A stretch of DNA of 64,000 nucleotides from Halopseudomonas xiamenensis (GTDB lineage: Bacteria > Pseudomonadota > Gammaproteobacteria > Pseudomonadales > Pseudomonadaceae). A model generated the notes under the pieces. It did no database searches and was not told the DNA's origin. It was given only the letters and a program-made list of their open reading frames with translations. A program made the position numbers and the translations under genes. Where the stretch lies: NCBI RefSeq assembly GCF_014219065.1, contig NZ_JACLGO010000004.1:62001-126000 (forward strand), read 5' to 3'. Positions 1 to 64,000 of the stretch are shown here, in pieces. The stretch's first letter is position 1. Each line of letters starts with the position of its first letter.

Positions 1-109
1 CCTCCGCGCGGATACCGTTGATCTGATGAATGCTCAGCAACGCCAGCAGCGACACTGTGACCAGCACCAGCAACATGCCACCATAGATGCGCAAGAAGAT
101 CGAGTTCAC
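1..109 (-). CDS. rstB: RstB-type sensor histidine kinase, N-terminus only
   Basis: Only the first 36 codons are in the window; the gene runs off the left edge. A GTG start overlaps the rstA stop codon (GTGA), so the two genes are translationally coupled. The visible residues begin MNSIFLRIYG and continue as one hydrophobic membrane segment, as in the N-terminus of an inner-membrane sensor kinase. No catalytic domain can be seen. The assignment rests on its place after an RstA-like regulator and on the N-terminal pattern, which resembles RstB. Confidence 0.7.
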   Translation of the reverse strand, partial: MNSIFLRIYGGMLLVLVTVSLLALLSIHQINGIRAE

Positions 110-822
110 GGGCTGTCCGGCTCCGGTGCTACGAACAGGTAACCCTTGCTGCGCACGGTCTTGATCAGCCGCGGCATGTCCGGATCATCACCGATCTTCG
201 GACGGATACGGGAGATGCGCACATCGATGGAGCGATCCTGACCATCGTATTCGATGCCGCGTAGCGCCACGAAGGTCTCTTCGCGACTGAGAATCCGGCC
301 GGCATTGCTGGCCAGCAACCACAGCAGGTCGAACTCGGCCCCGGTCAGGTCGATCAACTCACCTTCCAGCCAGGCCTCGCGCCGGGCATTGTCGATGACC
401 AGGGCACCGAACACCAGGCGCGAAGGTGGTTGCTCAGGCGCGTCGGCCTCGGTCCGGCGCAACAGGGCACGAATGCGCGCCAGCAGGACCTGCGGTCGCA
501 CCGGCTTGTTGACGAAGTCATCGGCACCGGTTTCCAGCCCCTGGATATGGTCCTGGTCGTCGCTGCGGGCGGTCAGCATCAGGATCGGGCGGGCGAACCC
601 CGCCTCGCGCAGGCGCCGGCATACCGACAGGCCATCTTCCCCCGGCAGCATGAGATCGAGCACCACCAGCGATGGCGGATGGACAAGAATATGCTCGACC
701 GCCCTGCTGCCATCCTCGATCAGATCGACCTGCAAACCCTGGGATTGCAGAAACTCGCCAACCAGGGCGGCAAGTTTCGCATCATCTTCAACAATGACGA
801 TTCGTTCTTTCTCTGCGTGCAT
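106..822 (-). CDS. rstA: RstA-family OmpR-type response regulator
   Basis: This is a 238-residue cytoplasmic transcription regulator. Residues 7-120 form a receiver domain with the acidic pair at E12-D13-D14, the phospho-acceptor Asp at about 56 (LDLMLPGEDG), a conserved Thr (MLTAR) and Lys (VNKPVRP). Residues 135-233 form a winged-helix OmpR-type DNA-binding domain (LTGAEFDLLWLL, then RSIDVRISRIR). It matches RstA in length and domain order. The partner kinase overlaps its stop codon. The family answers envelope or ionic stress, but its signal and targets in this organism cannot be read from the sequence. Confidence 0.88.
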   Translation of the reverse strand: MHAEKERIVIVEDDAKLAALVGEFLQSQGLQVDLIEDGSRAVEHILVHPPSLVVLDLMLPGEDGLSVCRRLREAGFARPILMLTARSDDQDHIQGLETGADDFVNKPVRPQVLLARIRALLRRTEADAPEQPPSRLVFGALVIDNARREAWLEGELIDLTGAEFDLLWLLASNAGRILSREETFVALRGIEYDGQDRSIDVRISRIRPKIGDDPDMPRLIKTVRSKGYLFVAPEPDSP

Positions 823-870
823 TCCGCTAACCTTGGGTTACTTTCGGAGATGGCCGCAGATTGTATCATC

Positions 871-1057
871 AGCCACAAAAAACGGCCGGGAGCCATTTTT
901 GACGCCACGCAGTGGCGGCCCGCAGGGTAGCCACCAGGGATGGCAGGCCACAAAAAAACGCCGGGAGCGTTTTTTGACGTCGCCCTGCGACGGCCCGCAG
1001 GGTGGCCGCCAGGGACGGCAGGCCACAAAAAAGGCCGGCTGGTTGCCGGCCTTTCGT
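871..1057. repeat. Tandem ~75-bp repeat with embedded terminator-like hairpins
   Basis: Two full units (871-944 and 945-1019) and a partial third (1020-1057) lie between rstA and csbD. Each starts with AGGCCACAAAAAA or a close variant. A GC hairpin follows whose flanks are A-rich on one side and T-rich on the other, and then a GCCCGCAGGGTGGC-like palindromic segment. The units differ by scattered substitutions, so they are not recent copies. The third unit carries the strong terminator that serves csbD. The same AGGCCACAAAAAA signature recurs beside the terminator after the tRNA-Pro gene. Confidence 0.75.
1026..1054 (-). terminator. Rho-independent terminator of csbD
   Basis: Read on the minus strand, the stem GGCCGGC / GCCGGCC with a short loop is followed by a T6 run. 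It begins about 25 bases past the csbD stop codon. Confidence 0.85.
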
Positions 1058-1077
1058 TGAAACGCTGCAAGGCAGGA

Positions 1078-1257
1078 TCAGGCCTTGTCGATCCGATCCT
1101 TCAGGTTTTCCTTGACCTTGCCCTTGACCTGCTGGGCTTCGCCCTTGCGTTCCTGCATGCGGCCTTCGGCACGGGTGCTCGGCTTGTCACTGGCTTGCTT
1201 GACCTTGCCGACCATTTCGTTGGCCTTGCCTTTCATCTTGTCTGTTGTACTGCCCAT
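1078..1257 (-). CDS. CsbD-family stress protein
   Basis: This is a 59-residue, highly charged, Cys-free cytoplasmic protein that starts MGSTTDKMKG. It has the alternating Lys/Gly/Glu helical pattern (KGKANEMVGKVKQ, then KGEAQQVKGKVKENL) of the CsbD-like family, which in other bacteria is induced by general stress. Its molecular function is unknown. I chose the internal ATG because a GAGGT ribosome site lies 7-8 bases upstream; an in-frame ATG 21 codons earlier would add a leader unlike the family. It lies downstream of uspA and may share its transcript. Confidence 0.85.
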   Translation of the reverse strand: MGSTTDKMKGKANEMVGKVKQASDKPSTRAEGRMQERKGEAQQVKGKVKENLKDRIDKA

Positions 1258-1320
1258 GATCTGTACCTCGTATTGTCCGCTACATCTGTTTGGACAAGAC
1301 GAAGCATCCAGACGTTGCAT

Positions 1321-1749
1321 TTATTTCACCAGCAATACCGGTACCGGCACATCGTGCACCACACGGGTGGCTACCGAACCCATCACCAGGTTGCCCAGGC
1401 TGCCCATGCCACGCGTACCCATCACCACGGTGGTGCAACCCAGCCGCTTGACCGCCGCGACCACTTCGGTGACCACATCGCCAACCACTTCGTGGGTCTG
1501 GTGGCTGATGGCTGCCGCCTGCAGCATCTGCGCCGCCTCGGCATTGACCTTCTGGGCATGGTTCATCGCACCCTTGCGCAGATCATCGAGCATGGCCGCC
1601 GGCACGTAGTTACCATACAGATTCGGCTCGCGCTGCACGTTCAGCAGGTGCACCTGGATATCCGGATAGGCCTTGGAGAATTCCACCAGGTACTGCACTG
1701 CCCGCTTGGCCGACTCCGAGCCGTCGAAAGGAACCAATACATTTTGCAT
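1321..1749 (-). CDS. Universal stress protein UspA family
   Basis: This 142-residue single-domain protein begins MQNVLVPFDGS. It has the ATP-binding signature G-X2-G-X9-G-S (GTRGMGSLGNLVMGS) and a C-terminal VPVLLVK strand, the usual form of ATP-binding Usp proteins that dimerise in the cytoplasm. A good AGGAG site precedes the ATG. A perfect Anr box with a matching -10 lies just upstream, so expression should rise when oxygen falls. In pseudomonads, Anr-controlled Usp proteins support anaerobic survival; that role is inferred here. Confidence 0.9.
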   Translation of the reverse strand: MQNVLVPFDGSESAKRAVQYLVEFSKAYPDIQVHLLNVQREPNLYGNYVPAAMLDDLRKGAMNHAQKVNAEAAQMLQAAAISHQTHEVVGDVVTEVVAAVKRLGCTTVVMGTRGMGSLGNLVMGSVATRVVHDVPVPVLLVK

Positions 1750-1812
1750 AGCTACTCCTGTTGTCCCGTTTGTTCTGACTCAGAGCATAGCCGTTAATGC
1801 ACCATTGCGCAT

Positions 1813-1826
1813 TTGATCTGCATCAA
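1813..1826. promoter_or_regulatory. Anr/FNR box of uspA
   Basis: TTGAT-CTGC-ATCAA is a perfect FNR/Anr palindrome. It is centred about 70 bases before the uspA ATG. A TATGCT -10 hexamer sits at 1784-1789 on the minus strand, which puts the box close to -41.5, the class II activator position. Confidence 0.85.
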
Positions 1827-1863
1827 CACAGTACCGGAAAGCCGGACTGTGACCACCTGGACA

Positions 1864-2430
1864 TCAGGCGCGCGGCAGGGTGACGCCACGCTGACCCTGG
1901 TATTTGCCGCCACGGTCCTTGTAGGACACCTCGCACGCCTCGTCGGACTCGAAGAACAGCATCTGCGCCACGCCTTCGTTGGCGTAGATTTTTGCCGGCA
2001 GTGTGGTGGTGTTGGAGAACTCCAGGGTCACGTGGCCTTCCCATTCCGGCTCCAGCGGAGTGACGTTGACGATGATACCGCAGCGGGCATAGGTGCTCTT
2101 GCCCAGGCAGATGGTCAGCACGTTGCGCGGAATATGGAAATATTCAACAGTACGCGCCAGCGCGAAGGAGTTCGGCGGGATGATGCACACATCGCTTTTC
2201 ACATCGACGAAGCTCTTCTCATCGAAGTGCTTGGGGTCCACCGTGGCCGAGTGGATATTGGTGAACACCTTGAATTCGTCGGCACAGCGTACGTCGTAGC
2301 CATAACTGGAGACACCGTAGGAAATCACCCGCTCGCCTTCTCCGCCACGCACCTGGCGCTCGACAAAGGGTTCGATCATGCCGCATTCCTGTGACATGCG
2401 ACGTATCCAGCGATCCGATTTGATAGTCAT
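1864..2430 (-). CDS. dcd: dCTP deaminase
   Basis: This 188-residue cytosolic enzyme deaminates dCTP to dUTP, the first step of the dUMP route for dTTP synthesis. The family motifs are present in order: the N-terminal [12 protein letters not shown] segment, the nucleotide-binding [10 protein letters not shown] loop, the catalytic-region [15 protein letters not shown], and the C-terminal GKYQGQRG tail. Length equals the usual 188 residues. It lies downstream of apbC on the same strand, as in many pseudomonads, with a terminator between them. Confidence 0.96.
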
Positions 2431-2490
2431 GGTGTGTCCTGGTCCAAGCGTTGAAAAGACGCTGCATATTACCGGGAATCAAGCGGACAC

Positions 2491-2524
2491 TAAAGCCCAC
2501 TGCCGCTGCATGCCGGCAGTGGGC
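2491..2524 (-). terminator. Terminator between apbC and dcd
   Basis: An 11-bp perfect stem (GCCCACTGCCG / CGGCAGTGGGC) with an 8-base loop, read on the minus strand, is followed by TTTA. It lies 9 bases past the apbC stop. The T-tract is short, so termination may be partial. Confidence 0.65.
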
Positions 2525-2533
2525 ACAGACGCT

Positions 2534-3625
2534 TCAGTCGTCGCTGATGCTGATTTCCGGCATCGCGCCCTGGGCGGCCCGGGCGGCGATCCGCGCACCG
2601 ACATGCCGCGCCATATCCTGGTAGAGCATGCTGATCTGGCACTCCGGCTCGGCGATCACCGTCGGCTTGCCGCTGTCGGCCTGCTCGCGAATCATCAACG
2701 ACAGCGGCATGGAGGCCAGCAGATCGACACCGTATTCGTCCGACAGTCGGGTACCGCCGCCTTCACCGAACAGGTGCTCGGCATGGCCGCAATTGGAACA
2801 GATGTGCACCGCCATGTTCTCCACCACACCCAGCACCGGAATATTCACCTTGCCGAACATTTCGATACCCTTGCGTGCATCCAGCAGGGCGATGTCCTGC
2901 GGCGTGGTGACGATCACCGAGCCGGTCACCGGCACCTTCTGCGCCAGTGTCAGCTGGATATCACCGGTCCCCGGCGGCATGTCGATCACCAGGTAGTCCA
3001 GATCCTCCCAAGCGGTCTGCGTCAGCAGTTGCATCAGCGCGCCGGAAACCATGGGGCCGCGCCAGGCCACGGGCGTGTTGTCATCGGCCAGGAAGGCCAT
3101 GGACATCACCTGCACGCCATGCGCGCGCGGGGCGACGAACCACTTCTGCTCGCGCACCTGCGGCCGGGTGCCCGATGGCAGGCCAAGCATCAGACCCATG
3201 CTCGGGCCGTAGATATCCGCATCCAGCACGCCGACCCGCGCCCCTTCGCGGGACAGGGCCAGCGCCAGGTTGACGGCGGTGGTGGACTTGCCCACACCGC
3301 CCTTGCCGGATGCCACGGCAATGATGTTCTTCACGTTGGCCAGCGCTTCGATGCTGCCCTGGGTCGGCGCCGACTGGACCTCCCAGCCCACATTCACCGC
3401 CGCGGCCTCGACGCCCGGCAGGTTTTCCACCGCCACGCTCAACATCTGGGCGATACCGCTGACGATATTGCCCGCCGCATAGCCCAGCACGATATCGGCG
3501 CTGACCCGCCCGTTGTCGATCTGCAACGAGCGCAGGCAACCGGCGCTGAGCAGATCGGTCTTGAGATAGGGGTCCTGGTAACTGGCCAGGGCCTGTTCTA
3601 CGGCAGAGCGGTCAATCTGGGTCAT
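2534..3625 (-). CDS. apbC: Iron-sulfur cluster carrier protein ApbC/Mrp
   Basis: This 363-residue cytoplasmic P-loop ATPase of the Mrp/NBP35 type binds an Fe-S cluster and transfers it to apo-proteins. Residues 1-95 form the MIP18/DUF59-like domain. The deviant Walker A motif GKGGVGKST lies near residues 105-114, with DADIYGPS and the DMPPGTGD motif after it. The cluster-binding CSNC pair is near residue 277 and is followed by GEGGG. Length and order are standard. Its TRAP-transporter neighbours look unrelated in function. Confidence 0.95.
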   Translation of the reverse strand: MTQIDRSAVEQALASYQDPYLKTDLLSAGCLRSLQIDNGRVSADIVLGYAAGNIVSGIAQMLSVAVENLPGVEAAAVNVGWEVQSAPTQGSIEALANVKNIIAVASGKGGVGKSTTAVNLALALSREGARVGVLDADIYGPSMGLMLGLPSGTRPQVREQKWFVAPRAHGVQVMSMAFLADDNTPVAWRGPMVSGALMQLLTQTAWEDLDYLVIDMPPGTGDIQLTLAQKVPVTGSVIVTTPQDIALLDARKGIEMFGKVNIPVLGVVENMAVHICSNCGHAEHLFGEGGGTRLSDEYGVDLLASMPLSLMIREQADSGKPTVIAEPECQISMLYQDMARHVGARIAARAAQGAMPEISISDD

Positions 3626-3703
3626 GAGTATGCATCCAATGGAAACGAAAACCCCGTCATGCTACTGCCTGCACCGCCGATTGGCCACGTCGAATGCCGT
3701 CAT

Positions 3704-4894
3704 TCAGCGGGTTACCGACTCCGCCGTGTTGTCGTTGGTATTGTCCGCATGATCCAGGTCCGTTTGCGCAGGCGATTCACCAGAGTCGATGCTGTCATTG
3801 GTCTCCGTGACCATTACCGGCTCGCTCGCTGCCACAGACACCCCCTCACCCACCTGCTCAAGCAATACATCAAGCAGCTTCTCACCCCGGGTACCAACTA
3901 TATCTACAAACACATCACGCACCGGCAGGCTGCGTTCGCGGAAGACTGCACGCTCTTCGGGCGTGAGATAGATGATCTCGATATCACTGTTTTCAGTGAT
4001 GATATCCAGTCGCTCGGAGTTCAACCGGGTCTGTACTTCATGGATATGAGGCACCATTTCGACGACGGCATCCTCGATAATCTGCTCATGCTCGTCAGAC
4101 AGGTTGTCATACCAATCGGCGTTGGCCATGACGGTGGCGATGAATTGGGCCTGGTTCGCGAAAATCATGTAGTCCTGTACCTGGTAGAAGTCCATCTCCT
4201 GATGGGCGAATACCGGCTGGATGTTAGCGTCCAGCTGCCCCAACTGCAGGCCACTGTATAGTTCACCGTATTCCATGGTGGTGGGATTGGCACCATAGGC
4301 ACTGTAAGTATCTCTTAGCAGGCGGTTATCCATGACTCGGATAGATAGCCCGGCAAAGTCCTCGGGCGCACGCACCGGTTTGTTGGCGGTCCAGACCTGC
4401 CAGCCTTCAGGCACAATGGCCAACGGATGCAGGCTGCGCTCGCGGAAGGCGTCAATCAAGTCTTCGTTCTTGCGGAAATCTTCCCCATTTAGGATCTGGG
4501 TATTACGCAATTCATCGTCGGTCAGGATGAAGTTGAGGCTGAACAGCTGTGATTCCGGCACGGTACCGCCGAGAAAGCCTGAGCCGAATGCCAACTGTAC
4601 CGCACCAGCCTGTACCTGATCATAGATATCGGTAAGTCCGCCAAGCTGGCCATAGGGAAACAGTCGAACCTCCACCTGACCATCGGTCTTTTCACTGATG
4701 ATCTCAGCAAAACGGTTGGCATATTCGTATTGAACGCTTCCCTCGATCTCCTCCAGACCAAAACGCCAGATCTCAACCTGTCCGGTTGCCGGCTGCTCGT
4801 CCCGTAGCGACTGTGCTGCCTGCTGTTCAGCATCATCACCGCAAGCCGCCAACGCCAATGCCACAGCACCTACCCACGCATTTCGCCATTTCAT
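3704..4894 (-). CDS. dctP: TRAP transporter solute-binding lipoprotein, DctP family
   Basis: This 396-residue exported protein has a lipoprotein signal peptide (MKWRNAWVGAVALALAACG), so the mature protein should be anchored by Cys18. The DctP fold follows, with YANRFAEIISEKTDGQVEVRLFP near residue 60 and the VMDNRLLRDTYSAYGANPTTMEYGELY region that carries the substrate-binding Arg. The last 45 or so residues are a low-complexity acidic, Asn/Ser/Thr-rich tail beyond the normal domain end. The gene is transcribed away from the dctQ-dctM pair, which is unusual. The substrate is unknown; C4-dicarboxylate-like acids are typical. Confidence 0.88.
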   Translation of the reverse strand: MKWRNAWVGAVALALAACGDDAEQQAAQSLRDEQPATGQVEIWRFGLEEIEGSVQYEYANRFAEIISEKTDGQVEVRLFPYGQLGGLTDIYDQVQAGAVQLAFGSGFLGGTVPESQLFSLNFILTDDELRNTQILNGEDFRKNEDLIDAFRERSLHPLAIVPEGWQVWTANKPVRAPEDFAGLSIRVMDNRLLRDTYSAYGANPTTMEYGELYSGLQLGQLDANIQPVFAHQEMDFYQVQDYMIFANQAQFIATVMANADWYDNLSDEHEQIIEDAVVEMVPHIHEVQTRLNSERLDIITENSDIEIIYLTPEERAVFRERSLPVRDVFVDIVGTRGEKLLDVLLEQVGEGVSVAASEPVMVTETNDSIDSGESPAQTDLDHADNTNDNTAESVTR

Positions 4895-5090
4895 GGAACA
4901 TTCCTCATGTATTGTTCTCTTTCACATTGAAAACACTAACACAGGCTCCTCATATGTCCATATTCTGGCCGTGCATTTAAAAAAAAGATGCTGTATTTTC
5001 TAGGAAAAACGCAGCGGCGCCACTTAATTATTCGTACAGTAACTATTAACGTCCCCAAAAGCCGGAAAGGAACAGGACCTGAAGGAACCC

Positions 5091-5687
5091 ATGCCCACGC
5101 CTACAGACTCGCCGACGCCAGTCGCTCTTGCACTGACCGCCATTGACCGCCTCATCGAACATGTGGAAAAACTGGTTCTCGGCGCCAGCGTCCTGTTTCT
5201 CGCCAGCCTGCTGGTGCTTCACGTAGTGGCCCGACAATTGTTCAACAGCGGCATACCAGGTCAGGTGGAATTGACACAATTCAGCCTGATCATCATGACC
5301 TTTGCTGGCCTGGGCTACGCCGTGCGCCGTGCTCGTCATATAGCCATGTCCGCCTTCTACGATCAATTGAGCGGCCGTGCACGCAAGGGGTTGCTGGTAT
5401 TCATCTGCCTGGTATCGGGAGCAGTGATGCTGTTTCTATCCTGGCATGCCTGGAACTATGTCAGCAGCATTCGCGCGGTGGGCCGCACCTCAGCAGCATT
5501 GGGCATCGCCTTGTGGATTCCCTACCTGATCGCACCAATCGGCTTTGCCTTGGCCGGCATTCAGTACTGGCTGACTGCAGGCCGCAACCTCACCTCAAGC
5601 CAGCTATACCGCTCCTTCACAGAGTTGGAAAGCTACAACGACGTACCTGGCGATAAGGCAACCGAGACAGGGACGAATCAATGCTGA
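5091..5687 (+). CDS. dctQ: TRAP transporter small membrane subunit, DctQ family
   Basis: This 198-residue inner-membrane protein has four predicted membrane helices and the DctQ signature around VARQLFNSGIPGQVELTQFSLI and GYAVRRARHIAM. It pairs with DctM to form the translocation unit driven by a sodium gradient. An AAGGAA ribosome site lies before the ATG. The reading frame overlaps dctM by 7 bases, so the two are coupled. Its binding protein is encoded just upstream on the other strand. Confidence 0.9.
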   Translation: MPTPTDSPTPVALALTAIDRLIEHVEKLVLGASVLFLASLLVLHVVARQLFNSGIPGQVELTQFSLIIMTFAGLGYAVRRARHIAMSAFYDQLSGRARKGLLVFICLVSGAVMLFLSWHAWNYVSSIRAVGRTSAALGIALWIPYLIAPIGFALAGIQYWLTAGRNLTSSQLYRSFTELESYNDVPGDKATETGTNQC

Positions 5688-6961
5688 CGTTCACCCTGAT
5701 CATAACTGCAGCCCTGTTACTGTTGGGCTTCCCAATGATGTTGCCATTACTGGTCGCCAGCCTGATGCTGCTGTTTTTCGTGCTGCAAATGGACAATGTC
5801 GGACTACTGATAGGCCAGATGGTCAGCGGCGTACAGACCTGGGCACTGGCTGCTGTACCGCTATTCATTTTCGCCGCCGATATAATGACCCGTGGTCACA
5901 CCGCCAATCGCCTGCTTGATCTGGTACAGAGCTTCGTCGCTCACCTACGTGGCGGCCTGCCGATCACTACTGCCGTCAGCTGTACGCTGTTTGGCGCCGT
6001 TTCTGGCTCTACCCAGGCAACGGTGGTAGCCATGGGCGGGCCGATGCGCCCGAAGTTGCTGGAGAAGGGGTATTCGGACAAGTTCAGCCTGGCGCTCATC
6101 ATCAATGCCAGCGATATCGCACTACTGATCCCGCCGAGCATTGGGCTGATCATCTACGGGGTAATATCAGGCGCCTCGATCGGTGATCTGTTCATCGCCG
6201 GCATTCTGCCCGGCCTGCTCCTTCTGCTAATGTTCTCTGTATACTGCTGGATAGCGTCCATTCGCATGGGCATAGAGCCAGAGCCCAGAAGCACTTGGCT
6301 GCACCGCTGGCGGGCATTGAAAAAGGCAGCGCTGCCGCTAGGCTTTCCATGCGTGGTGGTCGGCGGCATCTATGGCGGCATTTTCAGCCCGACCGAAGCC
6401 GCCGCCATCGCGGTACTCTATGCGGTCGTTCTGGAAGTATTTATCCTGCGCTCGGTCAGGATTGCCGAGCTATGGGATGCGGCCCTCTCGACCGGCCTGA
6501 TCAGCGCCGTGGTATTCATTCTGGTGGCCGCCGGCAACGCCTTTACCTACACCATTTCCTTTGCCGGAATTCCCCAGGCGATCCTCAACCCGATCATCGC
6601 CGACATAGGCCACAGTCAGGTCCTGGTATTGTCACTGATCGCCGTATCCTTCTTCATCGGCTGCATGTTCGTCGACCCGATCGTGGTCATCCTCATCCTC
6701 ACGCCACTATTCAAGCCGGCCGTCGCCGCCGCCGGACTGGACCCGGTGCATGTCGGTATCATTGTTACACTGCAGGCTGCCATCGGTTCGGCCACGCCCC
6801 CATTCGGCTGCGATATATTCACTGCCATGGCGGTCTTCCGCCGCCCATACCTCGATGTAATTCGAGGCACGCCGCCCTTTATCGCGCTGCTGATCCTGGC
6901 GACCATCATTCTCATCCTGTTCCCCTCGATTTCGCTATGGTTACCCTCCCTGGCACGCTGA
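5681..6961 (+). CDS. dctM: TRAP transporter large permease, DctM family
   Basis: This 426-residue inner-membrane transport subunit is hydrophobic throughout, with about 11-12 membrane helices. DctM motifs are visible: SGSTQATVVAMGG, the repeated NASDIALLIPPSIGLIIYG segment and the later QAAIGSATPPFGCDIFTA segment. These are the two inverted halves that bind sodium. Length is standard for stand-alone DctM. With DctQ and the divergent DctP it would make one complete high-affinity uptake system. Confidence 0.93.
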   Translation: MLTFTLIITAALLLLGFPMMLPLLVASLMLLFFVLQMDNVGLLIGQMVSGVQTWALAAVPLFIFAADIMTRGHTANRLLDLVQSFVAHLRGGLPITTAVSCTLFGAVSGSTQATVVAMGGPMRPKLLEKGYSDKFSLALIINASDIALLIPPSIGLIIYGVISGASIGDLFIAGILPGLLLLLMFSVYCWIASIRMGIEPEPRSTWLHRWRALKKAALPLGFPCVVVGGIYGGIFSPTEAAAIAVLYAVVLEVFILRSVRIAELWDAALSTGLISAVVFILVAAGNAFTYTISFAGIPQAILNPIIADIGHSQVLVLSLIAVSFFIGCMFVDPIVVILILTPLFKPAVAAAGLDPVHVGIIVTLQAAIGSATPPFGCDIFTAMAVFRRPYLDVIRGTPPFIALLILATIILILFPSISLWLPSLAR

Positions 6962-6976
6962 CCAGAGTACTCCGGC

Positions 6977-7609
6977 TCACCCAGGGAGCTGAGCGCAACC
7001 TCGCAGAAACTCATGCGTATGCCGGGCAGCCTGCTCGATCAGCTGTTGCTGATCCAGGCCGCTGCTCTTCAATGGCTTGAAATCATGGTCACCGGACTCC
7101 AGCCAGCTCAGCTGGATCTGCCCGGACAACTCGTAACCCGCTACTTCCTCGGGCTTGCCGAACGGGTCGCGGGTCCCCTGCAGTATCAGCGTCGGGGTGC
7201 GCAGCTGCGCCAGATGCGCGGTACGTGGCCTGTCCGGTTTGCCCGGCGGATAGAAGGGGTAGCCGAAACAGACCAGGCCGGCGGCGCCCAGCTCGTCAGC
7301 CAACAGGCTGGCGACCCGCCCACCCATCGACTTGCCACCGATGAACACGGGGCCGGGCAAGGCCTGATAATGTGCCCGGAAGCTATCCTGCAGCACCGGC
7401 ATGGGGTTTGGCGGTCGTTTACCGCCCAACGCGCGCCGGGTAACCATATAGGGGAATTCGAAACGCAGCACCCTCACACCCTGTGCCGCCAGCGCCTCGG
7501 CCAGCAGCTCGAGGTAATCGCTGTCCATCGGCGCTCCGGCACCGTGGGCCAGCAACAGGGTCACCCTGGCCGCTGCAACAGGGGCCGTTTCAAGAAAGGA
7601 TGGGGTCAT
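6977..7609 (-). CDS. Alpha/beta hydrolase of the KANL3/Tex30 type
   Basis: This 210-residue protein, probably cytosolic, has a complete hydrolase triad: nucleophile Ser94 in GGKSMGG, Asp148 in QGTRDPFG and His175 in SGDHDFKP. The oxyanion-loop AHGAGAPMDS is near residue 21. These are hallmarks of the Tex30/KANL3-like branch, whose bacterial substrates are not known. It converges on dctM, with only 15 bases between the stops. It is unlikely to share function with the TRAP genes. Confidence 0.85.
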   Translation of the reverse strand: MTPSFLETAPVAAARVTLLLAHGAGAPMDSDYLELLAEALAAQGVRVLRFEFPYMVTRRALGGKRPPNPMPVLQDSFRAHYQALPGPVFIGGKSMGGRVASLLADELGAAGLVCFGYPFYPPGKPDRPRTAHLAQLRTPTLILQGTRDPFGKPEEVAGYELSGQIQLSWLESGDHDFKPLKSSGLDQQQLIEQAARHTHEFLRGCAQLPG

Positions 7610-7844
7610 GCGCTACACTCCTGATGGCAGTACCGCTGGTCAGTTCGGATCGTTTCTGGCGGACCAGCTTTTTTGGCCCAGCGCCTTGATTTCGGGCATG
7701 TGCGACATCATGCCACAGCATGCTGCCGGAACCATCCCTTCACAGCTCCAACCCCGGGGCTTATCCTTTGCCCCTCGGTAATCCGGCCTGTGGTGGATAG
7801 CCGCGGAAATCCTTCGCCGACCCTCCCGGCCACTGGCCATTACG

Positions 7845-7886
7845 TTGACATGTGTCATTGCAAACAATACGGGCATTCCTCATACT
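7845..7886 (+). promoter_or_regulatory. Anr box and -10 element of the ccoNOQP promoter
   Basis: TTGAC-ATGT-GTCAT at 7845-7858 differs from TTGAY-N4-RTCAA only in its last base. CATACT at 7881-7886 sits where a -10 element should be if the box is at -41.5, giving a start near 7893 and a leader of about 43 bases before ccoN. The rest of the 326-base gap from 7610 shows no convincing gene or repeat. Confidence 0.75.
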
Positions 7887-7935
7887 GCCGCCGCTTTGAC
7901 CCCCTTTAACCTTTGCTATCCGTGGAATCTCTCGC

Positions 7936-9363
<1,428 letters not shown>

Positions 9364-9374
9364 GGATTTGATTG

Positions 9375-9986
9375 ATGAGACAACATGAGATTGTTGAGAA
9401 GAACATAGGCCTGATGATCGTGCTGATCGTGATCGCGATCAGCTTCGGTGGCCTGACCCAGATCGTCCCGCTGTTCTTCCAGGACGAAACCACCCAGCCG
9501 GTGGAGGGCCTGCGCCCTTACACCGCGGTGGAACTGGAAGGCCGTGACATCTACATCCGCGAAGGCTGCGTCAGCTGCCACTCGCAGATGATTCGTCCGT
9601 TCCGCTCGGAAACCGAGCGCTACGGTCATTACTCCGTCGCCGGCGAAAGCGTCTGGGAGCACCCCTTCCTGTGGGGCTCCAAGCGTACCGGTCCGGACCT
9701 GGCCCGTGTCGGCGAGCGTTACTCCGACGACTGGCACCGCGCTCACCTGATCAACCCGCGTGACGTGGTTCCCGAGTCGAAAATGCCGTCCTACCCCTGG
9801 CTGCAGGAAAACGTCCTGACTGGTAAGCACACCGCCCGGAAAATGGAAGTCATGCGCAAGCTGGGCGTCCCATACACCGATGAAGACATTGCCGGCGCCA
9901 CCGAGGCCGTCAAGGGCGTAGCCGAAATCGACGCTCTGATCGCCTACCTGCAGCACCTGGGCACTGTCATCTCCGACCGCCGGTAA
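9375..9986 (+). CDS. ccoO: Cytochrome cbb3 oxidase subunit II
   Basis: This 203-residue membrane-anchored mono-haem cytochrome c passes electrons to CcoN. There is one N-terminal membrane helix (residues 11-34) and then a periplasmic domain with the haem motif CVSCH at residues 65-69. A probable axial Met lies in [11 protein letters not shown] chose the ATG at 9375 over the in-frame TTG one codon before it, because GAGGA lies at a good distance. It starts 11 bases after ccoN ends. Confidence 0.96.
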
Positions 9987-9993
9987 CCAACCA

Positions 9994-10182
9994 ATGGATA
10001 TCAACACTCTCCGCGGCATTGCCACCATCTTTGCGATGGTGGCCTTTATCGGCGTCGTGATATGGGCCTACAGCTCATACAAGAAGAAGGATTTTGATGA
10101 AGCAGCCCAACTGCCCTTCGCCGACGATGATGAAGACCAGAAAACGCGTGAGCAGCAAGACACCAGGAGTAATGAAAAATGA
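9994..10182 (+). CDS. ccoQ: Cytochrome cbb3 oxidase small subunit CcoQ
   Basis: This 62-residue protein has one membrane helix (residues 8-26), a Lys-rich turn (SSYKKKDF) and an acidic cytoplasmic tail. That is the usual form of CcoQ/FixQ, which stabilises the oxidase complex. It starts 7 bases after ccoO, and its stop overlaps the ccoP start by 4 bases (ATGA). Confidence 0.93.
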   Translation: MDINTLRGIATIFAMVAFIGVVIWAYSSYKKKDFDEAAQLPFADDDEDQKTREQQDTRSNEK

Positions 10183-11066
10183 GTAATTTCTGGAGCGGCT
10201 ATATCATTGCCCTCACTGTCGTTTTCCTCGTCCTGATCACCTGGCTCCTGTTCGCCACGCGCAAGGGCCAGCAGGTCGACCAGACGACCGAGACCACCGG
10301 CCACAACTACGACGGCATCGAGGAATATGACAACCCGTTGCCGCGCTGGTGGTTCATGCTGTTCATCGCGACCCTGGTCTTCACCGTGATCTACCTGATC
10401 CTGTACCCCGGCATGGGCAAGTTCCCGGGCGTGCTGGGCTGGACCCAGGTCAACCAGTACGAGCGTGAAGTGAGCCGTGCCGAGGCACAGTTCGCCCCCA
10501 TCTTCGCCAACTACAGCGAGATGTCGATCGCCGATGTAGCCCGCGACGAAGAGGCACGCCGTATCGGCCAGCGCCTGTTCGCCACCAACTGCTCGGTATG
10601 TCACGGCTCCGACGCCCGTGGCGCCTTCGGCTTCCCGAACCTGACCGACAACGACTGGATCTGGGGTGGCGAGCCCGAGCAGATCATGACCACTCTGCGC
10701 CAGGGCCGTCAGGCTGCGATGCCGGCCTGGTTGGCGGTCATCGGTGAGGAAGGCGTACGCAACACCGCAGGCTACGTGCGTCACCTGGCAGGCCTGGAGT
10801 CCGAAGGTGTGGACCTCGAGGCCGGCAAGCAGGTGTTCAACACCAACTGCGTTGCCTGTCATGGTCCCGACGGCAAGGGCAACCCGCTGCTGGGCGCGCC
10901 CAACCTGACCGACGATGTATGGCTGTACGGTTCCAGCATGCTGCAGGTCCAGCACACCATCCGTGCCGGCCGTAACGGCAACATGCCCGCCCAGGCCCAC
11001 CTGGGTGAAGACAAGCTGCACATGCTTGCCGCGTACGTCTACAGTCTTTCCCTGGAAGACAAGTAA
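10179..11066 (+). CDS. ccoP: Cytochrome cbb3 oxidase subunit III, di-haem
   Basis: This 295-residue subunit is the entry point for electrons from soluble cytochrome c. Two N-terminal membrane helices (about 7-26 and 56-76) are followed by two cytochrome c domains with haem motifs at C138-SVCH and C224-VACH. Each has its own NLTDN/D-W segment, which suggests an internal duplication. The N-terminal NYDGIEEYDNPLPRWW signature is typical of CcoP. It is coupled to ccoQ by the 4-base overlap. Confidence 0.97.
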   Translation: MSNFWSGYIIALTVVFLVLITWLLFATRKGQQVDQTTETTGHNYDGIEEYDNPLPRWWFMLFIATLVFTVIYLILYPGMGKFPGVLGWTQVNQYEREVSRAEAQFAPIFANYSEMSIADVARDEEARRIGQRLFATNCSVCHGSDARGAFGFPNLTDNDWIWGGEPEQIMTTLRQGRQAAMPAWLAVIGEEGVRNTAGYVRHLAGLESEGVDLEAGKQVFNTNCVACHGPDGKGNPLLGAPNLTDDVWLYGSSMLQVQHTIRAGRNGNMPAQAHLGEDKLHMLAAYVYSLSLEDK

Positions 11067-11097
11067 CATCCCACGCGACCCCCTGTCGCATGGTACG

Positions 11098-11131
11098 CTC
11101 CGCCCGATCAGGTTACTCTGATCGGGCGGAG
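11098..11131. terminator. Perfect 14-bp hairpin after ccoP
   Basis: CTCCGCCCGATCAG pairs perfectly with CTGATCGGGCGGAG around a 6-base loop, 31 bases past the ccoP stop. There is no T-tract, so it may be an mRNA-stabilising or processing hairpin, or a weak terminator that lowers read-through into ccoG. Confidence 0.55.
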
Positions 11132-11201
11132 CCGCATCACCCCCCTGACCAGCACTGCTCTGGCCAGGCGTCCCTTCCTATAACGATATGGCCAGCCTGA
11201 T

Positions 11202-12614
11202 ATGAGCGAGAAAATACCCGTTAAGGATGTATCGTCGAACAAGATAGAAACCGTTGACCTGTACGCCAAGCGCGCCAATATTCACGCGCGCTCGTACCAG
11301 GGCTTTTTCAAGAACATCCGCCTGGCAGGTGTCGCGGTACTGTTTCTGCTGTTCTTCGGAACGGCCTGGTTGAACGTCGATGGCCGCCAGGCGGTGCTGT
11401 GGGATCTCCCCGCTCGCCAGTTCCACATCTTTGGCGCCACCTTCCAGCCGCAGGACTTTTTCCTGCTGTCGTTCCTGCTGATCATCTGCGCCTTCGGCCT
11501 GTTCTTCATCACCACCTTCGCCGGACGGGTATGGTGCGGCTATACCTGCCCGCAGACCGTGTGGACCTGGATCTACATGTGGGCCGAGCGTGTCACCGAG
11601 GGTGAGCGCAATGCCCGCATCAAGCTCGATGCGGCGCCGATGAGCCTCAACAAACTGGCCCGGCGCAGCGCCAAGCATGCCCTGTGGATCGGCGTGGCGC
11701 TGGTCACCGCGCTGACCTTCGTTGGCTATTTCACACCCATCCGCGGTCTGGTGGTCGACCTGGCCACCTTCAACCTGAATGGCTGGGCCGCCTTCTGGAT
11801 CTTCTTCTTCACCGCCGCCACCTATATCAACGCCGGCTGGCTGCGCGAGCAGGTGTGCTTCTACATGTGTCCCTATGCACGCTTCCAGAGCGTGATGTTC
11901 GACAAGGACACCATGGTCGTCACCTATGACTACACCCGTGGCGAGAGCCGTGGCCCGCGCAAGAAGGGTATCGAGCCGGCCGAACTTGGCCTGGGCGACT
12001 GCATCGACTGCACCATGTGCGTGCAGGTCTGCCCCACCGGCATCGATATCCGCGACGGCCTGCAGCACGAGTGCATCCAGTGCGCCGCCTGCATCGATGC
12101 CTGCGACGATATCATGGACAAGATGAACTACCCGCGTGGCCTGATCCGCTATACCACCGAGCACAACCTGGCCGGCCAGAAGACCCGCATCCTGCGCCCG
12201 CGCCTGATCGGCTACGGTGCTGCGCTGGCAATCATGATCGGCATGTTCATCTTCACCATCGGCAACATGGCCCAGGTCAGCCTGGACGTGCAGCGCGACC
12301 GAAATGTCCTGTATCGTGAAGCCCGTGGCGGCAATATCGAAAACGTGTACATAATCAAGGTCATGAACAAGGGCCAGCAGACCCGCACCTTCGACCTGAG
12401 CGTGGAAGGCCATCCGCAATTGCAGCTGCAGATGAGCGCAGGCCGCCTGACCGTCGAGCCGAGCAGCCTGCTGCAGGTGCCGGTCAACGTGCAACTGGAC
12501 CCAGCCTTCATGCAAGGCACCAACATGCCCATCACCTTCATCGTCACCGCGGCGGATGATGCCGGTATTTCGGCGCAATCCGAAAGCCGTTTCATGGGCC
12601 CGACAATCAGGTAA
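11202..12614 (+). CDS. ccoG: CcoG, cbb3 oxidase maturation iron-sulfur protein
   Basis: This 470-residue inner-membrane ferredoxin-like protein is proposed to act as a cupric reductase during copper delivery to CcoN. Membrane helices lie near residues 40-60, 85-110, 160-185, 190-215 and 340-360. A conserved VWCGYTCPQTVWTW motif is near residue 109, and a double [4Fe-4S] module (CIDCTMCVQVCP, then CIQCAACIDAC) spans about 267-306. The C-terminal third is an Ig-like FixG_C domain. Gene order ccoG-H-I-S is the classic maturation operon. Confidence 0.95.
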   Translation: MSEKIPVKDVSSNKIETVDLYAKRANIHARSYQGFFKNIRLAGVAVLFLLFFGTAWLNVDGRQAVLWDLPARQFHIFGATFQPQDFFLLSFLLIICAFGLFFITTFAGRVWCGYTCPQTVWTWIYMWAERVTEGERNARIKLDAAPMSLNKLARRSAKHALWIGVALVTALTFVGYFTPIRGLVVDLATFNLNGWAAFWIFFFTAATYINAGWLREQVCFYMCPYARFQSVMFDKDTMVVTYDYTRGESRGPRKKGIEPAELGLGDCIDCTMCVQVCPTGIDIRDGLQHECIQCAACIDACDDIMDKMNYPRGLIRYTTEHNLAGQKTRILRPRLIGYGAALAIMIGMFIFTIGNMAQVSLDVQRDRNVLYREARGGNIENVYIIKVMNKGQQTRTFDLSVEGHPQLQLQMSAGRLTVEPSSLLQVPVNVQLDPAFMQGTNMPITFIVTAADDAGISAQSESRFMGPTIR

Positions 12615-12618
12615 TTTC

Positions 12619-13134
12619 ATGCAACACGACGAAAACATTCCACCCTGGTACAAACAGTTCTGGCCCTGGTTCCTGATCAGCATCCTGGTGTTCGCCGTGG
12701 TCATCGGCCTGGGCCTGCTCTACGTCTCGCTGCTCAACCCGGACAGCATGGTGCGCGACAACTACTACAAGGAAGGTCGCGCCATCAACATGCACATGGG
12801 CCGCGACCACCGCGCACGGGACCTGGACCTGGCGGCGCAGTTCAGCGTCGATGACCTGACCGGTGATGTCAGCCTGCAGCTGGAAGGCAACCTGGAGCAA
12901 CTGCCACCCCGGCTGCTGCTGGAGATCATGTCGCCGACCCACGCCGAGCGCGACCGCAGCGTGGAGCTGCAGCAGATTTCCGGCAATCACTACACCGGGC
13001 AACTGGAACGTGGCATCCAGGGCCGGCACTACATCGACCTGAGCGATCCGGCGCTGCCGGGTGCAGACGGCTGGCGCCTGACCGGCGAGATCACCCTGGT
13101 CATGGGGCAGCAGCACCAGCTCAACTCGCGCTGA
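12619..13134 (+). CDS. ccoH: FixH/CcoH family cbb3 assembly protein
   Basis: This 171-residue protein has one N-terminal membrane helix (WPWFLISILVFAVVIGLGLL) followed by the family motif DNYYKEGRAIN and a periplasmic beta-rich domain. CcoH holds the CcoNOQP complex during assembly. The ATG lies 4 bases after the ccoG stop. Residues around NYYKEG are diagnostic of FixH. Confidence 0.92.
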   Translation: MQHDENIPPWYKQFWPWFLISILVFAVVIGLGLLYVSLLNPDSMVRDNYYKEGRAINMHMGRDHRARDLDLAAQFSVDDLTGDVSLQLEGNLEQLPPRLLLEIMSPTHAERDRSVELQQISGNHYTGQLERGIQGRHYIDLSDPALPGADGWRLTGEITLVMGQQHQLNSR

Positions 13135-13137
13135 GCC

Positions 13138-15603
13138 ATGGCCCACCCCATTCCCTGCTATCACTGCGGCGAGCCGGTTCCGGCCGGCTCGTCGTGGCGC
13201 GTCGCCATTCTCGGCGAGCAACGTGCCATGTGCTGCCCCGGCTGCCAGGCCGTGGCCGAGGCCATCATCGCTGGCGGACTCGAGTCCTACTACTCCCACC
13301 GCACGGAAAACTCGATCAACCCCGAAGCCCTGCCGCAGGCCCTGCAGGATGAGCTGGAGATGCTCGACCGCAGCGATGTGCAGCAGCGCTACGTACGCAG
13401 CGAAGGTGACCAGCAGCATATCCAGCTGCTCATCGAAGGTATCAGCTGCGCCGCCTGCGGCTGGCTGATCGAGCGGCGCCTGCAGCAGATGCCCGGGGTC
13501 GCCGAGGCCGTGCTCAACCTGGGCAACAACCGGCTGACCCTCAGCTGGGACGCGACCCGTACCCGGTTGTCGGCGCTGCTCGCCGAACTCAAGCGCATCG
13601 GCTATGCCGGCCACCCCTACGAGCCGGACCAGGCCAGTGCGCAGATCGCCCAGGAGAACCGCCGCTATCTGCGCCGCCTCGGCCTGGCCGGGCTGATGTT
13701 CATGCAGGTGATGATGGCCACCATGGCCCTGTGGGACGGCTTCAACCAGGACCTGACCCCGGAAATGGCCGTCACCCTGCGCTGGGCGGCGCTGCTGATG
13801 ACCACGCCGGTGGTACTGTACAGTTGCGTCCCGTTCTTCCGCGGTGCCTGGCGCGACCTGAACAACCGCCGGCTGAGCATGGACGTATCGGTGTCGCTGG
13901 CTATCGGCGCCACCTACCTGGCCGGTATCTGGGCTACCGTCAGCAACTCCGGCGAAGTGTATTTCGACTCGGTGGTGATGTTCGCCTTCTTCCTGCTGGC
14001 CGGACGCTACCTGGAGCGGCGCGCGCGCCAGCGCACGGTCGAAAGCACCGCCAAGCTGGTCAACCTGCTGCCACCGAGCACCCTTCGCACCGATGCCGAC
14101 GGCCATACCCAGCGCATCATGCTCGACGAAGTACGCCCCGGCGACCTGCTGGAGGTCAAGCCAGGCGAAAGTCTTCCCGCCGACGGGGTCATCACCCGCG
14201 GGGTTAGCAGCATCGACGAGTCGGCGCTGTCCGGCGAGTACCTGCCGCTGGCCAAGCAGGTCGGTGACCGGGTCACCGCAGGCACCCTGAATGTCGAAGG
14301 CCCGCTGCAGATCCGCGTCAGCGCCGTGGGTGAGCAGACCCGCCTGTCGGCCATCGTCCGCCTGCTGGACCGTGCCCAGTCGGACAAGCCGCGGCTGGCC
14401 CAGCTGGCCGATCGGGTCGCGCAACACTTCCTGCTCACCGTGCTGCTGGCGATCGTCGTGGTCGGGGCCGCCTGGTGGTGGCTGGTCAATGGTGACAAGG
14501 CGTTCTGGATCATCATCGCCATGCTGGTCGCTGCCTGCCCCTGCGCGCTGTCGCTGGCCACGCCAACGGCATTGACCACCGCCACCGGCAGCCTGCACAA
14601 GCTCGGCCTGCTGATCACCCGTGGGCACGTGCTGGAGGGGTTGAACAAGGTCGATACGGTGATTCTCGACAAGACCGGCACCCTCACCGAAGGACGCATG
14701 ACCCTGGAGCGCATCCAGCCTTTTGCCGGCCAGGATGCCGATCTGGCGCTGGAACTGGCGCGGGCCATCGAGTCGCACTCGGAACACCCCATCGCCCGGG
14801 CCTTCGGCCGCAGTGCGCGGCAGGCCGAGTCGGTCACCAGCCACCCGGGATTGGGCCTGGAGGGCATCTGCGAAGGCCGCCTGCTGCGCATCGGCAAGCC
14901 CGATTATGTGGCACAGCTGGGCAACTGGGCAGCGCCGGAGGTGCCTGCCGAGCCCGGCCAGTGGTTGCTGCTCGGCGATGCACAGGGACCACTGGCCTGG
15001 TTCGTGCTCAATGACCGACTCCGCCGTGATGCCCCGCAATTGATCCACTCGCTCAAGGCCCGCGGCCTGCGCGTAGTGCTGCTGTCCGGCGATCATGCAC
15101 CAGTGGTCGAGCGCATGGCGGCCGGGCTGGGCATCGATGAGGCCATCGGCAATGCCACGCCGGCGGATAAGCTGACCTTCGTCCAGCGCCAGCAGGCCGC
15201 CGGTGCGACAGTGCTGATGCTCGGTGACGGCGTCAACGATGTGCCGGTACTGGCCAGCGCGAACATTTCCATCGCCATGGGCGAAGCCTCCGACCTGGCC
15301 AAGACCAGCGCCGATGCAGTGCTGCTCAGCAGTCAACTGCAGGTACTGAGCGATGCCTTCGTGGTCGCCCGGCGCACCCGGCGCATCATGCTGCAGAACC
15401 TGTTCTGGGCCAGCGCCTATAATCTGGGGGCACTGCCACTGGCCGCGCTCGGCCTGGTGACACCGGCCCTGGCGGCCGCCGGCATGTCCGCCAGTTCCCT
15501 GCTGGTGGTGCTCAATGCCCTGCGTCTGAGTCGCCTGCCGGGCAATACCCGGCGTCAACGCAGCGCCCCTCGGCCCGCCCCCCTTCTGGAGCCCAGCCCA
15601 TGA
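13138..15603 (+). CDS. ccoI: CcoI, copper-exporting P1B-type ATPase for cbb3 oxidase
   Basis: This 821-residue inner-membrane ATPase moves copper to the periplasm for CcoN. An N-terminal Cys-rich metal domain (CYHCGEPV and MCCPGCQAV) precedes an HMA domain with GISCAACGW near residue 101. The membrane metal site CPC is near residue 465, the phosphorylation motif DKTGTLTEG near 511, and the hinge GDGVND near 696. The Cys-rich extra N-terminal domain separates FixI/CcoI ATPases from housekeeping CopA. Its stop overlaps the ccoS start by 4 bases. Confidence 0.95.
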   Translation: MAHPIPCYHCGEPVPAGSSWRVAILGEQRAMCCPGCQAVAEAIIAGGLESYYSHRTENSINPEALPQALQDELEMLDRSDVQQRYVRSEGDQQHIQLLIEGISCAACGWLIERRLQQMPGVAEAVLNLGNNRLTLSWDATRTRLSALLAELKRIGYAGHPYEPDQASAQIAQENRRYLRRLGLAGLMFMQVMMATMALWDGFNQDLTPEMAVTLRWAALLMTTPVVLYSCVPFFRGAWRDLNNRRLSMDVSVSLAIGATYLAGIWATVSNSGEVYFDSVVMFAFFLLAGRYLERRARQRTVESTAKLVNLLPPSTLRTDADGHTQRIMLDEVRPGDLLEVKPGESLPADGVITRGVSSIDESALSGEYLPLAKQVGDRVTAGTLNVEGPLQIRVSAVGEQTRLSAIVRLLDRAQSDKPRLAQLADRVAQHFLLTVLLAIVVVGAAWWWLVNGDKAFWIIIAMLVAACPCALSLATPTALTTATGSLHKLGLLITRGHVLEGLNKVDTVILDKTGTLTEGRMTLERIQPFAGQDADLALELARAIESHSEHPIARAFGRSARQAESVTSHPGLGLEGICEGRLLRIGKPDYVAQLGNWAAPEVPAEPGQWLLLGDAQGPLAWFVLNDRLRRDAPQLIHSLKARGLRVVLLSGDHAPVVERMAAGLGIDEAIGNATPADKLTFVQRQQAAGATVLMLGDGVNDVPVLASANISIAMGEASDLAKTSADAVLLSSQLQVLSDAFVVARRTRRIMLQNLFWASAYNLGALPLAALGLVTPALAAAGMSASSLLVVLNALRLSRLPGNTRRQRSAPRPAPLLEPSP

Positions 15604-15830
15604 CGGTCCTCTACATACTGATCCCGGTGGCCATCGTCCTGGTGATCGTCGCCATCCTGGTATTCAACTGGGCGGTCAACAGCGGCCAGTACGATGACCT
15701 GGACAGCCCGGCCCACAGCATCCTGTTCGATGAGGAGGACCCAGCCCACCTCAAGGCCCAGCAACAGGCCGAACAACCGCAGTCCAAGGACGACCAGCAG
15801 CCAGCCGACGAGCAGGAGCCCAGGGCCTGA
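15600..15830 (+). CDS. ccoS: CcoS cbb3 maturation protein
   Basis: This 76-residue protein has one N-terminal membrane helix, then the conserved segment WAVNSGQYDDLDSPAHSIL, which is the CcoS/FixS signature. A Gln/Glu-rich tail of about 25 residues follows. CcoS is needed for haem and copper insertion into the oxidase. It starts inside the last codons of ccoI (ATGA). Confidence 0.94.
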   Translation: MTVLYILIPVAIVLVIVAILVFNWAVNSGQYDDLDSPAHSILFDEEDPAHLKAQQQAEQPQSKDDQQPADEQEPRA

Positions 15831-15832
15831 GC

Positions 15833-16561
15833 ATGGAACTGCTGCCGTTATTCCTTACCGCCCTGGCCCTGGGCCTGCTCGGCGGCGGCCACTGCATCGG
15901 CATGTGCGGCGGCCTGATGGGCGCGCTGACCCTGGCCATTCCCGCCGAGCAGCGCCGGGGCTGGACGCTGTGGCGGGTGCTGCTGGGCTACAACTTCGGG
16001 CGCATCGCCAGCTACAGCCTGGCCGGCGCCCTGCTCGGCAGTCTCGGCTGGCTGATCCAGGACCTGGGCCTGGGCCAGGGGTTGCGCGTGGTGGCCGGTC
16101 TGCTGATGATCGCCATGGGCCTGTACCTGGCCAACTGGTGGGCAGGACTGACCCGTATCGAACGCCTGGGCCGCGGCCTGTGGAAGCATATCGAGCCACG
16201 CGCCCGCAAGCTCCTGCCGGTGACCCGGCTGCCACAGGCGATCCTGCTCGGCTCGCTGTGGGGCTGGCTGCCCTGCGGCCTGGTTTACAGCACCCTGGTC
16301 TGGGCCAGCAGCCAGGGCGATGCGGCCCTGTCCGCCGGCCTGATGGCGACCTTCGGCCTGGGCACCCTGCCGACCTTGCTGGCTACCGGCCTGCTGGCCA
16401 ACCGCATGATGGCGCTGCTGAGAAAGCGCCTGGTGCGCATCACCGCCGGCCTGCTGATCATCCTGTTCGGCATCTGGACCATTCCCGGGCCGCATACCGC
16501 CTGGCTCATGGGTGGTCATGGCGACCACGCGCATTCGGCAGCGCCTCATTCCGGGCATTGA
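15833..16561 (+). CDS. TauE/SafE or DsbD_2-like membrane protein in the cco cluster
   Basis: This 242-residue inner-membrane protein has six predicted helices. The first helix contains GGGHCIGMCGGLMG, a Cys/His/Met motif typical of the DsbD_2 (UreH-like) branch annotated as sulfite exporters. A second LLGSLWGWLPCGLVYS motif comes in the second half, and the C-terminus is His-rich (GGHGDHAHSAAPHSGH). The motifs and its steady place after ccoS suggest a role in metal or redox handling for oxidase assembly. That is inference; sulfite export is only the family name. Confidence 0.82.
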   Translation: MELLPLFLTALALGLLGGGHCIGMCGGLMGALTLAIPAEQRRGWTLWRVLLGYNFGRIASYSLAGALLGSLGWLIQDLGLGQGLRVVAGLLMIAMGLYLANWWAGLTRIERLGRGLWKHIEPRARKLLPVTRLPQAILLGSLWGWLPCGLVYSTLVWASSQGDAALSAGLMATFGLGTLPTLLATGLLANRMMALLRKRLVRITAGLLIILFGIWTIPGPHTAWLMGGHGDHAHSAAPHSGH

Positions 16562-16650
16562 CCGCCAAGCAGTGATAGAATCGCGGCTTATCCGACGTAT
16601 AGCAGCAACGTCATCTCGGCGGCTCGCCATCGACAGTGAGGATTGAAACC

Positions 16651-17379
16651 GTGCCCAATGCCACACCTTTGCTTCACCGCGAGGCGCACTGCAAGGATTG
16701 CAGCCTGGCTTGCATGTGCCTGCCCATCTCCCTGCATGCCGATGAAATGGACGCACTCGACCGTATCGTCAAGCGCGGCCGACCACTGAAGAGAGGTGAT
16801 GTGCTGTTCCGCCAGGGCGATGAGTTCAGTGCCATCTTCGCCCTGCGCAGTGGAGCGATGAAGACCTACAGCCTGTCCGACGAGGGTGACGAGCAGATCA
16901 CCGGCTTCCACCTGGCCGGCGAGTTGATCGGCATGTCCGGCATGGATACCGGCCGCTATACAGTGACCGCCGTGGCCCTGGAAACCACCTCGGTGTGCGA
17001 GATCCCCTTCGACACCCTGGACGAGCTGACCGCGGTACTGCCGCAACTGCGCAAGCAGTTGATGCGGCTGATGAGCCGCGAACTGCGCGAGGACCAGGAA
17101 ATGATGCTGCTGCTGTCACGCAAGAATGCCGACCAGCGCATCGCCACCCTGCTGATCAACCTGTCGGCGCGCTTCCGCGCCCGCGGCTACTCGGCCAAGG
17201 CCTTCCGCCTGGCCATGTCGCGCAACGAGATCGGCAACTACCTGGGGCTGGCGGTGGAAACCGTCTCGCGGGTCTTCACCCGCTTCCAGCAGCAGGGCCT
17301 GCTGCTGGCCGACGGCAAGCAGATCGAGATCCTCGACTATATTCAGCTATGTGCCCTGGCCGGCGGCCAGAACGATTGA
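16651..17379 (+). CDS. anr: Oxygen-sensing Crp/Fnr regulator Anr
   Basis: This 242-residue regulator is the probable reader of the TTGAY-N4-RTCAA boxes in this window. It has an N-terminal Cys cluster ([10 protein letters not shown]), a cyclic-nucleotide-like beta barrel, a later Cys in [12 protein letters not shown], and a C-terminal helix-turn-helix whose recognition helix reads [12 protein letters not shown] (E--SR as in FNR). The GTG start is chosen because GAGGA lies 8 bases before it; an earlier in-frame GTG lacks a good site. One Cys in the cluster (LAC) is extra compared with the usual LAG of Anr. hemN, often directly upstream in pseudomonads, is absent. Confidence 0.93.
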
Positions 17380-17395
17380 ACCAAGGAATCGCCAC

Positions 17396-17941
17396 ATGAT
17401 ATTCGATGAGTTCACCATCAAGTCGCTGATCCGCCCGGTTCCGGGCTTCCCGCGCGAGGGCGTGACCTTCCGCGACATCACCCCGCTGTACCAGTCCCCG
17501 CGCGCGGTACGCATGGTCGCCGACAGCCTGATCCAGCGCTACGTCGAGTCGCCGGTGACCCATATCGGCGCCATCGACGCCCGCGGCTTCCTGATCGGCG
17601 CGGTACTGGCCTACGAGCTGAACAAGCCGCTGGTACTGTTTCGCAAGGCCGGCAAGCTGCCCGCCGACTGTCTCAGCGCCGCCTACACTACCGAGTATGG
17701 CGAAGCGCATATCGAAGTGCACCGCGACGCGTTGCACGAGGGCGACCAGGTACTGCTGCTCGACGATCTGATCGCCACCGGTGGCACCTTCCTCGCCGCA
17801 GCCCGGCTGATCGGCCAGCTCGGCGCCGAAGTCTACGAAGCCGCCGCCATCATCGACCTGCCGGACCTCGGCGGCTCGCGCCTGATGCAGGATGCCGGCA
17901 TCGCCACCTTTACCCTGTGCGCCTTCGAAGAGAACGAGTAG
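17396..17941 (+). CDS. apt: Adenine phosphoribosyltransferase
   Basis: This 181-residue cytosolic salvage enzyme makes AMP from adenine and PRPP. The PRPP loop [12 protein letters not shown] is near residues 119-130, and the substrate region DARGFLIG and RKAGKLP are both present. The ATG chosen (MIFDEF) has AAGGAA upstream; an earlier in-frame ATG lies inside anr. It follows anr by 16 bases, a conserved pseudomonad order. Confidence 0.95.
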
Positions 17942-17945
17942 GTCC

Positions 17946-19154
17946 ATGCCCGGCGAGGCCAGCACACCCGATCTGATCGCGCGGGGGACGCCCGCATTCC
18001 GTCGCGCCAGCCTGGCCCTGGTGCTTGCTTCGCTGGTGGTATTCGGCAACCTCTATGTCATCCACCCGCTGTTGCCGCTGATTTCCCAGCAGTATCAGGT
18101 CAGCACGCTGCAGGCTAGTAACGCCTTCACCCTGACCAGCCTGACCCTGGGCCTGTCGCTGCTGCTGCACGGCCCGCTCTCCGATGCCTGGGGCCGACGA
18201 GCCCCACTGATCGTCGGCATGGCGCTCACCGCCCTGTTGACCCTGGGCATGGCCTTCGCCGGCAGCTTCACCACCCTGGTATGGCTGCGCGCGGCGCTGG
18301 GCATCGCCCTGGGCGTACTGCCGGCCACCGCCATCGCCTATCTCGGTGACAGCATGCAGCGCACCGCGCTGGTCAGTGCGGTGGGTCTGTATATCGGGGG
18401 CAATACCGTTGGCGGCGCCGGTGGCCGCCTGCTCGGCGGCTTCGTCGCCGAGCATGTCGGTCTGCAGGCGGTATTCCTGATCGTCGGCGCCGGGAGCCTG
18501 CTGTGCACCCTCGCCGTCGCCCTGCTGCTACCGGCAGCCAGCGCCTTCCGCCCGCAGCGGCTGTCACTGGGCGGCATCCTGGGCACCTTCGCCAGCCATC
18601 TGGGCAATCGTGCGCTCCTGCCCGCCTATCTGATCGGCGGGCTGAACTTCATGGTGTTCATCAACCTGTACACCTTCATCACCTTCCGCCTGAGCGCCGA
18701 GCCCTGGCAACTGGGCGCCGGCAGCCTCGGCCTGCTATTCCTCACCTACCTGGCCGGCACCCTGTCGGCCAGCCTGTCCGGGCGCGTGGGCACGGGCCGG
18801 GCCACGCAAGGCATGGCTTGGGGCATCCTGCTGTTCATGCTCGGCTGCCTGATTACCCTGAGCGACCAGTTATGGTTGATCATCGGCGGGCTGATCTGCA
18901 ACGCCTTCGGTTTCTTCCTCACCCATTCGCTGGCCAACAGCTGGGTGAATCAGCAGGCGGCACATGGCAAGGCCAGCGCCTCGTCGCTGTACTCGGTGTT
19001 CTATTACCTCGGTGCGGCAGTGGGCATCTACTACCTGGCACCCTTCTGGCGCCTGGCGGGCTGGCCGGCGGTGGTCGGCGGCAGCCTGCTGATCCTGTTG
19101 GTCAACCTGGCACTGATTCTCTATATGCGACGCGCGCTGGCAACTGGACGTTGA
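17946..19154 (+). CDS. MFS transporter, YnfM-like drug-type exporter
   Basis: This 402-residue protein has 12 predicted membrane helices. The MFS loop-2 signature GPLSDAWGRRAPLI is near residue 75, and a YIGGNTVGGAGGRLLGG stretch is near residue 147, typical of the YnfM/arabinose-exporter-like branch. The start is the ATG 5 bases after the apt stop; the open frame extends further up but only inside apt. The substrate cannot be deduced. It may be co-transcribed with anr and apt. Confidence 0.85.
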   Translation: MPGEASTPDLIARGTPAFRRASLALVLASLVVFGNLYVIHPLLPLISQQYQVSTLQASNAFTLTSLTLGLSLLLHGPLSDAWGRRAPLIVGMALTALLTLGMAFAGSFTTLVWLRAALGIALGVLPATAIAYLGDSMQRTALVSAVGLYIGGNTVGGAGGRLLGGFVAEHVGLQAVFLIVGAGSLLCTLAVALLLPAASAFRPQRLSLGGILGTFASHLGNRALLPAYLIGGLNFMVFINLYTFITFRLSAEPWQLGAGSLGLLFLTYLAGTLSASLSGRVGTGRATQGMAWGILLFMLGCLITLSDQLWLIIGGLICNAFGFFLTHSLANSWVNQQAAHGKASASSLYSVFYYLGAAVGIYYLAPFWRLAGWPAVVGGSLLILLVNLALILYMRRALATGR

Positions 19155-19233
19155 GGCCAGGCTTACCTATTATCAGCAACAGAACAATAAGCCAGTCCTG
19201 TCTCAGGATGAACCAAGCCAAGGAATTGTCGGC

Positions 19234-19878
19234 ATGCCCATAGCCACACTGCCCCCGGACACCCGCCTGCTGCTCATCGATGATCACCAGATCTATCTCG
19301 ACGGCCTTACCCTGACCCTGAACAAGCTGTGCCAGGGCATCACCCTGGATCATGCGCGCACTGCCGCCGAGGCCCAGGAGCAGGTCAGGCAACACACCTA
19401 CGACCTGGTCCTGCTGGACCTGCACCTGCCCGACGGCAATGGCCTGATGCTGCTGGAAAAGCTACGCGGCATCGATCCGCTGACACCGGTGGCGATTCTC
19501 ACCGGCAGCAACAACCCCAGTGACATGGATGCGGCGCTGCGTCTGGGCGCCGCCGGCTTCATCAGCAAGACCGCCGATGGGCCGATGCTGGTCAGTGCCG
19601 CGCTGCGCCTGCTGTTCGGTGAGCAGGTGCTGATCGCCGATGAGAGCCAGCCGCTGGACCGCCAGGCCAATGCCCGGGAACGGGGTATCACCCCGCGCCA
19701 GCTGGAGATTCTCGATCTGCTCGCCGAAGGCCTGCCGAACAAGGTGATCTGCCAGCGCCTGTCGCTGTCCGAGGATACGGTCAAGACGCACCTCAAGGCG
19801 GTATTCGCCGCACTGGGTTGCCACAACCGCACCGAATGCGTCAACACCGCGCGCCGGCACGGCCTGGTCAGCAACTAA
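19234..19878 (+). CDS. LuxR/NarL-type response regulator
   Basis: This 214-residue protein has a receiver domain (residues 10-130) with DDH at 16-18, the phospho-acceptor Asp62 in LLDLHLPDGNG, Thr in AILTGS and Lys in FISKTADG. A LuxR-type helix-turn-helix follows (residues 148-205; TPRQLEILDLLAEGLPNKVI, then SEDTVKTHL). It converges on a hybrid kinase with a 4-base overlap of the 3' ends, so the two are a likely pair. The signal and target genes are unknown. Confidence 0.9.
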   Translation: MPIATLPPDTRLLLIDDHQIYLDGLTLTLNKLCQGITLDHARTAAEAQEQVRQHTYDLVLLDLHLPDGNGLMLLEKLRGIDPLTPVAILTGSNNPSDMDAALRLGAAGFISKTADGPMLVSAALRLLFGEQVLIADESQPLDRQANARERGITPRQLEILDLLAEGLPNKVICQRLSLSEDTVKTHLKAVFAALGCHNRTECVNTARRHGLVSN

Positions 19879-21680
19879 CCGATGGTTCCGGCCGCCCCGG
19901 CCAGCAGCGACTGCACGCTGCGGCGCAGACGTGCCGGTAGCACCGGCTTGTAGATGACCAGGACATCGGCCTGCCGAGCGGCATCAGCCAGCGTGCTGCT
20001 GGTGTCGGCGGTGACCAGGACCGCCGGCCCGTCATACAGGCCAGCCTGGCGCAGGCTGGTGACCAGTTCCAGGCCGTTCATCGGACCTTCCAGATGATAG
20101 TCGGTGAGCAACAGGTCGGCCCCTTCGGTGGCAGCCGCGCCCTGCCCCAGCAATGCCTCAGCATCCGCGTAGCAGCTGACCTCGCAACCCCAGTGGCGCA
20201 GCAGCGTGTCCATCGCCTCCCGGTTGACCATGTCGTTCTCCACCAGCAGCACACGGCCGTTGAGCGCTGCGCCACTGGGCGCCAGTATCGTGGCCGGCTG
20301 CGCCTGCCATTCACCCAGCGGCACCTCGATCCAGAAACAGGCGCCCTGCCCCGGCTCGGAATCCACCCCGGAAGGGTACTCCAGCAAATGCTGCAGCTGG
20401 CGACAGATCGACAACCCCAGGCCTACCCCCTTGTCCAACGTCCGTGCCGGGTTGCGCAACTGGGTGAACTCTTCGAATATCCGCTGCTGCTCGTCCCGGC
20501 TCAGGCCACAGCCATCATCCACCACCGCGATGCGTGCCTGTGCTCCACTCTCGGTCACCCGCAGCCACACCCGACTGGCGCCGGCGTGGACCAGCGCATT
20601 GTTGAGATAATTGCGCACCAGCCGTTCCAGCAATACCGGGTCGGTGTATACCGCGCAACGTGGCGGGCAATCGAGCTGCAGGCTGATACCGCGCTGGCGG
20701 GCACTGACCTCGACACTGTCGAGCAGGCGCTGCAACCAGTCATGCAGGTTGATGTGCCGCAACTGCGGCCGCACCATACCCACCGACAGACGGGAGATGT
20801 CCAGCAGCGAGTTGAGCATCGCCTGCAGCAACTGCGCGGACTCGGCCAGCCGGTCAATGGTCCTGCGGGTATCTGGCTCAACGGTTTTTTCGTCCAGATG
20901 CTGAATGAACAGCGACATGGCGTGCAGCGGCTGGCGCAGGTCATGGCTGGCGGTGGCCAGGAAGCGGGTCTTGCTCTGGCTTTCCCGCTCGGCGCGTACC
21001 CGCGCCGCCTGCAGCAGTTGCTCGTTGAGGTAGGCGCGGCGCAGCATATGCTCGTAGGCATAGGCGCCGATGCTGGCCATCAGGGTGAAGCAGCAGAGGA
21101 ACAGCCCGGTACCCAACACCACCTGGCGGGACGCACCCAGCAGCGCCTCACCAAGCAGGTAGCTGGCCACGATGAACCAGGACCCGAGCACCGAATGACG
21201 GGCCGGCAAGCCGAGCAGGAAGGAGCCTGACAGCAGGATCAGGTACAGGCCGTCATGGGTCACCGGGACACCTATTGGCTCCAGGCGGCACAGCAGGATC
21301 ACCATGGTCACCATCAGCCCGGTGCAGACGTAGCCCAGGGTCGCGGTATTGAATGCCGAGCCCGGTACCACGCGATCGGCACGGTTGGAATACCACAGGC
21401 AGTAGCACACCAGCAGCAGCACCGCCAGGCGCACCGGGATGCTCAGCTGGTATACCGACTCGGGCAGGAAGGCGTAGTCCACCCAGATGAACAACAGCAT
21501 GAAGCCAAGGCTGGAGACGGCCACCGGCCAGACCCGGCTGCACATCTTGCGGTGCAGGTAGGACATGAACCCGGCTTCCATCGGCGCTGGAAAGCGCAAT
21601 CGCCCGAGGCGATGACGCTGGGCCAGCAACGCCGGCTCGTCCAACGATTCGGCAGGCGCGGCAGCGGCTTCGACCATCAT
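19875..21680 (-). CDS. Hybrid sensor histidine kinase with C-terminal receiver
   Basis: This 601-residue inner-membrane kinase has six or so membrane helices between about residues 48 and 215 and no large periplasmic domain, so it may sense something in the membrane. The phospho-acceptor motif SHDLRQPLHAM is near residue 243. The ATPase domain shows NYLNNALVHAG, DDGCGL and GVGLGLSICRQL. A receiver domain starts near 475 with the acceptor Asp in LLTDYHLEG. The DLRQPL histidine box and C-terminal receiver place it with the pseudomonad kinases paired with LuxR regulators. The start could be either of two adjacent ATG codons. Confidence 0.9.
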   Translation of the reverse strand: MMVEAAAAPAESLDEPALLAQRHRLGRLRFPAPMEAGFMSYLHRKMCSRVWPVAVSSLGFMLLFIWVDYAFLPESVYQLSIPVRLAVLLLVCYCLWYSNRADRVVPGSAFNTATLGYVCTGLMVTMVILLCRLEPIGVPVTHDGLYLILLSGSFLLGLPARHSVLGSWFIVASYLLGEALLGASRQVVLGTGLFLCCFTLMASIGAYAYEHMLRRAYLNEQLLQAARVRAERESQSKTRFLATASHDLRQPLHAMSLFIQHLDEKTVEPDTRRTIDRLAESAQLLQAMLNSLLDISRLSVGMVRPQLRHINLHDWLQRLLDSVEVSARQRGISLQLDCPPRCAVYTDPVLLERLVRNYLNNALVHAGASRVWLRVTESGAQARIAVVDDGCGLSRDEQQRIFEEFTQLRNPARTLDKGVGLGLSICRQLQHLLEYPSGVDSEPGQGACFWIEVPLGEWQAQPATILAPSGAALNGRVLLVENDMVNREAMDTLLRHWGCEVSCYADAEALLGQGAAATEGADLLLTDYHLEGPMNGLELVTSLRQAGLYDGPAVLVTADTSSTLADAARQADVLVIYKPVLPARLRRSVQSLLAGAAGTIG

Positions 21681-21867
21681 CTTGTTGTTATCCTTCTGAT
21701 TCGTCGCTCCGGCACAAGACTACGCCGTTCCCCGCCTCCAGCCAATATAGTGGCTTTGCTGATACCCCATCATCAAGCTGCCGCGGTGCGGTTGACCCTG
21801 CCGCACCAGCTCTGCATGCTAAAGTCCACGGAAGCTCTCCACTCACCTTCACAGCGGAACCCTCGCC

Positions 21868-22902
21868 ATGCCTCAGACAGCCGATATCAACCGCCAGATC
21901 CTACTCGCCTCCCGCCCGGTGGGTGCCCCCGTACCCAGCGATTTCAAGCTGGTGGAAACCCCGGTGCCCAGGCCCGGTCCCGGACAGATGCTGTTGCGCA
22001 ATATCTGGATGTCGCTGGACCCGTACATGCGCGGTCGCATGAGCGATGCCAAGTCCTACGCCGAGCCGGTGTCGGTCGGCGGGGTGATGCCCTGTGGCGC
22101 GGTGAGCCGGGTGCTGGAATCCAACCTCGACGGCTTCGCCGCCGGTGACCTGGTGATGTGCTATACCGCCGGCTGGCAGGACTACAGCCTGTCCGACGGC
22201 AGCATGGTGTTCAAGCTGGACCCGAACATGGCCGAACCGTCCCAGGCCCTGGGTGTGCTCGGCATGCCCGGCTTCACCGGCTATATGGGGCTGCTGGATA
22301 TCGGCCAGCCCAAGCCCGGCGAGACGGTGGTGGTGGCCGCGGCGACCGGTCCGGTCGGCAGCGTGGTCGGCCAGGTCGCCAAGCTCAAGGGCTGCCGGGT
22401 GGTCGGGATCGCCGGCGGACCGGAGAAATGCGCCTATGCGGTGGATGAGCTGGGCTTCGATGCCTGCCTGGACCACAAGCTCGACAGCCTGGCCGACGAC
22501 CTGGCCAATGCCTGCCCGGACGGTATCGACGTGTACTTCGAGAACGTCGGCGGTAAGGTGTTCGATGCGGTCATGCCGCTGCTCAACCCGCACGCACGGA
22601 TTCCGGTGTGTGGCCTGATCGCCCAGTACAACGCCACCAGTCTGCCGGATGGCCCCGATCGTTTGCCACAGCTGATGCGCCTGTTGCTCAGCCAGCGCAT
22701 CCGTATGCAGGCGTTCATCATCTTTGACAACTACGGCCCGCATTATCCCGAGTTTCTGCAGGCCATGACGCCCTGGGTCGCCGAGGGCAAGGTCAAGGTC
22801 AGGGAGCACCGGGTCGATGGACTGGAAAACGCCCCCCAGGCTTTCATCGGGATGCTCGAAGGGCAGAATTTTGGCAAGATGGTGGTCAAGATCGCCGATT
22901 GA
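21868..22902 (+). CDS. NADP-dependent oxidoreductase, leukotriene B4 dehydrogenase/CurA-like
   Basis: This 344-residue zinc-free medium-chain reductase is cytosolic. It has the N-terminal signature WMSLDPYMRGRM, a PGFTGYMGLLDIG segment, and a nucleotide-binding AATGPVGSVVGQVAKLKG loop followed by GIAGGPEKC. These are hallmarks of the enoyl or alkenal reductase branch (CurA, YncB, PTGR), which reduces carbon-carbon double bonds next to carbonyls. The natural substrate is unclear. ybaK starts 7 bases downstream. Confidence 0.9.
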   Translation: MPQTADINRQILLASRPVGAPVPSDFKLVETPVPRPGPGQMLLRNIWMSLDPYMRGRMSDAKSYAEPVSVGGVMPCGAVSRVLESNLDGFAAGDLVMCYTAGWQDYSLSDGSMVFKLDPNMAEPSQALGVLGMPGFTGYMGLLDIGQPKPGETVVVAAATGPVGSVVGQVAKLKGCRVVGIAGGPEKCAYAVDELGFDACLDHKLDSLADDLANACPDGIDVYFENVGGKVFDAVMPLLNPHARIPVCGLIAQYNATSLPDGPDRLPQLMRLLLSQRIRMQAFIIFDNYGPHYPEFLQAMTPWVAEGKVKVREHRVDGLENAPQAFIGMLEGQNFGKMVVKIAD

Positions 22903-22909
22903 GCCAAGC

Positions 22910-23383
22910 ATGACGCCCGCAACCAAAGTACTCGACAAGGCCAGGATCACCTACCAGCTGCACCGCTATGAACATGACCCGCAGGCCGAGTCCTACGGCG
23001 GTGAAGCCGCCGACAAGCTGGGACTCGACCCGCGCCAGGTGTTCAAGACCCTGCTGGCCAGTACCGAGGCCGGCGAGCTGCTGGTGGCGATAGTACCGGT
23101 GGGCGGCCAGCTGGACCTGAAACTGCTGGCCAAGGCCGCCGGCGCCAAGAAAACCGCGATGGCCGACCCCGCCGCCGCCCAGCGCAGCACCGGCTACCTG
23201 CTCGGCGGTATCAGCCCGCTGGGGCAGAAAAAGGCGCTGCGCACCTTCATCGATGACAGCGCCCGGCAATGGCCCCAGCTGTTCGTCAGTGGCGGGCGGC
23301 GCGGCCTGGAGATCGAGCTGCAGCCCGAGGACCTGGCCCGGCAGACCCGGGCCACCTTCGCCGCCATCGGTCGCAGCGACTGA
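22910..23383 (+). CDS. ybaK: Cys-tRNA(Pro)/Cys-tRNA(Cys) deacylase YbaK
   Basis: This 157-residue cytosolic editing enzyme clears mischarged Cys-tRNA(Pro). The YbaK/EbsC fold is visible from VFKTLLAS (with the catalytic Lys), through VPVGGQLDLKLLAKAAGAKK, to GYLLGGISPLGQKK and the C-terminal ISGGRRGLEIEL-like strand. I chose the ATG just after the preceding oxidoreductase; the frame is open further upstream but lies inside that gene. Confidence 0.93.
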   Translation: MTPATKVLDKARITYQLHRYEHDPQAESYGGEAADKLGLDPRQVFKTLLASTEAGELLVAIVPVGGQLDLKLLAKAAGAKKTAMADPAAAQRSTGYLLGGISPLGQKKALRTFIDDSARQWPQLFVSGGRRGLEIELQPEDLARQTRATFAAIGRSD

Positions 23384-23413
23384 GCGGCCAACCAGACCAG
23401 AGAGGCAACGCCC

Positions 23414-24925
23414 ATGCCGCAGCAGTATCTTCTCGCCATCGACCAGGGCACCACCAGCAGCCGCGCCATGCTGTTCGATGGTAGATGCCAGCCGCTCGGC
23501 GTCGCCCAGCAGGAGTTTCCCCAGCAGTTCCCTCGTGATGGCTGGGTGGAGCATGATCCGCAAGCCATCTGGGACAGCGTACTCAAGGTGGTGCGTAGGG
23601 TACTGACCGAGGCCGGCCTGCAAGCCAGTGAGATCTGCGCCATCGGCATCACCAATCAGCGCGAAACCACCGTGCTGTGGGATGCCGACACCGGCGAGGC
23701 GGTCCACCCGGCGATTGTCTGGCAGGACCGGCGTACCGCCGCCTTCTGCGACCAACTGCAGGCCGACGGTCATGAGCAGATGATCAGCCAGCGTACCGGA
23801 CTGCTGATCGATCCGTATTTCTCGGCCACCAAGCTGCGCTGGCTACTGGACAATGTGCCAGGCGCGCGCGAGCGTGCCGAACAGGGCCAACTGCGCTTCG
23901 GCACCATCGACAGTTTCCTGCTATGGCGCCTGACCGGTGGCAAGGTACACCGCACCGACGCCACCAACGCCTCGCGCACCATGCTGTTCAATATCCACAC
24001 CCAGCAATGGGACCAGCAGTTGCTGCAACTGCTGGACATCCCTTCCAGCCTGCTGCCCGAGGTACTGGATAACACCGCCGAGTTCGGCCACACCGATCCC
24101 GCCCTGTTCGGCGCCAGCATACCGATCGCCGCCATGGCCGGTGACCAGCAGGCGGCCCTGATCGGCCAGGGCTGCTTCACCCCCGGCAGCGTCAAGAGCA
24201 CCTATGGCACCGGTTGCTTCATGGTGATGAATACCGGTGATACGCCGGTACAGTCATCGCACCGGCTGCTGACCACCATCGGCTATCGGCTCGATGGGTG
24301 TACCACCTATGCTCTTGAAGGCAGCATTTTCGTCGCCGGGGCAGCGATCCAGTGGCTGCGCGACGGTCTCAAGCTGATCCAGCATGCTGACGAAACCGAA
24401 GCCCTGGCCGAGCAGGTCGGCGACCAGAGCGGCGTCTACCTGGTGCCCGCCTTTACCGGGCTGGGAGCGCCCTACTGGGACCCGCAGGCACGCGGCGCGA
24501 TCTTCGGCCTGACCCGCGACACCGGCATCGCCGAGATCGTCACCGCCGGCCTGCAGTCGGTGTGCTTCCAGACCCGCGACCTGCTCGAGGCGATGAACGC
24601 CGATGGCGCCATGGCCACCGCCTCATTGCGCGTGGACGGCGGCATGGTGGTCAACAACTGGATGGTCCAGGCACTGGCCAACACCCTCGGCGTGCAGGTC
24701 GACCGGCCACAGGTAACGGAAACCACCGCCCTGGGCGTGGCCTGCCTGGCGGGCTTGCAGCAGGGATTGTTCGACAGCCTGGAGGATATCGCCCGGCACT
24801 GGTCCTGCGAGCGTAGCTTCACACCACTGATGCCAGCCCAGCGACGTGAGGAGTTGTATGCTGGCTGGTTGAATGCGGTACGGCGGGTGCGTGAGCCTGT
24901 TGGTGGGGAGCGGGTGGGGAAGTAG
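23414..24925 (+). CDS. glpK: Glycerol kinase
   Basis: This 503-residue cytosolic FGGY-family kinase makes glycerol 3-phosphate. The N-terminal ATP-binding [13 protein letters not shown], the glycerol-binding RETTVLWD, the FGGY signature region [14 protein letters not shown], and the C-terminal [14 protein letters not shown] are present. Length is standard. No glpF, glpD or glpR is next to it here, so it stands apart from the usual glp cluster. An AGAGG site precedes the ATG. Confidence 0.96.
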
Positions 24926-25140
24926 CTCCCCCTCTCCCCCAACCCCTCTCCCGCAAGGGGAGAGGGGAGCTCGATAGTGCAGGCGGAAAGGGGGTGCTGA
25001 ATCGAAAGGCTGCTGTAGTCGGCCATGGCTCTTGGCCTCCACGGGGAAGTAACGTTAACTCTTTGTAGGGATCGCCGACAATCACCGTTTTGCTCCCCTC
25101 TCCCCTTGCGGGAGAGGGGTTGGGGGAGAGGGGAAAAGCA
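24925..25140. repeat. Pair of inverted palindromic repeats (REPIN-like) between glpK and the AI-2E permease
   Basis: A 46-base palindromic element rich in CCCTCTCCC / GGGAGAGGG begins at 24925. A near-identical copy in reverse orientation lies at about 25091-25140. The pair is separated by about 120 bases without a convincing gene, and it fills the space between two convergent genes, where it may also end transcription. A related single copy lies inside vgrG (45320-45358). Confidence 0.8.
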
Positions 25141-25145
25141 CCCCC

Positions 25146-26291
25146 CTAACCCTCCGGCCCCTTACCCTGCTCCACCTCGACCACCACCACTTCTTCGACC
25201 AGCGGCTCCACCACCTCTTCCGCCGGCACCGCCACCACCTCATGCTCTTCCCGAGCTTCGGCGTACAGGCTCCAGGCCGCGATGAACAGGGCGGCGATCA
25301 ACGGCCCGATGACGAAACCGTTGAGCCCGAACAGCGCCAGACCGCCAAGCGTCGAAATCAGCACCACATAGTCCGGCAGCTTGGTGTCCTTGCCCACCAG
25401 GATCGGGCGCAGCACGTTATCCGCCAGACCGATCACCACCGCACCGAAGGCAGTCAGTACCGCAGCCTGCCAGATGGCACCGGTGGCCAGGAAGTAGATG
25501 GCCACCGGCCCCCAGATCAGGCTCGCACCCACCGCCGGCAACAGGGACAGCACCGCCATCAGCACGCCCCACAACAGCGCCCCCTGCAGGCCGAGCACCC
25601 AGAATATGAACCCACCCAGCGCGCCCTGCACCGCGGCCACGGCGATGTTGCCCTTGACCGTCGCCTTGACCACAGTGGTGAACTTGCTGAGCAGATGCTG
25701 CTTGTAGATTTCCCCAAGGGGAATCGCACGACGCACCGCCGCCGCAACCTGCCGGCCGTCACGCAGCAGAAAGAACAGCAGGTAGAGCATGATGGCGAAG
25801 CCGATCAGGAACTGGAAGGTGTTCTGCCCAATACTGAACGCCTTGGTCGCGAGAAACTGACTCCCGGCCATGGCGCCCTGGGAGATGCGCTCCTGCACGC
25901 CGGCCATGTCGGTCAGGCCGAAACGTTCGAGCAGGTCGCGGGCGAAGTCCGGCAAGGCATTAATCACCTGTTCGAGATAACTGCCGAAGTCCAGCGAGCC
26001 GGTACTGATGCGCTGATAGATATTGGCCCCTTCCTGCACCAGCGCGCCGGCCAGCAGGCTGACCGGCAGAATCACCATCAGCAGGATGATCAGCAGGGTA
26101 ACCGTTGCCGCCAGGCTGCGCCGCTGATTGAAGCGGGCCTCGAAGCGCCGCTGCATCGGCTGGAAGATGATCGCCAGGATGGTGCCCCAGAACACCGCAC
26201 CGTAGAACGGCAACAGGATCATGACGAAGGCCACCGATACCAGCGCCAGCAACAGCAGGAAACTCTTGCTCTCGAGATTCTCGTTAAACAT
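25146..26291 (-). CDS. AI-2E family permease (YdiK/PerM-like)
   Basis: This 381-residue inner-membrane protein has about eight helices: two N-terminal, a central soluble segment (residues 65-150), then five or six. The conserved GxSLLPAVGASLIWGP and LADNVLRPILVGK motifs mark the AI-2E transporter family. The last 30 residues are a Glu/Val-rich tail (VVEPLVEEVVVVEVEQ) not needed for the fold. I use the ATG at MFNENLESK because the longer frame gives an unlikely leader. The cargo of this family is mostly undefined. Confidence 0.88.
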   Translation of the reverse strand: MFNENLESKSFLLLLALVSVAFVMILLPFYGAVFWGTILAIIFQPMQRRFEARFNQRRSLAATVTLLIILLMVILPVSLLAGALVQEGANIYQRISTGSLDFGSYLEQVINALPDFARDLLERFGLTDMAGVQERISQGAMAGSQFLATKAFSIGQNTFQFLIGFAIMLYLLFFLLRDGRQVAAAVRRAIPLGEIYKQHLLSKFTTVVKATVKGNIAVAAVQGALGGFIFWVLGLQGALLWGVLMAVLSLLPAVGASLIWGPVAIYFLATGAIWQAAVLTAFGAVVIGLADNVLRPILVGKDTKLPDYVVLISTLGGLALFGLNGFVIGPLIAALFIAAWSLYAEAREEHEVVAVPAEEVVEPLVEEVVVVEVEQGKGPEG

Positions 26292-26445
26292 GTCTATCCA
26301 TTCTCGTCCACACCGGGGGAAGGACTCTGGAGAATACCAGTCGCACGGCAATGCAGGTAGCACGCCCGAAAAAGATAAAACACCCCGTGCTGGTCGCTGT
26401 CACAACCCTGGGGGCACTCCACATCCGTAATATGAGGTGATTGCC

Positions 26446-26742
26446 ATGAAAACCGTTGCACTGATTTTCACCACGGCGCTGCTGGCCAGCCCTGCCGTGT
26501 TCGCCCAGGGGCAGGACGCTACCTGTGAAGCCAACATGCAGGCGCTGTCCGACAACAGCACCCTTGACCGGGACGGTCTCAGCGATGCCGCACGCCAGCA
26601 GGTCGATGAGCATGTGCGTCTGGCCGGAGAGGCCCAGGCCCAGGGTGATGACGAGGCTTGCGTGGTGCACTCGAGCAAGGCGCTGCAAGAGCTGCGCGGC
26701 GCCGGATCGGCGAATGGCGAGGATGCCGACGACATGCAGTGA
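26446..26742 (+). CDS. Small exported protein of unknown function
   Basis: This 98-residue protein has a clear Sec signal peptide (MKTVALIFTTALLASPAVFA, cut before QGQD). The mature part is about 78 residues, acidic and helical, with two Cys (TCEANM and EACVVH) that could form a disulfide in the periplasm. GAGGTGA precedes the chosen ATG. I do not recognise the family with certainty. It stands alone between the AI-2E permease and tRNA-Pro. Confidence 0.7.
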   Translation: MKTVALIFTTALLASPAVFAQGQDATCEANMQALSDNSTLDRDGLSDAARQQVDEHVRLAGEAQAQGDDEACVVHSSKALQELRGAGSANGEDADDMQ

Positions 26743-26763
26743 TGCCCGGGATGGTAGGCCACA

Positions 26764-26797
26764 AAAAAGCCCTGGCTCTTTCGAGTCAGGGCTTTGG
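26764..26797 (-). terminator. Terminator of tRNA-Pro
   Basis: Read on the minus strand, AAAGCCCTG pairs with CAGGGCTTT and is followed by T6, 3 bases past the tRNA end. The flank carries the same GGCCACAAAAAA signature as the repeat near csbD. Confidence 0.85.
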
Positions 26798-26800
26798 TAT

Positions 26801-26877
26801 TGGTCGGAGCGACTGGAATCGAACCAGCGACCTTCTCGTCCCGAACGAGACGCGCTACCAGGCTGCGCTACGCTCCG
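26801..26877 (-). tRNA. tRNA-Pro (anticodon CGG)
   Basis: The 77-base cloverleaf has a 7-bp acceptor stem (CGGAGCG / CGCTCCG), a D arm containing GCGCAGCCTGGTAGCGC, an anticodon stem TCTCG / CGAGA around the loop TTCGGGA, a TTCGATT T-loop, and an encoded ACCA end. The anticodon CGG reads the proline codon CCG. Confidence 0.96.
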
Positions 26878-26892
26878 TATTGGTGAGGCGGC

Positions 26893-26920
26893 ATTTTACA
26901 TAATCGTTGTTTTTTCACAA
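26893..26920 (-). promoter_or_regulatory. Sigma-70 promoter of tRNA-Pro
   Basis: TTGTGA (-35) and TAAAAT (-10), with 16 bases between them, lie on the minus strand in an AT-rich gap. The predicted start is about 9 bases before the mature 5' end. Confidence 0.7.
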
Positions 26921-26977
26921 GAGCATTTTGAAAAAAATCTTTTGCCGCCCGGTGCTTAGGATCTGATCCCAGGCAGA

Positions 26978-27304
26978 TTACTCAGCCTTGGCCACTGCCT
27001 CGGTAACCATGCTCTGCAGCTCGCCGGAGTCGAACAGTTCCTGGATGATATCACTGCCACCCACCAGCTCACCGCTGATCCACAGCTGCGGGAAGGTCGG
27101 CCAGTTGGCGTACTTGGGCAGTTCGGCGCGGATGTCCGGGTTCTGCAGGATGTCCACGTAGGCGAATTTCTGGCCACAGCTCATCAAGGCCTGCACGGCG
27201 CGAGCGGAGAAACCACACTGCGGGGCATTCGGCGCACCCTTCATGTAGATCAATACAGGATGGCTGGCGATCTGGTCTTTGATTGTATCGATGGTGGTAC
27301 TCAT
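26978..27304 (-). CDS. grxD: Monothiol glutaredoxin Grx4
   Basis: This 108-residue cytosolic glutaredoxin has the monothiol active site CGFS at residue 30, the WPTFPQLWI cis-Pro segment and the GGSDII glutathione-binding motif. Grx4 proteins bind [2Fe-2S] clusters with glutathione and pass them on, often with BolA. Length and motifs are standard. It is transcribed toward tRNA-Pro. Confidence 0.96.
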   Translation of the reverse strand: MSTTIDTIKDQIASHPVLIYMKGAPNAPQCGFSARAVQALMSCGQKFAYVDILQNPDIRAELPKYANWPTFPQLWISGELVGGSDIIQELFDSGELQSMVTEAVAKAE

Positions 27305-27534
27305 GGAGGTTCCTCGGTGGCGGTTGCTTGCCTAGGGGCGTAATCACGGCGCCCAGTGTACCGCAAAGCACCCTGCCATGCCCAACCGCGACAGGCCATT
27401 TGCCTTGCGGCGGATTTTCCCTATAAGATGCCGGCTTCTCACTTTTTCAGGTATGGCTTGTACCGGGCCGCCAGGTCACGGTAAGGGTCGCTATTTCCGG
27501 TCGATAGCCGATCGAAGCAACCAGGTAGCACAAC

Positions 27535-28440
27535 ATGACAGTACGGCATTTTCTTTCGTTGATGGATTGTTCCCCGGCAGAGCTGGCTGGCCTGCTCAAG
27601 CGCGGCACCGAGCTGAAATCGCTGCACCGCCAGGGCGTCATTTACGAACCCTTGAAGAACCGCGTGCTGGGCATGATCTTCGAAAAGGCATCGACACGTA
27701 CCCGGGTCTCCTTCGAGGCCGGCATGATCCAGCTCGGCGGCCAGGCTATCTTCCTGTCTCCGCGCGACACCCAGCTGGGCCGCGGCGAGACCGTGGAAGA
27801 CAGCGCCCGGGTGCTGTCGCGCATGTGCGACGCAGTGATGATCCGTACCTTTGCCCACAGCACCGTGGAAACCTTCGCCGCCTGGTCCCAGGTACCGGTG
27901 ATCAATGGCCTGAGCGACGACCTGCATCCCTGCCAGCTGCTGGCCGACATGCAGACCTTCCTGGAACACCGCGGCAGCATCAAGGACAAGACCGTGGCCT
28001 GGATCGGCGACGGCAACAACATGTGCAACAGCTACATCCAGGCCGCCATCCAGTTCGACTTCCAACTGCGCATCGCCTGCCCCGAGGGCTATGATCCGGA
28101 CCCGGCGTTCCTCGACCAGGCCGGCGACCGGGTGACCCTACTGCGCGATCCCGCCGCCGCGGTAGCTGGCGCGCACCTGGTCAGCACCGATGTCTGGGCC
28201 TCCATGGGCCAGGAAGACGAAGCCCAGGACCGCCTGCAGCGCTTCGCACCCTACCAGGTGACCCCGGCACTGCTGGATCTGGCCGATGAGTCGGTGATCT
28301 TCATGCATTGCCTGCCGGCCCACCGTGGCGAGGAAGTGTCCGCCGAACTGATGGATGACCCGCGCAGCGTGGTCTGGGACCAGGCGGAAAACCGTCTGCA
28401 TGCGCAGAAGGCACTGGTCGAATTCCTGCTGGTTGACTGA
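27535..28440 (+). CDS. argF: Ornithine carbamoyltransferase, anabolic
   Basis: This 301-residue cytosolic enzyme makes citrulline from ornithine and carbamoyl phosphate for arginine synthesis. The carbamoyl-phosphate motif STRTR is at residues 53-57, the HPCQ loop near 130, the DGNNMCNS ornithine region near 150 and the [10 protein letters not shown] loop near 259. The short, arginine-biosynthesis-like form fits anabolic ArgF rather than catabolic ArcB. The ABC ATPase gene starts 16 bases downstream. Confidence 0.94.
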
Positions 28441-28456
28441 CTGACGGTGACTGTCG

Positions 28457-29563
28457 ATGTCCGACATTGTTCTGGAGTTGAATAACCTCGCCTGCGGCTA
28501 TGGCGGACACAAGATAGTCGACGACCTGAGCCTGCACCTGCGGGCCGGTGATATCGGCTGCCTGCTGGGCCCCTCGGGCTGCGGCAAGACCACCACCCTG
28601 CGCAGCATTGCCGGATTCGAGCCGGTCACCGCAGGAGAGATCCGCCTGGAGGGCCAGGTGCTGTCCAGTCCGACTCGCACGGTGCCGCCGGAACAGCGCC
28701 GCATCGGCATGGTGTTCCAGGACTATGCCCTGTTCCCGCACCTGAACGTGGCGGAGAACATCGCCTTCGGTATCGCCAAGCATCCGCAACGCAAGCGCAT
28801 CGTCGATGAGCTGCTGGCCCTGGTCAAGCTCGACCAGCTGGGCAAGCGCTACCCGCACGAGCTGTCCGGTGGTCAGCAGCAACGGGTGGCCCTGGCCCGC
28901 GCCCTGGCCCCGGAGCCCCGGCTGCTGCTGCTGGACGAGCCCTTTTCCAACCTGGATGGCGATCTGCGTCGCCGCCTGTCGGCCGAAGTACGCGACATTC
29001 TCAAGGCCCGGGGCACCAGCGCCCTGCTGGTCACCCATGACCAGCACGAAGCCTTCGCCGTGTGTGACCAGGTCGGGGTGCTGCGCGAAGGCCAGCTGCA
29101 ACAGTGGGATACCCCGTACAACCTGTATCACGAACCAGCCACACCCTTTGTCGCCAGCTTCATCGGCCAGGGCTATTTCATCCGTGGCCAGTTGCTGACA
29201 CCGGATACGGTACAGACCGAGCTTGGCGTGATTCGCGGCAACCGGGCCTACCAGCTGCCCGACGGCAGCGCCGTGGATGTACTGCTGCGCCCCGACGATA
29301 TCGTCGGCCAGCAAGGCAGCAGCCAGACAGCGACCATCACCGGCAAGGTGTTCCTCGGTGCCACCACCCTGTACCGCCTGCGACTGCCGACCGGCAGCAC
29401 CCTGGAAGCCATCTTCCCCAGCCATGATGACCATCTGCTGGGCGAGGAACTCGGTATCCGGGTAGCCGCCGATCACCTGGTGGTCTTCGCCGCCCAGGGT
29501 AGCGTGAATGTCAGTGCGCAGTTGCCGCTGGAGCAGGTACTGGAACGTGGTAGCTCGGCCTGA
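28457..29563 (+). CDS. ABC transporter ATPase, iron(III)/spermidine type
   Basis: This 368-residue cytoplasmic ATPase has Walker A GPSGCGKTTT (about 35-45), a Q-loop, the signature LSGGQQQR, Walker B LLLLDEPFSNLD and the H-loop VTHDQ. The C-terminal third is a TOBE-like regulatory domain. Sequence and length resemble FbpC/AfuC or PotA ATPases. No permease or binding protein adjoins it, so its partners must be elsewhere. Downstream of argF it is close enough to share a transcript. Confidence 0.9.
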   Translation: MSDIVLELNNLACGYGGHKIVDDLSLHLRAGDIGCLLGPSGCGKTTTLRSIAGFEPVTAGEIRLEGQVLSSPTRTVPPEQRRIGMVFQDYALFPHLNVAENIAFGIAKHPQRKRIVDELLALVKLDQLGKRYPHELSGGQQQRVALARALAPEPRLLLLDEPFSNLDGDLRRRLSAEVRDILKARGTSALLVTHDQHEAFAVCDQVGVLREGQLQQWDTPYNLYHEPATPFVASFIGQGYFIRGQLLTPDTVQTELGVIRGNRAYQLPDGSAVDVLLRPDDIVGQQGSSQTATITGKVFLGATTLYRLRLPTGSTLEAIFPSHDDHLLGEELGIRVAADHLVVFAAQGSVNVSAQLPLEQVLERGSSA

Positions 29564-29636
29564 GGCCGGGCGACTTGGCAACGACCCGGCAGCTCCGGAT
29601 AATGGCGGCTTTCAAACCAGCCTGACGAGTCATCTG

Positions 29637-30116
29637 ATGCAGATCGCAAAAAATTCGGTGGTCCAGTTCCACTACACCCTGTCCGACGCCAATGGCGAAA
29701 TCGAAAACTCCCACCAGCACGAACCTGTGCTCTACCTGCACGGCCAGCCGGGCCTGCTGGAAGGCCTGGTCGACGCCATGGAGGGCCGCCAGGCCGGTGA
29801 CAGCTTCAGCGTCGAGCTGCCGGTCGACAAGGCCTATGGCCCGCGCCAGGAAAATGCCACGCAGAAGGTCCAGGTCAAGCACCTGCAGGGCGCGAAGAAA
29901 TGGAAGCCGGGCATGATGGCCGTGGTCCATACCGAGCAGGGTCCGCGCCAGGTCACCGTGGTCAAGGTCGGCCTGTCCCAGGCCGAGGTGGACACCAACC
30001 ATCCGCTGGCCGGTCGAGACCTGAAGTTCGACGTGGAAATCCTCGCCGTACGCCCGGCCACGGAAGAGGAACTGGCCCATGGTCACGCCCATGGGGTAGG
30101 CGGCCACCAGCACTGA
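29637..30116 (+). CDS. slyD: SlyD-type FKBP peptidyl-prolyl isomerase
   Basis: This 159-residue cytosolic isomerase/chaperone has the FKBP core in two parts around an insert-in-flap domain: VVQFHYTLSDANGE and LPGLLEGLVDAMEG-like, then the flap with YGPRQENATQKV, then HPLAGRDLKFDVEI. The C-terminus is short and His-rich (HGHAHGVGGHQH), as in SlyD proteins that bind nickel. The ATG is inside a longer open frame and fits the family start. Confidence 0.92.
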   Translation: MQIAKNSVVQFHYTLSDANGEIENSHQHEPVLYLHGQPGLLEGLVDAMEGRQAGDSFSVELPVDKAYGPRQENATQKVQVKHLQGAKKWKPGMMAVVHTEQGPRQVTVVKVGLSQAEVDTNHPLAGRDLKFDVEILAVRPATEEELAHGHAHGVGGHQH

Positions 30117-30121
30117 GATCC

Positions 30122-30146
30122 GCTTGCCAGCCCCCGGCTGGCAAGC
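30122..30146. terminator. Hairpin after slyD
   Basis: An 11-bp perfect stem (GCTTGCCAGCC / GGCTGGCAAGC) with a 3-base loop starts 5 bases past the stop codon. There is no T-tract, so termination is uncertain. Confidence 0.5.
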
Positions 30147-30233
30147 CCTGCCCCTCGGCCTGAAAAAACAACCCAAGCATTATTGACAGATAAAGTGTAT
30201 TATGGTTGTTTTTCCTGCTTCGAGGTGTACTCC

Positions 30234-30455
30234 ATGTCGACAAAACCCGCCGTCAAGGCCGTAGCCAAACCCAAGACAGCTCCGGCCAAGCGCAAGGCCG
30301 AACCGGCCGTGGCCACCAGCGCATCGATTGACGACCAGGTCGCCGCCTTCCTCGCCTCCGGGGGCAAGATCCAGAGCATCCCCAGCGGCACCAGTGGCCA
30401 GACCTACGGCAGCCCACGCGCAGCCAAGCCAGTCAGCAAAACGCAGAAAGCCTGA
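30234..30455 (+). CDS. Small basic protein of unknown function
   Basis: This 73-residue protein has an N-terminal half rich in Lys, Ala and Pro. The conserved-looking C-terminal half reads DDQVAAFLASGGKIQSIPSG, then GQTYGSPRAAKP. The VAAFLASGGKIQ segment resembles the C-terminal core of the pseudomonad RNA-polymerase-binding factor SutA, but the acidic N-terminus of SutA is missing, so I do not assign the name. GAGGT lies before the chosen ATG. It stands alone after slyD. Confidence 0.65.
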   Translation: MSTKPAVKAVAKPKTAPAKRKAEPAVATSASIDDQVAAFLASGGKIQSIPSGTSGQTYGSPRAAKPVSKTQKA

Positions 30456-30486
30456 GTCCGTTCAAGCTCACACGGCATTCGCTCGC

Positions 30487-30978
30487 CTAGCGTCGATTGC
30501 TCCCCAGCAGTTGCAGATCCTCATCATATAGCGCGGTCAACAGCGCAGTACCATCGGCGGCCACGCGAAAACCACCCCAATGGGCTTTCTCGTATACTGC
30601 CGCGGTGCCTTCCTGGAAGAAGAATGCATTGGGGCCGACACTCGCCCTGCGCTCGGCTTGACGAATGCGCATGGAGATCATGCCCGGCTCGCTGCTCGGC
30701 TGATTACCGGTACCCGCCAGCACCGCCCGGCCCTCGGCGCCGACATGCAGGTGGGCATAGGTCGGCCAGCTGCCATCTTCCGCGGACAACTGATCATCGA
30801 CCGCAAAGCGCAGCGCCATGTAGTCGCCCTGCATCAGCGAGCGAGGGTCCACCGGGGCCAGCTCCAGCAGCACCAGTTGTCCGTCGCGCAGGGTTCGCTC
30901 ATGGCCGGTGACGGCATACATCACTGCCAGCACCACGAGCAGCCAGGCAGCGACGATGGCAATTCGATCAACTCTCAT
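30487..30978 (-). CDS. GDYXXLXY-family exported or membrane protein
   Basis: This 163-residue protein has one N-terminal hydrophobic segment and the family motif GDYMALRFAVDD near residue 50. A beta-rich domain with a GMISMRIRQAERRASVGPNAFFFQEG stretch follows. The GDYXXLXY family nearly always sits next to DUF4401 and DUF2157 membrane proteins, as it does here. Function is unknown. Its start overlaps the DUF4401 gene by 11 bases, so it is the last gene of a coupled operon. Confidence 0.88.
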   Translation of the reverse strand: MRVDRIAIVAAWLLVVLAVMYAVTGHERTLRDGQLVLLELAPVDPRSLMQGDYMALRFAVDDQLSAEDGSWPTYAHLHVGAEGRAVLAGTGNQPSSEPGMISMRIRQAERRASVGPNAFFFQEGTAAVYEKAHWGGFRVAADGTALLTALYDEDLQLLGSNRR

Positions 30979-32020
30979 ACCGGCCTCCCCATTGCCGCAG
31001 CAGCAACCAGCGCAACACGAGCAACAGCAGGCCGGTTGCCAACAACAACAGCGATTTGTGCAGCAGAGTGATGTGCAGGCTGTAGTACAGCTCACCGAGG
31101 TACAGGGTGGTGCCGATGCCCACCAGTACACACCAGAAACGGTCGCTGGCGTGGAATACCGCCAGCCACAGCGCCGCACCGATCAGCAGGCCCGGTGCCT
31201 GGGCGCCAAGTGCAATCAGGGTCAGCACCGCCACTGTTCCACCCAGGTGCATACCCGGGCTCTGCCGGCGCAGCAGCCAATTGGCTGTCACCAGCAACAG
31301 CGCGCCTGCGCCTGCCGGATATATCCAGGGCCACAGCTCCAGGCTCCGCTCAGCCGGGAACACATCGAGCAGACGGCCGTGGCCGAAGATGGCCAGAACC
31401 AGGCCCATCAGGGTACTGGCACAGGCCAGCGCACGATACACAGCCGCCCACCGCGACCCGGCCCAGCCGCTACGCCGCAGCCAGAGCCAGACACCCAGCG
31501 CGGCCAGTGACAGGCCATACACCGACAACCAGGGATTGGCGCCGACCAGCACCGCCAGACTGGCCAGCACGATCAGCGCGCAGATCAGTCGATGGGCAGC
31601 CACCGCCGGCACTACCAGCATGCCACCGGCCATCAGCAGCGCCGCCAACGCCGGCAGCCGCTGCCCGACGGCATGCCACGGCTCCAGTTGCACCAACGCG
31701 AACACCAGCAGCCCCTGCCCCAGCAGTGACAGCGCCAACCCCAGCTGCGCGGTAAACACGCCCGGGCGGCGCAACAACCAGACCGCCAATGCTAGCAGCG
31801 CAGCCCCGGTTACGGCGCTGGCCAGGGCGCTGTCATCGATGATGGTGACCAGCGAACTGCCCAACAGCAACAGCGCCGCCAGCCAGGCCGCCAGGCCCGA
31901 CAGCAAGGCCATGTACCAGGGTGTGGCGCTGCCGCCGCGCAGTTGCTCCAGCGCCTGCGGGTCGAGCACCTGTCGTTGCCGCAGCTCCGCGATCAGGGCC
32001 TGTCGCCATGCCATGCTCAT
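30968..32020 (-). CDS. DUF4401 membrane protein
   Basis: This 350-residue inner-membrane protein has about ten hydrophobic helices and a short cytoplasmic N-terminus (about 35 residues). It is the middle member of the DUF2157-DUF4401-GDYXXLXY set. Leu, Ala and Trp make up a large share of it. No catalytic motif is visible and no function is known. Its start overlaps the DUF2157 stop by 4 bases. Confidence 0.88.
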   Translation of the reverse strand: MSMAWRQALIAELRQRQVLDPQALEQLRGGSATPWYMALLSGLAAWLAALLLLGSSLVTIIDDSALASAVTGAALLALAVWLLRRPGVFTAQLGLALSLLGQGLLVFALVQLEPWHAVGQRLPALAALLMAGGMLVVPAVAAHRLICALIVLASLAVLVGANPWLSVYGLSLAALGVWLWLRRSGWAGSRWAAVYRALACASTLMGLVLAIFGHGRLLDVFPAERSLELWPWIYPAGAGALLLVTANWLLRRQSPGMHLGGTVAVLTLIALGAQAPGLLIGAALWLAVFHASDRFWCVLVGIGTTLYLGELYYSLHITLLHKSLLLLATGLLLLVLRWLLLRQWGGRYES

Positions 32021-32994
32021 GCGTCACCCTCCCGGTGGACCCGATGCAGCCAGACCGATGCCAGGGCGCTGCTCAGCAGCAGGAACAAACCGAGCAGATT
32101 GAACAGCGCGAAACCATCCAGGTTATCCACCAACCGGGCCAGCCCCGCGGTCAGCACTCCGACCAGCGAGTACAGCAGCAGGGCCAGCAGCAACAGATCC
32201 TCTCGCCACCAGCGGTACAGCGGGATACCGACCAGCCAGGCCACAGCCGCTCCCCATAACAGGTCGGCATAACCGCTTTCCCACCAGGCAATGCAACCGC
32301 CGAGCGCCAGTGCGCTAAGCAGGGCGAAGCCGGCCAGGCGCGGCATGCTGCGCCCGGGATGCAACAGCAGGCGGGCGGCGAACAGCTCGAACACCAGCAA
32401 CAACAGCAGATTGAGAACGGCCACGCCGAGCAGCGCCTGCGCACTGGCCAACAGCGTACCGAACCAGCCGGCATGCACGGCGAAATAGCGCAGCAAAGCC
32501 AGGTTGCTGACGACCCAGAACAGCGCCCAGCAGGCCCGCGAACGTGACAACAGCACCCAGGGCAGCATCAGCACCGCCCAGACGGCGAACAGTTGCCAGA
32601 TATCCGCTCCGGTCTGATAGGTTTGCCCTACCAGCGCCAGCAGCCCGCCGGTGCTCAGCGCCGCACCAAGCAGAACAGCGCGATACAGCACCGCCCCCGC
32701 CGGCAGCAACAGCGCCGCCCCGGCAAACCCGGTCAAGGCCCCGAGCGCCAGGGCCAACTTGGCAAAGCGGTGCAGCTCGTCCCAGTTGAAGGCAAAGAAG
32801 AAGATCACCCCCAGCGCCAGCAACAGGCTGCCATACAAGGCCAACAACCGATCCAGCGCCTGGCGCCAGTCCCGACCGCTCGGCTGCGGCAATTGCGGTG
32901 CCAGCGCCTGTTCCAGCTGCGGCCGGGTCAGCAGGCCCTGCTCCATCCAGGTGAGCAGCTGGTCGCGCCGGCGCAACTCATCCAGCATCTTCAT
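32017..32994 (-). CDS. DUF2157 membrane protein
   Basis: This 325-residue inner-membrane protein opens with a soluble, helix-rich region (LRRRDQLLTWMEQGLLTRPQLEQAL), then GVIFFFAFNWDELHRFAKL, the DUF2157 hallmark, and eight to nine membrane helices. Function is unknown. Its start overlaps the upstream MFS gene by 4 bases, linking four membrane genes in one operon. Confidence 0.88.
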   Translation of the reverse strand: MKMLDELRRRDQLLTWMEQGLLTRPQLEQALAPQLPQPSGRDWRQALDRLLALYGSLLLALGVIFFFAFNWDELHRFAKLALALGALTGFAGAALLLPAGAVLYRAVLLGAALSTGGLLALVGQTYQTGADIWQLFAVWAVLMLPWVLLSRSRACWALFWVVSNLALLRYFAVHAGWFGTLLASAQALLGVAVLNLLLLLVFELFAARLLLHPGRSMPRLAGFALLSALALGGCIAWWESGYADLLWGAAVAWLVGIPLYRWWREDLLLLALLLYSLVGVLTAGLARLVDNLDGFALFNLLGLFLLLSSALASVWLHRVHREGDA

Positions 32995-34313
32995 CGACTC
33001 CCTCCCAAACGCATGCGCAGGCGCTCCGTGAATTCGGGCACCGCCAGGAACAGATACAGGCTGACCAGTATATTGAGCAGGGATACCACCAGGAACAACT
33101 GCGGAATGCTGACCCCCACTACCCCCAGCATGAACATGGCGAATACCGCGGAAATCACCATCAGCAGGGAATTGAGGATGTTGTTCGCGGCAATGACCCG
33201 GGACCGCTCATGATTCTCCGTCCGCGCCTGGATCAGCGCGTACAGCGGCACTATGTAGAAGCCGCCGAACATGCCCAGCCCCAGTATGCAGGCCATTACC
33301 GCCCAGGCCGCCGGCTGCATCAGCAACTGCGTCCAGCCCAGGTGCTCGACCCCCACCTCGATATGCCCGGCGCCGGCCCACAACAGCAAGCCGAACAATG
33401 TCAGGCCCAGCGCGCCAAAGGGTACCAGGGTGAGGTTCACCGCCTTGCCCGACAAGCGCTCGCAGAGCAGCGAACCGGCGGCGATACCGACGGAAAACAC
33501 CGCCAGGATCAGCGTCACCACGGTCTCGTCACCCTGCAGGTAATCACGGGTGAAACCGGGAATCTGCGCCAGGTAGGTCGCACCGAGGAACCAGAACCAG
33601 GAGTTGGCCAGCAGCGAACGGGACACGGTCCGGGATTGCTGCACCAGTCCCAGGTGCAGGATACGCGCCGACTGGCGAAAGATATTCCAGTCCAGCCGCA
33701 GGTCGGGCAAGGCCGCTGCGGTACGCGGAATCGTCATGCTGGCGAGAAAGCCGAGCAGCGCCAGCCCGACTACCGACACAGAGACCCACCAGGGCCAGTG
33801 TTCGCCACTCATCAGCAGCCCGGCGAACAGGGTGCCGCCGAGAATAGCCAGGAAGGTGCCCATTTCCACCAGGGCATTACCGCCGACCAGCTCCCGCTCC
33901 GCCAGATGCAGCGGCAGGATCGAGTATTTCACCGGACCGAACAACGCCGACTGGGAGCCCATGGCGAACAGTACCACCAGCATCAGCGGCAGATGCCCGA
34001 TGAACACACTGGCCGCCCCCACCAGCATGATGATGATCTCGGCGAACTTGATCAGGCGGATCAGCGTGTGCTTGGGAAACTTCTCACCGAACTGGCCACC
34101 CAGGGCGGAGAACAGGAAAAACGGCAGGATGAACAACAGGGCACTGAAGTTGATCAGCACATTCGGATCGGCGCTGGTGCCGATCTTGAACAGAATCGCC
34201 AGCACCAGCGCCTGTTTGAACACGTTGTCGTTGAACGCGCCGAGAAACTGGGTAATGAAATACGGCAGAAACCGCCTGCTGCGCAACAAACCGAACTGGG
34301 ACCGCCCCGCCAT
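32991..34313 (-). CDS. MFS transporter, LplT-like
   Basis: This 440-residue protein has 12 predicted helices. The N-terminal RRFLPYFITQFLGAFNDNVFKQAL motif matches MFS proteins related to the lysophospholipid flippase LplT, which in many proteobacteria is fused to or sits beside acyltransferase genes. No acyltransferase is fused or adjacent here. I take the second ATG of a close pair because the ribosome site GAGG is then 9 bases away. It heads the operon with DUF2157. Confidence 0.8.
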   Translation of the reverse strand: MAGRSQFGLLRSRRFLPYFITQFLGAFNDNVFKQALVLAILFKIGTSADPNVLINFSALLFILPFFLFSALGGQFGEKFPKHTLIRLIKFAEIIIMLVGAASVFIGHLPLMLVVLFAMGSQSALFGPVKYSILPLHLAERELVGGNALVEMGTFLAILGGTLFAGLLMSGEHWPWWVSVSVVGLALLGFLASMTIPRTAAALPDLRLDWNIFRQSARILHLGLVQQSRTVSRSLLANSWFWFLGATYLAQIPGFTRDYLQGDETVVTLILAVFSVGIAAGSLLCERLSGKAVNLTLVPFGALGLTLFGLLLWAGAGHIEVGVEHLGWTQLLMQPAAWAVMACILGLGMFGGFYIVPLYALIQARTENHERSRVIAANNILNSLLMVISAVFAMFMLGVVGVSIPQLFLVVSLLNILVSLYLFLAVPEFTERLRMRLGGSR

Positions 34314-34392
34314 CGCTGTCATCCTCTTTGAAGCCACGCGAAGGATGACAGCATAACGGAAGAATGCGACACATTCTGCGTCAACCGCCGTA

Positions 34393-35832
34393 TCAGGCCT
34401 TTTCCACCCCGGCAGTGCCCAGACGCAGGTCACGCCGCTCGATCCACGACTGGATACGTTCCTGCCGGTCGGAAGTCAGCGGATAGCGGCGCGCCAGCAT
34501 GAAGGCAGCCATGTACATGAGTACCGGCCCGATGATGTAGAGCACCCGCAGGGACATCAGCTGGCTGTCGTTGTGCACGGTCTGGGTGGCATCGAAGCCG
34601 ACCAGGGCCAGCAGGCCCAGCGACAGCCCCAGACCAAGGGCCATGGCGGCTTTCTGCGCCATGCCGGACATGGCGAAGAACAGGCCGGTGCGGTGCTCCC
34701 TGGTGCGTGCAGTGTCCAGATCAACAATATCCGCCAGCATCGACAGCGGCAGGAACTGAAAGGCAGCAAAACAGAAACCCTTGACCGCGAACATGATGGC
34801 GAAGGGCACCAGGTCGCCGGCCTGCAGGAAGAACATGCCGAGAATACTGATACTCGATACCGCCACCGCCACGCAGAAGGCATGGTGCTTGCCGATCTTG
34901 CGGCCCAGTATCAGCCAGAATGGAATGCCGAGGATGCCAATACCGAAATACAGCAGGTACATCATGCCGATCTGCGCCTGAATCTGGACCACATGCTGCA
35001 TGAAGAACACCGACATGGCGTTGCGGAACGACTCGCCAGTGATGACGATCAGCAGGATCAGCATCAGCCGCTTGAACGGCCCATTGTTCTTCATGATGCG
35101 CAGCCCCTTCTTCCAGTCGGTCTTCTGTACCGACCGAGGCGGCGCCTCGCGCACCAGGGTCACCACCAGGAATACAGTCAGCGGCAGCAGGATCAGCAGC
35201 AACCACCCCATCCCCGCCAGAATGGGACCGTAACCCGTACCCAATTGCCCATCCTTACCGACCAGCCACACCATGGTGCGCATCAGGACACCATCGGTTT
35301 CTCCCGCCGCGTAGCGCGCCCCCATGGCCTGCACCACTGCCGGCGCCAGCGCCGCGATGAACAGACCCAGCAGCACGTAGCCCTCGCGCGACGCGGTCAC
35401 CCGGCTGCGTTGATGGTACAACGGCGACAGTTCAGCGCCCCAGGCACCGTAAGGCAGCGTGACCATGGTCCAGCCCAGGTACATCAGCACCGTCCACAAC
35501 AGCAGGTGCCAGAGCCCCGCCCCATCGGGTGGCATGAAGATCATCACGGTACTGACCAGCATGATCGGCGTACCCATTACCAGCCATGGCTTGCGCCGCC
35601 CGAACCGGGTTTGCCAGCGGTCACTGAGCATGCCGATGAGCGGATCGGTGATCACATCGGAAAAGCGCGCGATCACCAGCACCAGAGCCATCAGTGCCAT
35701 GTTCAGACCCATTTCCTGGGCATAGAAAGGCGGGAGGTAAACTGCCAGCGGATAACCGATGATAGCCAGGGGGATGCCCACGGAACCGTGGACCAGGATA
35801 GTGGAACGTTTCAGAATGCCGGACTGACTCAT
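34393..35832 (-). CDS. GPH-family sugar:cation symporter (MelB-like)
   Basis: This 479-residue inner-membrane protein has 12 helices. Its family signatures are ITDPLIGMLSDRWQTRFGRRKPWLVMG near residue 62, WGAELSPLYHQRSRVTASRE near residue 130, and DLDTARTREHRTGLFFAM in the second half. The GPH family imports glycosides or glucuronides with sodium or protons. No glycosidase lies beside it, so the substrate is unknown. Its start is close to the 391-base gap before bfd. Confidence 0.88.
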   Translation of the reverse strand: MSQSGILKRSTILVHGSVGIPLAIIGYPLAVYLPPFYAQEMGLNMALMALVLVIARFSDVITDPLIGMLSDRWQTRFGRRKPWLVMGTPIMLVSTVMIFMPPDGAGLWHLLLWTVLMYLGWTMVTLPYGAWGAELSPLYHQRSRVTASREGYVLLGLFIAALAPAVVQAMGARYAAGETDGVLMRTMVWLVGKDGQLGTGYGPILAGMGWLLLILLPLTVFLVVTLVREAPPRSVQKTDWKKGLRIMKNNGPFKRLMLILLIVITGESFRNAMSVFFMQHVVQIQAQIGMMYLLYFGIGILGIPFWLILGRKIGKHHAFCVAVAVSSISILGMFFLQAGDLVPFAIMFAVKGFCFAAFQFLPLSMLADIVDLDTARTREHRTGLFFAMSGMAQKAAMALGLGLSLGLLALVGFDATQTVHNDSQLMSLRVLYIIGPVLMYMAAFMLARRYPLTSDRQERIQSWIERRDLRLGTAGVEKA

Positions 35833-36153
35833 CTATGCCACTCCAAATGAGATTGAGCAGGGAGCGAGCCCTGCCTTGTTGTAGTTGTTCTCGCTGACGC
35901 TGCCTGGGTCCAAGGCCCACCGAGCTGTCGTCGTTGACCGGAGTCTATTCCATCTCAACGGCCAATATTCACGCGACATTCTCGGTGAATGTACCAAGGT
36001 ATTGCGAAACGGCGACATTGACCTGCTTGCACACCAGCACCGACGCGGGCTGCAGCCCCTTATAAAGTGCAGGGATGAGAGATATTCAGCTGACTGATGA
36101 GCTGAAAACCGCGAGCCAGCGCACCGCTCATCCAATTCATGCGAATAGCACGG
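35833..36153. other. Non-coding gap between the GPH symporter and bfd
   Basis: This stretch separates two divergent genes. I see no convincing reading frame with a ribosome site, no strong repeat and no RNA gene. It should hold the GPH promoter on the minus strand, but no clear -35/-10 pair stands out. The Fur-type site of bfd follows directly after it. Confidence 0.5.
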
Positions 36154-36172
36154 ATAATTGTTTGACAATTAT
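36154..36172. promoter_or_regulatory. Fur-type palindrome in the bfd promoter
   Basis: ATAATTGT-TTG-ACAATTAT is a perfect 8-bp inverted repeat with a 3-base centre. A GATAAT start (from 36153) and a downstream ATTCTCATTA fit the Fur box GATAATGATAATCATTATC in base content and size. A TTGACA (-35) is embedded in the palindrome, so a bound repressor would block the polymerase. Confidence 0.65.
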
Positions 36173-36224
36173 TCTCATTACAATTAGCGTATAGCCATTC
36201 TTGACCTGCTCCCGGAGTGCGCCC

Positions 36225-36434
36225 ATGTACGTCTGCCTTTGCAAGGGAATTACCGACACCCAGATTCGCGATGCCGTGACTGATGGTGCCTGTAGCATGC
36301 GTGATCTGCGCGAGCGCCTGGACGTTGCCAGCCAATGCGGCAAATGCGGTCGGGACTGCAAATCCATCCTGGGCGAATATCGCCAGGCCGCAGCGGCCAG
36401 CTTCGTCAATGCGGGACAGTTCTCGGTAGCCTGA
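36225..36434 (+). CDS. bfd: Bacterioferritin-associated ferredoxin
   Basis: This 69-residue [2Fe-2S] protein has Cys4 and Cys6 in MYVCLCKG and the pair in SQCGKCGRDC, the four cluster ligands of Bfd. Bfd delivers electrons to bacterioferritin so that stored iron is released when iron is short. The gene bfr follows 122 bases downstream on the same strand. A Fur-type palindrome lies upstream, which fits induction during iron limitation. Confidence 0.93.
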   Translation: MYVCLCKGITDTQIRDAVTDGACSMRDLRERLDVASQCGKCGRDCKSILGEYRQAAAASFVNAGQFSVA

Positions 36435-36556
36435 ATGCGTCTCGCGTTCATCCGCGAAAAGTTTCTATCTATTTGATTTTCAAGGGCGGATTTGACAGAT
36501 GCCGCTCCCGGTAGCACACTCGGTGCATTGATCCCCCTGCACTGAGGAATATCGTC

Positions 36557-37027
36557 ATGAAAGGCGACGCACAGGCCATCCGCCATCTGAATATCCTGCT
36601 TGGTAATGAGCTGGTTGCCATCAACCAATACTTCCTGCATGCGCGCATGTTTCAGGATTGGGGTCTGGACAAGCTCGGCGACCATGAGTACCACGAATCC
36701 ATCGATGAAATGAAGCACGCCGACGCGCTGATCAAGCGCATCCTGTTCCTGGAAGGCCTCCCCAATCTTCAGGATCTGGGCAAGCTGATGATCGGCGAAA
36801 ACACCCGTGAGATTCTCGAATGTGACCTGCGCCTGGAGATGAAGGGCATTCCCGACCTCAAGGACGCCATCGCCTATTTCGAAAGCATTGGTGATTACGG
36901 CAGCCGCGATCTGGCGCAGGAAATCCTCGAATCGGAGGAAGAGCATGTCGACTGGCTGGAAACCCAGCTGGGCCTGATCGACAAGGTTGGCCTGGAAAAC
37001 TACCAGCAGTCGCAGATCAGCAACTGA
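36557..37027 (+). CDS. bfr: Bacterioferritin
   Basis: This 156-residue iron-storage protein forms 24-subunit shells. The di-iron ferroxidase ligands are at E18, E51 and H54, with more in ECDLRLE and EEEHVDW. Met52 (DEMKHAD) is the haem-binding methionine, so this is the haem-binding BfrB-like form served by Bfd, not a haem-free ferritin. Length is standard. A hairpin lies 27 bases downstream. Confidence 0.95.
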
Positions 37028-37054
37028 GTCCTGCCCTGCCCCTCAATCCCCTCT

Positions 37055-37085
37055 CCCAAGGTTGCTCGTCACGAACAACCTTGGG
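37055..37085. terminator. Bidirectional hairpin between bfr and tauD-like gene
   Basis: CCCAAGGTTG pairs with CAACCTTGGG, and the loop itself contains TCGT-C-ACGA, extending the stem after one mismatch. It lies between two convergent genes and could stop transcription from both sides, although T-runs are short. Confidence 0.6.
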
Positions 37086-37094
37086 GTATCGGGT

Positions 37095-37937
37095 TTATTT
37101 GATGACCGTACGATGCAGTAGCCGCTCATAACCTTCATAGCCACCATTGGCTTTATGCAGGACCGCACGATTGTCCCACATGACCACCATGCCGGGCTGC
37201 CATTCATGGCTGTACTGGAATTCCGGGCGGGTCTGCCAGTCATAGAGTTCCATCAGTAGCCGATTCCCATCGTCATCAGCCATACCTTCAATACCGATGA
37301 TGTAGCCAATGCACCCGAACAAGGTTTCTTCGCCTGTTTCCGGGTGCTTGCGGATGATCGGGTGAGCCTGGGTATCGTAGGCGGATTCGGACGTCTTGAT
37401 CTTGAACCCGCGTTCCTTGCCACTCGCCTTTTCCCCGTCCCCATAGGCACCCGTCGGAGCATATGCCCGGCGCGCGGAATGAATGGCATTCTTCCCTTCG
37501 ATGCGGCTACGCAACTCTTGCGGCATCTCCTGCAGGGCCTTTTGCTGATTCACGAAGTCGGTATTGCCGCCATGGGGCGGAATGGTGATGCCATACAGGA
37601 TGGTTGCCGAGGGAGGATTTTCACCGAAGCTCCAATCCGTGTGCCAGGCATCAGCAAAAATCGGCGTGGTTTCATCCGCGGCACGACGCAGTTCGATGAT
37701 ATTCGGGTTGTCGTCCAGCGATGCGATATAGGGGTCGCCGGCGAATGCCCCGAAGTAAAGGCTAAAACGCTCGAGATCCGCATCACTGATGCTCTGTCCG
37801 GTAAAAACCAGCACCTTGTGTTTCAGCCAGGCTGCGCGCAGATCTTCAACTGTCGCCTTATCCAGGTCTTCAGAGAGATCCAGACCTGCTACTGTCGCTC
37901 CGCATGCACCTGACGTTGATGTAATGGTGTAACTCAT
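37095..37937 (-). CDS. TauD/TfdA-family 2-oxoglutarate dioxygenase
   Basis: This 280-residue cytosolic non-haem iron oxygenase has the facial triad HTD (in AWHTDWSF, about residues 97-99) and the distal His in LLHRTVI near the C-terminus, with an Arg two residues on that binds 2-oxoglutarate. The family hydroxylates taurine, alkylsulfates, 2,4-D and similar acids. The substrate is not given by the context. It is divergent from an AraC-type regulator, which probably controls it. Confidence 0.88.
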   Translation of the reverse strand: MSYTITSTSGACGATVAGLDLSEDLDKATVEDLRAAWLKHKVLVFTGQSISDADLERFSLYFGAFAGDPYIASLDDNPNIIELRRAADETTPIFADAWHTDWSFGENPPSATILYGITIPPHGGNTDFVNQQKALQEMPQELRSRIEGKNAIHSARRAYAPTGAYGDGEKASGKERGFKIKTSESAYDTQAHPIIRKHPETGEETLFGCIGYIIGIEGMADDDGNRLLMELYDWQTRPEFQYSHEWQPGMVVMWDNRAVLHKANGGYEGYERLLHRTVIK

Positions 37938-38104
37938 GTCTCGCTCCTGCCTGTGCCGTAGATAATTTTTTTAATTTATAGCTGCTATTCACACACTCAC
38001 TGTAAGAGATTATGGAAGCGGGCTCATTGAGAATCCGTGCTATCGATTTGCATTTAGTGCCACAAAGGGTCGTATTATTTTGCGCTTTGAGCGAGACGGC
38101 AGGC

Positions 38105-39112
38105 ATGGATCATCGCTATATCAATAACCTCTGGGTCAACGAACTGCTGCTGGTTCTTTCTGAACTGGGAGTGGATATAGATTCGTTAACCAAGGGGGTC
38201 AAGGGTATTCAAGACGGCAGGCTTTCGGTTGGCGAGCAGCTGGACCTGGTGGAAGCTCGCACCTTGTGGCATCGGGCAGTGTCTGCCTCCGGCCTGGAGC
38301 ACCTGGGAGTAGAAGCAGGCCGTCGTCTCAGCCCCCGTTCGTCAGGGCTGCTGTTTCCCTTGCTGCTCCACAGCCCTTCAGTCCGCACCGGGATGGAGCT
38401 GCTGGTTCGCTATCAGGGCCTGATCAGTGAAAATGGCCGTTTCCGATTTGTTGAAGCCACACAAGGCGATGTCGTAGCACTGGAATATCTTCCAGCCCAA
38501 TCATCCGTCTCCGTGCACCTGCAGCATGTGCTGTCGGTGATAACTGCGATTCTGAAAAATGTTTCTCTCATCTCCGCTGGCAATACCAGGGCGCGCCTTT
38601 TGCACTTGCCCGCTGGGGCAGATGCTGAGGGAGTGGCTGAAGCATTGAAATGCCCTGTCGTGTCATGCGGGGAACGCTACATCGTCGAGTTTGATAACAC
38701 AGCGATCGATGCGGTGATTACGGGGCGTGACGAACACCTGTACCAGCTGTTGCTGGGTTACGCCGATGGGCTATCCAGAGCCCAGCGCGTTGGGCAGAGC
38801 TTCCTGGATCATGTCAAAAGCCACATGGAGGGCGATGACCTGGTCAGACTGGATATCGATACGCTGGCAAAAACCGTTGGCTTCAAGAAACGGACGTTGC
38901 AGCGACACCTCGATGAACAAGGCACCAGCTTCCGTAAACTCAAGGAAGGACTGCTGAAGGAGAAAGTACTGGAGCTGCTGGTGGTACGGCAATTACCTAC
39001 CGAGCAAATCGTCGAGGTGCTGGGCTACGCCGATGTGAGCACCCTCCATCGTGCTTTCAAGACATGGTTCGGAGTGACGCCAGGGCAATTCAAGAGCCAG
39101 ATCGGCAGCTGA
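38105..39112 (+). CDS. AraC-family regulator with arabinose-binding-like N-domain
   Basis: This 335-residue regulator has an N-terminal ligand-binding domain of the Arabinose_bd type (residues 1-200, with RRLSPRSSGLLFPLLLHS) and a C-terminal AraC helix-turn-helix pair (LDIDTLAKTVGFKKRTLQRHL, then QIVEVLGYADVSTLHRAFKTWFG). Some 165 bases separate it from the divergent dioxygenase gene, with which it probably shares a promoter region. The start is uncertain; an in-frame ATG lies 31 codons upstream. Confidence 0.85.
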   Translation: MDHRYINNLWVNELLLVLSELGVDIDSLTKGVKGIQDGRLSVGEQLDLVEARTLWHRAVSASGLEHLGVEAGRRLSPRSSGLLFPLLLHSPSVRTGMELLVRYQGLISENGRFRFVEATQGDVVALEYLPAQSSVSVHLQHVLSVITAILKNVSLISAGNTRARLLHLPAGADAEGVAEALKCPVVSCGERYIVEFDNTAIDAVITGRDEHLYQLLLGYADGLSRAQRVGQSFLDHVKSHMEGDDLVRLDIDTLAKTVGFKKRTLQRHLDEQGTSFRKLKEGLLKEKVLELLVVRQLPTEQIVEVLGYADVSTLHRAFKTWFGVTPGQFKSQIGS

Positions 39113-39257
39113 GCAGATGTTGAGGGTTGCGATCCGCTGGCTGGATGTCGCCGAAGACAATCAGAGAAGTCTGGCACTTTCCGTTACGTTGGTACGTGAC
39201 ATCAGATCAATTCCAAGGAAAGGTGTAGCGCGAATCAACTGGGACATGGTCAATCTG

Positions 39258-40031
39258 TTAGCCTGAAAATGGATATGTGTACTGCCCTTCCACCATGACA
39301 GTAGCATCCGGCACTCTCTCCCTGATAAGTGCGAGAACGCTTCGTTCCTGGTCCTTACGGAAGTAAACAGGGTACAAGTGGATATGATGCTCTTTATTCG
39401 CAAGATCAACCGCCGCGGGGTCAATTACCTTGTTTTCCCAGTCAACACTCAGCGCAAGCAGCCCTTTCTTTTCATCCAGCAAGGCCTTGCGAATCTCCGA
39501 CCAGATGACTTCATCATGACGAAAGCGTTTATAGATTGCCTTGTAGTGTGAGTCACCACCCACCGATGCCAGCAGGATGCCCACCAGCGCCGGACCTGCC
39601 AGGGCGGCAAACGATAATGCAGGGTTGCTGATCAGCGCCATCAGGATGATACCGACCACGATAAAGGGAAATACCTTGAGGAAGGTAAACACCAGATCGG
39701 GGATATCCTGCCATTGGCAGACTTCCAAACGTTCTTCGGTGGCGCGGTAGACGAAGACGGTTTTTTCCAAGCCAATCTTGAAAAAAAGAAATACAAGTAT
39801 GGATATCGCAAATAGAAATCCACTGGCCATCAGACCATCGTCTTTCATATAGAATATAAAAGACGCTATGGCGAACGGAACAATAACGCTACCAAACAAA
39901 CAGACCCATATCAGAATATTTCGATCAATGGCCTTCACTGTCCATGTCATGACATCTGGTTCAGCAGCATACTGCCACTCCATCCGATCAGACAGGTCTG
40001 GCACTTTCCACCACCCAGTTCGTCGCATCAC
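39258..40031 (-). CDS. Putative membrane immunity protein of the VasX-like effector
   Basis: This 257-residue inner-membrane protein has four predicted helices, two at about residues 37-87 and two at about 113-155. A soluble C-terminal half contains HHIHLYPVYFRKDQERS. I recognise no family. It overlaps the effector stop codon by 4 bases, and immunity genes usually lie directly after type VI effectors. Immunity proteins to pore-forming effectors are commonly membrane proteins of this kind. The DNA is richer in A and T than its surroundings, which suggests transfer. The function is inferred from context. Confidence 0.65.
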   Translation of the reverse strand: MMRRTGWWKVPDLSDRMEWQYAAEPDVMTWTVKAIDRNILIWVCLFGSVIVPFAIASFIFYMKDDGLMASGFLFAISILVFLFFKIGLEKTVFVYRATEERLEVCQWQDIPDLVFTFLKVFPFIVVGIILMALISNPALSFAALAGPALVGILLASVGGDSHYKAIYKRFRHDEVIWSEIRKALLDEKKGLLALSVDWENKVIDPAAVDLANKEHHIHLYPVYFRKDQERSVLALIRERVPDATVMVEGQYTYPFSG

Positions 40032-43000
40032 ATCACCCCCAAGGTAAGAGTATTCCGTGCAACAGGCGGAATGCTGTCAATCACCAGAGGTCTGCCCCCC
40101 TCGTCTGGCTCGGTGACCTGCCCATGCACATAAGGGTTTTCATGTAGAGTGCCTGCTTTCATGCCCCCGAGGCCGATACTGAAACGGTAACCAAGCGCAT
40201 CAGGGCGACCCAATATAGCCGGCGGATAATGGATCTCAACTTCCAGCCTGTCCATTCCCCAACGATGAGGCAGATAAACAAGCCACACTCTCCAATCTTC
40301 GGATGTGTACTGAGCGGGGAGTCGGTCTCCATATTTGCGTACGTCCAGCGACTCCCAATCGCCAATTTGCTCAAGATCAACCCAGTTGCCGTCAGCAAAG
40401 TAGTCGGCATACAGATTCGCTCGGTAGCGGGTCTGTCGGTCCCTGCTGAACCAGCCTCCTTCTGTCACCATGATCGGATAGATGTGAATATCATGCCCTG
40501 CCACATCAGGCGGTAGTATCAGCTTGAGCCAGACACCATTTCGGTTTGGGTTATTGAGGTCACTCATTCGTCCTTTCAAGGTTTGCACTATGATGGTCGG
40601 GTGCAATAGTACCTCGCGCAAAGCCCGTAACTCATCTTTGTTGCCCTCCTCCGTATCTGGCCAGTAGCCCATTCTCGAGTTACTCCAACTACTGCGGTGC
40701 AACCATAACCTGAGCCCTTCCTTTTTCAGGCTCTCGCCAATCAAGGTGGTAATCAAATATGCTGCCCCTATTACTGCATATGCAATCACTGTCCAAGGAG
40801 CAAATGCGGCCCCCACGGAAAATATACCTGCCATTGCACCTAATGAGCTGACCATTTGAAAGGAAGCAACACCAAACATTCCAATTACTGTAAAAAATTT
40901 TGCAATCTGAGCCACTTGCTCACCACTAGACTTGGCGTTACTGATTTCCCCCCGAACCTGAAGCAGCTCTGCTCCTGACGCAATCACCGCCAATCCCGAC
41001 ATGGCAAACGCTCGCTTGGCAAAGGCCTTGAACAGGGCCTTGTGCCCCCCGTGATCCGGGTGCCAGTATCTAGCTGCGGCATCCACAAGACGCACCTGAA
41101 CTGACTTACCTTTAACGGCTGCTTCGCCGGTAAGGCTAGCCATCCTCGCCCAAACCGGCATGATCGCCAGCGCAGTCAAACCACTGAGCATGGTGGCGGC
41201 GGCCGTGCCGACCGATAGCTGGTCTGTAGTGGTCCATTCGCCGCTGGCGCCGGCGTCGGCCATGGCGGTGTGGAAGTTCCAGAGGTTCAGTACCGTGACC
41301 AGGCCTGCCAGCCCCTTGTTGATGTTGTTCTTGACCCAGTCGTTGACCCGTTTGATGTAGCTGCCATAGTCCCTGGCCCTGGCTTCCAGTTGCTGGGCCA
41401 GCTCTGCTCGGCCCAGGGTTTCGATGGTGAAAGCTCGCTGCTGGATGACGGTGTGCTGCGTTTGCTGCTGTACCTCACCACGGGCAAGGATTCTGCTGGG
41501 CATTTCCAGCATCAGGTTATCCAGTTGTTGTTTGAGTTGCCTCACATCCCGGCTGGCAGCCTGACGGTCATGGCGTGCCCCGGTTCGCGCCACGCGGTGT
41601 TGGACGTCGAGCTTGCGGGTAACCATGGCAACCTGTCGCGACCAACGTGCGTGCTTTTGTTTGTATTCACCATCAAGGATGAGGAAGGGCTTGATTTCAT
41701 CGACGGTACTTTGTACAGCGACGCTGATGGCCAGGTACGCAACGGGCTTCCACTGCGGTCCGAGCCGGGTGCTGACGGCGGGTAGCAGTTTGTATTCAAA
41801 GGCTTCCCAGAGGTCTTCGAAGTGTTGGCTGGCTACCTTCAGCAGGGTGTCATAGGCTCGCTGGGCCGGTTGGCTCAGGCGTTGGAACAGGGCGCTGTTG
41901 CGGATGGTTTCATTACTGAGTACGTCGGTAATTTCCTGTGAACGCTTTGCAACTGAACCAACTAGCGCGAGGTTGATCCCCTGCTCCTCGGTAAACTCCT
42001 GTGCCAGCCGGTCAATAATCGACGCCAGCTCCTTGTCGAAGTTGTAGTGTGCCAGGCCCATCAGGGTGCCTGGTTCGGCATAGTCCCTGATGAACCAGTC
42101 ACGACCGGCTTCATGTTGAGTGAGCAGGCCCAGCCAGGCATCGGCATGCTCCATCAGGCTCAGGCACTGGTGCTCATCGGTGTGATCGTGAAATACACAT
42201 AAAGGGTCTGTTCCCAAACGCTTCAGCCAGACGATCAGGTCTTCAAGACAGTATTTGAGAGAGGCCTGATGGCCTTCGAACTCAATACGCTTCTCCAGCA
42301 CGTATTGCTGTGCTTCGTCAAAACGCACCTGCCCTCGCAGTGATTCCCGCGCTCGCCACTGGGTCATGAGCCTGTCCACCCGGCTGACCACGTCTTCGCC
42401 ATATTCGGCTACCAGCAAGTCCCGCTCTTTGCCGGCCTGCTTGAGCGCCACGGTGGTTTCGCTGGCTGCATCGAACTGCTGCATAAGCGTCGCATCCAGG
42501 TAACGCTGGGCTTTCTGTTTGAAGGCGTGAAAGGCCTGGTCATCCAGATCGAGTGTGGCTTGCAGGTCAGAAAAATCCGCTCCAGACAGCATCTCCACAT
42601 ACTGAGCCACGGTCAGCCGGTGCATATGCTGTTCTTCGAACTGGGCCAGGGCCAATGCCGGACCAGCCGCTTGCATGCTCAGGTCTTCAAGTATCCCCAG
42701 CGGATCATCCAGCGCTATGAACAGGGCGGAGTCCTGATCCGGTACGCAGGCCAGCACCCGGTCGCTGCCCAAGGCCGGCTTACAGGCCTGGTCCGCATCC
42801 TGGGCCTGGGTGGGCAGCAGGGTGCTATCGAAACGCAAGCCGGCCTTCGCCGTAGCGGAATCAATATCCGCGACATGTTCTGCTATTTCCGCCAGTGCGG
42901 CGCAATGGGGAGCCCGCATGGTGCGGGCATAACCGGCCAGATCGAGGGCTCGCATCCAGCGCGTTTGCGCCGCCGGGTCAGCCATGCGACCGCGGGTATG

Positions 43001-43435
43001 CTCACTCCATTTTACGCTGGAGTAAGCAAGTAGCAGTTGGTGGTCCCGCGGGTAAAGCAGATAGCCCAGCGCCGGCCCCGCACTACCCTCGCCTCCCGCA
43101 GCCTGTTTGCTGAAGTTGGCACCCTGCACACGATATTCATCCAGTGTGTTGGCTGTTCGATCGATGACATACAGCCACCCATCCCGCAGCTGGCGCTGGG
43201 TATAGGTGCGGGTCTGCAGTGCGGGTAATGACGCTGCGCCCTGCCAGGTGACGGGTAGCGGATGCGGACCCGGTTCGCCGTTGGTTTGCGCGGCTTCGTC
43301 CAGCGCATAGCGTACTGGAAAGATCGCGATCTCTGCCTGCTGTAGCGGACACTGGCCGATACTGGTCATGGGCTTGTCAGCGAAGGTGGCGAACAGGTTG
43401 TCTCGGATCTCGCTGGGCGTGCGCATGCTGGTCAT
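40028..43435 (-). CDS. VasX-like pore-forming type VI effector
   Basis: This 1135-residue protein resembles the toxin VasX / BTH_I2691 family. The N-terminal region has QCPLQQAEIAIFPVRYALDE (about 28-47) and then RQLRDGWLYVID (about 82), the usual VasX start. A long helical, charged middle follows. A cluster of hydrophobic segments between about residues 705 and 895 (ATMLSGLTALAIMPVW, AFAMSGLAVIASGAE, PWTVIAYAVIGAAYLITT) is the likely pore. The C-terminal domain is beta-rich. It is fed by the DUF4123 adaptor and followed by its immunity gene. The 3' third is AT-richer than the start. Confidence 0.85.
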   Translation of the reverse strand: MTSMRTPSEIRDNLFATFADKPMTSIGQCPLQQAEIAIFPVRYALDEAAQTNGEPGPHPLPVTWQGAASLPALQTRTYTQRQLRDGWLYVIDRTANTLDEYRVQGANFSKQAAGGEGSAGPALGYLLYPRDHQLLLAYSSVKWSEHTRGRMADPAAQTRWMRALDLAGYARTMRAPHCAALAEIAEHVADIDSATAKAGLRFDSTLLPTQAQDADQACKPALGSDRVLACVPDQDSALFIALDDPLGILEDLSMQAAGPALALAQFEEQHMHRLTVAQYVEMLSGADFSDLQATLDLDDQAFHAFKQKAQRYLDATLMQQFDAASETTVALKQAGKERDLLVAEYGEDVVSRVDRLMTQWRARESLRGQVRFDEAQQYVLEKRIEFEGHQASLKYCLEDLIVWLKRLGTDPLCVFHDHTDEHQCLSLMEHADAWLGLLTQHEAGRDWFIRDYAEPGTLMGLAHYNFDKELASIIDRLAQEFTEEQGINLALVGSVAKRSQEITDVLSNETIRNSALFQRLSQPAQRAYDTLLKVASQHFEDLWEAFEYKLLPAVSTRLGPQWKPVAYLAISVAVQSTVDEIKPFLILDGEYKQKHARWSRQVAMVTRKLDVQHRVARTGARHDRQAASRDVRQLKQQLDNLMLEMPSRILARGEVQQQTQHTVIQQRAFTIETLGRAELAQQLEARARDYGSYIKRVNDWVKNNINKGLAGLVTVLNLWNFHTAMADAGASGEWTTTDQLSVGTAAATMLSGLTALAIMPVWARMASLTGEAAVKGKSVQVRLVDAAARYWHPDHGGHKALFKAFAKRAFAMSGLAVIASGAELLQVRGEISNAKSSGEQVAQIAKFFTVIGMFGVASFQMVSSLGAMAGIFSVGAAFAPWTVIAYAVIGAAYLITTLIGESLKKEGLRLWLHRSSWSNSRMGYWPDTEEGNKDELRALREVLLHPTIIVQTLKGRMSDLNNPNRNGVWLKLILPPDVAGHDIHIYPIMVTEGGWFSRDRQTRYRANLYADYFADGNWVDLEQIGDWESLDVRKYGDRLPAQYTSEDWRVWLVYLPHRWGMDRLEVEIHYPPAILGRPDALGYRFSIGLGGMKAGTLHENPYVHGQVTEPDEGGRPLVIDSIPPVARNTLTLGVM

Positions 43436-44286
43436 GTCAGTAATCCTTCTGGCTCAACCGTTGTTTGATAGTACTGCTGGAGGCGTTGATCGGGAGTGAA
43501 GGCGGCGGTGTACTGATGCTGGCTCAACCAATACTGGTAGGCCCCATCAGTAGCGGTGGCAAAGTCATCACCATGGGTCAGACTCAGTACGCACCAGATA
43601 ATCTGGCTGCGCTCACTGCTCAGCCCCCAGGTCTCAGCAGTGAGTAGACGACTATCCAGCCAGTCATTCAGATCGCTTGCTTCCCGGCGCTGTAATGCAG
43701 CGAGGTGATTGGCGTGCAGGCACGCATACAGACGCGATTTCAATTGCCAACGATAGGCCTGGTCCAGCGCTTGCCGTTGTGCTTCGCCGAATGAGTTGCA
43801 TGGCGATTCGCTGGTTTCGCAAACGGGTCCATTGAATGCGTGCCAGGCCGCGTCAGCCATCTGCCAAGCCGGCTGCGGTTGCACAATATGCCATTGGAGA
43901 ACCGGACCAAGCACCGGTACCTCCGAGTCACTGGCAAAACTCTTCAGCCAGAACCAGGCGACCAGTGGATCGGCATAGCGCAGCAGATAGGCATTGCCCT
44001 GGGTATCCGTCACCTGGTTGAACTGGCGTAGATGGTCGGCTAACTGTGTCAGGGGTACGTCGCTGGTCAACACTGCCGCAGCCGTGTGCCATTCCGGCCC
44101 ATCATTGACTTCCTGCCATAGCGGGGAGTCCTGATTTGGCTCGAGCAGAATGGGTCCCAGGTCAGCCACTGCCTGCCAGGATGTACCCGTATAAAGTGGT
44201 TCTATCTGAATATCTTCTGCACGCCGGTACAGGCGAGCCAGTGCCTCGTTATAACGCACACCGTCCACCAGCAAGTATCTGGTCAC
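43432..44286 (-). CDS. DUF4123 effector-loading adaptor (Tap/TEC)
   Basis: This 284-residue cytosolic protein has the DUF4123 pattern: YLLVDGVRYNEALARLY at the start, YTGTSWQAVADLGPILLEP near residue 33, and a middle YLLRYADPLVAWFWLKSF segment. Such adaptors load one effector onto one VgrG and leave before firing. Both ends overlap neighbours by 4 bases (vgrG and the effector), so stoichiometric synthesis is likely. Confidence 0.88.
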   Translation of the reverse strand: MTRYLLVDGVRYNEALARLYRRAEDIQIEPLYTGTSWQAVADLGPILLEPNQDSPLWQEVNDGPEWHTAAAVLTSDVPLTQLADHLRQFNQVTDTQGNAYLLRYADPLVAWFWLKSFASDSEVPVLGPVLQWHIVQPQPAWQMADAAWHAFNGPVCETSESPCNSFGEAQRQALDQAYRWQLKSRLYACLHANHLAALQRREASDLNDWLDSRLLTAETWGLSSERSQIIWCVLSLTHGDDFATATDGAYQYWLSQHQYTAAFTPDQRLQQYYQTTVEPEGLLT

Positions 44287-46373
44287 TTGCCATCCCCATC
44301 ATTGGCGGTACAGATAGCGCATACCGGGGGAGCTGCCAATAATGCCTGGCGCTGTGCTGGTACCAGCAGGTTGCCTGCCTGGGTGGACTCCGTCTTGACC
44401 GTATCGCCCGGCAATAACGCTGTCGCACCTGTTCCCTTACCCGGGCTGCCACCAGAGTTCAGCTTGACGCTGGGGCCGACCAGGCTGATGCCACCGGCAT
44501 CGAGTTTGACGAAGCTGGCGCCGACCTTGAAGGTGATTTCTGCTCCCGCCTCCAGCACGACCTTCATGCCGCTGGACAGATGGATCTCCTGACCAGCGTC
44601 GATGAACTGGCCTTGGCCGAGCTTGATGTGCTGCTGGTTGCCGACGGTCAGGTGGTCATCGGCCCGGATCTCGGTGCGGCGGTCGGCATGGGTGCGGTGG
44701 TGCTCCTCGACCAGGTTCTCTATATAGCGGTTGGCTTCGATGCGCTCGTGCCGTTCATGGCCGACGTGGATACGCTGATCGTGCTGGATGCGCTGGTCCC
44801 AGTCGCGCTGGGCGTGGATGAAGATCTGTTCCTCGCCGGCCTTGTCCTCGATGCGCAGTTCGTTGAAACCCTCCCCGCCGGGGCTGCTCTGGCTCTTGAA
44901 CAGGCTGCGGGTCTTGTGTTCCGGCAGGGTGTAGGGCACCTGGTGGGCGCTGTTGTACAGGCAGCCCGAGACCAGTGGCTGGTCCGGATCACCTTCGAGG
45001 AAGCTGACCAGCACTTCCATGCCGATGCGCGGGATAGTGATGCTGCCCCACTGGTTGCCGGTCCAGCTGCTGGCTACCCGCAGCCAGCAGCTGGTATGGG
45101 CGTCGGCCTGGCCTTCGCGGTCCCAGTGGAACTGGACCTTGATCCGGCCCTGGGGATCGCAGTGGATGTCTTCGTGTTCGGGGCCGGTGACGGTGGCGGT
45201 TTGGGTGCCCAGGATTTTAGGTTTGTGGTGGTGCAGGGCTGGGCGGTGGGGGGTGTCCCAGGGGGTGGCGGTGAAGTGGTTGCGGTAGCCTTGGTAGAAG
45301 GCTTCTTTGGGTTCTTTATCCCCCTCTCCCCGGCCCTCTCCCGCGAGGGGAGAGGGAGTCAGGGCGTGCGAACCTGATGGGGTGGTGATGGACTCTTCCA
45401 GCACTTGGGGTTGTTTGCCGTGGTGGTGGATGTCGGTGAGTAGCCAGAGGTCGTTCCAACTGGTGCGGGGGTGGCCTTGTAGTTCGAGGAAGTGACCGCT
45501 GCGCAGGGTGGGTTGGTCGCTGTGGCCGTGGGCCTGATGGTAGTCGCTGCGGTGTCGCTCCAGGGTGCGGCGGGCCAGGTGTTTGCAGCGGTGGCGGTCG
45601 TGGAACTGGCCGGGGTAGTGGTAGTCCTCCAGGTCCGGCAGTTGCTCGCTGCGGGCTTCGCCTTCCAGTAGCAGGCGGGCCTTGTTGTGGTCGTAGTCGC
45701 GGCGGGTGACGCGGCTGCTGCGGGTTTCCAGGCGGACGCCGAAGCGCTTGACCACCGGTTCATCGGCGACCAGGCCGTTGCCTTGCTCGAAGCCGGTCGG
45801 TTCGAGACGTGGAAAGGCGGTCTGGTCGTCGCCGAATACCAGCAGGTGGCCGTCCTGGCTGTGGCGGAAGTGGTAGTGAATGCCCTCTTCCTCGCACAGG
45901 CGCTGGATAAAATGCAGGTCGCTCTCGGCGTACTGGGTGCAGTAGTCGCGCTGGGGATACTCGCTGCCGAGCTGGAAGGCGTAGGCATCGGCGTGGATGC
46001 CGTGCTCTTCGAGCAGGCGGGCGATGATCTGCGGCACGCTGAGGTGCTGGAAGATGCGCTGGTTGTGACGCAGAGCCAGGTAGTGCAGCTGGGGTACCAG
46101 TTCCAGGCGGTAGCGGGTCAGGCGCTGGCCGGATTCGCCGATGGCGGCGTGGTGCACCAGGCCGTGCAGGCCACTGCCGTTGTCCAGGTCCAGCCAGGCG
46201 CTGCGTTGCAGCAGGGCTTCGAGGTCCAGGTCGGGCTGTTCGCTGACCAGTTGCAGTTCGATACGGTAGCACTGGTTGATGGCTTCGCGGGCGCGGAATT
46301 CGAGGACCTTGAAGTCGTGTTCGAGGCCGGGCAGGCTCAGGGTGAAGTGGGGCTCATTGGCCGGGGCAAACAT
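44283..46373 (-). CDS. vgrG: Type VI secretion spike protein VgrG
   Basis: This 696-residue spike has the gp27-like N-terminal half (from HDFKVLEFRAREAINQCYRIEL through DLHFIQRLCEEEGIHYHF to WLLTDIHHHG), the gp5-like OB domain (EHEDIHCDPQGRIKVQFHWD, then GNQWGSITIPRIGMEVLVSFLEGDPDQPLVSG), and a C-terminal beta-helix (residues 520-640). A short tail with VCAICT follows. A palindromic repeat is read in frame at about residues 339-351. No hcp or tss structural genes adjoin it, so it is an orphan vgrG. Confidence 0.95.
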   Translation of the reverse strand: MFAPANEPHFTLSLPGLEHDFKVLEFRAREAINQCYRIELQLVSEQPDLDLEALLQRSAWLDLDNGSGLHGLVHHAAIGESGQRLTRYRLELVPQLHYLALRHNQRIFQHLSVPQIIARLLEEHGIHADAYAFQLGSEYPQRDYCTQYAESDLHFIQRLCEEEGIHYHFRHSQDGHLLVFGDDQTAFPRLEPTGFEQGNGLVADEPVVKRFGVRLETRSSRVTRRDYDHNKARLLLEGEARSEQLPDLEDYHYPGQFHDRHRCKHLARRTLERHRSDYHQAHGHSDQPTLRSGHFLELQGHPRTSWNDLWLLTDIHHHGKQPQVLEESITTPSGSHALTPSPLAGEGRGEGDKEPKEAFYQGYRNHFTATPWDTPHRPALHHHKPKILGTQTATVTGPEHEDIHCDPQGRIKVQFHWDREGQADAHTSCWLRVASSWTGNQWGSITIPRIGMEVLVSFLEGDPDQPLVSGCLYNSAHQVPYTLPEHKTRSLFKSQSSPGGEGFNELRIEDKAGEEQIFIHAQRDWDQRIQHDQRIHVGHERHERIEANRYIENLVEEHHRTHADRRTEIRADDHLTVGNQQHIKLGQGQFIDAGQEIHLSSGMKVVLEAGAEITFKVGASFVKLDAGGISLVGPSVKLNSGGSPGKGTGATALLPGDTVKTESTQAGNLLVPAQRQALLAAPPVCAICTANDGDGK
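45320..45358. repeat. CCCTCTCCC palindromic repeat within vgrG
   Basis: The element matches the CCCTCTCCC / GGGAGAGGG repeat pair found after glpK, with a GCGAGGGG core. It is a multiple of three in phase with vgrG and is translated as TPSPLAGEGRGEGD. This falls in the linker between the gp27-like and gp5-like parts, so the frame and fold survive. Confidence 0.85.
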
Positions 46374-46530
46374 CCGTTGTCCTCATCTGTTCTCGCCAGA
46401 GGCAACCAGCACCGGCTGCCCACATGATGGGCAGGCATTGTCACAAAATCAGGCTTGAATGGATGTGCGCCAGTTGGCAGAACCCGCATCTGCAGCACAA
46501 TTCATGCACAGGATGAATAAAACATCACAT

Positions 46531-46562
46531 GCAAAAAAGCCCGGGCCAAGGAGCCCGGGCTT
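46531..46562 (-). terminator. Terminator of the TonB receptor-nirS unit
   Basis: AAGCCCGGGC pairs perfectly with GCCCGGGCTT around a 6-base loop. On the minus strand it is followed by T6. It lies about 55 bases past the nirS stop. Confidence 0.88.
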
Positions 46563-46616
46563 GATCATTGAACTGAACGGGAGCGCCAGGAGCTCCCGCC
46601 ACTTCAACCAGCAGTC

Positions 46617-50433
<3,817 letters not shown>

Positions 50434-50488
50434 CCTGATCGCTCCTCATGACATGTCTGCATGATGGAACGTCCGGGGAAGGGAGTGC

Positions 50489-50502
50489 TTGACCTCTGTC
50501 AA
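50489..50502 (-). promoter_or_regulatory. Perfect Dnr/Anr box before the TonB receptor
   Basis: TTGAC-CTCT-GTCAA is a perfect palindromic Crp/Fnr-type site. Its centre is 62 bases before the receptor ATG. A CATCAT hexamer at 50461-50466 (minus strand) would be the -10 if the box is at -41.5, with a GAGGAG ribosome site next. It is about 190 bases from the predicted nirQ start, too far for standard class II action there. Confidence 0.8.
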
Positions 50503-50563
50503 GGGAGTGTGCGTCATGCTGACGCAGCCGATTGGGTGCGACATACCATCGCACCCAGAAAAT

Positions 50564-50620
50564 GGTCAAAAAAACCATAAAAGGTTTTTAGAACCAAAAC
50601 CGCTTACGGTTTTTTTAACC
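50564..50620 (+). promoter_or_regulatory. Three GGT-N7-ACC sites (NorR-type enhancer) upstream of nirQ
   Basis: Three copies of GGT-N7-ACC lie at 50564-50576, 50583-50595 and 50608-50620 in an otherwise A/T-rich stretch. This is the core described for the nitric-oxide-sensing activator NorR of Ralstonia eutropha, which also uses three sites. They lie about 68 to 124 bases upstream of the predicted transcription start, a usual enhancer distance. The same stretch can fold into two small AT-rich hairpins. norR itself is not in the window. Confidence 0.7.
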
Positions 50621-50660
50621 TTTAAAACAAATAAATCTTTAAAATCAACAAGTTAAAACA

Positions 50661-50676
50661 TGGCACATTCCTTGAT
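50661..50676 (+). promoter_or_regulatory. Near-consensus sigma-54 promoter of nirQ-nor
   Basis: TGGCAC-N5-TTGAT matches the -24/-12 consensus TGGCAC-N5-TTGCW except for A in place of C in the -12 GC dinucleotide (GG-N10-GA). The start would be near 50688, leaving a leader of about 25 bases with AAGGAA before the nirQ ATG. The mismatch lowers confidence, but the NorR-type sites upstream support it. Confidence 0.55.
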
Positions 50677-50712
50677 AGAGAAACAGCGAACGCATCTTTC
50701 AAGGAATCACCC

Positions 50713-51561
50713 ATGGACGCAACCCGGTTAGACCTCCATCCGCAGCCGCAAGGTGGGCTTTTCTACCATGCCAGCGGTAGCGAGGTTGAACTCTTCGAGC
50801 AGGCCGACCGCTTCGGCATGCCGGTACTCATCAAGGGGCCGACCGGCTGTGGCAAGACCCGCTTCATCCAGCACATGGCCGAACGCCTGGGACGCAAGCT
50901 GTATACCGTCGCCTGCCATGATGACCTGACCACCGCCGACCTGGTCGGTCGCCACCTGATCGGTGCCAACGGCACCTTCTGGCAGGACGGCCCGCTGACC
51001 CGCGCCGTGCGCGAAGGAGCCATCTGCTACCTGGACGAGGTCATCGAGGCACGCAAGGATATCACCGTGGTCCTGCACCCGCTGGCCGATGACCGGCGCA
51101 TCCTGCCACTGGAAGCCACCGGCGAAGAACTACAGGCCGCACCGGGGTTCATGCTGGTGGTGTCCTACAACCCCGGCTACCGCAACCTGCTCAAGGGGCT
51201 CAAGCCCAGTACCCGCCAGCGCTTCGTGGCGATGGCCTTCGATTATCCCGAGGCGGCGGTGGAGAGCCGCATCCTGCAGCACGAATCCGGCCTCGATCCC
51301 GTCAATGCCGACCAGTTGGTAGCCCTGGGCAATGCCCTGCGCCACCTCGGCCAGCATGACCTGGAAGAAGCGCCCTCGACCCGTCTGCTGATCCATACCG
51401 GCCGCCTGATCGCCGCCGGCATGGACCCGCGCCAGGCCTGCGAAGCCTGCATGGCACAGCCACTCACCGACGAACCCACCGCCCAGGCGGCAATCATGGA
51501 TGTGGTCAGAGCGCACTTTGCCGAACCCGGACAACAACAACCCAACAGAAGATTCGCCTGA
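50713..51561 (+). CDS. nirQ: NirQ/NorQ MoxR-type AAA+ ATPase
   Basis: This 282-residue cytosolic ATPase has Walker A GPTGCGKT (residues 42-49), Walker B ICYLDEVIEA and a sensor region VSYNPGYRNLLKGLKPSTRQRF, all as in NirQ/NorQ/CbbQ. With the VWA protein NorD it activates the NorCB complex, probably through insertion of the non-haem iron. It heads the nor operon, 38 bases before norC, with NorR-type and sigma-54-type sites upstream. Confidence 0.94.
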   Translation: MDATRLDLHPQPQGGLFYHASGSEVELFEQADRFGMPVLIKGPTGCGKTRFIQHMAERLGRKLYTVACHDDLTTADLVGRHLIGANGTFWQDGPLTRAVREGAICYLDEVIEARKDITVVLHPLADDRRILPLEATGEELQAAPGFMLVVSYNPGYRNLLKGLKPSTRQRFVAMAFDYPEAAVESRILQHESGLDPVNADQLVALGNALRHLGQHDLEEAPSTRLLIHTGRLIAAGMDPRQACEACMAQPLTDEPTAQAAIMDVVRAHFAEPGQQQPNRRFA

Positions 51562-51599
51562 ACGGCGAGCATGCAATCCGCATAACCGAGGAGATCAAC

Positions 51600-52046
51600 A
51601 TGTCGGAGCGCTTTACCAAGGGCATGGCCCGCAACATCTACTACGGTGGCGGCATGTTTTTCATGCTGCTGTTCATTGGCCTGACGGTGGATACGGTCAC
51701 CGCGATTCCGGAACGGGAAAACCGCGACCAGCTCACCGCCGAAGTCGCTCATGGCAAGCATCTATGGGAGAAGAACAACTGTGTAGGCTGCCACTCACTC
51801 ATGGGCGAAGGCGCTTATTTCGCACCTGAGCTGGGCAATGTGTTCGACCGTCGCGGCATGGGTAACGAGGCTGCATTCAAGGCCTATTTCGGTGCCTGGA
51901 TGAAGGCCATGCCCACCGGCGTGGAAGGTCGTCGGCAGATGCCGCAATTCAACCTGTCAGAAGAAGAACTCAATGCCATGGCCGAGTTCCTGATCTGGTC
52001 ATCGCGGATCGACACCAACGACTGGCCACCAAACAAGGAAGGCTGA
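51600..52046 (+). CDS. norC: Nitric oxide reductase subunit C
   Basis: This 148-residue membrane-anchored cytochrome c delivers electrons to NorB. One N-terminal helix (residues 13-32) leads into the periplasmic haem domain with C61-VGCH and an axial Met in RRQMPQF. Length and motifs match cNOR subunit C. GAGGAG lies before the ATG. Confidence 0.96.
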   Translation: MSERFTKGMARNIYYGGGMFFMLLFIGLTVDTVTAIPERENRDQLTAEVAHGKHLWEKNNCVGCHSLMGEGAYFAPELGNVFDRRGMGNEAAFKAYFGAWMKAMPTGVEGRRQMPQFNLSEEELNAMAEFLIWSSRIDTNDWPPNKEG

Positions 52047-52056
52047 ATACGACTGA

Positions 52057-53490
<1,434 letters not shown>

Positions 53491-53577
53491 GCCGAGACGC
53501 CGGACCGCGGTCCGGCGTCTTCCCATTTTCGCGGTGGCGGCTGACCAGCCGCCACTGATCACCACCGGGAGGTTGCA

Positions 53578-55419
53578 ATGGAAGAAGCCGTAGGTATTCG
53601 CTGGCATCGGCTGATCACCCGTCTGGCTGGCGATGGCTTTCCCCAGGCGCGGGTCCGACTGGAGGACGAAGGTCCCCGCCTGGCCATGGTCTTCCGTGCC
53701 CTGAGCGGAGACCCGGGCCTGACCATCAAGGCCAGCACCGAACGCAGTCTCGACACCTGGCGGCCGCTGGCCCAGCGCCTGGCCGGCACCGGCCGCCGCC
53801 ATGCACTGGCCTGGCGCGAGGCCGACGCACTACGGGTACCGCACAGCCTGGAAGTCTTTCCCGAACAGGCGATGAACCGCGACCTGTACCTGTGGCTGGC
53901 GGCGCTGGCCAGCCAGGCCGGGGAACCGACCGACCACGATTGGCTGCGCGGCAACCAGCACCTGGTGCTCAAGACCCTGCGGGCCTTTCCCGGCCTCGAA
54001 CCACTGTATCGCAGTCTGGCCCACTGCCTGGTGGATATCCGCCGCCAACGCAAACTGCCAGCAGCCCAGGCGCAGCGCGAGCGTTGCCTGCAGGCGGCCT
54101 TGCTCGATCCCGGCAGCCGGCAACAGTGGCCGGATACCTCGGGCCAACCCTGGCCGGTACCGCTGTGGCTGTATCCACTGCCAGAGCAGGCACTGGCGCT
54201 GCCGGCGGCGGCCAATGACAGCGACGCGGATGGCGAAGGCCATGGCGGCGGCAAGGTACGGCAGAGCAAACAGCGCAAGCAGGGGCGTTATGTCGATGAC
54301 CCGAACAAACGCAACGGCCTGATGATCTTCCGCCTGGAAAGCCTGTTCTCCTGGTCCGAGTTCGTACCGGTGGACCGCTGTGAGGACGACCAGGACGATG
54401 AGGATGCCGAACGTATCGCCGAGGACCTGGACTACCTGACCCTCTCGCGCAATCCCAGTACCAGCGCCTCGCGCATCAAGCTGGACATGGACCTGCCCTC
54501 CGCCTCGGAGGACGACATGCCGCTGAGCGATGGCAACCTGTTCCCTGAATGGGACTGGAAGAAGCAGCAGCTCAGGGACAACCACTGCCGGGTCATACCC
54601 ATGCTGCCACGCGACGCCGAGCCGGCACCGCTGCCGCAGCGCCTGCGACCGCTGGCCAGTAACCTGCGCCAGCGCTTTCAGGGGCTGCAGCCGCAACGGG
54701 TATGGGAAAAACGCCAGGCCAACGGCACCCTGCTCGACCTGGATGCCTGCCTGCACCACGCCGCCGACCTGCGCCGAGGCTGCGCCACCTCGCAACCGGC
54801 GCTGTGGCGCCGCGAGACCGCACGACACCGTGACCTGGCCTGCCTGGTGCTGGCCGACCTGTCACTGTCCACCGAAGCCTGGGCGGACAACCAGCACCAG
54901 GTGATCGAGGTGATCCGCGACAGCCTGCACCTACTGGGCGAAGCACTGGACGCCGGGCATGACGATTTCGCCATGTACGGCTTCTCCTCCCGGCGCCGCG
55001 ACCATGTGCGTTTCAATCTGATCAAGAACTTCGCCGAACCCTGGGGCGAGGCCATTCATGGACGTATCAAGGCGCTCAAGCCCGGTTACTACACGCGCAT
55101 GGGCGCGGCTATCCGCCAGGCTACCGAGGTGCTCAAAGACAAGCCCGCCGAACAACGCCTGTTGCTGCTGCTGACCGATGGCAAACCCAACGACCTGGAC
55201 GTCTACGAGGGTCGCTATGGCATGGAAGATACCCGCCAGGCACTGCTGGAAGCTCGCAAGGCCGGCATCCAGCCATTTTGCGTGACCATCGACCAGCAGG
55301 CCGCCGACTACCTGCCCTACCTGTTCGGCCAGCAGCGCTACCAGTTGATCCGCCAGGCCGCCGAACTGCCCGGCCTGCTGCCGAAACTCTATCTACTGCT
55401 GACCGGGAGAACGACCTGA
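53578..55419 (+). CDS. norD: NorD, VWA-domain activator of NO reductase
   Basis: This 613-residue cytoplasmic protein has a long helical N-terminal part and an acidic linker (about 265-290). A C-terminal von Willebrand A domain shows a MIDAS-like DLSLSTEAW near residue 425 and LLLTDGKPNDLDVYEG near residue 525. NorD acts with NirQ to insert the FeB iron into NorB. Its stop overlaps the norE start by one base (TGATG). Confidence 0.94.
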   Translation: MEEAVGIRWHRLITRLAGDGFPQARVRLEDEGPRLAMVFRALSGDPGLTIKASTERSLDTWRPLAQRLAGTGRRHALAWREADALRVPHSLEVFPEQAMNRDLYLWLAALASQAGEPTDHDWLRGNQHLVLKTLRAFPGLEPLYRSLAHCLVDIRRQRKLPAAQAQRERCLQAALLDPGSRQQWPDTSGQPWPVPLWLYPLPEQALALPAAANDSDADGEGHGGGKVRQSKQRKQGRYVDDPNKRNGLMIFRLESLFSWSEFVPVDRCEDDQDDEDAERIAEDLDYLTLSRNPSTSASRIKLDMDLPSASEDDMPLSDGNLFPEWDWKKQQLRDNHCRVIPMLPRDAEPAPLPQRLRPLASNLRQRFQGLQPQRVWEKRQANGTLLDLDACLHHAADLRRGCATSQPALWRRETARHRDLACLVLADLSLSTEAWADNQHQVIEVIRDSLHLLGEALDAGHDDFAMYGFSSRRRDHVRFNLIKNFAEPWGEAIHGRIKALKPGYYTRMGAAIRQATEVLKDKPAEQRLLLLLTDGKPNDLDVYEGRYGMEDTRQALLEARKAGIQPFCVTIDQQAADYLPYLFGQQRYQLIRQAAELPGLLPKLYLLLTGRTT

Positions 55420-56027
55420 TGCACAGTCCCGAATCCGTACTGAGCCAGGCCGACAGCCTGGAACAACCGCGCCAGCTGCCCGGCGACCTGGCCATGTGGT
55501 GCTTCATCCTCGCCGAACTGCTGGCCTTCCTGTTGCTGCTGGGCAGCATGGCCTTTGCCCGCGGGCACTGGGGCGAGATGTTCAGTACCGGCATCGCCAC
55601 CCTGCACCCAGAGGCCGGGCTGATCAATACGGTCTTCCTGCTGACCGGCAGCTACTTCGCCGCCCGGGCCGTGCACCGCGCCCAGGCCGGCGATCACCGC
55701 GCGCTGGTCAGGGGCTTCATCCTGGCCGCGGCGTGCGGCCTGCTGTACGTCGGCGTGAAGGTCAGCGAATACGGCATGCTGTTCGCCGATGGCTACAACC
55801 TGCGCAGCAGTACCTTCTATTTCTTCTACTTCTTCACCACCTTCTTCCACATGGCCCACGTACTGATCGGCATGCTCATCCTGCTGGTGGTCGCCTGGCG
55901 TTGCCGGCAGGGGCAGTACGCCAACCAGGAAAAGGTCAGGATGGCCAGCGAGTCGGCCGCCAGCTACTGGCACATGGTCGACCTGGTCTGGCTGGTACTG
56001 TTCCCGCTGCTCTACGTGCTGCCCTGA
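55419..56027 (+). CDS. norE: NorE, subunit-III-like membrane protein of NO reductase
   Basis: This 202-residue protein of the cytochrome c oxidase subunit III family has five helices. Diagnostic parts are LPGDLAMWCFILAELLAF, TVFLLTGSYFAARAVH and YFFYFFTTFFHMAHVLIGM. It is an accessory to NorCB and is known as NorE or NirO in related operons. I chose the ATG directly after the norD stop; the open frame extends further up inside norD. Confidence 0.9.
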   Translation: MHSPESVLSQADSLEQPRQLPGDLAMWCFILAELLAFLLLLGSMAFARGHWGEMFSTGIATLHPEAGLINTVFLLTGSYFAARAVHRAQAGDHRALVRGFILAAACGLLYVGVKVSEYGMLFADGYNLRSSTFYFFYFFTTFFHMAHVLIGMLILLVVAWRCRQGQYANQEKVRMASESAASYWHMVDLVWLVLFPLLYVLP

Positions 56028-56038
56028 GGAGATCACCA

Positions 56039-56284
56039 ATGAAACGCTTCGCCCTGGAAATCGGCCTCGCCGGCCTGCTGCTGTTGACCCTGGCCGCCTG
56101 GCTGCTGGGCCATAACCTGGCCGGCACCTGGGTGGTCGGCTGTGTGCTGGCCCTGACCTTCGTCAAGGGCCAGTGGCTGATCGACCAGTTCATGGGTTTG
56201 CGCCAGGCGCCGCAATGGTTGCGCTGGATCGTCAGCGGCTGGCTGCTGCTGGTAGTGGGAATGACGGCGCTGTTCAATATGTAG
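56039..56284 (+). CDS. norF: NorF-like small membrane protein, subunit-IV type
   Basis: This 81-residue protein has three hydrophobic helices and the prokaryotic subunit IV pattern (LALTFVKGQWLIDQFMGLRQAP). It starts with MKRFALEIG 11 bases after norE, with GAGGAG upstream. NorF or NirP proteins with this form follow norE in other nor operons and support full NO reductase activity. Its 3' end overlaps the convergent ubiT by 11 bases. Confidence 0.85.
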   Translation: MKRFALEIGLAGLLLLTLAAWLLGHNLAGTWVVGCVLALTFVKGQWLIDQFMGLRQAPQWLRWIVSGWLLLVVGMTALFNM

Positions 56285-56783
56285 GGTCTGCTGCCTGTAC
56301 CTGCGGCCCCTTGCCCTCTTCCTTCGCCGCCGCCCCCAGCCAACTGATCAACTGCCACAGCCGCGGCGGCATCAGGTCGGAATCCAGACTGTCCACCAGG
56401 TTCTTGATCGCCAAACCCAGATCGGTATCCCCCTCGATCACCAGGCGGCGGCGGAAGAACAGCGTATCGGGGTCCTCCTGGCGGCTGGCCAGCAGCAGGA
56501 ACTCCTTCCAGTTGCCGCGAATGCACACATCCGCCTGCGAGTCCCTGGCCAGCCGCAAGCCAACGGCATCACGGGTCAGGCTCCAGGCCATGCCCAGGTC
56601 ACTGATCTCGATCCGCAGCCAGCGTCCCTGCAGCACATCGAACTCGCCGTCTTCCAGCGGCTCGGCGAACAGCCGGGCCATGGCCTTCTCGATGACCAGC
56701 TTCTGCAACCCGAAAGGCACGTGCCGGCCCAGCGGCAACAGCGGCTGTCCAGCCCGCAACACCAGGTTGGCGACATTCAACAT
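56274..56783 (-). CDS. ubiT: UbiT, SCP2-domain protein of anaerobic ubiquinone synthesis
   Basis: This 169-residue protein has an SCP2 lipid-binding domain (LQGRWLRIEISDLGMAWSLTRD, then DTLFFRRRLVIEGDTDLGLAIKNL). It is thought to carry ubiquinone precursors for the oxygen-independent pathway with UbiU and UbiV. Length matches E. coli UbiT. It ends the ubiU-ubiV-ubiT operon, overlapping ubiV by 7 bases, and converges on norF. Confidence 0.92.
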   Translation of the reverse strand: MLNVANLVLRAGQPLLPLGRHVPFGLQKLVIEKAMARLFAEPLEDGEFDVLQGRWLRIEISDLGMAWSLTRDAVGLRLARDSQADVCIRGNWKEFLLLASRQEDPDTLFFRRRLVIEGDTDLGLAIKNLVDSLDSDLMPPRLWQLISWLGAAAKEEGKGPQVQAADPTY

Positions 56784-57667
56784 AGACCGACCTCCTCTAC
56801 CGTCAGCATGCCCGCCTGGCCATGCCAGTAACCGTTGCAGCCATCCACCGCCAGCGGCGGCTGGCCACCACGGCGTACCTCATCGAACTGCTGCACTATC
56901 TCATTCATGTTCTGCGCCCGCGGGCTCAGGCGCAGCGCATCGATGCCCATGCGCGCCATGCGCGGATACTCGGCCAGCAGATTGCTGATACCGCCGGACA
57001 TGGTCTGGATGCCGTTCAGGGTGAACAGCACCTGTCCCTCCTGGGTGGTCATCGGAATGCCCTCGGGATAGTTCTGGCAGATGAAACCGCAATCGTCCTT
57101 GGGCAGGTTTTCCGCCCGGGCAGTGAAACAACGCGCCGAGTACGCCAGCGGCAGGTAGCCCCAGGCGAACACCTCGATCTCCGGCAGCGACACATCGGCG
57201 TCGCGCGCCTGTTCGATCAGCGCCGCCAGCAAGTGCGCCGAGCACTCCACCGGTGGCACCCAGCGGGACATGCCCCGGCTGACCAGTTCATCCAGGGCGT
57301 AGGCGTTGTAGATGTTCAACGCCGGGCCGCCGACAAACTCCACGCCGCGGCTGCTGAGAAACTGCACGGCGGCCATGTCGTTGGCCTCGACCTTGATCTC
57401 GCCGTTCTCGCACAACCGGCGCAGGCTGGACAGCTCCGACGCCGCCTCGATCAGGGTCAGGCCCGACAGCACCACCTCGGCGCCGCTGGCCTGGCGCAGC
57501 TCCCGCGCCAGGCCCATCCAGTCGTCCAGCGACAGCGCCCGGCGCTTGGAACAGACGGTCTCGCCCAGATAGATCACCTCCAGCGGCTGTTCGGCCATAT
57601 CGGCATAGAAGTCCATGATCTGCTGACGCTGCCAGTAGAACAGGATCGGCCCCAGGGTCAATTTCAT
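56777..57667 (-). CDS. ubiV: UbiV, U32-family Fe-S hydroxylase subunit
   Basis: This 296-residue member of the U32 peptidase family has the four [4Fe-4S] cysteines at 39, 180, 193 and 197, the positions known for E. coli UbiV. They appear in ETVCSKRR and in RCFTARAENLPKDDCGFICQ. With UbiU it hydroxylates ubiquinone precursors without oxygen. I use the ATG at MKLTLGPILF; the longer frame runs back into ubiU sequence. It starts 10 bases after ubiU ends. Confidence 0.94.
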   Translation of the reverse strand: MKLTLGPILFYWQRQQIMDFYADMAEQPLEVIYLGETVCSKRRALSLDDWMGLARELRQASGAEVVLSGLTLIEAASELSSLRRLCENGEIKVEANDMAAVQFLSSRGVEFVGGPALNIYNAYALDELVSRGMSRWVPPVECSAHLLAALIEQARDADVSLPEIEVFAWGYLPLAYSARCFTARAENLPKDDCGFICQNYPEGIPMTTQEGQVLFTLNGIQTMSGGISNLLAEYPRMARMGIDALRLSPRAQNMNEIVQQFDEVRRGGQPPLAVDGCNGYWHGQAGMLTVEEVGLC

Positions 57668-57677
57668 GGTATTTCTC

Positions 57678-58673
57678 CTACTGCCAGGCGCGATGATAGG
57701 CGCCCAGGGTGGTCTGACTGCCTTCGGAAACGGTGTCCAGCACCCGCCGCCAGGCATCCTCGACGGCGAAGCGCTGCGGGTTGGCGCGGTACGCATCCAG
57801 CGCCTTGCGCCAGACCCCGGCGACCTGTTCGACATAGGCAGGGCTGCGCTGGCGACCCTCGATCTTGACCGCCTCGACACCAATCTCGACCAGTTGCGGA
57901 ATCAGATCCATGGTATTCAGGCTGGTCGGCTCCTCCAGCGCATGGAAGCGCTTGCCATGCACCATGAAGCGCCCCTTGCACAGGGTCGGGTAGCCCGCCG
58001 CCTCGCCTTCGGCATAACGGTCGATGAGTACGTCGTTGAGCCGCGAACTGAGCCCGTCGGCACCCTCGCTCCAGCGCACCGCACTGGCAGGCGAACAGAC
58101 ACCACACAGATTCGGCGACTCGCCGGTGACATAGGACGACAGGTGACAACGGCCCTCGGCCATGATGCACAGGCTGCCGAAGGCGAACACTTCCACCGGT
58201 ACCGGGCTGGAGGCCGCCACCTGGCGCACCTGATTGAGCGACAGGACCCGCGGCAGCACGGTGCGGCGGATGCCGTACTGCTCGTGATAGAAGCGCAACG
58301 CCGCAGCATTGGTCGCCGAACCCTGCACCGACAGGTGCAGGGACAGCTTCGGGTGGTGCTTGCTGGCATAGGCCAGCACGCCCGGGTCACCGGCGATCAG
58401 CGCATCGGCACCGAGGTCGGCGGCGCGGTCAACGGCACGCTTCCAGCGCGCCCAGCCATCGGGCAAAGCATAGGTGTTAACGGCGATATACAGCTGCCGG
58501 CGCTCGCGCCGGATCAGCTCCAGGCCGCTTTCCAGCTGTTTATCGGTAAAATTGAGACCGGCGAAATGACGGGCATTGGTATCGTCGCGAAAGCCGGTGT
58601 AGATGGCATCCGCACCCTGACGCACCGCCGCCTTGAGGGCAGGCAGGCTACCTGCGGGACAGACCAGTTGCAT
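57678..58673 (-). CDS. ubiU: UbiU, U32-family Fe-S hydroxylase subunit
   Basis: This 331-residue partner of UbiV has Cys at 169, 176, 193 and 232, the cluster ligands of E. coli UbiU, within GSLCIMAEGRC, NLCGVC and TLCKGRF. MQLVCPAGSLPALKAAVRQGADAIY is the family start. It leads an operon preceded by a perfect Anr box, so anaerobic induction is expected. The block matches the need for ubiquinone by the adjacent NO and nitrite reductases when no oxygen is present. Confidence 0.94.
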   Translation of the reverse strand: MQLVCPAGSLPALKAAVRQGADAIYTGFRDDTNARHFAGLNFTDKQLESGLELIRRERRQLYIAVNTYALPDGWARWKRAVDRAADLGADALIAGDPGVLAYASKHHPKLSLHLSVQGSATNAAALRFYHEQYGIRRTVLPRVLSLNQVRQVAASSPVPVEVFAFGSLCIMAEGRCHLSSYVTGESPNLCGVCSPASAVRWSEGADGLSSRLNDVLIDRYAEGEAAGYPTLCKGRFMVHGKRFHALEEPTSLNTMDLIPQLVEIGVEAVKIEGRQRSPAYVEQVAGVWRKALDAYRANPQRFAVEDAWRRVLDTVSEGSQTTLGAYHRAWQ

Positions 58674-58732
58674 GGAAACTCCCTGTGATCGATGTCAGCC
58701 AGGGACTGTGCGCCAGTGGGCGGAAAAGGTCA

Positions 58733-58746
58733 TTGATCACGATCAA
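58733..58746 (-). promoter_or_regulatory. Anr/FNR box of ubiUVT
   Basis: TTGAT-CACG-ATCAA is a perfect palindrome, centred about 66 bases before the ubiU ATG. That places it at the class II position for a start near 58698, although the -10 there (CACAGT) is weak. Confidence 0.82.
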
Positions 58747-58784
58747 GCAGGTGGCTTATCGAGTACCATGCAAGGCCCGTCCCA

Positions 58785-58899
58785 GAGTCCCCCACCTCGA
58801 GTCCCCCACCTCGTCATCCTTCGCGAAGGCGAAGGATCCACAGGCTACTCCGCGCTCACCCACGCCCTGGATCCTTCGCCTTCGCGAAGGATGACGAGG
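58785..58899. repeat. 31-bp perfect inverted repeat preceded by a 14-bp tandem duplication
   Basis: Perfect 31-bp arms, each containing CTTCGCGAAGG and ATGACGAGG or their complements, lie at 58809-58839 and 58869-58899 around a 29-base centre. Just before them, GAGTCCCCCACCTC occurs twice in direct tandem (58785-58798 and 58799-58812). The unit looks like a small non-autonomous mobile palindrome with a duplication at its edge. It fills the gap between ubiU and the acyl-CoA dehydrogenase gene. Confidence 0.8.
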
Positions 58900-58952
58900 A
58901 TTGCGAAAATGAAGTATCGATCGTCGCAGGCGGGGCCGGGCGACTATTGAGC

Positions 58953-60212
58953 TCAATCAGGCCGCAGCACATCCGGCGGGGTCAGATAATCGCTGCTGCT
59001 GCCACGACGCTCGTGGGCATCGCCGATTTCCAGCTGGGCGATACTGCGCAGGTGCACCTCGTCCGGCCCGTCAGCGATGCGCAGGCAACGCGAGCTGATC
59101 CACAGGTCGGCCAGCGGCGTATCCGGAGTCAGACCCATGGCACCGAACACTTGCATGGCCCGGTCCACCACCTTGTTGAGCATGCCGGGCACCACCGCCT
59201 TGATCATGGCAATCTCCTTGCGCGCGGCACGGGCGCCGACGTTGTCGATCATCCAGGCGGTCTTCAGCACCAGCAGACGGGCCTGCTCGATCTCCATCCG
59301 CGAGCAAGCAATCCACTCGGAAATACTGCCGTGCTGGTGCAGATAGCGACCAAAGGTCTTGCGCTCCTGGGCACGGTCGGTCATCAGCTCCAGCGCCAAC
59401 TCGGCCATGCCGATGGCGCGCATGCAGTGGTGAACCCGGCCCGGTCCCAGCCGCGCCTGGGCCATCATGAAACCATCCCCTTCGCTACCCAGCAGATTGC
59501 TCACCGGCACCCGCACATTGCGGAAAACCAGCTCACTATGCCCCTCCGGGGCGATGTGGTGCATCACCGGGATATTGCGTACCAACTGCACGCCGGGGGT
59601 GTCGAAGGGGACGATGACCATGCTCTGCTGGCGACGTGGCTCGCCATCAGGATCGGTTTTGCCCATCACGATCAGGAAGGCGCAGTCGGGATGCGAGGCA
59701 TTGGTAATGAACCACTTGCGCCCGTTGATCACATACTCGTCACCCTCACGGCGGATCAGCGTCTGGATATTGCTGGCATCCGACGAGGCCACATCCGGTT
59801 CGGTCATGGCAAAGGCCGAGCGGATCTCGCCATTGAGCAAGGGGTCGAGCCAACGCTCACGCTGCTGGTCGGTAGCGAACATATGCAGCAGTTCCATGTT
59901 GCCGGTATCCGGTGCGTTGCAGTTGAACACCTCCGAGGCCCAGCTGACCCGCCCCATGATCTCCGCCAGCGGCGCATATTCGAGGTTGCTCAGGCCTTGG
60001 CCCGGCTCCTCTGCGCGCAACGATGGCAGAAACAGGTTCCACAACCCCTCGGACCTGGCCAATGCCTTGAGGTCCGTCATGAAGGACACCGGGAAGGCAC
60101 CGGCAGCGACTTCGCGTTGCCACTGGCCGATACGGGGTACGATGTGCTGATCGAGAAAGCCCCGCACCTGTTGGCGCAGAGCTTCGGTTCTGGTGCTATA
60201 GGCAAAGTCCAT
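58953..60212 (-). CDS. Acyl-CoA dehydrogenase
   Basis: This 419-residue cytosolic flavoprotein has the family blocks FAMTEPDVASSDASN (FAD and substrate), GRKWFITNASHPDC, LGPGRVHHCMRAIGMAE and a C-terminal QVFGAMGLTPDTPLADLW. It resembles the ACAD10/11-like or FadE-type branch for longer or branched chains, but the exact substrate is unknown. It stands alone here, with a 314-base gap before ahpC on the opposite strand. Confidence 0.9.
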   Translation of the reverse strand: MDFAYSTRTEALRQQVRGFLDQHIVPRIGQWQREVAAGAFPVSFMTDLKALARSEGLWNLFLPSLRAEEPGQGLSNLEYAPLAEIMGRVSWASEVFNCNAPDTGNMELLHMFATDQQRERWLDPLLNGEIRSAFAMTEPDVASSDASNIQTLIRREGDEYVINGRKWFITNASHPDCAFLIVMGKTDPDGEPRRQQSMVIVPFDTPGVQLVRNIPVMHHIAPEGHSELVFRNVRVPVSNLLGSEGDGFMMAQARLGPGRVHHCMRAIGMAELALELMTDRAQERKTFGRYLHQHGSISEWIACSRMEIEQARLLVLKTAWMIDNVGARAARKEIAMIKAVVPGMLNKVVDRAMQVFGAMGLTPDTPLADLWISSRCLRIADGPDEVHLRSIAQLEIGDAHERRGSSSDYLTPPDVLRPD

Positions 60213-60411
60213 CGTTCATCTCCTCGAAAGGTATCCGGCGTTCATTCATGCGGCCGTCATGTTGCGGGCTTACCTTCAAGGCTAGGTCTGCGTTAAGATT
60301 CTGACTATCTTGTATCAAGGGCTGAATCATATCCATTCATACCATGAATATAAAATTTGATTTAAATCAAGAATATTGATTTTCCTTGAACTGCGCCTCG
60401 GCAAACCAGAT

Positions 60412-60477
60412 ATAGCTAAAACCTATCCGCCGGTTAGGCTAAATTTATTTTTAATATCCACGCGACGGTTCTACTAT
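60412..60477 (+). promoter_or_regulatory. OxyR-type site and promoter of ahpC
   Basis: ATAG-N7-CTAT-N7-TTAG-N7-TTAT (60412-60448) follows the OxyR tetramer pattern of four tetranucleotides with seven-base gaps, with one mismatch in each of the last two. TACTAT at 60472-60477 is a good -10 whose -35 region abuts the site, as at OxyR-activated promoters. The rest of the gap from 60213 is AT-rich and shows no other gene. Confidence 0.75.
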
Positions 60478-60526
60478 ACGTCCTGTTTCCAACCCCCAAG
60501 ACACAAAGCTCAACAAGGAGTCTTCA

Positions 60527-61090
60527 ATGTCCGTTATCAATACCGAAATCAAGCCGTTTACCGCCCAGGCATTCAAGAACGGTGAGTTCATCCAGGTCTC
60601 CGACACCGACGTGAAAGGCAAGTGGGCCGTATTCTTCTTCTATCCGGCTGACTTCACCTTCGTTTGCCCGACCGAGCTGGGCGACGTGGCCGACCACTAC
60701 GAAGAGCTGCAGAAGCTGGGCGTGGAAGTCTACTCCGTATCCACTGACACCCACTTCACCCACAAGGCATGGCACGACAGCTCCGAAACCATCGGCAAGA
60801 TCAAGTACACCATGATCGGCGACCCGACCATGCAGATCAGCCGCAACTTCGAAATCCTGCGTGAAGCCGAAGGCCTGGCCAACCGTGGCACCTTCATCGT
60901 TGACCCGCAAGGCGTCATCCAGGCCGTTGAGATCACCGCTGAAGGCATCGGCCGCAACGCTGCCGACCTGCTGCGCAAGATCAAGGCTGCCCAGTACGTA
61001 GCGGCCCACCCCGGCGAAGTCTGCCCGGCCAAGTGGGAAGAAGGCGAAGCCACTCTGGCTCCTTCGCTGGAACTGGTCGGCAAGATCTAA
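60527..61090 (+). CDS. ahpC: Alkyl hydroperoxide reductase peroxiredoxin
   Basis: This 187-residue cytosolic two-Cys peroxiredoxin has the peroxidatic Cys47 in FVCPTE and the resolving Cys near residue 166 in EVCPAKW. AhpC reduces hydrogen peroxide and organic peroxides and is re-reduced by AhpF, encoded next. Length is standard. An OxyR-type site lies upstream and a terminator separates it from ahpF. Confidence 0.97.
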
Positions 61091-61101
61091 ATCTGCCTGA
61101 C

Positions 61102-61151
61102 AACCCGGCCCGCTGCGGCGCTCTGCGCCCGGTTGGCGGGCCGGGTTTTTT
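61102..61151 (+). terminator. Terminator or attenuator between ahpC and ahpF
   Basis: AACCCGGCCCGC pairs perfectly with GCGGGCCGGGTT, the loop is 22 bases and T6 follows. It lies only 11 bases past the ahpC stop, so most transcripts should end here and ahpF should be made in smaller amounts. Confidence 0.85.
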
Positions 61152-61188
61152 ATGCCCAAAATTCCCCTTTTTCACAGGACACGCACCT

Positions 61189-62763
61189 ATGTTGGACGCC
61201 AATCTGAAGAAGCAACTGGACACGTACCTGCAGAACATCGTTAAACCGATCGAAATCAGCGTGTCCGTAGATGACAGCCCCAAGGGCAAAGAATTGCATG
61301 AACTGGCGGTCGAAATCGCCGAGATGTCGGGCAAGATCGGCCTGGTGGCCGTGGACAACCAGCGCATCCCGAGCATGGCCGTGGCTGAAGCCGGCCAGAG
61401 CCCCCGCGTGCGTTTTGCCGGCATCCCGATGGGCCACGAGTTCACCTCCCTGGTTCTGGCTCTGCTGCAGGTCGGCGGTCACCCATCCAAGGCTGACCCG
61501 GCGCTGCTCGAGCAAATCCGCAATCTCGAAGGCAAGTATCACTTCGAGACCTATATCTCCCTGTCCTGCCAGAACTGCCCCGACGTGGTCCAGGCGCTGA
61601 ACCTGATGGCCACGCTGAATCCGAACATCACCCACGTGATGATCGACGGCGCACTGTTCAAGGACGAGGTCGAGAGTCGGCAGGTCATGGCCGTACCCAC
61701 CGTGTTCCTCAATGGCGAGCACTTCGGGCAGGGCCGCATGACCCTGGCCGAGATCGTCAACAAGGTCGATACCGGCGCAGCGCAGCGCAAGGCCGCCGAG
61801 CTGAACGAGAAAGAGCCCTACGAAGTGCTGGTCGTCGGCGGAGGTCCAGCAGGCGCCGCAGCGGCCATCTACTCCGCCCGCAAGGGTATCCGCACCGGAC
61901 TGGTTGCCGATCGCTTCGGTGGCCAGGTGATGGACACCGTCGGTATCGAGAACTTCATTTCGGTGCCCTACACCGAAGGTCCGAAGCTGGTCGCCAGCCT
62001 GGAGCAGCACGTCAAGGAATACGACGTGGACGTGATCACCGAGCAGAGCGCCGCCAGGCTGACCAGCAATGGCCTGGTCGAGATCGCCCTGGAAAGCGGT
62101 GCCACCCTGCGCAGCCGTTCGGTGATTCTGGCCACCGGTGCCCGCTGGCGGGAAATGAACGTGCCCGGCGAGCAGGAATATCGTGGCAAGGGCGTGGCCT
62201 ACTGTCCGCATTGCGATGGCCCGCTGTTCAAGGGCAAGCGCGTCGCGGTGATCGGTGGCGGCAACTCCGGTATCGAGGCAGCCATCGACCTGGCCGGCAT
62301 CGTCGAGCATGTCACCGTGCTGGAGTTCAGCGACACCCTGCGTGCCGACGAGGTGCTGCAACGCAAGGCCCGCTCGCTGCCGAACGTGAAGATCATCATG
62401 AACGCGGCGACCAGCGAAGTGCGCGGTGACGGCAACAAGGTGGTGGGTCTGACCTACACCGACCGGGTCTCCGGCGAAAGCGCCAAGGTCGATGTGGCCG
62501 GCATCTTCGTGCAGATCGGTCTGGTTCCCAACACCGACTGGCTGAAAGACAGCGACGTCAACCTGACCCGCTTCGGCGAGATCGAGATCGACGCCCGCGG
62601 CGCCACCTCGGTGCCCGGTGTGTTCGCCGCCGGTGACGTGACCACGGTGCCGTTCAAGCAGATCGTCATCGCCATGGGCGCGGGCGCGACCGCTTCACTG
62701 GCCGCCTTCGACCACCTGATCCGCACCTCGACCGAGGCCGAGCCGGAAAAAGCCAGCGCTTGA
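61189..62763 (+). CDS. ahpF: Alkyl hydroperoxide reductase flavoprotein subunit
   Basis: This 524-residue NADH-dependent flavoprotein recycles AhpC. The N-terminal double-thioredoxin-like domain holds SCQNCPD (about 127-130). FAD binding is at [12 protein letters not shown], the redox CPHCDG near residues 339-342, NADH binding at [12 protein letters not shown], and the C-terminal FAD motif at [10 protein letters not shown] chose the ATG at MLDANLKKQ, which matches the family start; the frame is open further up across the terminator. Confidence 0.96.
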
Positions 62764-62784
62764 TCCCACCGCAGGCCACAAACG

Positions 62785-62812
62785 ACAACCGCACCCCTGG
62801 GTGCGGTTGTTG
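62785..62812. terminator. Hairpin between ahpF and the HerA-like gene
   Basis: ACAACCGCACC pairs with GGTGCGGTTGT around a tight loop, 21 bases past ahpF. It sits between convergent genes and can serve either strand. Confidence 0.75.
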
Positions 62813-62833
62813 CATTCACCTATCAATCAGTAT

Positions 62834-64000
62834 TCATTTACGCCCGGTCAGCGATCCCAGCAGACCACGTGCCAGCTCCCGGCCGATCTGCCGAGCCAGG
62901 GTCTGCACCGCCGAGCGGACCGTGGTAGTGATCAACCCATCAGTCACACTCTTGCCCGAGTCGCCCCTGGCGCTTCCCTTACCACTCGCACGCCCCTTGC
63001 CCTGCGCTTGGGCCTGCGCAGCCCGAGTCGCCTGCTCCGCCCGCTGCGCCAGTATCTCGTAAGCCGATTCGCGGTCTATTCCCCGTTCATAGCGTCCAGC
63101 CAGAGGCGAGGCCTGAAACACGCCGGCGCGCTCCCCTTCGGACAGCACGCCGATGCGCGATCGTGGCGGCGCCATGAGCGTACGCTCGACCAGCGCCGGA
63201 CGCCCCTTTTCATCCAGTACGCTGACCAGGGCCTCGCCCACTCCCAGCTCGGCCAGCACCTCACGGGTGTCGAATGCCGGGTTGCTGCGAAAGCCATCGG
63301 CCACCGCCCTAAGCGCCTTCTGTTCCTTCGGCGTGTAGGCACGCAGCGCATGCTGGATACGCAGACCGAGCTGGGCCAGGACAGGATCGGGCAGATCACT
63401 GGGCGACTGGGTAACGAAGAACACACCCACACCCTTGGAGCGAATCAGCCGCACGACCTGCTCGATGCGTTCATGCAGCGCCCTGGGCGTGCGCTCGAAC
63501 AACAGATGAGCCTCGTCGAAAAACAGCACCAGCCTGGGCTTGTCCGCATCACCCTGCTCCGGTAGCTGCTCGTGCAACTCCGACAGCAGCCATAGCAGGA
63601 AGCAGGCATAGACCCTGGGCGATTCCTGGATAAGCCTGCCGGCTTCCAGTAGGTGGATATGTGCCCGACCGGCCAGGTCACGCTGCATCAGATCAGCCAA
63701 CTGCAGAGCCGGTTCACCGAACAGCCGCTCAGCGCCCTGCTGCTGCAGGATCACCAGGCGGCGCTGGATGGCCTGGATGCTCGCAGGGGATATACCGGCG
63801 CTGACGCCGGCCAGCTCCTGCGGCTGCGCCAGCAACCAATCCATCAGTGCATGCAGGTCCTTCAGGTCCAGCAGCAGCAACCCCTGCTGGTCCGCCCAGG
63901 CAAAGATCGCATACAGTGCAGCCAACTGGTTATCGTTCAAGTCGAGCAGACTGGCCAGCAACAGCGGCCCCATCTCGCTGATGGTGGTACGCAGCGGGTG
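62834..64000 (-). CDS. HerA-like/DUF853 ATPase, C-terminal part
   Basis: The gene is cut by the right edge; 388 codons are visible and the start is missing. The visible frame opens with HPLRTTISEMGPLLLASLLDLN and carries LVLFFDEAHLLFE (Walker B), GVGVFFVTQSPSDLP and a basic, Gly/Ala-rich stretch before the end GSLTGRK. These are features of the HerA/DUF853 family of P-loop ATPases with a helicase-like fold. The N-terminal Walker A is outside the window. The role in pseudomonads is unknown. Confidence 0.88.
   Translation of the reverse strand, partial: HPLRTTISEMGPLLLASLLDLNDNQLAALYAIFAWADQQGLLLLDLKDLHALMDWLLAQPQELAGVSAGISPASIQAIQRRLVILQQQGAERLFGEPALQLADLMQRDLAGRAHIHLLEAGRLIQESPRVYACFLLWLLSELHEQLPEQGDADKPRLVLFFDEAHLLFERTPRALHERIEQVVRLIRSKGVGVFFVTQSPSDLPDPVLAQLGLRIQHALRAYTPKEQKALRAVADGFRSNPAFDTREVLAELGVGEALVSVLDEKGRPALVERTLMAPPRSRIGVLSEGERAGVFQASPLAGRYERGIDRESAYEILAQRAEQATRAAQAQAQGKGRASGKGSARGDSGKSVTDGLITTTVRSAVQTLARQIGRELARGLLGSLTGRK

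Follow-up and report, generated by a model that had tools for sequence, protein, structure and literature searches.

A putative NorR-dependent sigma-54 promoter of the nirQ-nor operon in Halopseudomonas, with a NirQ lineage shared with distant bacteria

Which regulator switches on the nitric oxide (NO) reductase operon of Halopseudomonas? We examined this question in a 64,000-nucleotide stretch of Halopseudomonas xiamenensis DNA (NZ_JACLGO010000004.1, positions 62,001 to 126,000, forward strand; hereafter, the window), in which nirQ heads a cNOR operon. The original prediction, made from the letters of the window, placed this operon under NorR, in contrast to the Dnr/Anr control of nirQ and nor in well-studied Pseudomonas species. 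We conclude that a sigma-54 promoter very probably drives nirQ-norCBD(-norE) under NO-sensing NorR, and that the operon belongs to a NirQ lineage shared with bacteria outside the family.

Table 1. Features of the nirQ-nor region and norR paralogues of H. xiamenensis (positions in the window unless a contig is given)
Feature	Sequence	Position	Strand	Remarks
Divergent TonB-receptor/nirS genes		46617-50433	minus	
DNR/ANR-like box	TTGACCTCTGTCAA	50489..50502	.	8/10; placed for divergent TonB-receptor/nirS genes
Imperfect inverted repeat, 17 bases	TGCGACATACCATCGCA	50537..50553	.	29-30 bases before site 1, measured from GGTGCGACATACC
Putative NorR-type enhancer site 1	GGTCAAAAAAACC	50564..50576	+	GGT-N7-ACC; half-sites conserved in relatives
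Putative NorR-type enhancer site 2	GGTTTTTAGAACC	50583..50595	+	Step of 19 from site 1
Putative NorR-type enhancer site 3	GGTTTTTTTAACC	50608..50620	+	Step of 25 from site 2
IHF-like box	AATCAACAAGTTA	50643..50655	+	Fits WATCAANNNNTTR; −24 box 18 bases further on
Sigma-54-like promoter	TGGCACATTCCTTGAT	50661..50676	+	TGGCAC-N5-TTGAT type
Predicted transcript start		50687	+	By counting from −24/−12 boxes
nirQ/norQ		50713..51561	+	AAA_5 and CbbQ/NirQ/NorQ C-terminal domains; AAGGA at 50701
norC, cytochrome c subunit		51600..52046	+	Named from domain and place
norB, COX1-family catalytic subunit of cNOR		52087..53490	+	Named from domain and place
norD		53578..55419	+	Named from place only; no Pfam match
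norE/nirO-like COX3 protein		55419..56027	+	Start codon inferred
norR-A				Divergent from dnrN(RIC)-nnrS
norR-B				Divergent from flavohaemoglobin gene hmp
norR-C (L023)		G000:C38, 9422-11017	minus	Directly upstream of nosR (7148-9310, minus)

The three GGT-N7-ACC sites and the TGGCAC-N5-TTGAT-type box are present as predicted (Table 1); 53 bases lead from site 3 to the box, which has GG at 50662-50663, G at 50674, and, as the original prediction had cautioned, A in place of C at 50675, the −12 position. Because single GGT-N7-ACC sites are 3.6-fold more frequent in the window than expected (51 observed versus 14), only the spaced array counts: the 64 kb, searched on both strands, hold no second array with steps of 18-21 and 24-26 bases, and when the 279-base gap was dinucleotide-shuffled 20,000 times, three sites never arose. 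This confirms that the array and sigma-54-like box before nirQ-nor are real. An element missed by the original prediction, which had listed the array and promoter correctly, is an IHF-like box at 50643, called by its fit to WATCAANNNNTTR, which we take to be the IHF consensus; IHF acts at NorR promoters. Two other readings of the −12 box were rejected by eye: TTGAT as a DNR half-box, because the second half fails to match in the species read, and TTGATA as a sigma-70 −35, because no suitable −10 lies ahead of the start codon. An Rfam scan of positions 46000-56000 found nothing at the gathering threshold.

The proposed likeness to Ralstonia extends to the spacing. Between the divergent norR and norA genes of Cupriavidus necator (Ralstonia eutropha) H16, three GGT-N7-ACC sites have steps of 19 and 26 bases and stand 52 bases from a TGGCAC sigma-54 box (19/25/53 in the window), and C. 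necator NorR is 63.9% identical to the H. xiamenensis paralogue NorR-A. The gene targeted in C. necator, norA (annotated ytfE), precedes a gene for the NO-reductase large subunit, whereas Halopseudomonas has a further array at a distance from norR, ahead of the cNOR operon nirQ-norCBD. In the Escherichia coli norR/norVW region, the three sites are GT-N7-AC with steps of 21 and 24 (span 45), the outer G/C of the half-sites not being kept; the sigma-54 box, with GC at −12, stands 67 bases beyond the third site (by the same count as in C. necator), the target is flavorubredoxin, and the NorR loop is GAFTGA rather than the GAFSGA found here. All three norVW enhancer sites are essential, according to the available text of the E. 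coli study (PMC2941729). Rodionov et al. (2005) predicted NorR sites before hmp in Pseudomonas, dnrN in P. stutzeri, and norB in Ralstonia and Shewanella putrefaciens; the available main text of that paper mentions neither nirQ nor norCB and reports no NorR site before nirQ-norCB (PMC1274295). In Methylophaga nitratireducenticrescens JAM1, norR (Q7A_0435) and cnorB1 (Q7A_0433) are close in locus tags, and the available text describes no operator or promoter for them (PMC5710167). A search by title and abstract opening, which covered little of the subscription literature, found no report of NorR control of nirQ-norCB in a pseudomonad.

Is the array kept within the genus? Our survey comprised 37 genomes, the window's own among them, of which 17 have nirQ (NirQ identity of at least 73%; second copies of 59-63% were set aside). 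Sixteen of these loci, again including the window's own, have a readable promoter, the other (L037) being cut off before it. The array and a TGGCA-type box are kept in all 16, as expected by the original prediction for close relatives that have the operon. Steps are 18-20 and 25-26 bases, followed by 53-54 to the box; 10 arrays have three perfect sites and 6 have one site at 5 of 6 bases, and across promoters the half-sites are constant while the inner seven bases drift. In 13 of the 16 (six exact, seven near fits), an IHF-like box precedes the −24 box by 18 bases; it was not found in the other three. In G021, where nosR is the divergent neighbor of nirQ, the array is retained, as it is in G015, which lacks the DNR/ANR box. 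The G021 locus lies in a denitrification island of ∼25 kb (C2; L271/L272) with nirQ-nor, a nos cluster, a Crp/Fnr-family gene, a second cNOR, nnrS, dnrN, and norR-A, most of these genes being named by eye.

A fourth GGT-N7-ACC match, GGTGCGACATACC at 50535, was dropped as a candidate: its inner seven bases are identical in seven of the eight species having the match, unlike those of the three array sites, and it is therefore, judging from this constancy, probably not a NorR site. The 17-base inverted repeat TGCGACATACCATCGCA is exact in 7 of 16 species (the window's clade) and altered in an eighth; it is also present in G015, although the DNA further upstream differs there. At up to three mismatches, the genome holds six forward and three reverse matches to TGCGACATACCATCGCA, versus three and three for a reversed control. 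One match is the nirQ locus itself, and none of the others makes a convincing second home; the best of four is a near copy, TGCGACATACTGTCGCA, at C40:10211 before a Yip1-like gene (named by eye). Viral contigs held no match.

Elsewhere in the family, the nirQ promoters examined are of another kind. Of 398 genomes surveyed, 141 have NirQ (E up to 1e-80), 124 of them outside the genus, and we examined upstream DNA at 33 of these 124 loci, with 9 of the 10 genera besides Halopseudomonas represented. Each of the 33 carries, ∼60-100 bases before nirQ, a box of FNR/DNR type scoring 9 or 10 out of 10, and a pattern search found neither a NorR array nor a sigma-54 box in any of them, as the original prediction had supposed for Dnr/Anr-controlled pseudomonads. 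Pseudomonas and Stutzerimonas nirQ/nor thus resemble the Halopseudomonas operon in gene, family, and the use of an NO-responsive regulator, but carry the DNR-type box TTGA(T/C)-N4-ATCAA instead. In a set of 80 named nirQ loci, 78 had enough upstream DNA. The array was found at seven loci of Halopseudomonas type (L059-L064, L066) and in one MAG each of Nitrococcus (L068) and Bacterioplanes (L069); the remaining 69 lack it. In the order as a whole, NirQ is present in 74 of 390 genomes, and 1 of 28 loci examined (25 outside the family) has the array; this locus, G608, adds no new case because its NirQ is identical to that of Bacterioplanes. In these counts beyond the genus, no promoter is expected at loci where nirQ does not head the operon.

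If the array is a NorR operator, which NorR would use it? The sigma-54 activator domain has 23 matches in the genome, 16 of them full; three of the full matches, picked by eye from their translations, scored 695-736 bits against NCBIfam NF003451 (cut-off, 476), so that the genome search suggested for norR yielded three paralogues. All three have a GAFSGA loop and keep the residues at E. coli positions R75, D96, Y98, D99, H111, and C113, which we presume to have functional roles in the GAF domain. NorR-A has S at the position of R81, whose number and role in E. coli NorR we likewise take as given, and its loop reads GAFSGA instead of GAFTGA; C. necator NorR has A at the R81 position and S in the same loop position. 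These two substitutions count against NorR-A, as does the location of norR-A on a different contig from nirQ in this draft genome; norR-A lies within 20 kb of nirQ on the same contig in 9 of the 17 nirQ genomes. NorR-A is nonetheless the likeliest activator of nirQ, judging from co-occurrence, because it is present in all 17 nirQ genomes and is the only NorR match in four of them (G001, G009, G013, and G036). It is found in 3 of the 20 genomes without nirQ (G016, G023, and G033). NorR-B (10 of 37 genomes) or NorR-C (9 of 37) could also bind the nirQ array.

The array grammar of nirQ recurs beside norR-A; the original prediction had suggested looking for the same sites near a norR gene. All 20 norR-A genomes of the genus carry this array between norR-A and dnrN, every site being perfect in 16 of them and one site off in 4; dnrN was confirmed in each, and an IHF-like box stands 17-19 bases before the sigma-54 box in 16 of the 20. 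In G036 the sigma-54 box is displaced to 185 bases after site 3, and in the window's genome the first site touches the norR-A start codon. Among norR-A orthologues from other genera, 9 of 10 read have the array, the exception being G151. In the norR-B/hmp gap (L022, G000:C11 5500-5620), where hmp was confirmed in all 10 cases, the window's genome has three TGT-N7-ACA sites and its relatives have a mixture of TGT, GGT, and AGT sites, a pattern that hints, on sequence grounds, at different operator preferences among NorR paralogues. norR-C has its own divergent array of mixed CGT/TGT, GGG/GGT, and TGT sites; a sigma-54-like box with A at −12 beside it precedes a small glycine-zipper-like gene (named by eye).

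The base at −12 counts against reading the nirQ element as a NorR promoter: besides the A in the window, it is not C in 9 of 16 nirQ promoters (7 A, 2 T), whereas C is present in 19 of 20 dnrN promoters (one A; G036 scored at its distant box) and in 10 of 10 hmp promoters. The nirQ-dnrN difference has a Fisher p of 0.0017, although the species are related; by eye on the NirQ tree, about two events suffice for the change. Because relatives share the A, including Bacterioplanes, whose nirQ box also has it, comparison of these promoters indicates that it is inherited and not a sequencing fault. GAFSGA was rejected as a sufficient cause, since 38 of 39 NorR proteins of the genus have this loop, also where the adjacent promoter has C. 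None of the nine promoters divergent from norR-C has C (8 A, 1 G); boxes with A or T are found at nirQ and at norR-C, adjoining nos, and not at the dnrN/hmp promoters of the same genomes. We offer only as speculation, and think it distinctly unlikely, that A or T at −12 marks a separate subclass of NorR-activated sigma-54 promoters whose altered fork would be read by a GAFSGA NorR, giving the genes of NO/N2O reduction a different NO threshold from those of detoxification.

The −12 base also bears on whether NorR-C rather than NorR-A could be the main nirQ activator in this clade. NorR-C, encoded directly upstream of nosR, is present in nine genomes, and all eight of these with a readable nirQ promoter have A or T at −12, a departure from C that the promoter divergent from norR-C shares; among the other eight genomes only G009 (A) departs from C. 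G009, however, has its A without NorR-C, the eight species form one lineage in the NirQ tree, so that the association may be a single event, and nirQ arrays are of the same GGT-N7-ACC type in species lacking NorR-C, whose own array is mixed; we therefore consider this assignment unlikely. That ANR or DNR drives nirQ from the box at 50489, the array being a remnant or accessory, is very improbable. The genome does encode ANR (L285, in the window at 16636-17379), a Crp/Fnr-family protein without the Fnr cysteines that we take for DNR (L289, C11:218.9 kb), and a second relative (L287), and the gap contains an 8/10 box. But this sole box lies ∼191 bases from the predicted nirQ start and ∼56 from the start codon of the divergent TonB receptor, facing that gene as the original prediction had noted, so that no FNR-type box stands at activating distance before nirQ, where the 33 promoters outside the genus have theirs. 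In addition, G015 has the array without the box, and constant half-sites and spacing through 16 species are hardly expected of a remnant. Because the array lies in a shared gap, it might instead serve the TonB-receptor/nirS genes; its polarity (19, 25, then the −24 box) points toward nirQ, and it is kept both in G021, with nosR as the divergent neighbor, and in G015, with a terminator-like sequence upstream (by eye), which makes this extremely unlikely. The NorR-type reading of the nirQ promoter is thus supported by sequence comparison, with NorR-A as its likeliest activator.

How the operon came by this promoter may be read from the NirQ tree, built from 82 rows (a selection of loci) after three long-branched rows of a first tree were excluded. 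The 16 Halopseudomonas proteins share a clade with Ectothiorhodospiraceae, Nitrococcus, Bacterioplanes, and Thalassolituus (100/99), apart from the clade of 21 other Pseudomonadaceae (99/94); support for Halopseudomonas as a single clade is only 86/81. Consistent with this, norC is 81% identical to that of Bacterioplanes and 64-66% to those of the other pseudomonads compared; the gap is small for norB, compared over partial sequences (80% versus 76-79%). The order nirQ-norC-norB-norD is common to Bacterioplanes, an Ectothiorhodospiraceae locus, and Hahella, whereas norE directly follows nirQ in four of five other pseudomonad loci compared; since the order Q-C-B is also found in one other pseudomonad (L237) and two further members of the order, and the longer order in Hahella, gene order is weak evidence for lineage. 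The simplest reading is that the operon may have arrived together with its NorR promoter, transfer being suggested by a tree of NirQ alone, and nor would then have the NorR switch in place of the pseudomonad switch apparently because operon and switch belong to a lineage shared with distant bacteria. Against joint arrival, Thalassolituus and its kin, in the same NirQ clade, have partial arrays or none. The promoter could instead have been rewired in place, losing a DNR box and gaining a NorR array without replacement of the operon: a donor for the array was available, since other genera of the family also have norR-A with its dnrN array, and the L237 locus has the nirQ-norC-norB order. We regard such rewiring as rather unlikely in view of the position of NirQ outside the Pseudomonadaceae clade with array-bearing outsiders, the norC identities, and the usual placement of norE after nirQ in other pseudomonads.

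DNR is probably still at work elsewhere in this genome, judging from a perfect DNR-type box that precedes nosR and from the 8/10 box on the side of the TonB-receptor/nirS genes; the departure from other pseudomonads is thus one of nor and not of the entire pathway. nirS is immediately preceded on its own strand by the TonB-dependent receptor gene, with a gap of at most ∼50 bases (the nirS start is uncertain). On the other side, one SCP2-domain gene and two peptidase-U32 genes (56274-58673) adjoin the nor operon; we assume that these are probably the ubiT/ubiV/ubiU genes, which serve ubiquinone synthesis without oxygen.

Another cNOR operon, norC2-norB2-norQ2-norD2 (genes named by eye; L270, G000:C22 6922-12060, minus strand), is present in the genome; its NorQ2 is 63% identical to NirQ. 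The ∼300 bases upstream contain neither a NorR array nor a strong DNR box, and we rejected this operon as a NorR target because it lacks the array; in G021, norC2 has a 9/10 DNR-type box upstream. Thus, not all NO reductase is under the NorR array. The original prediction had added that, if it was right, NO reductase would answer NO directly in this organism. The NorR promoter on which this rests is supported by sequence, but two corrections apply: the second cNOR lacks this array, and DNR of other pseudomonads responds to NO as well, as described in the available text of Rodionov et al. (PMC1274295). Because DNR is also NO-responsive, what changes would be the sensor and the sigma factor, perhaps with release from the ANR/oxygen cascade, and not NO-responsiveness as such.

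In the mechanism we propose, NorR, most likely NorR-A, would occupy the three GGT-N7-ACC sites in oligomeric form, with the AAA+ ring blocked by the protein's GAF domain until NO bound to the GAF iron relieves the block. A bend introduced by IHF at 50643-50655 would bring the ring to sigma-54 RNA polymerase at 50661-50676, and transcription would begin near 50687. NO produced through nirS, itself probably under DNR/ANR, would in this way switch on the enzyme that removes it without need of DNR, the Halopseudomonas nirQ operon using the operator grammar of the resident NorR-A circuit (norR-A/dnrN-nnrS). Control of a key denitrification step would then differ in class, sigma-54/NorR versus DNR, within a well-studied family, apparently through exchange of an operon together with its switch. 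We predict that the appearance of NO would be enough for Halopseudomonas to make cNOR, with no need of the anaerobic DNR cascade, a point of relevance to N2O release; carrying the Pseudomonas aeruginosa regulon over to Halopseudomonas would give the wrong answer.
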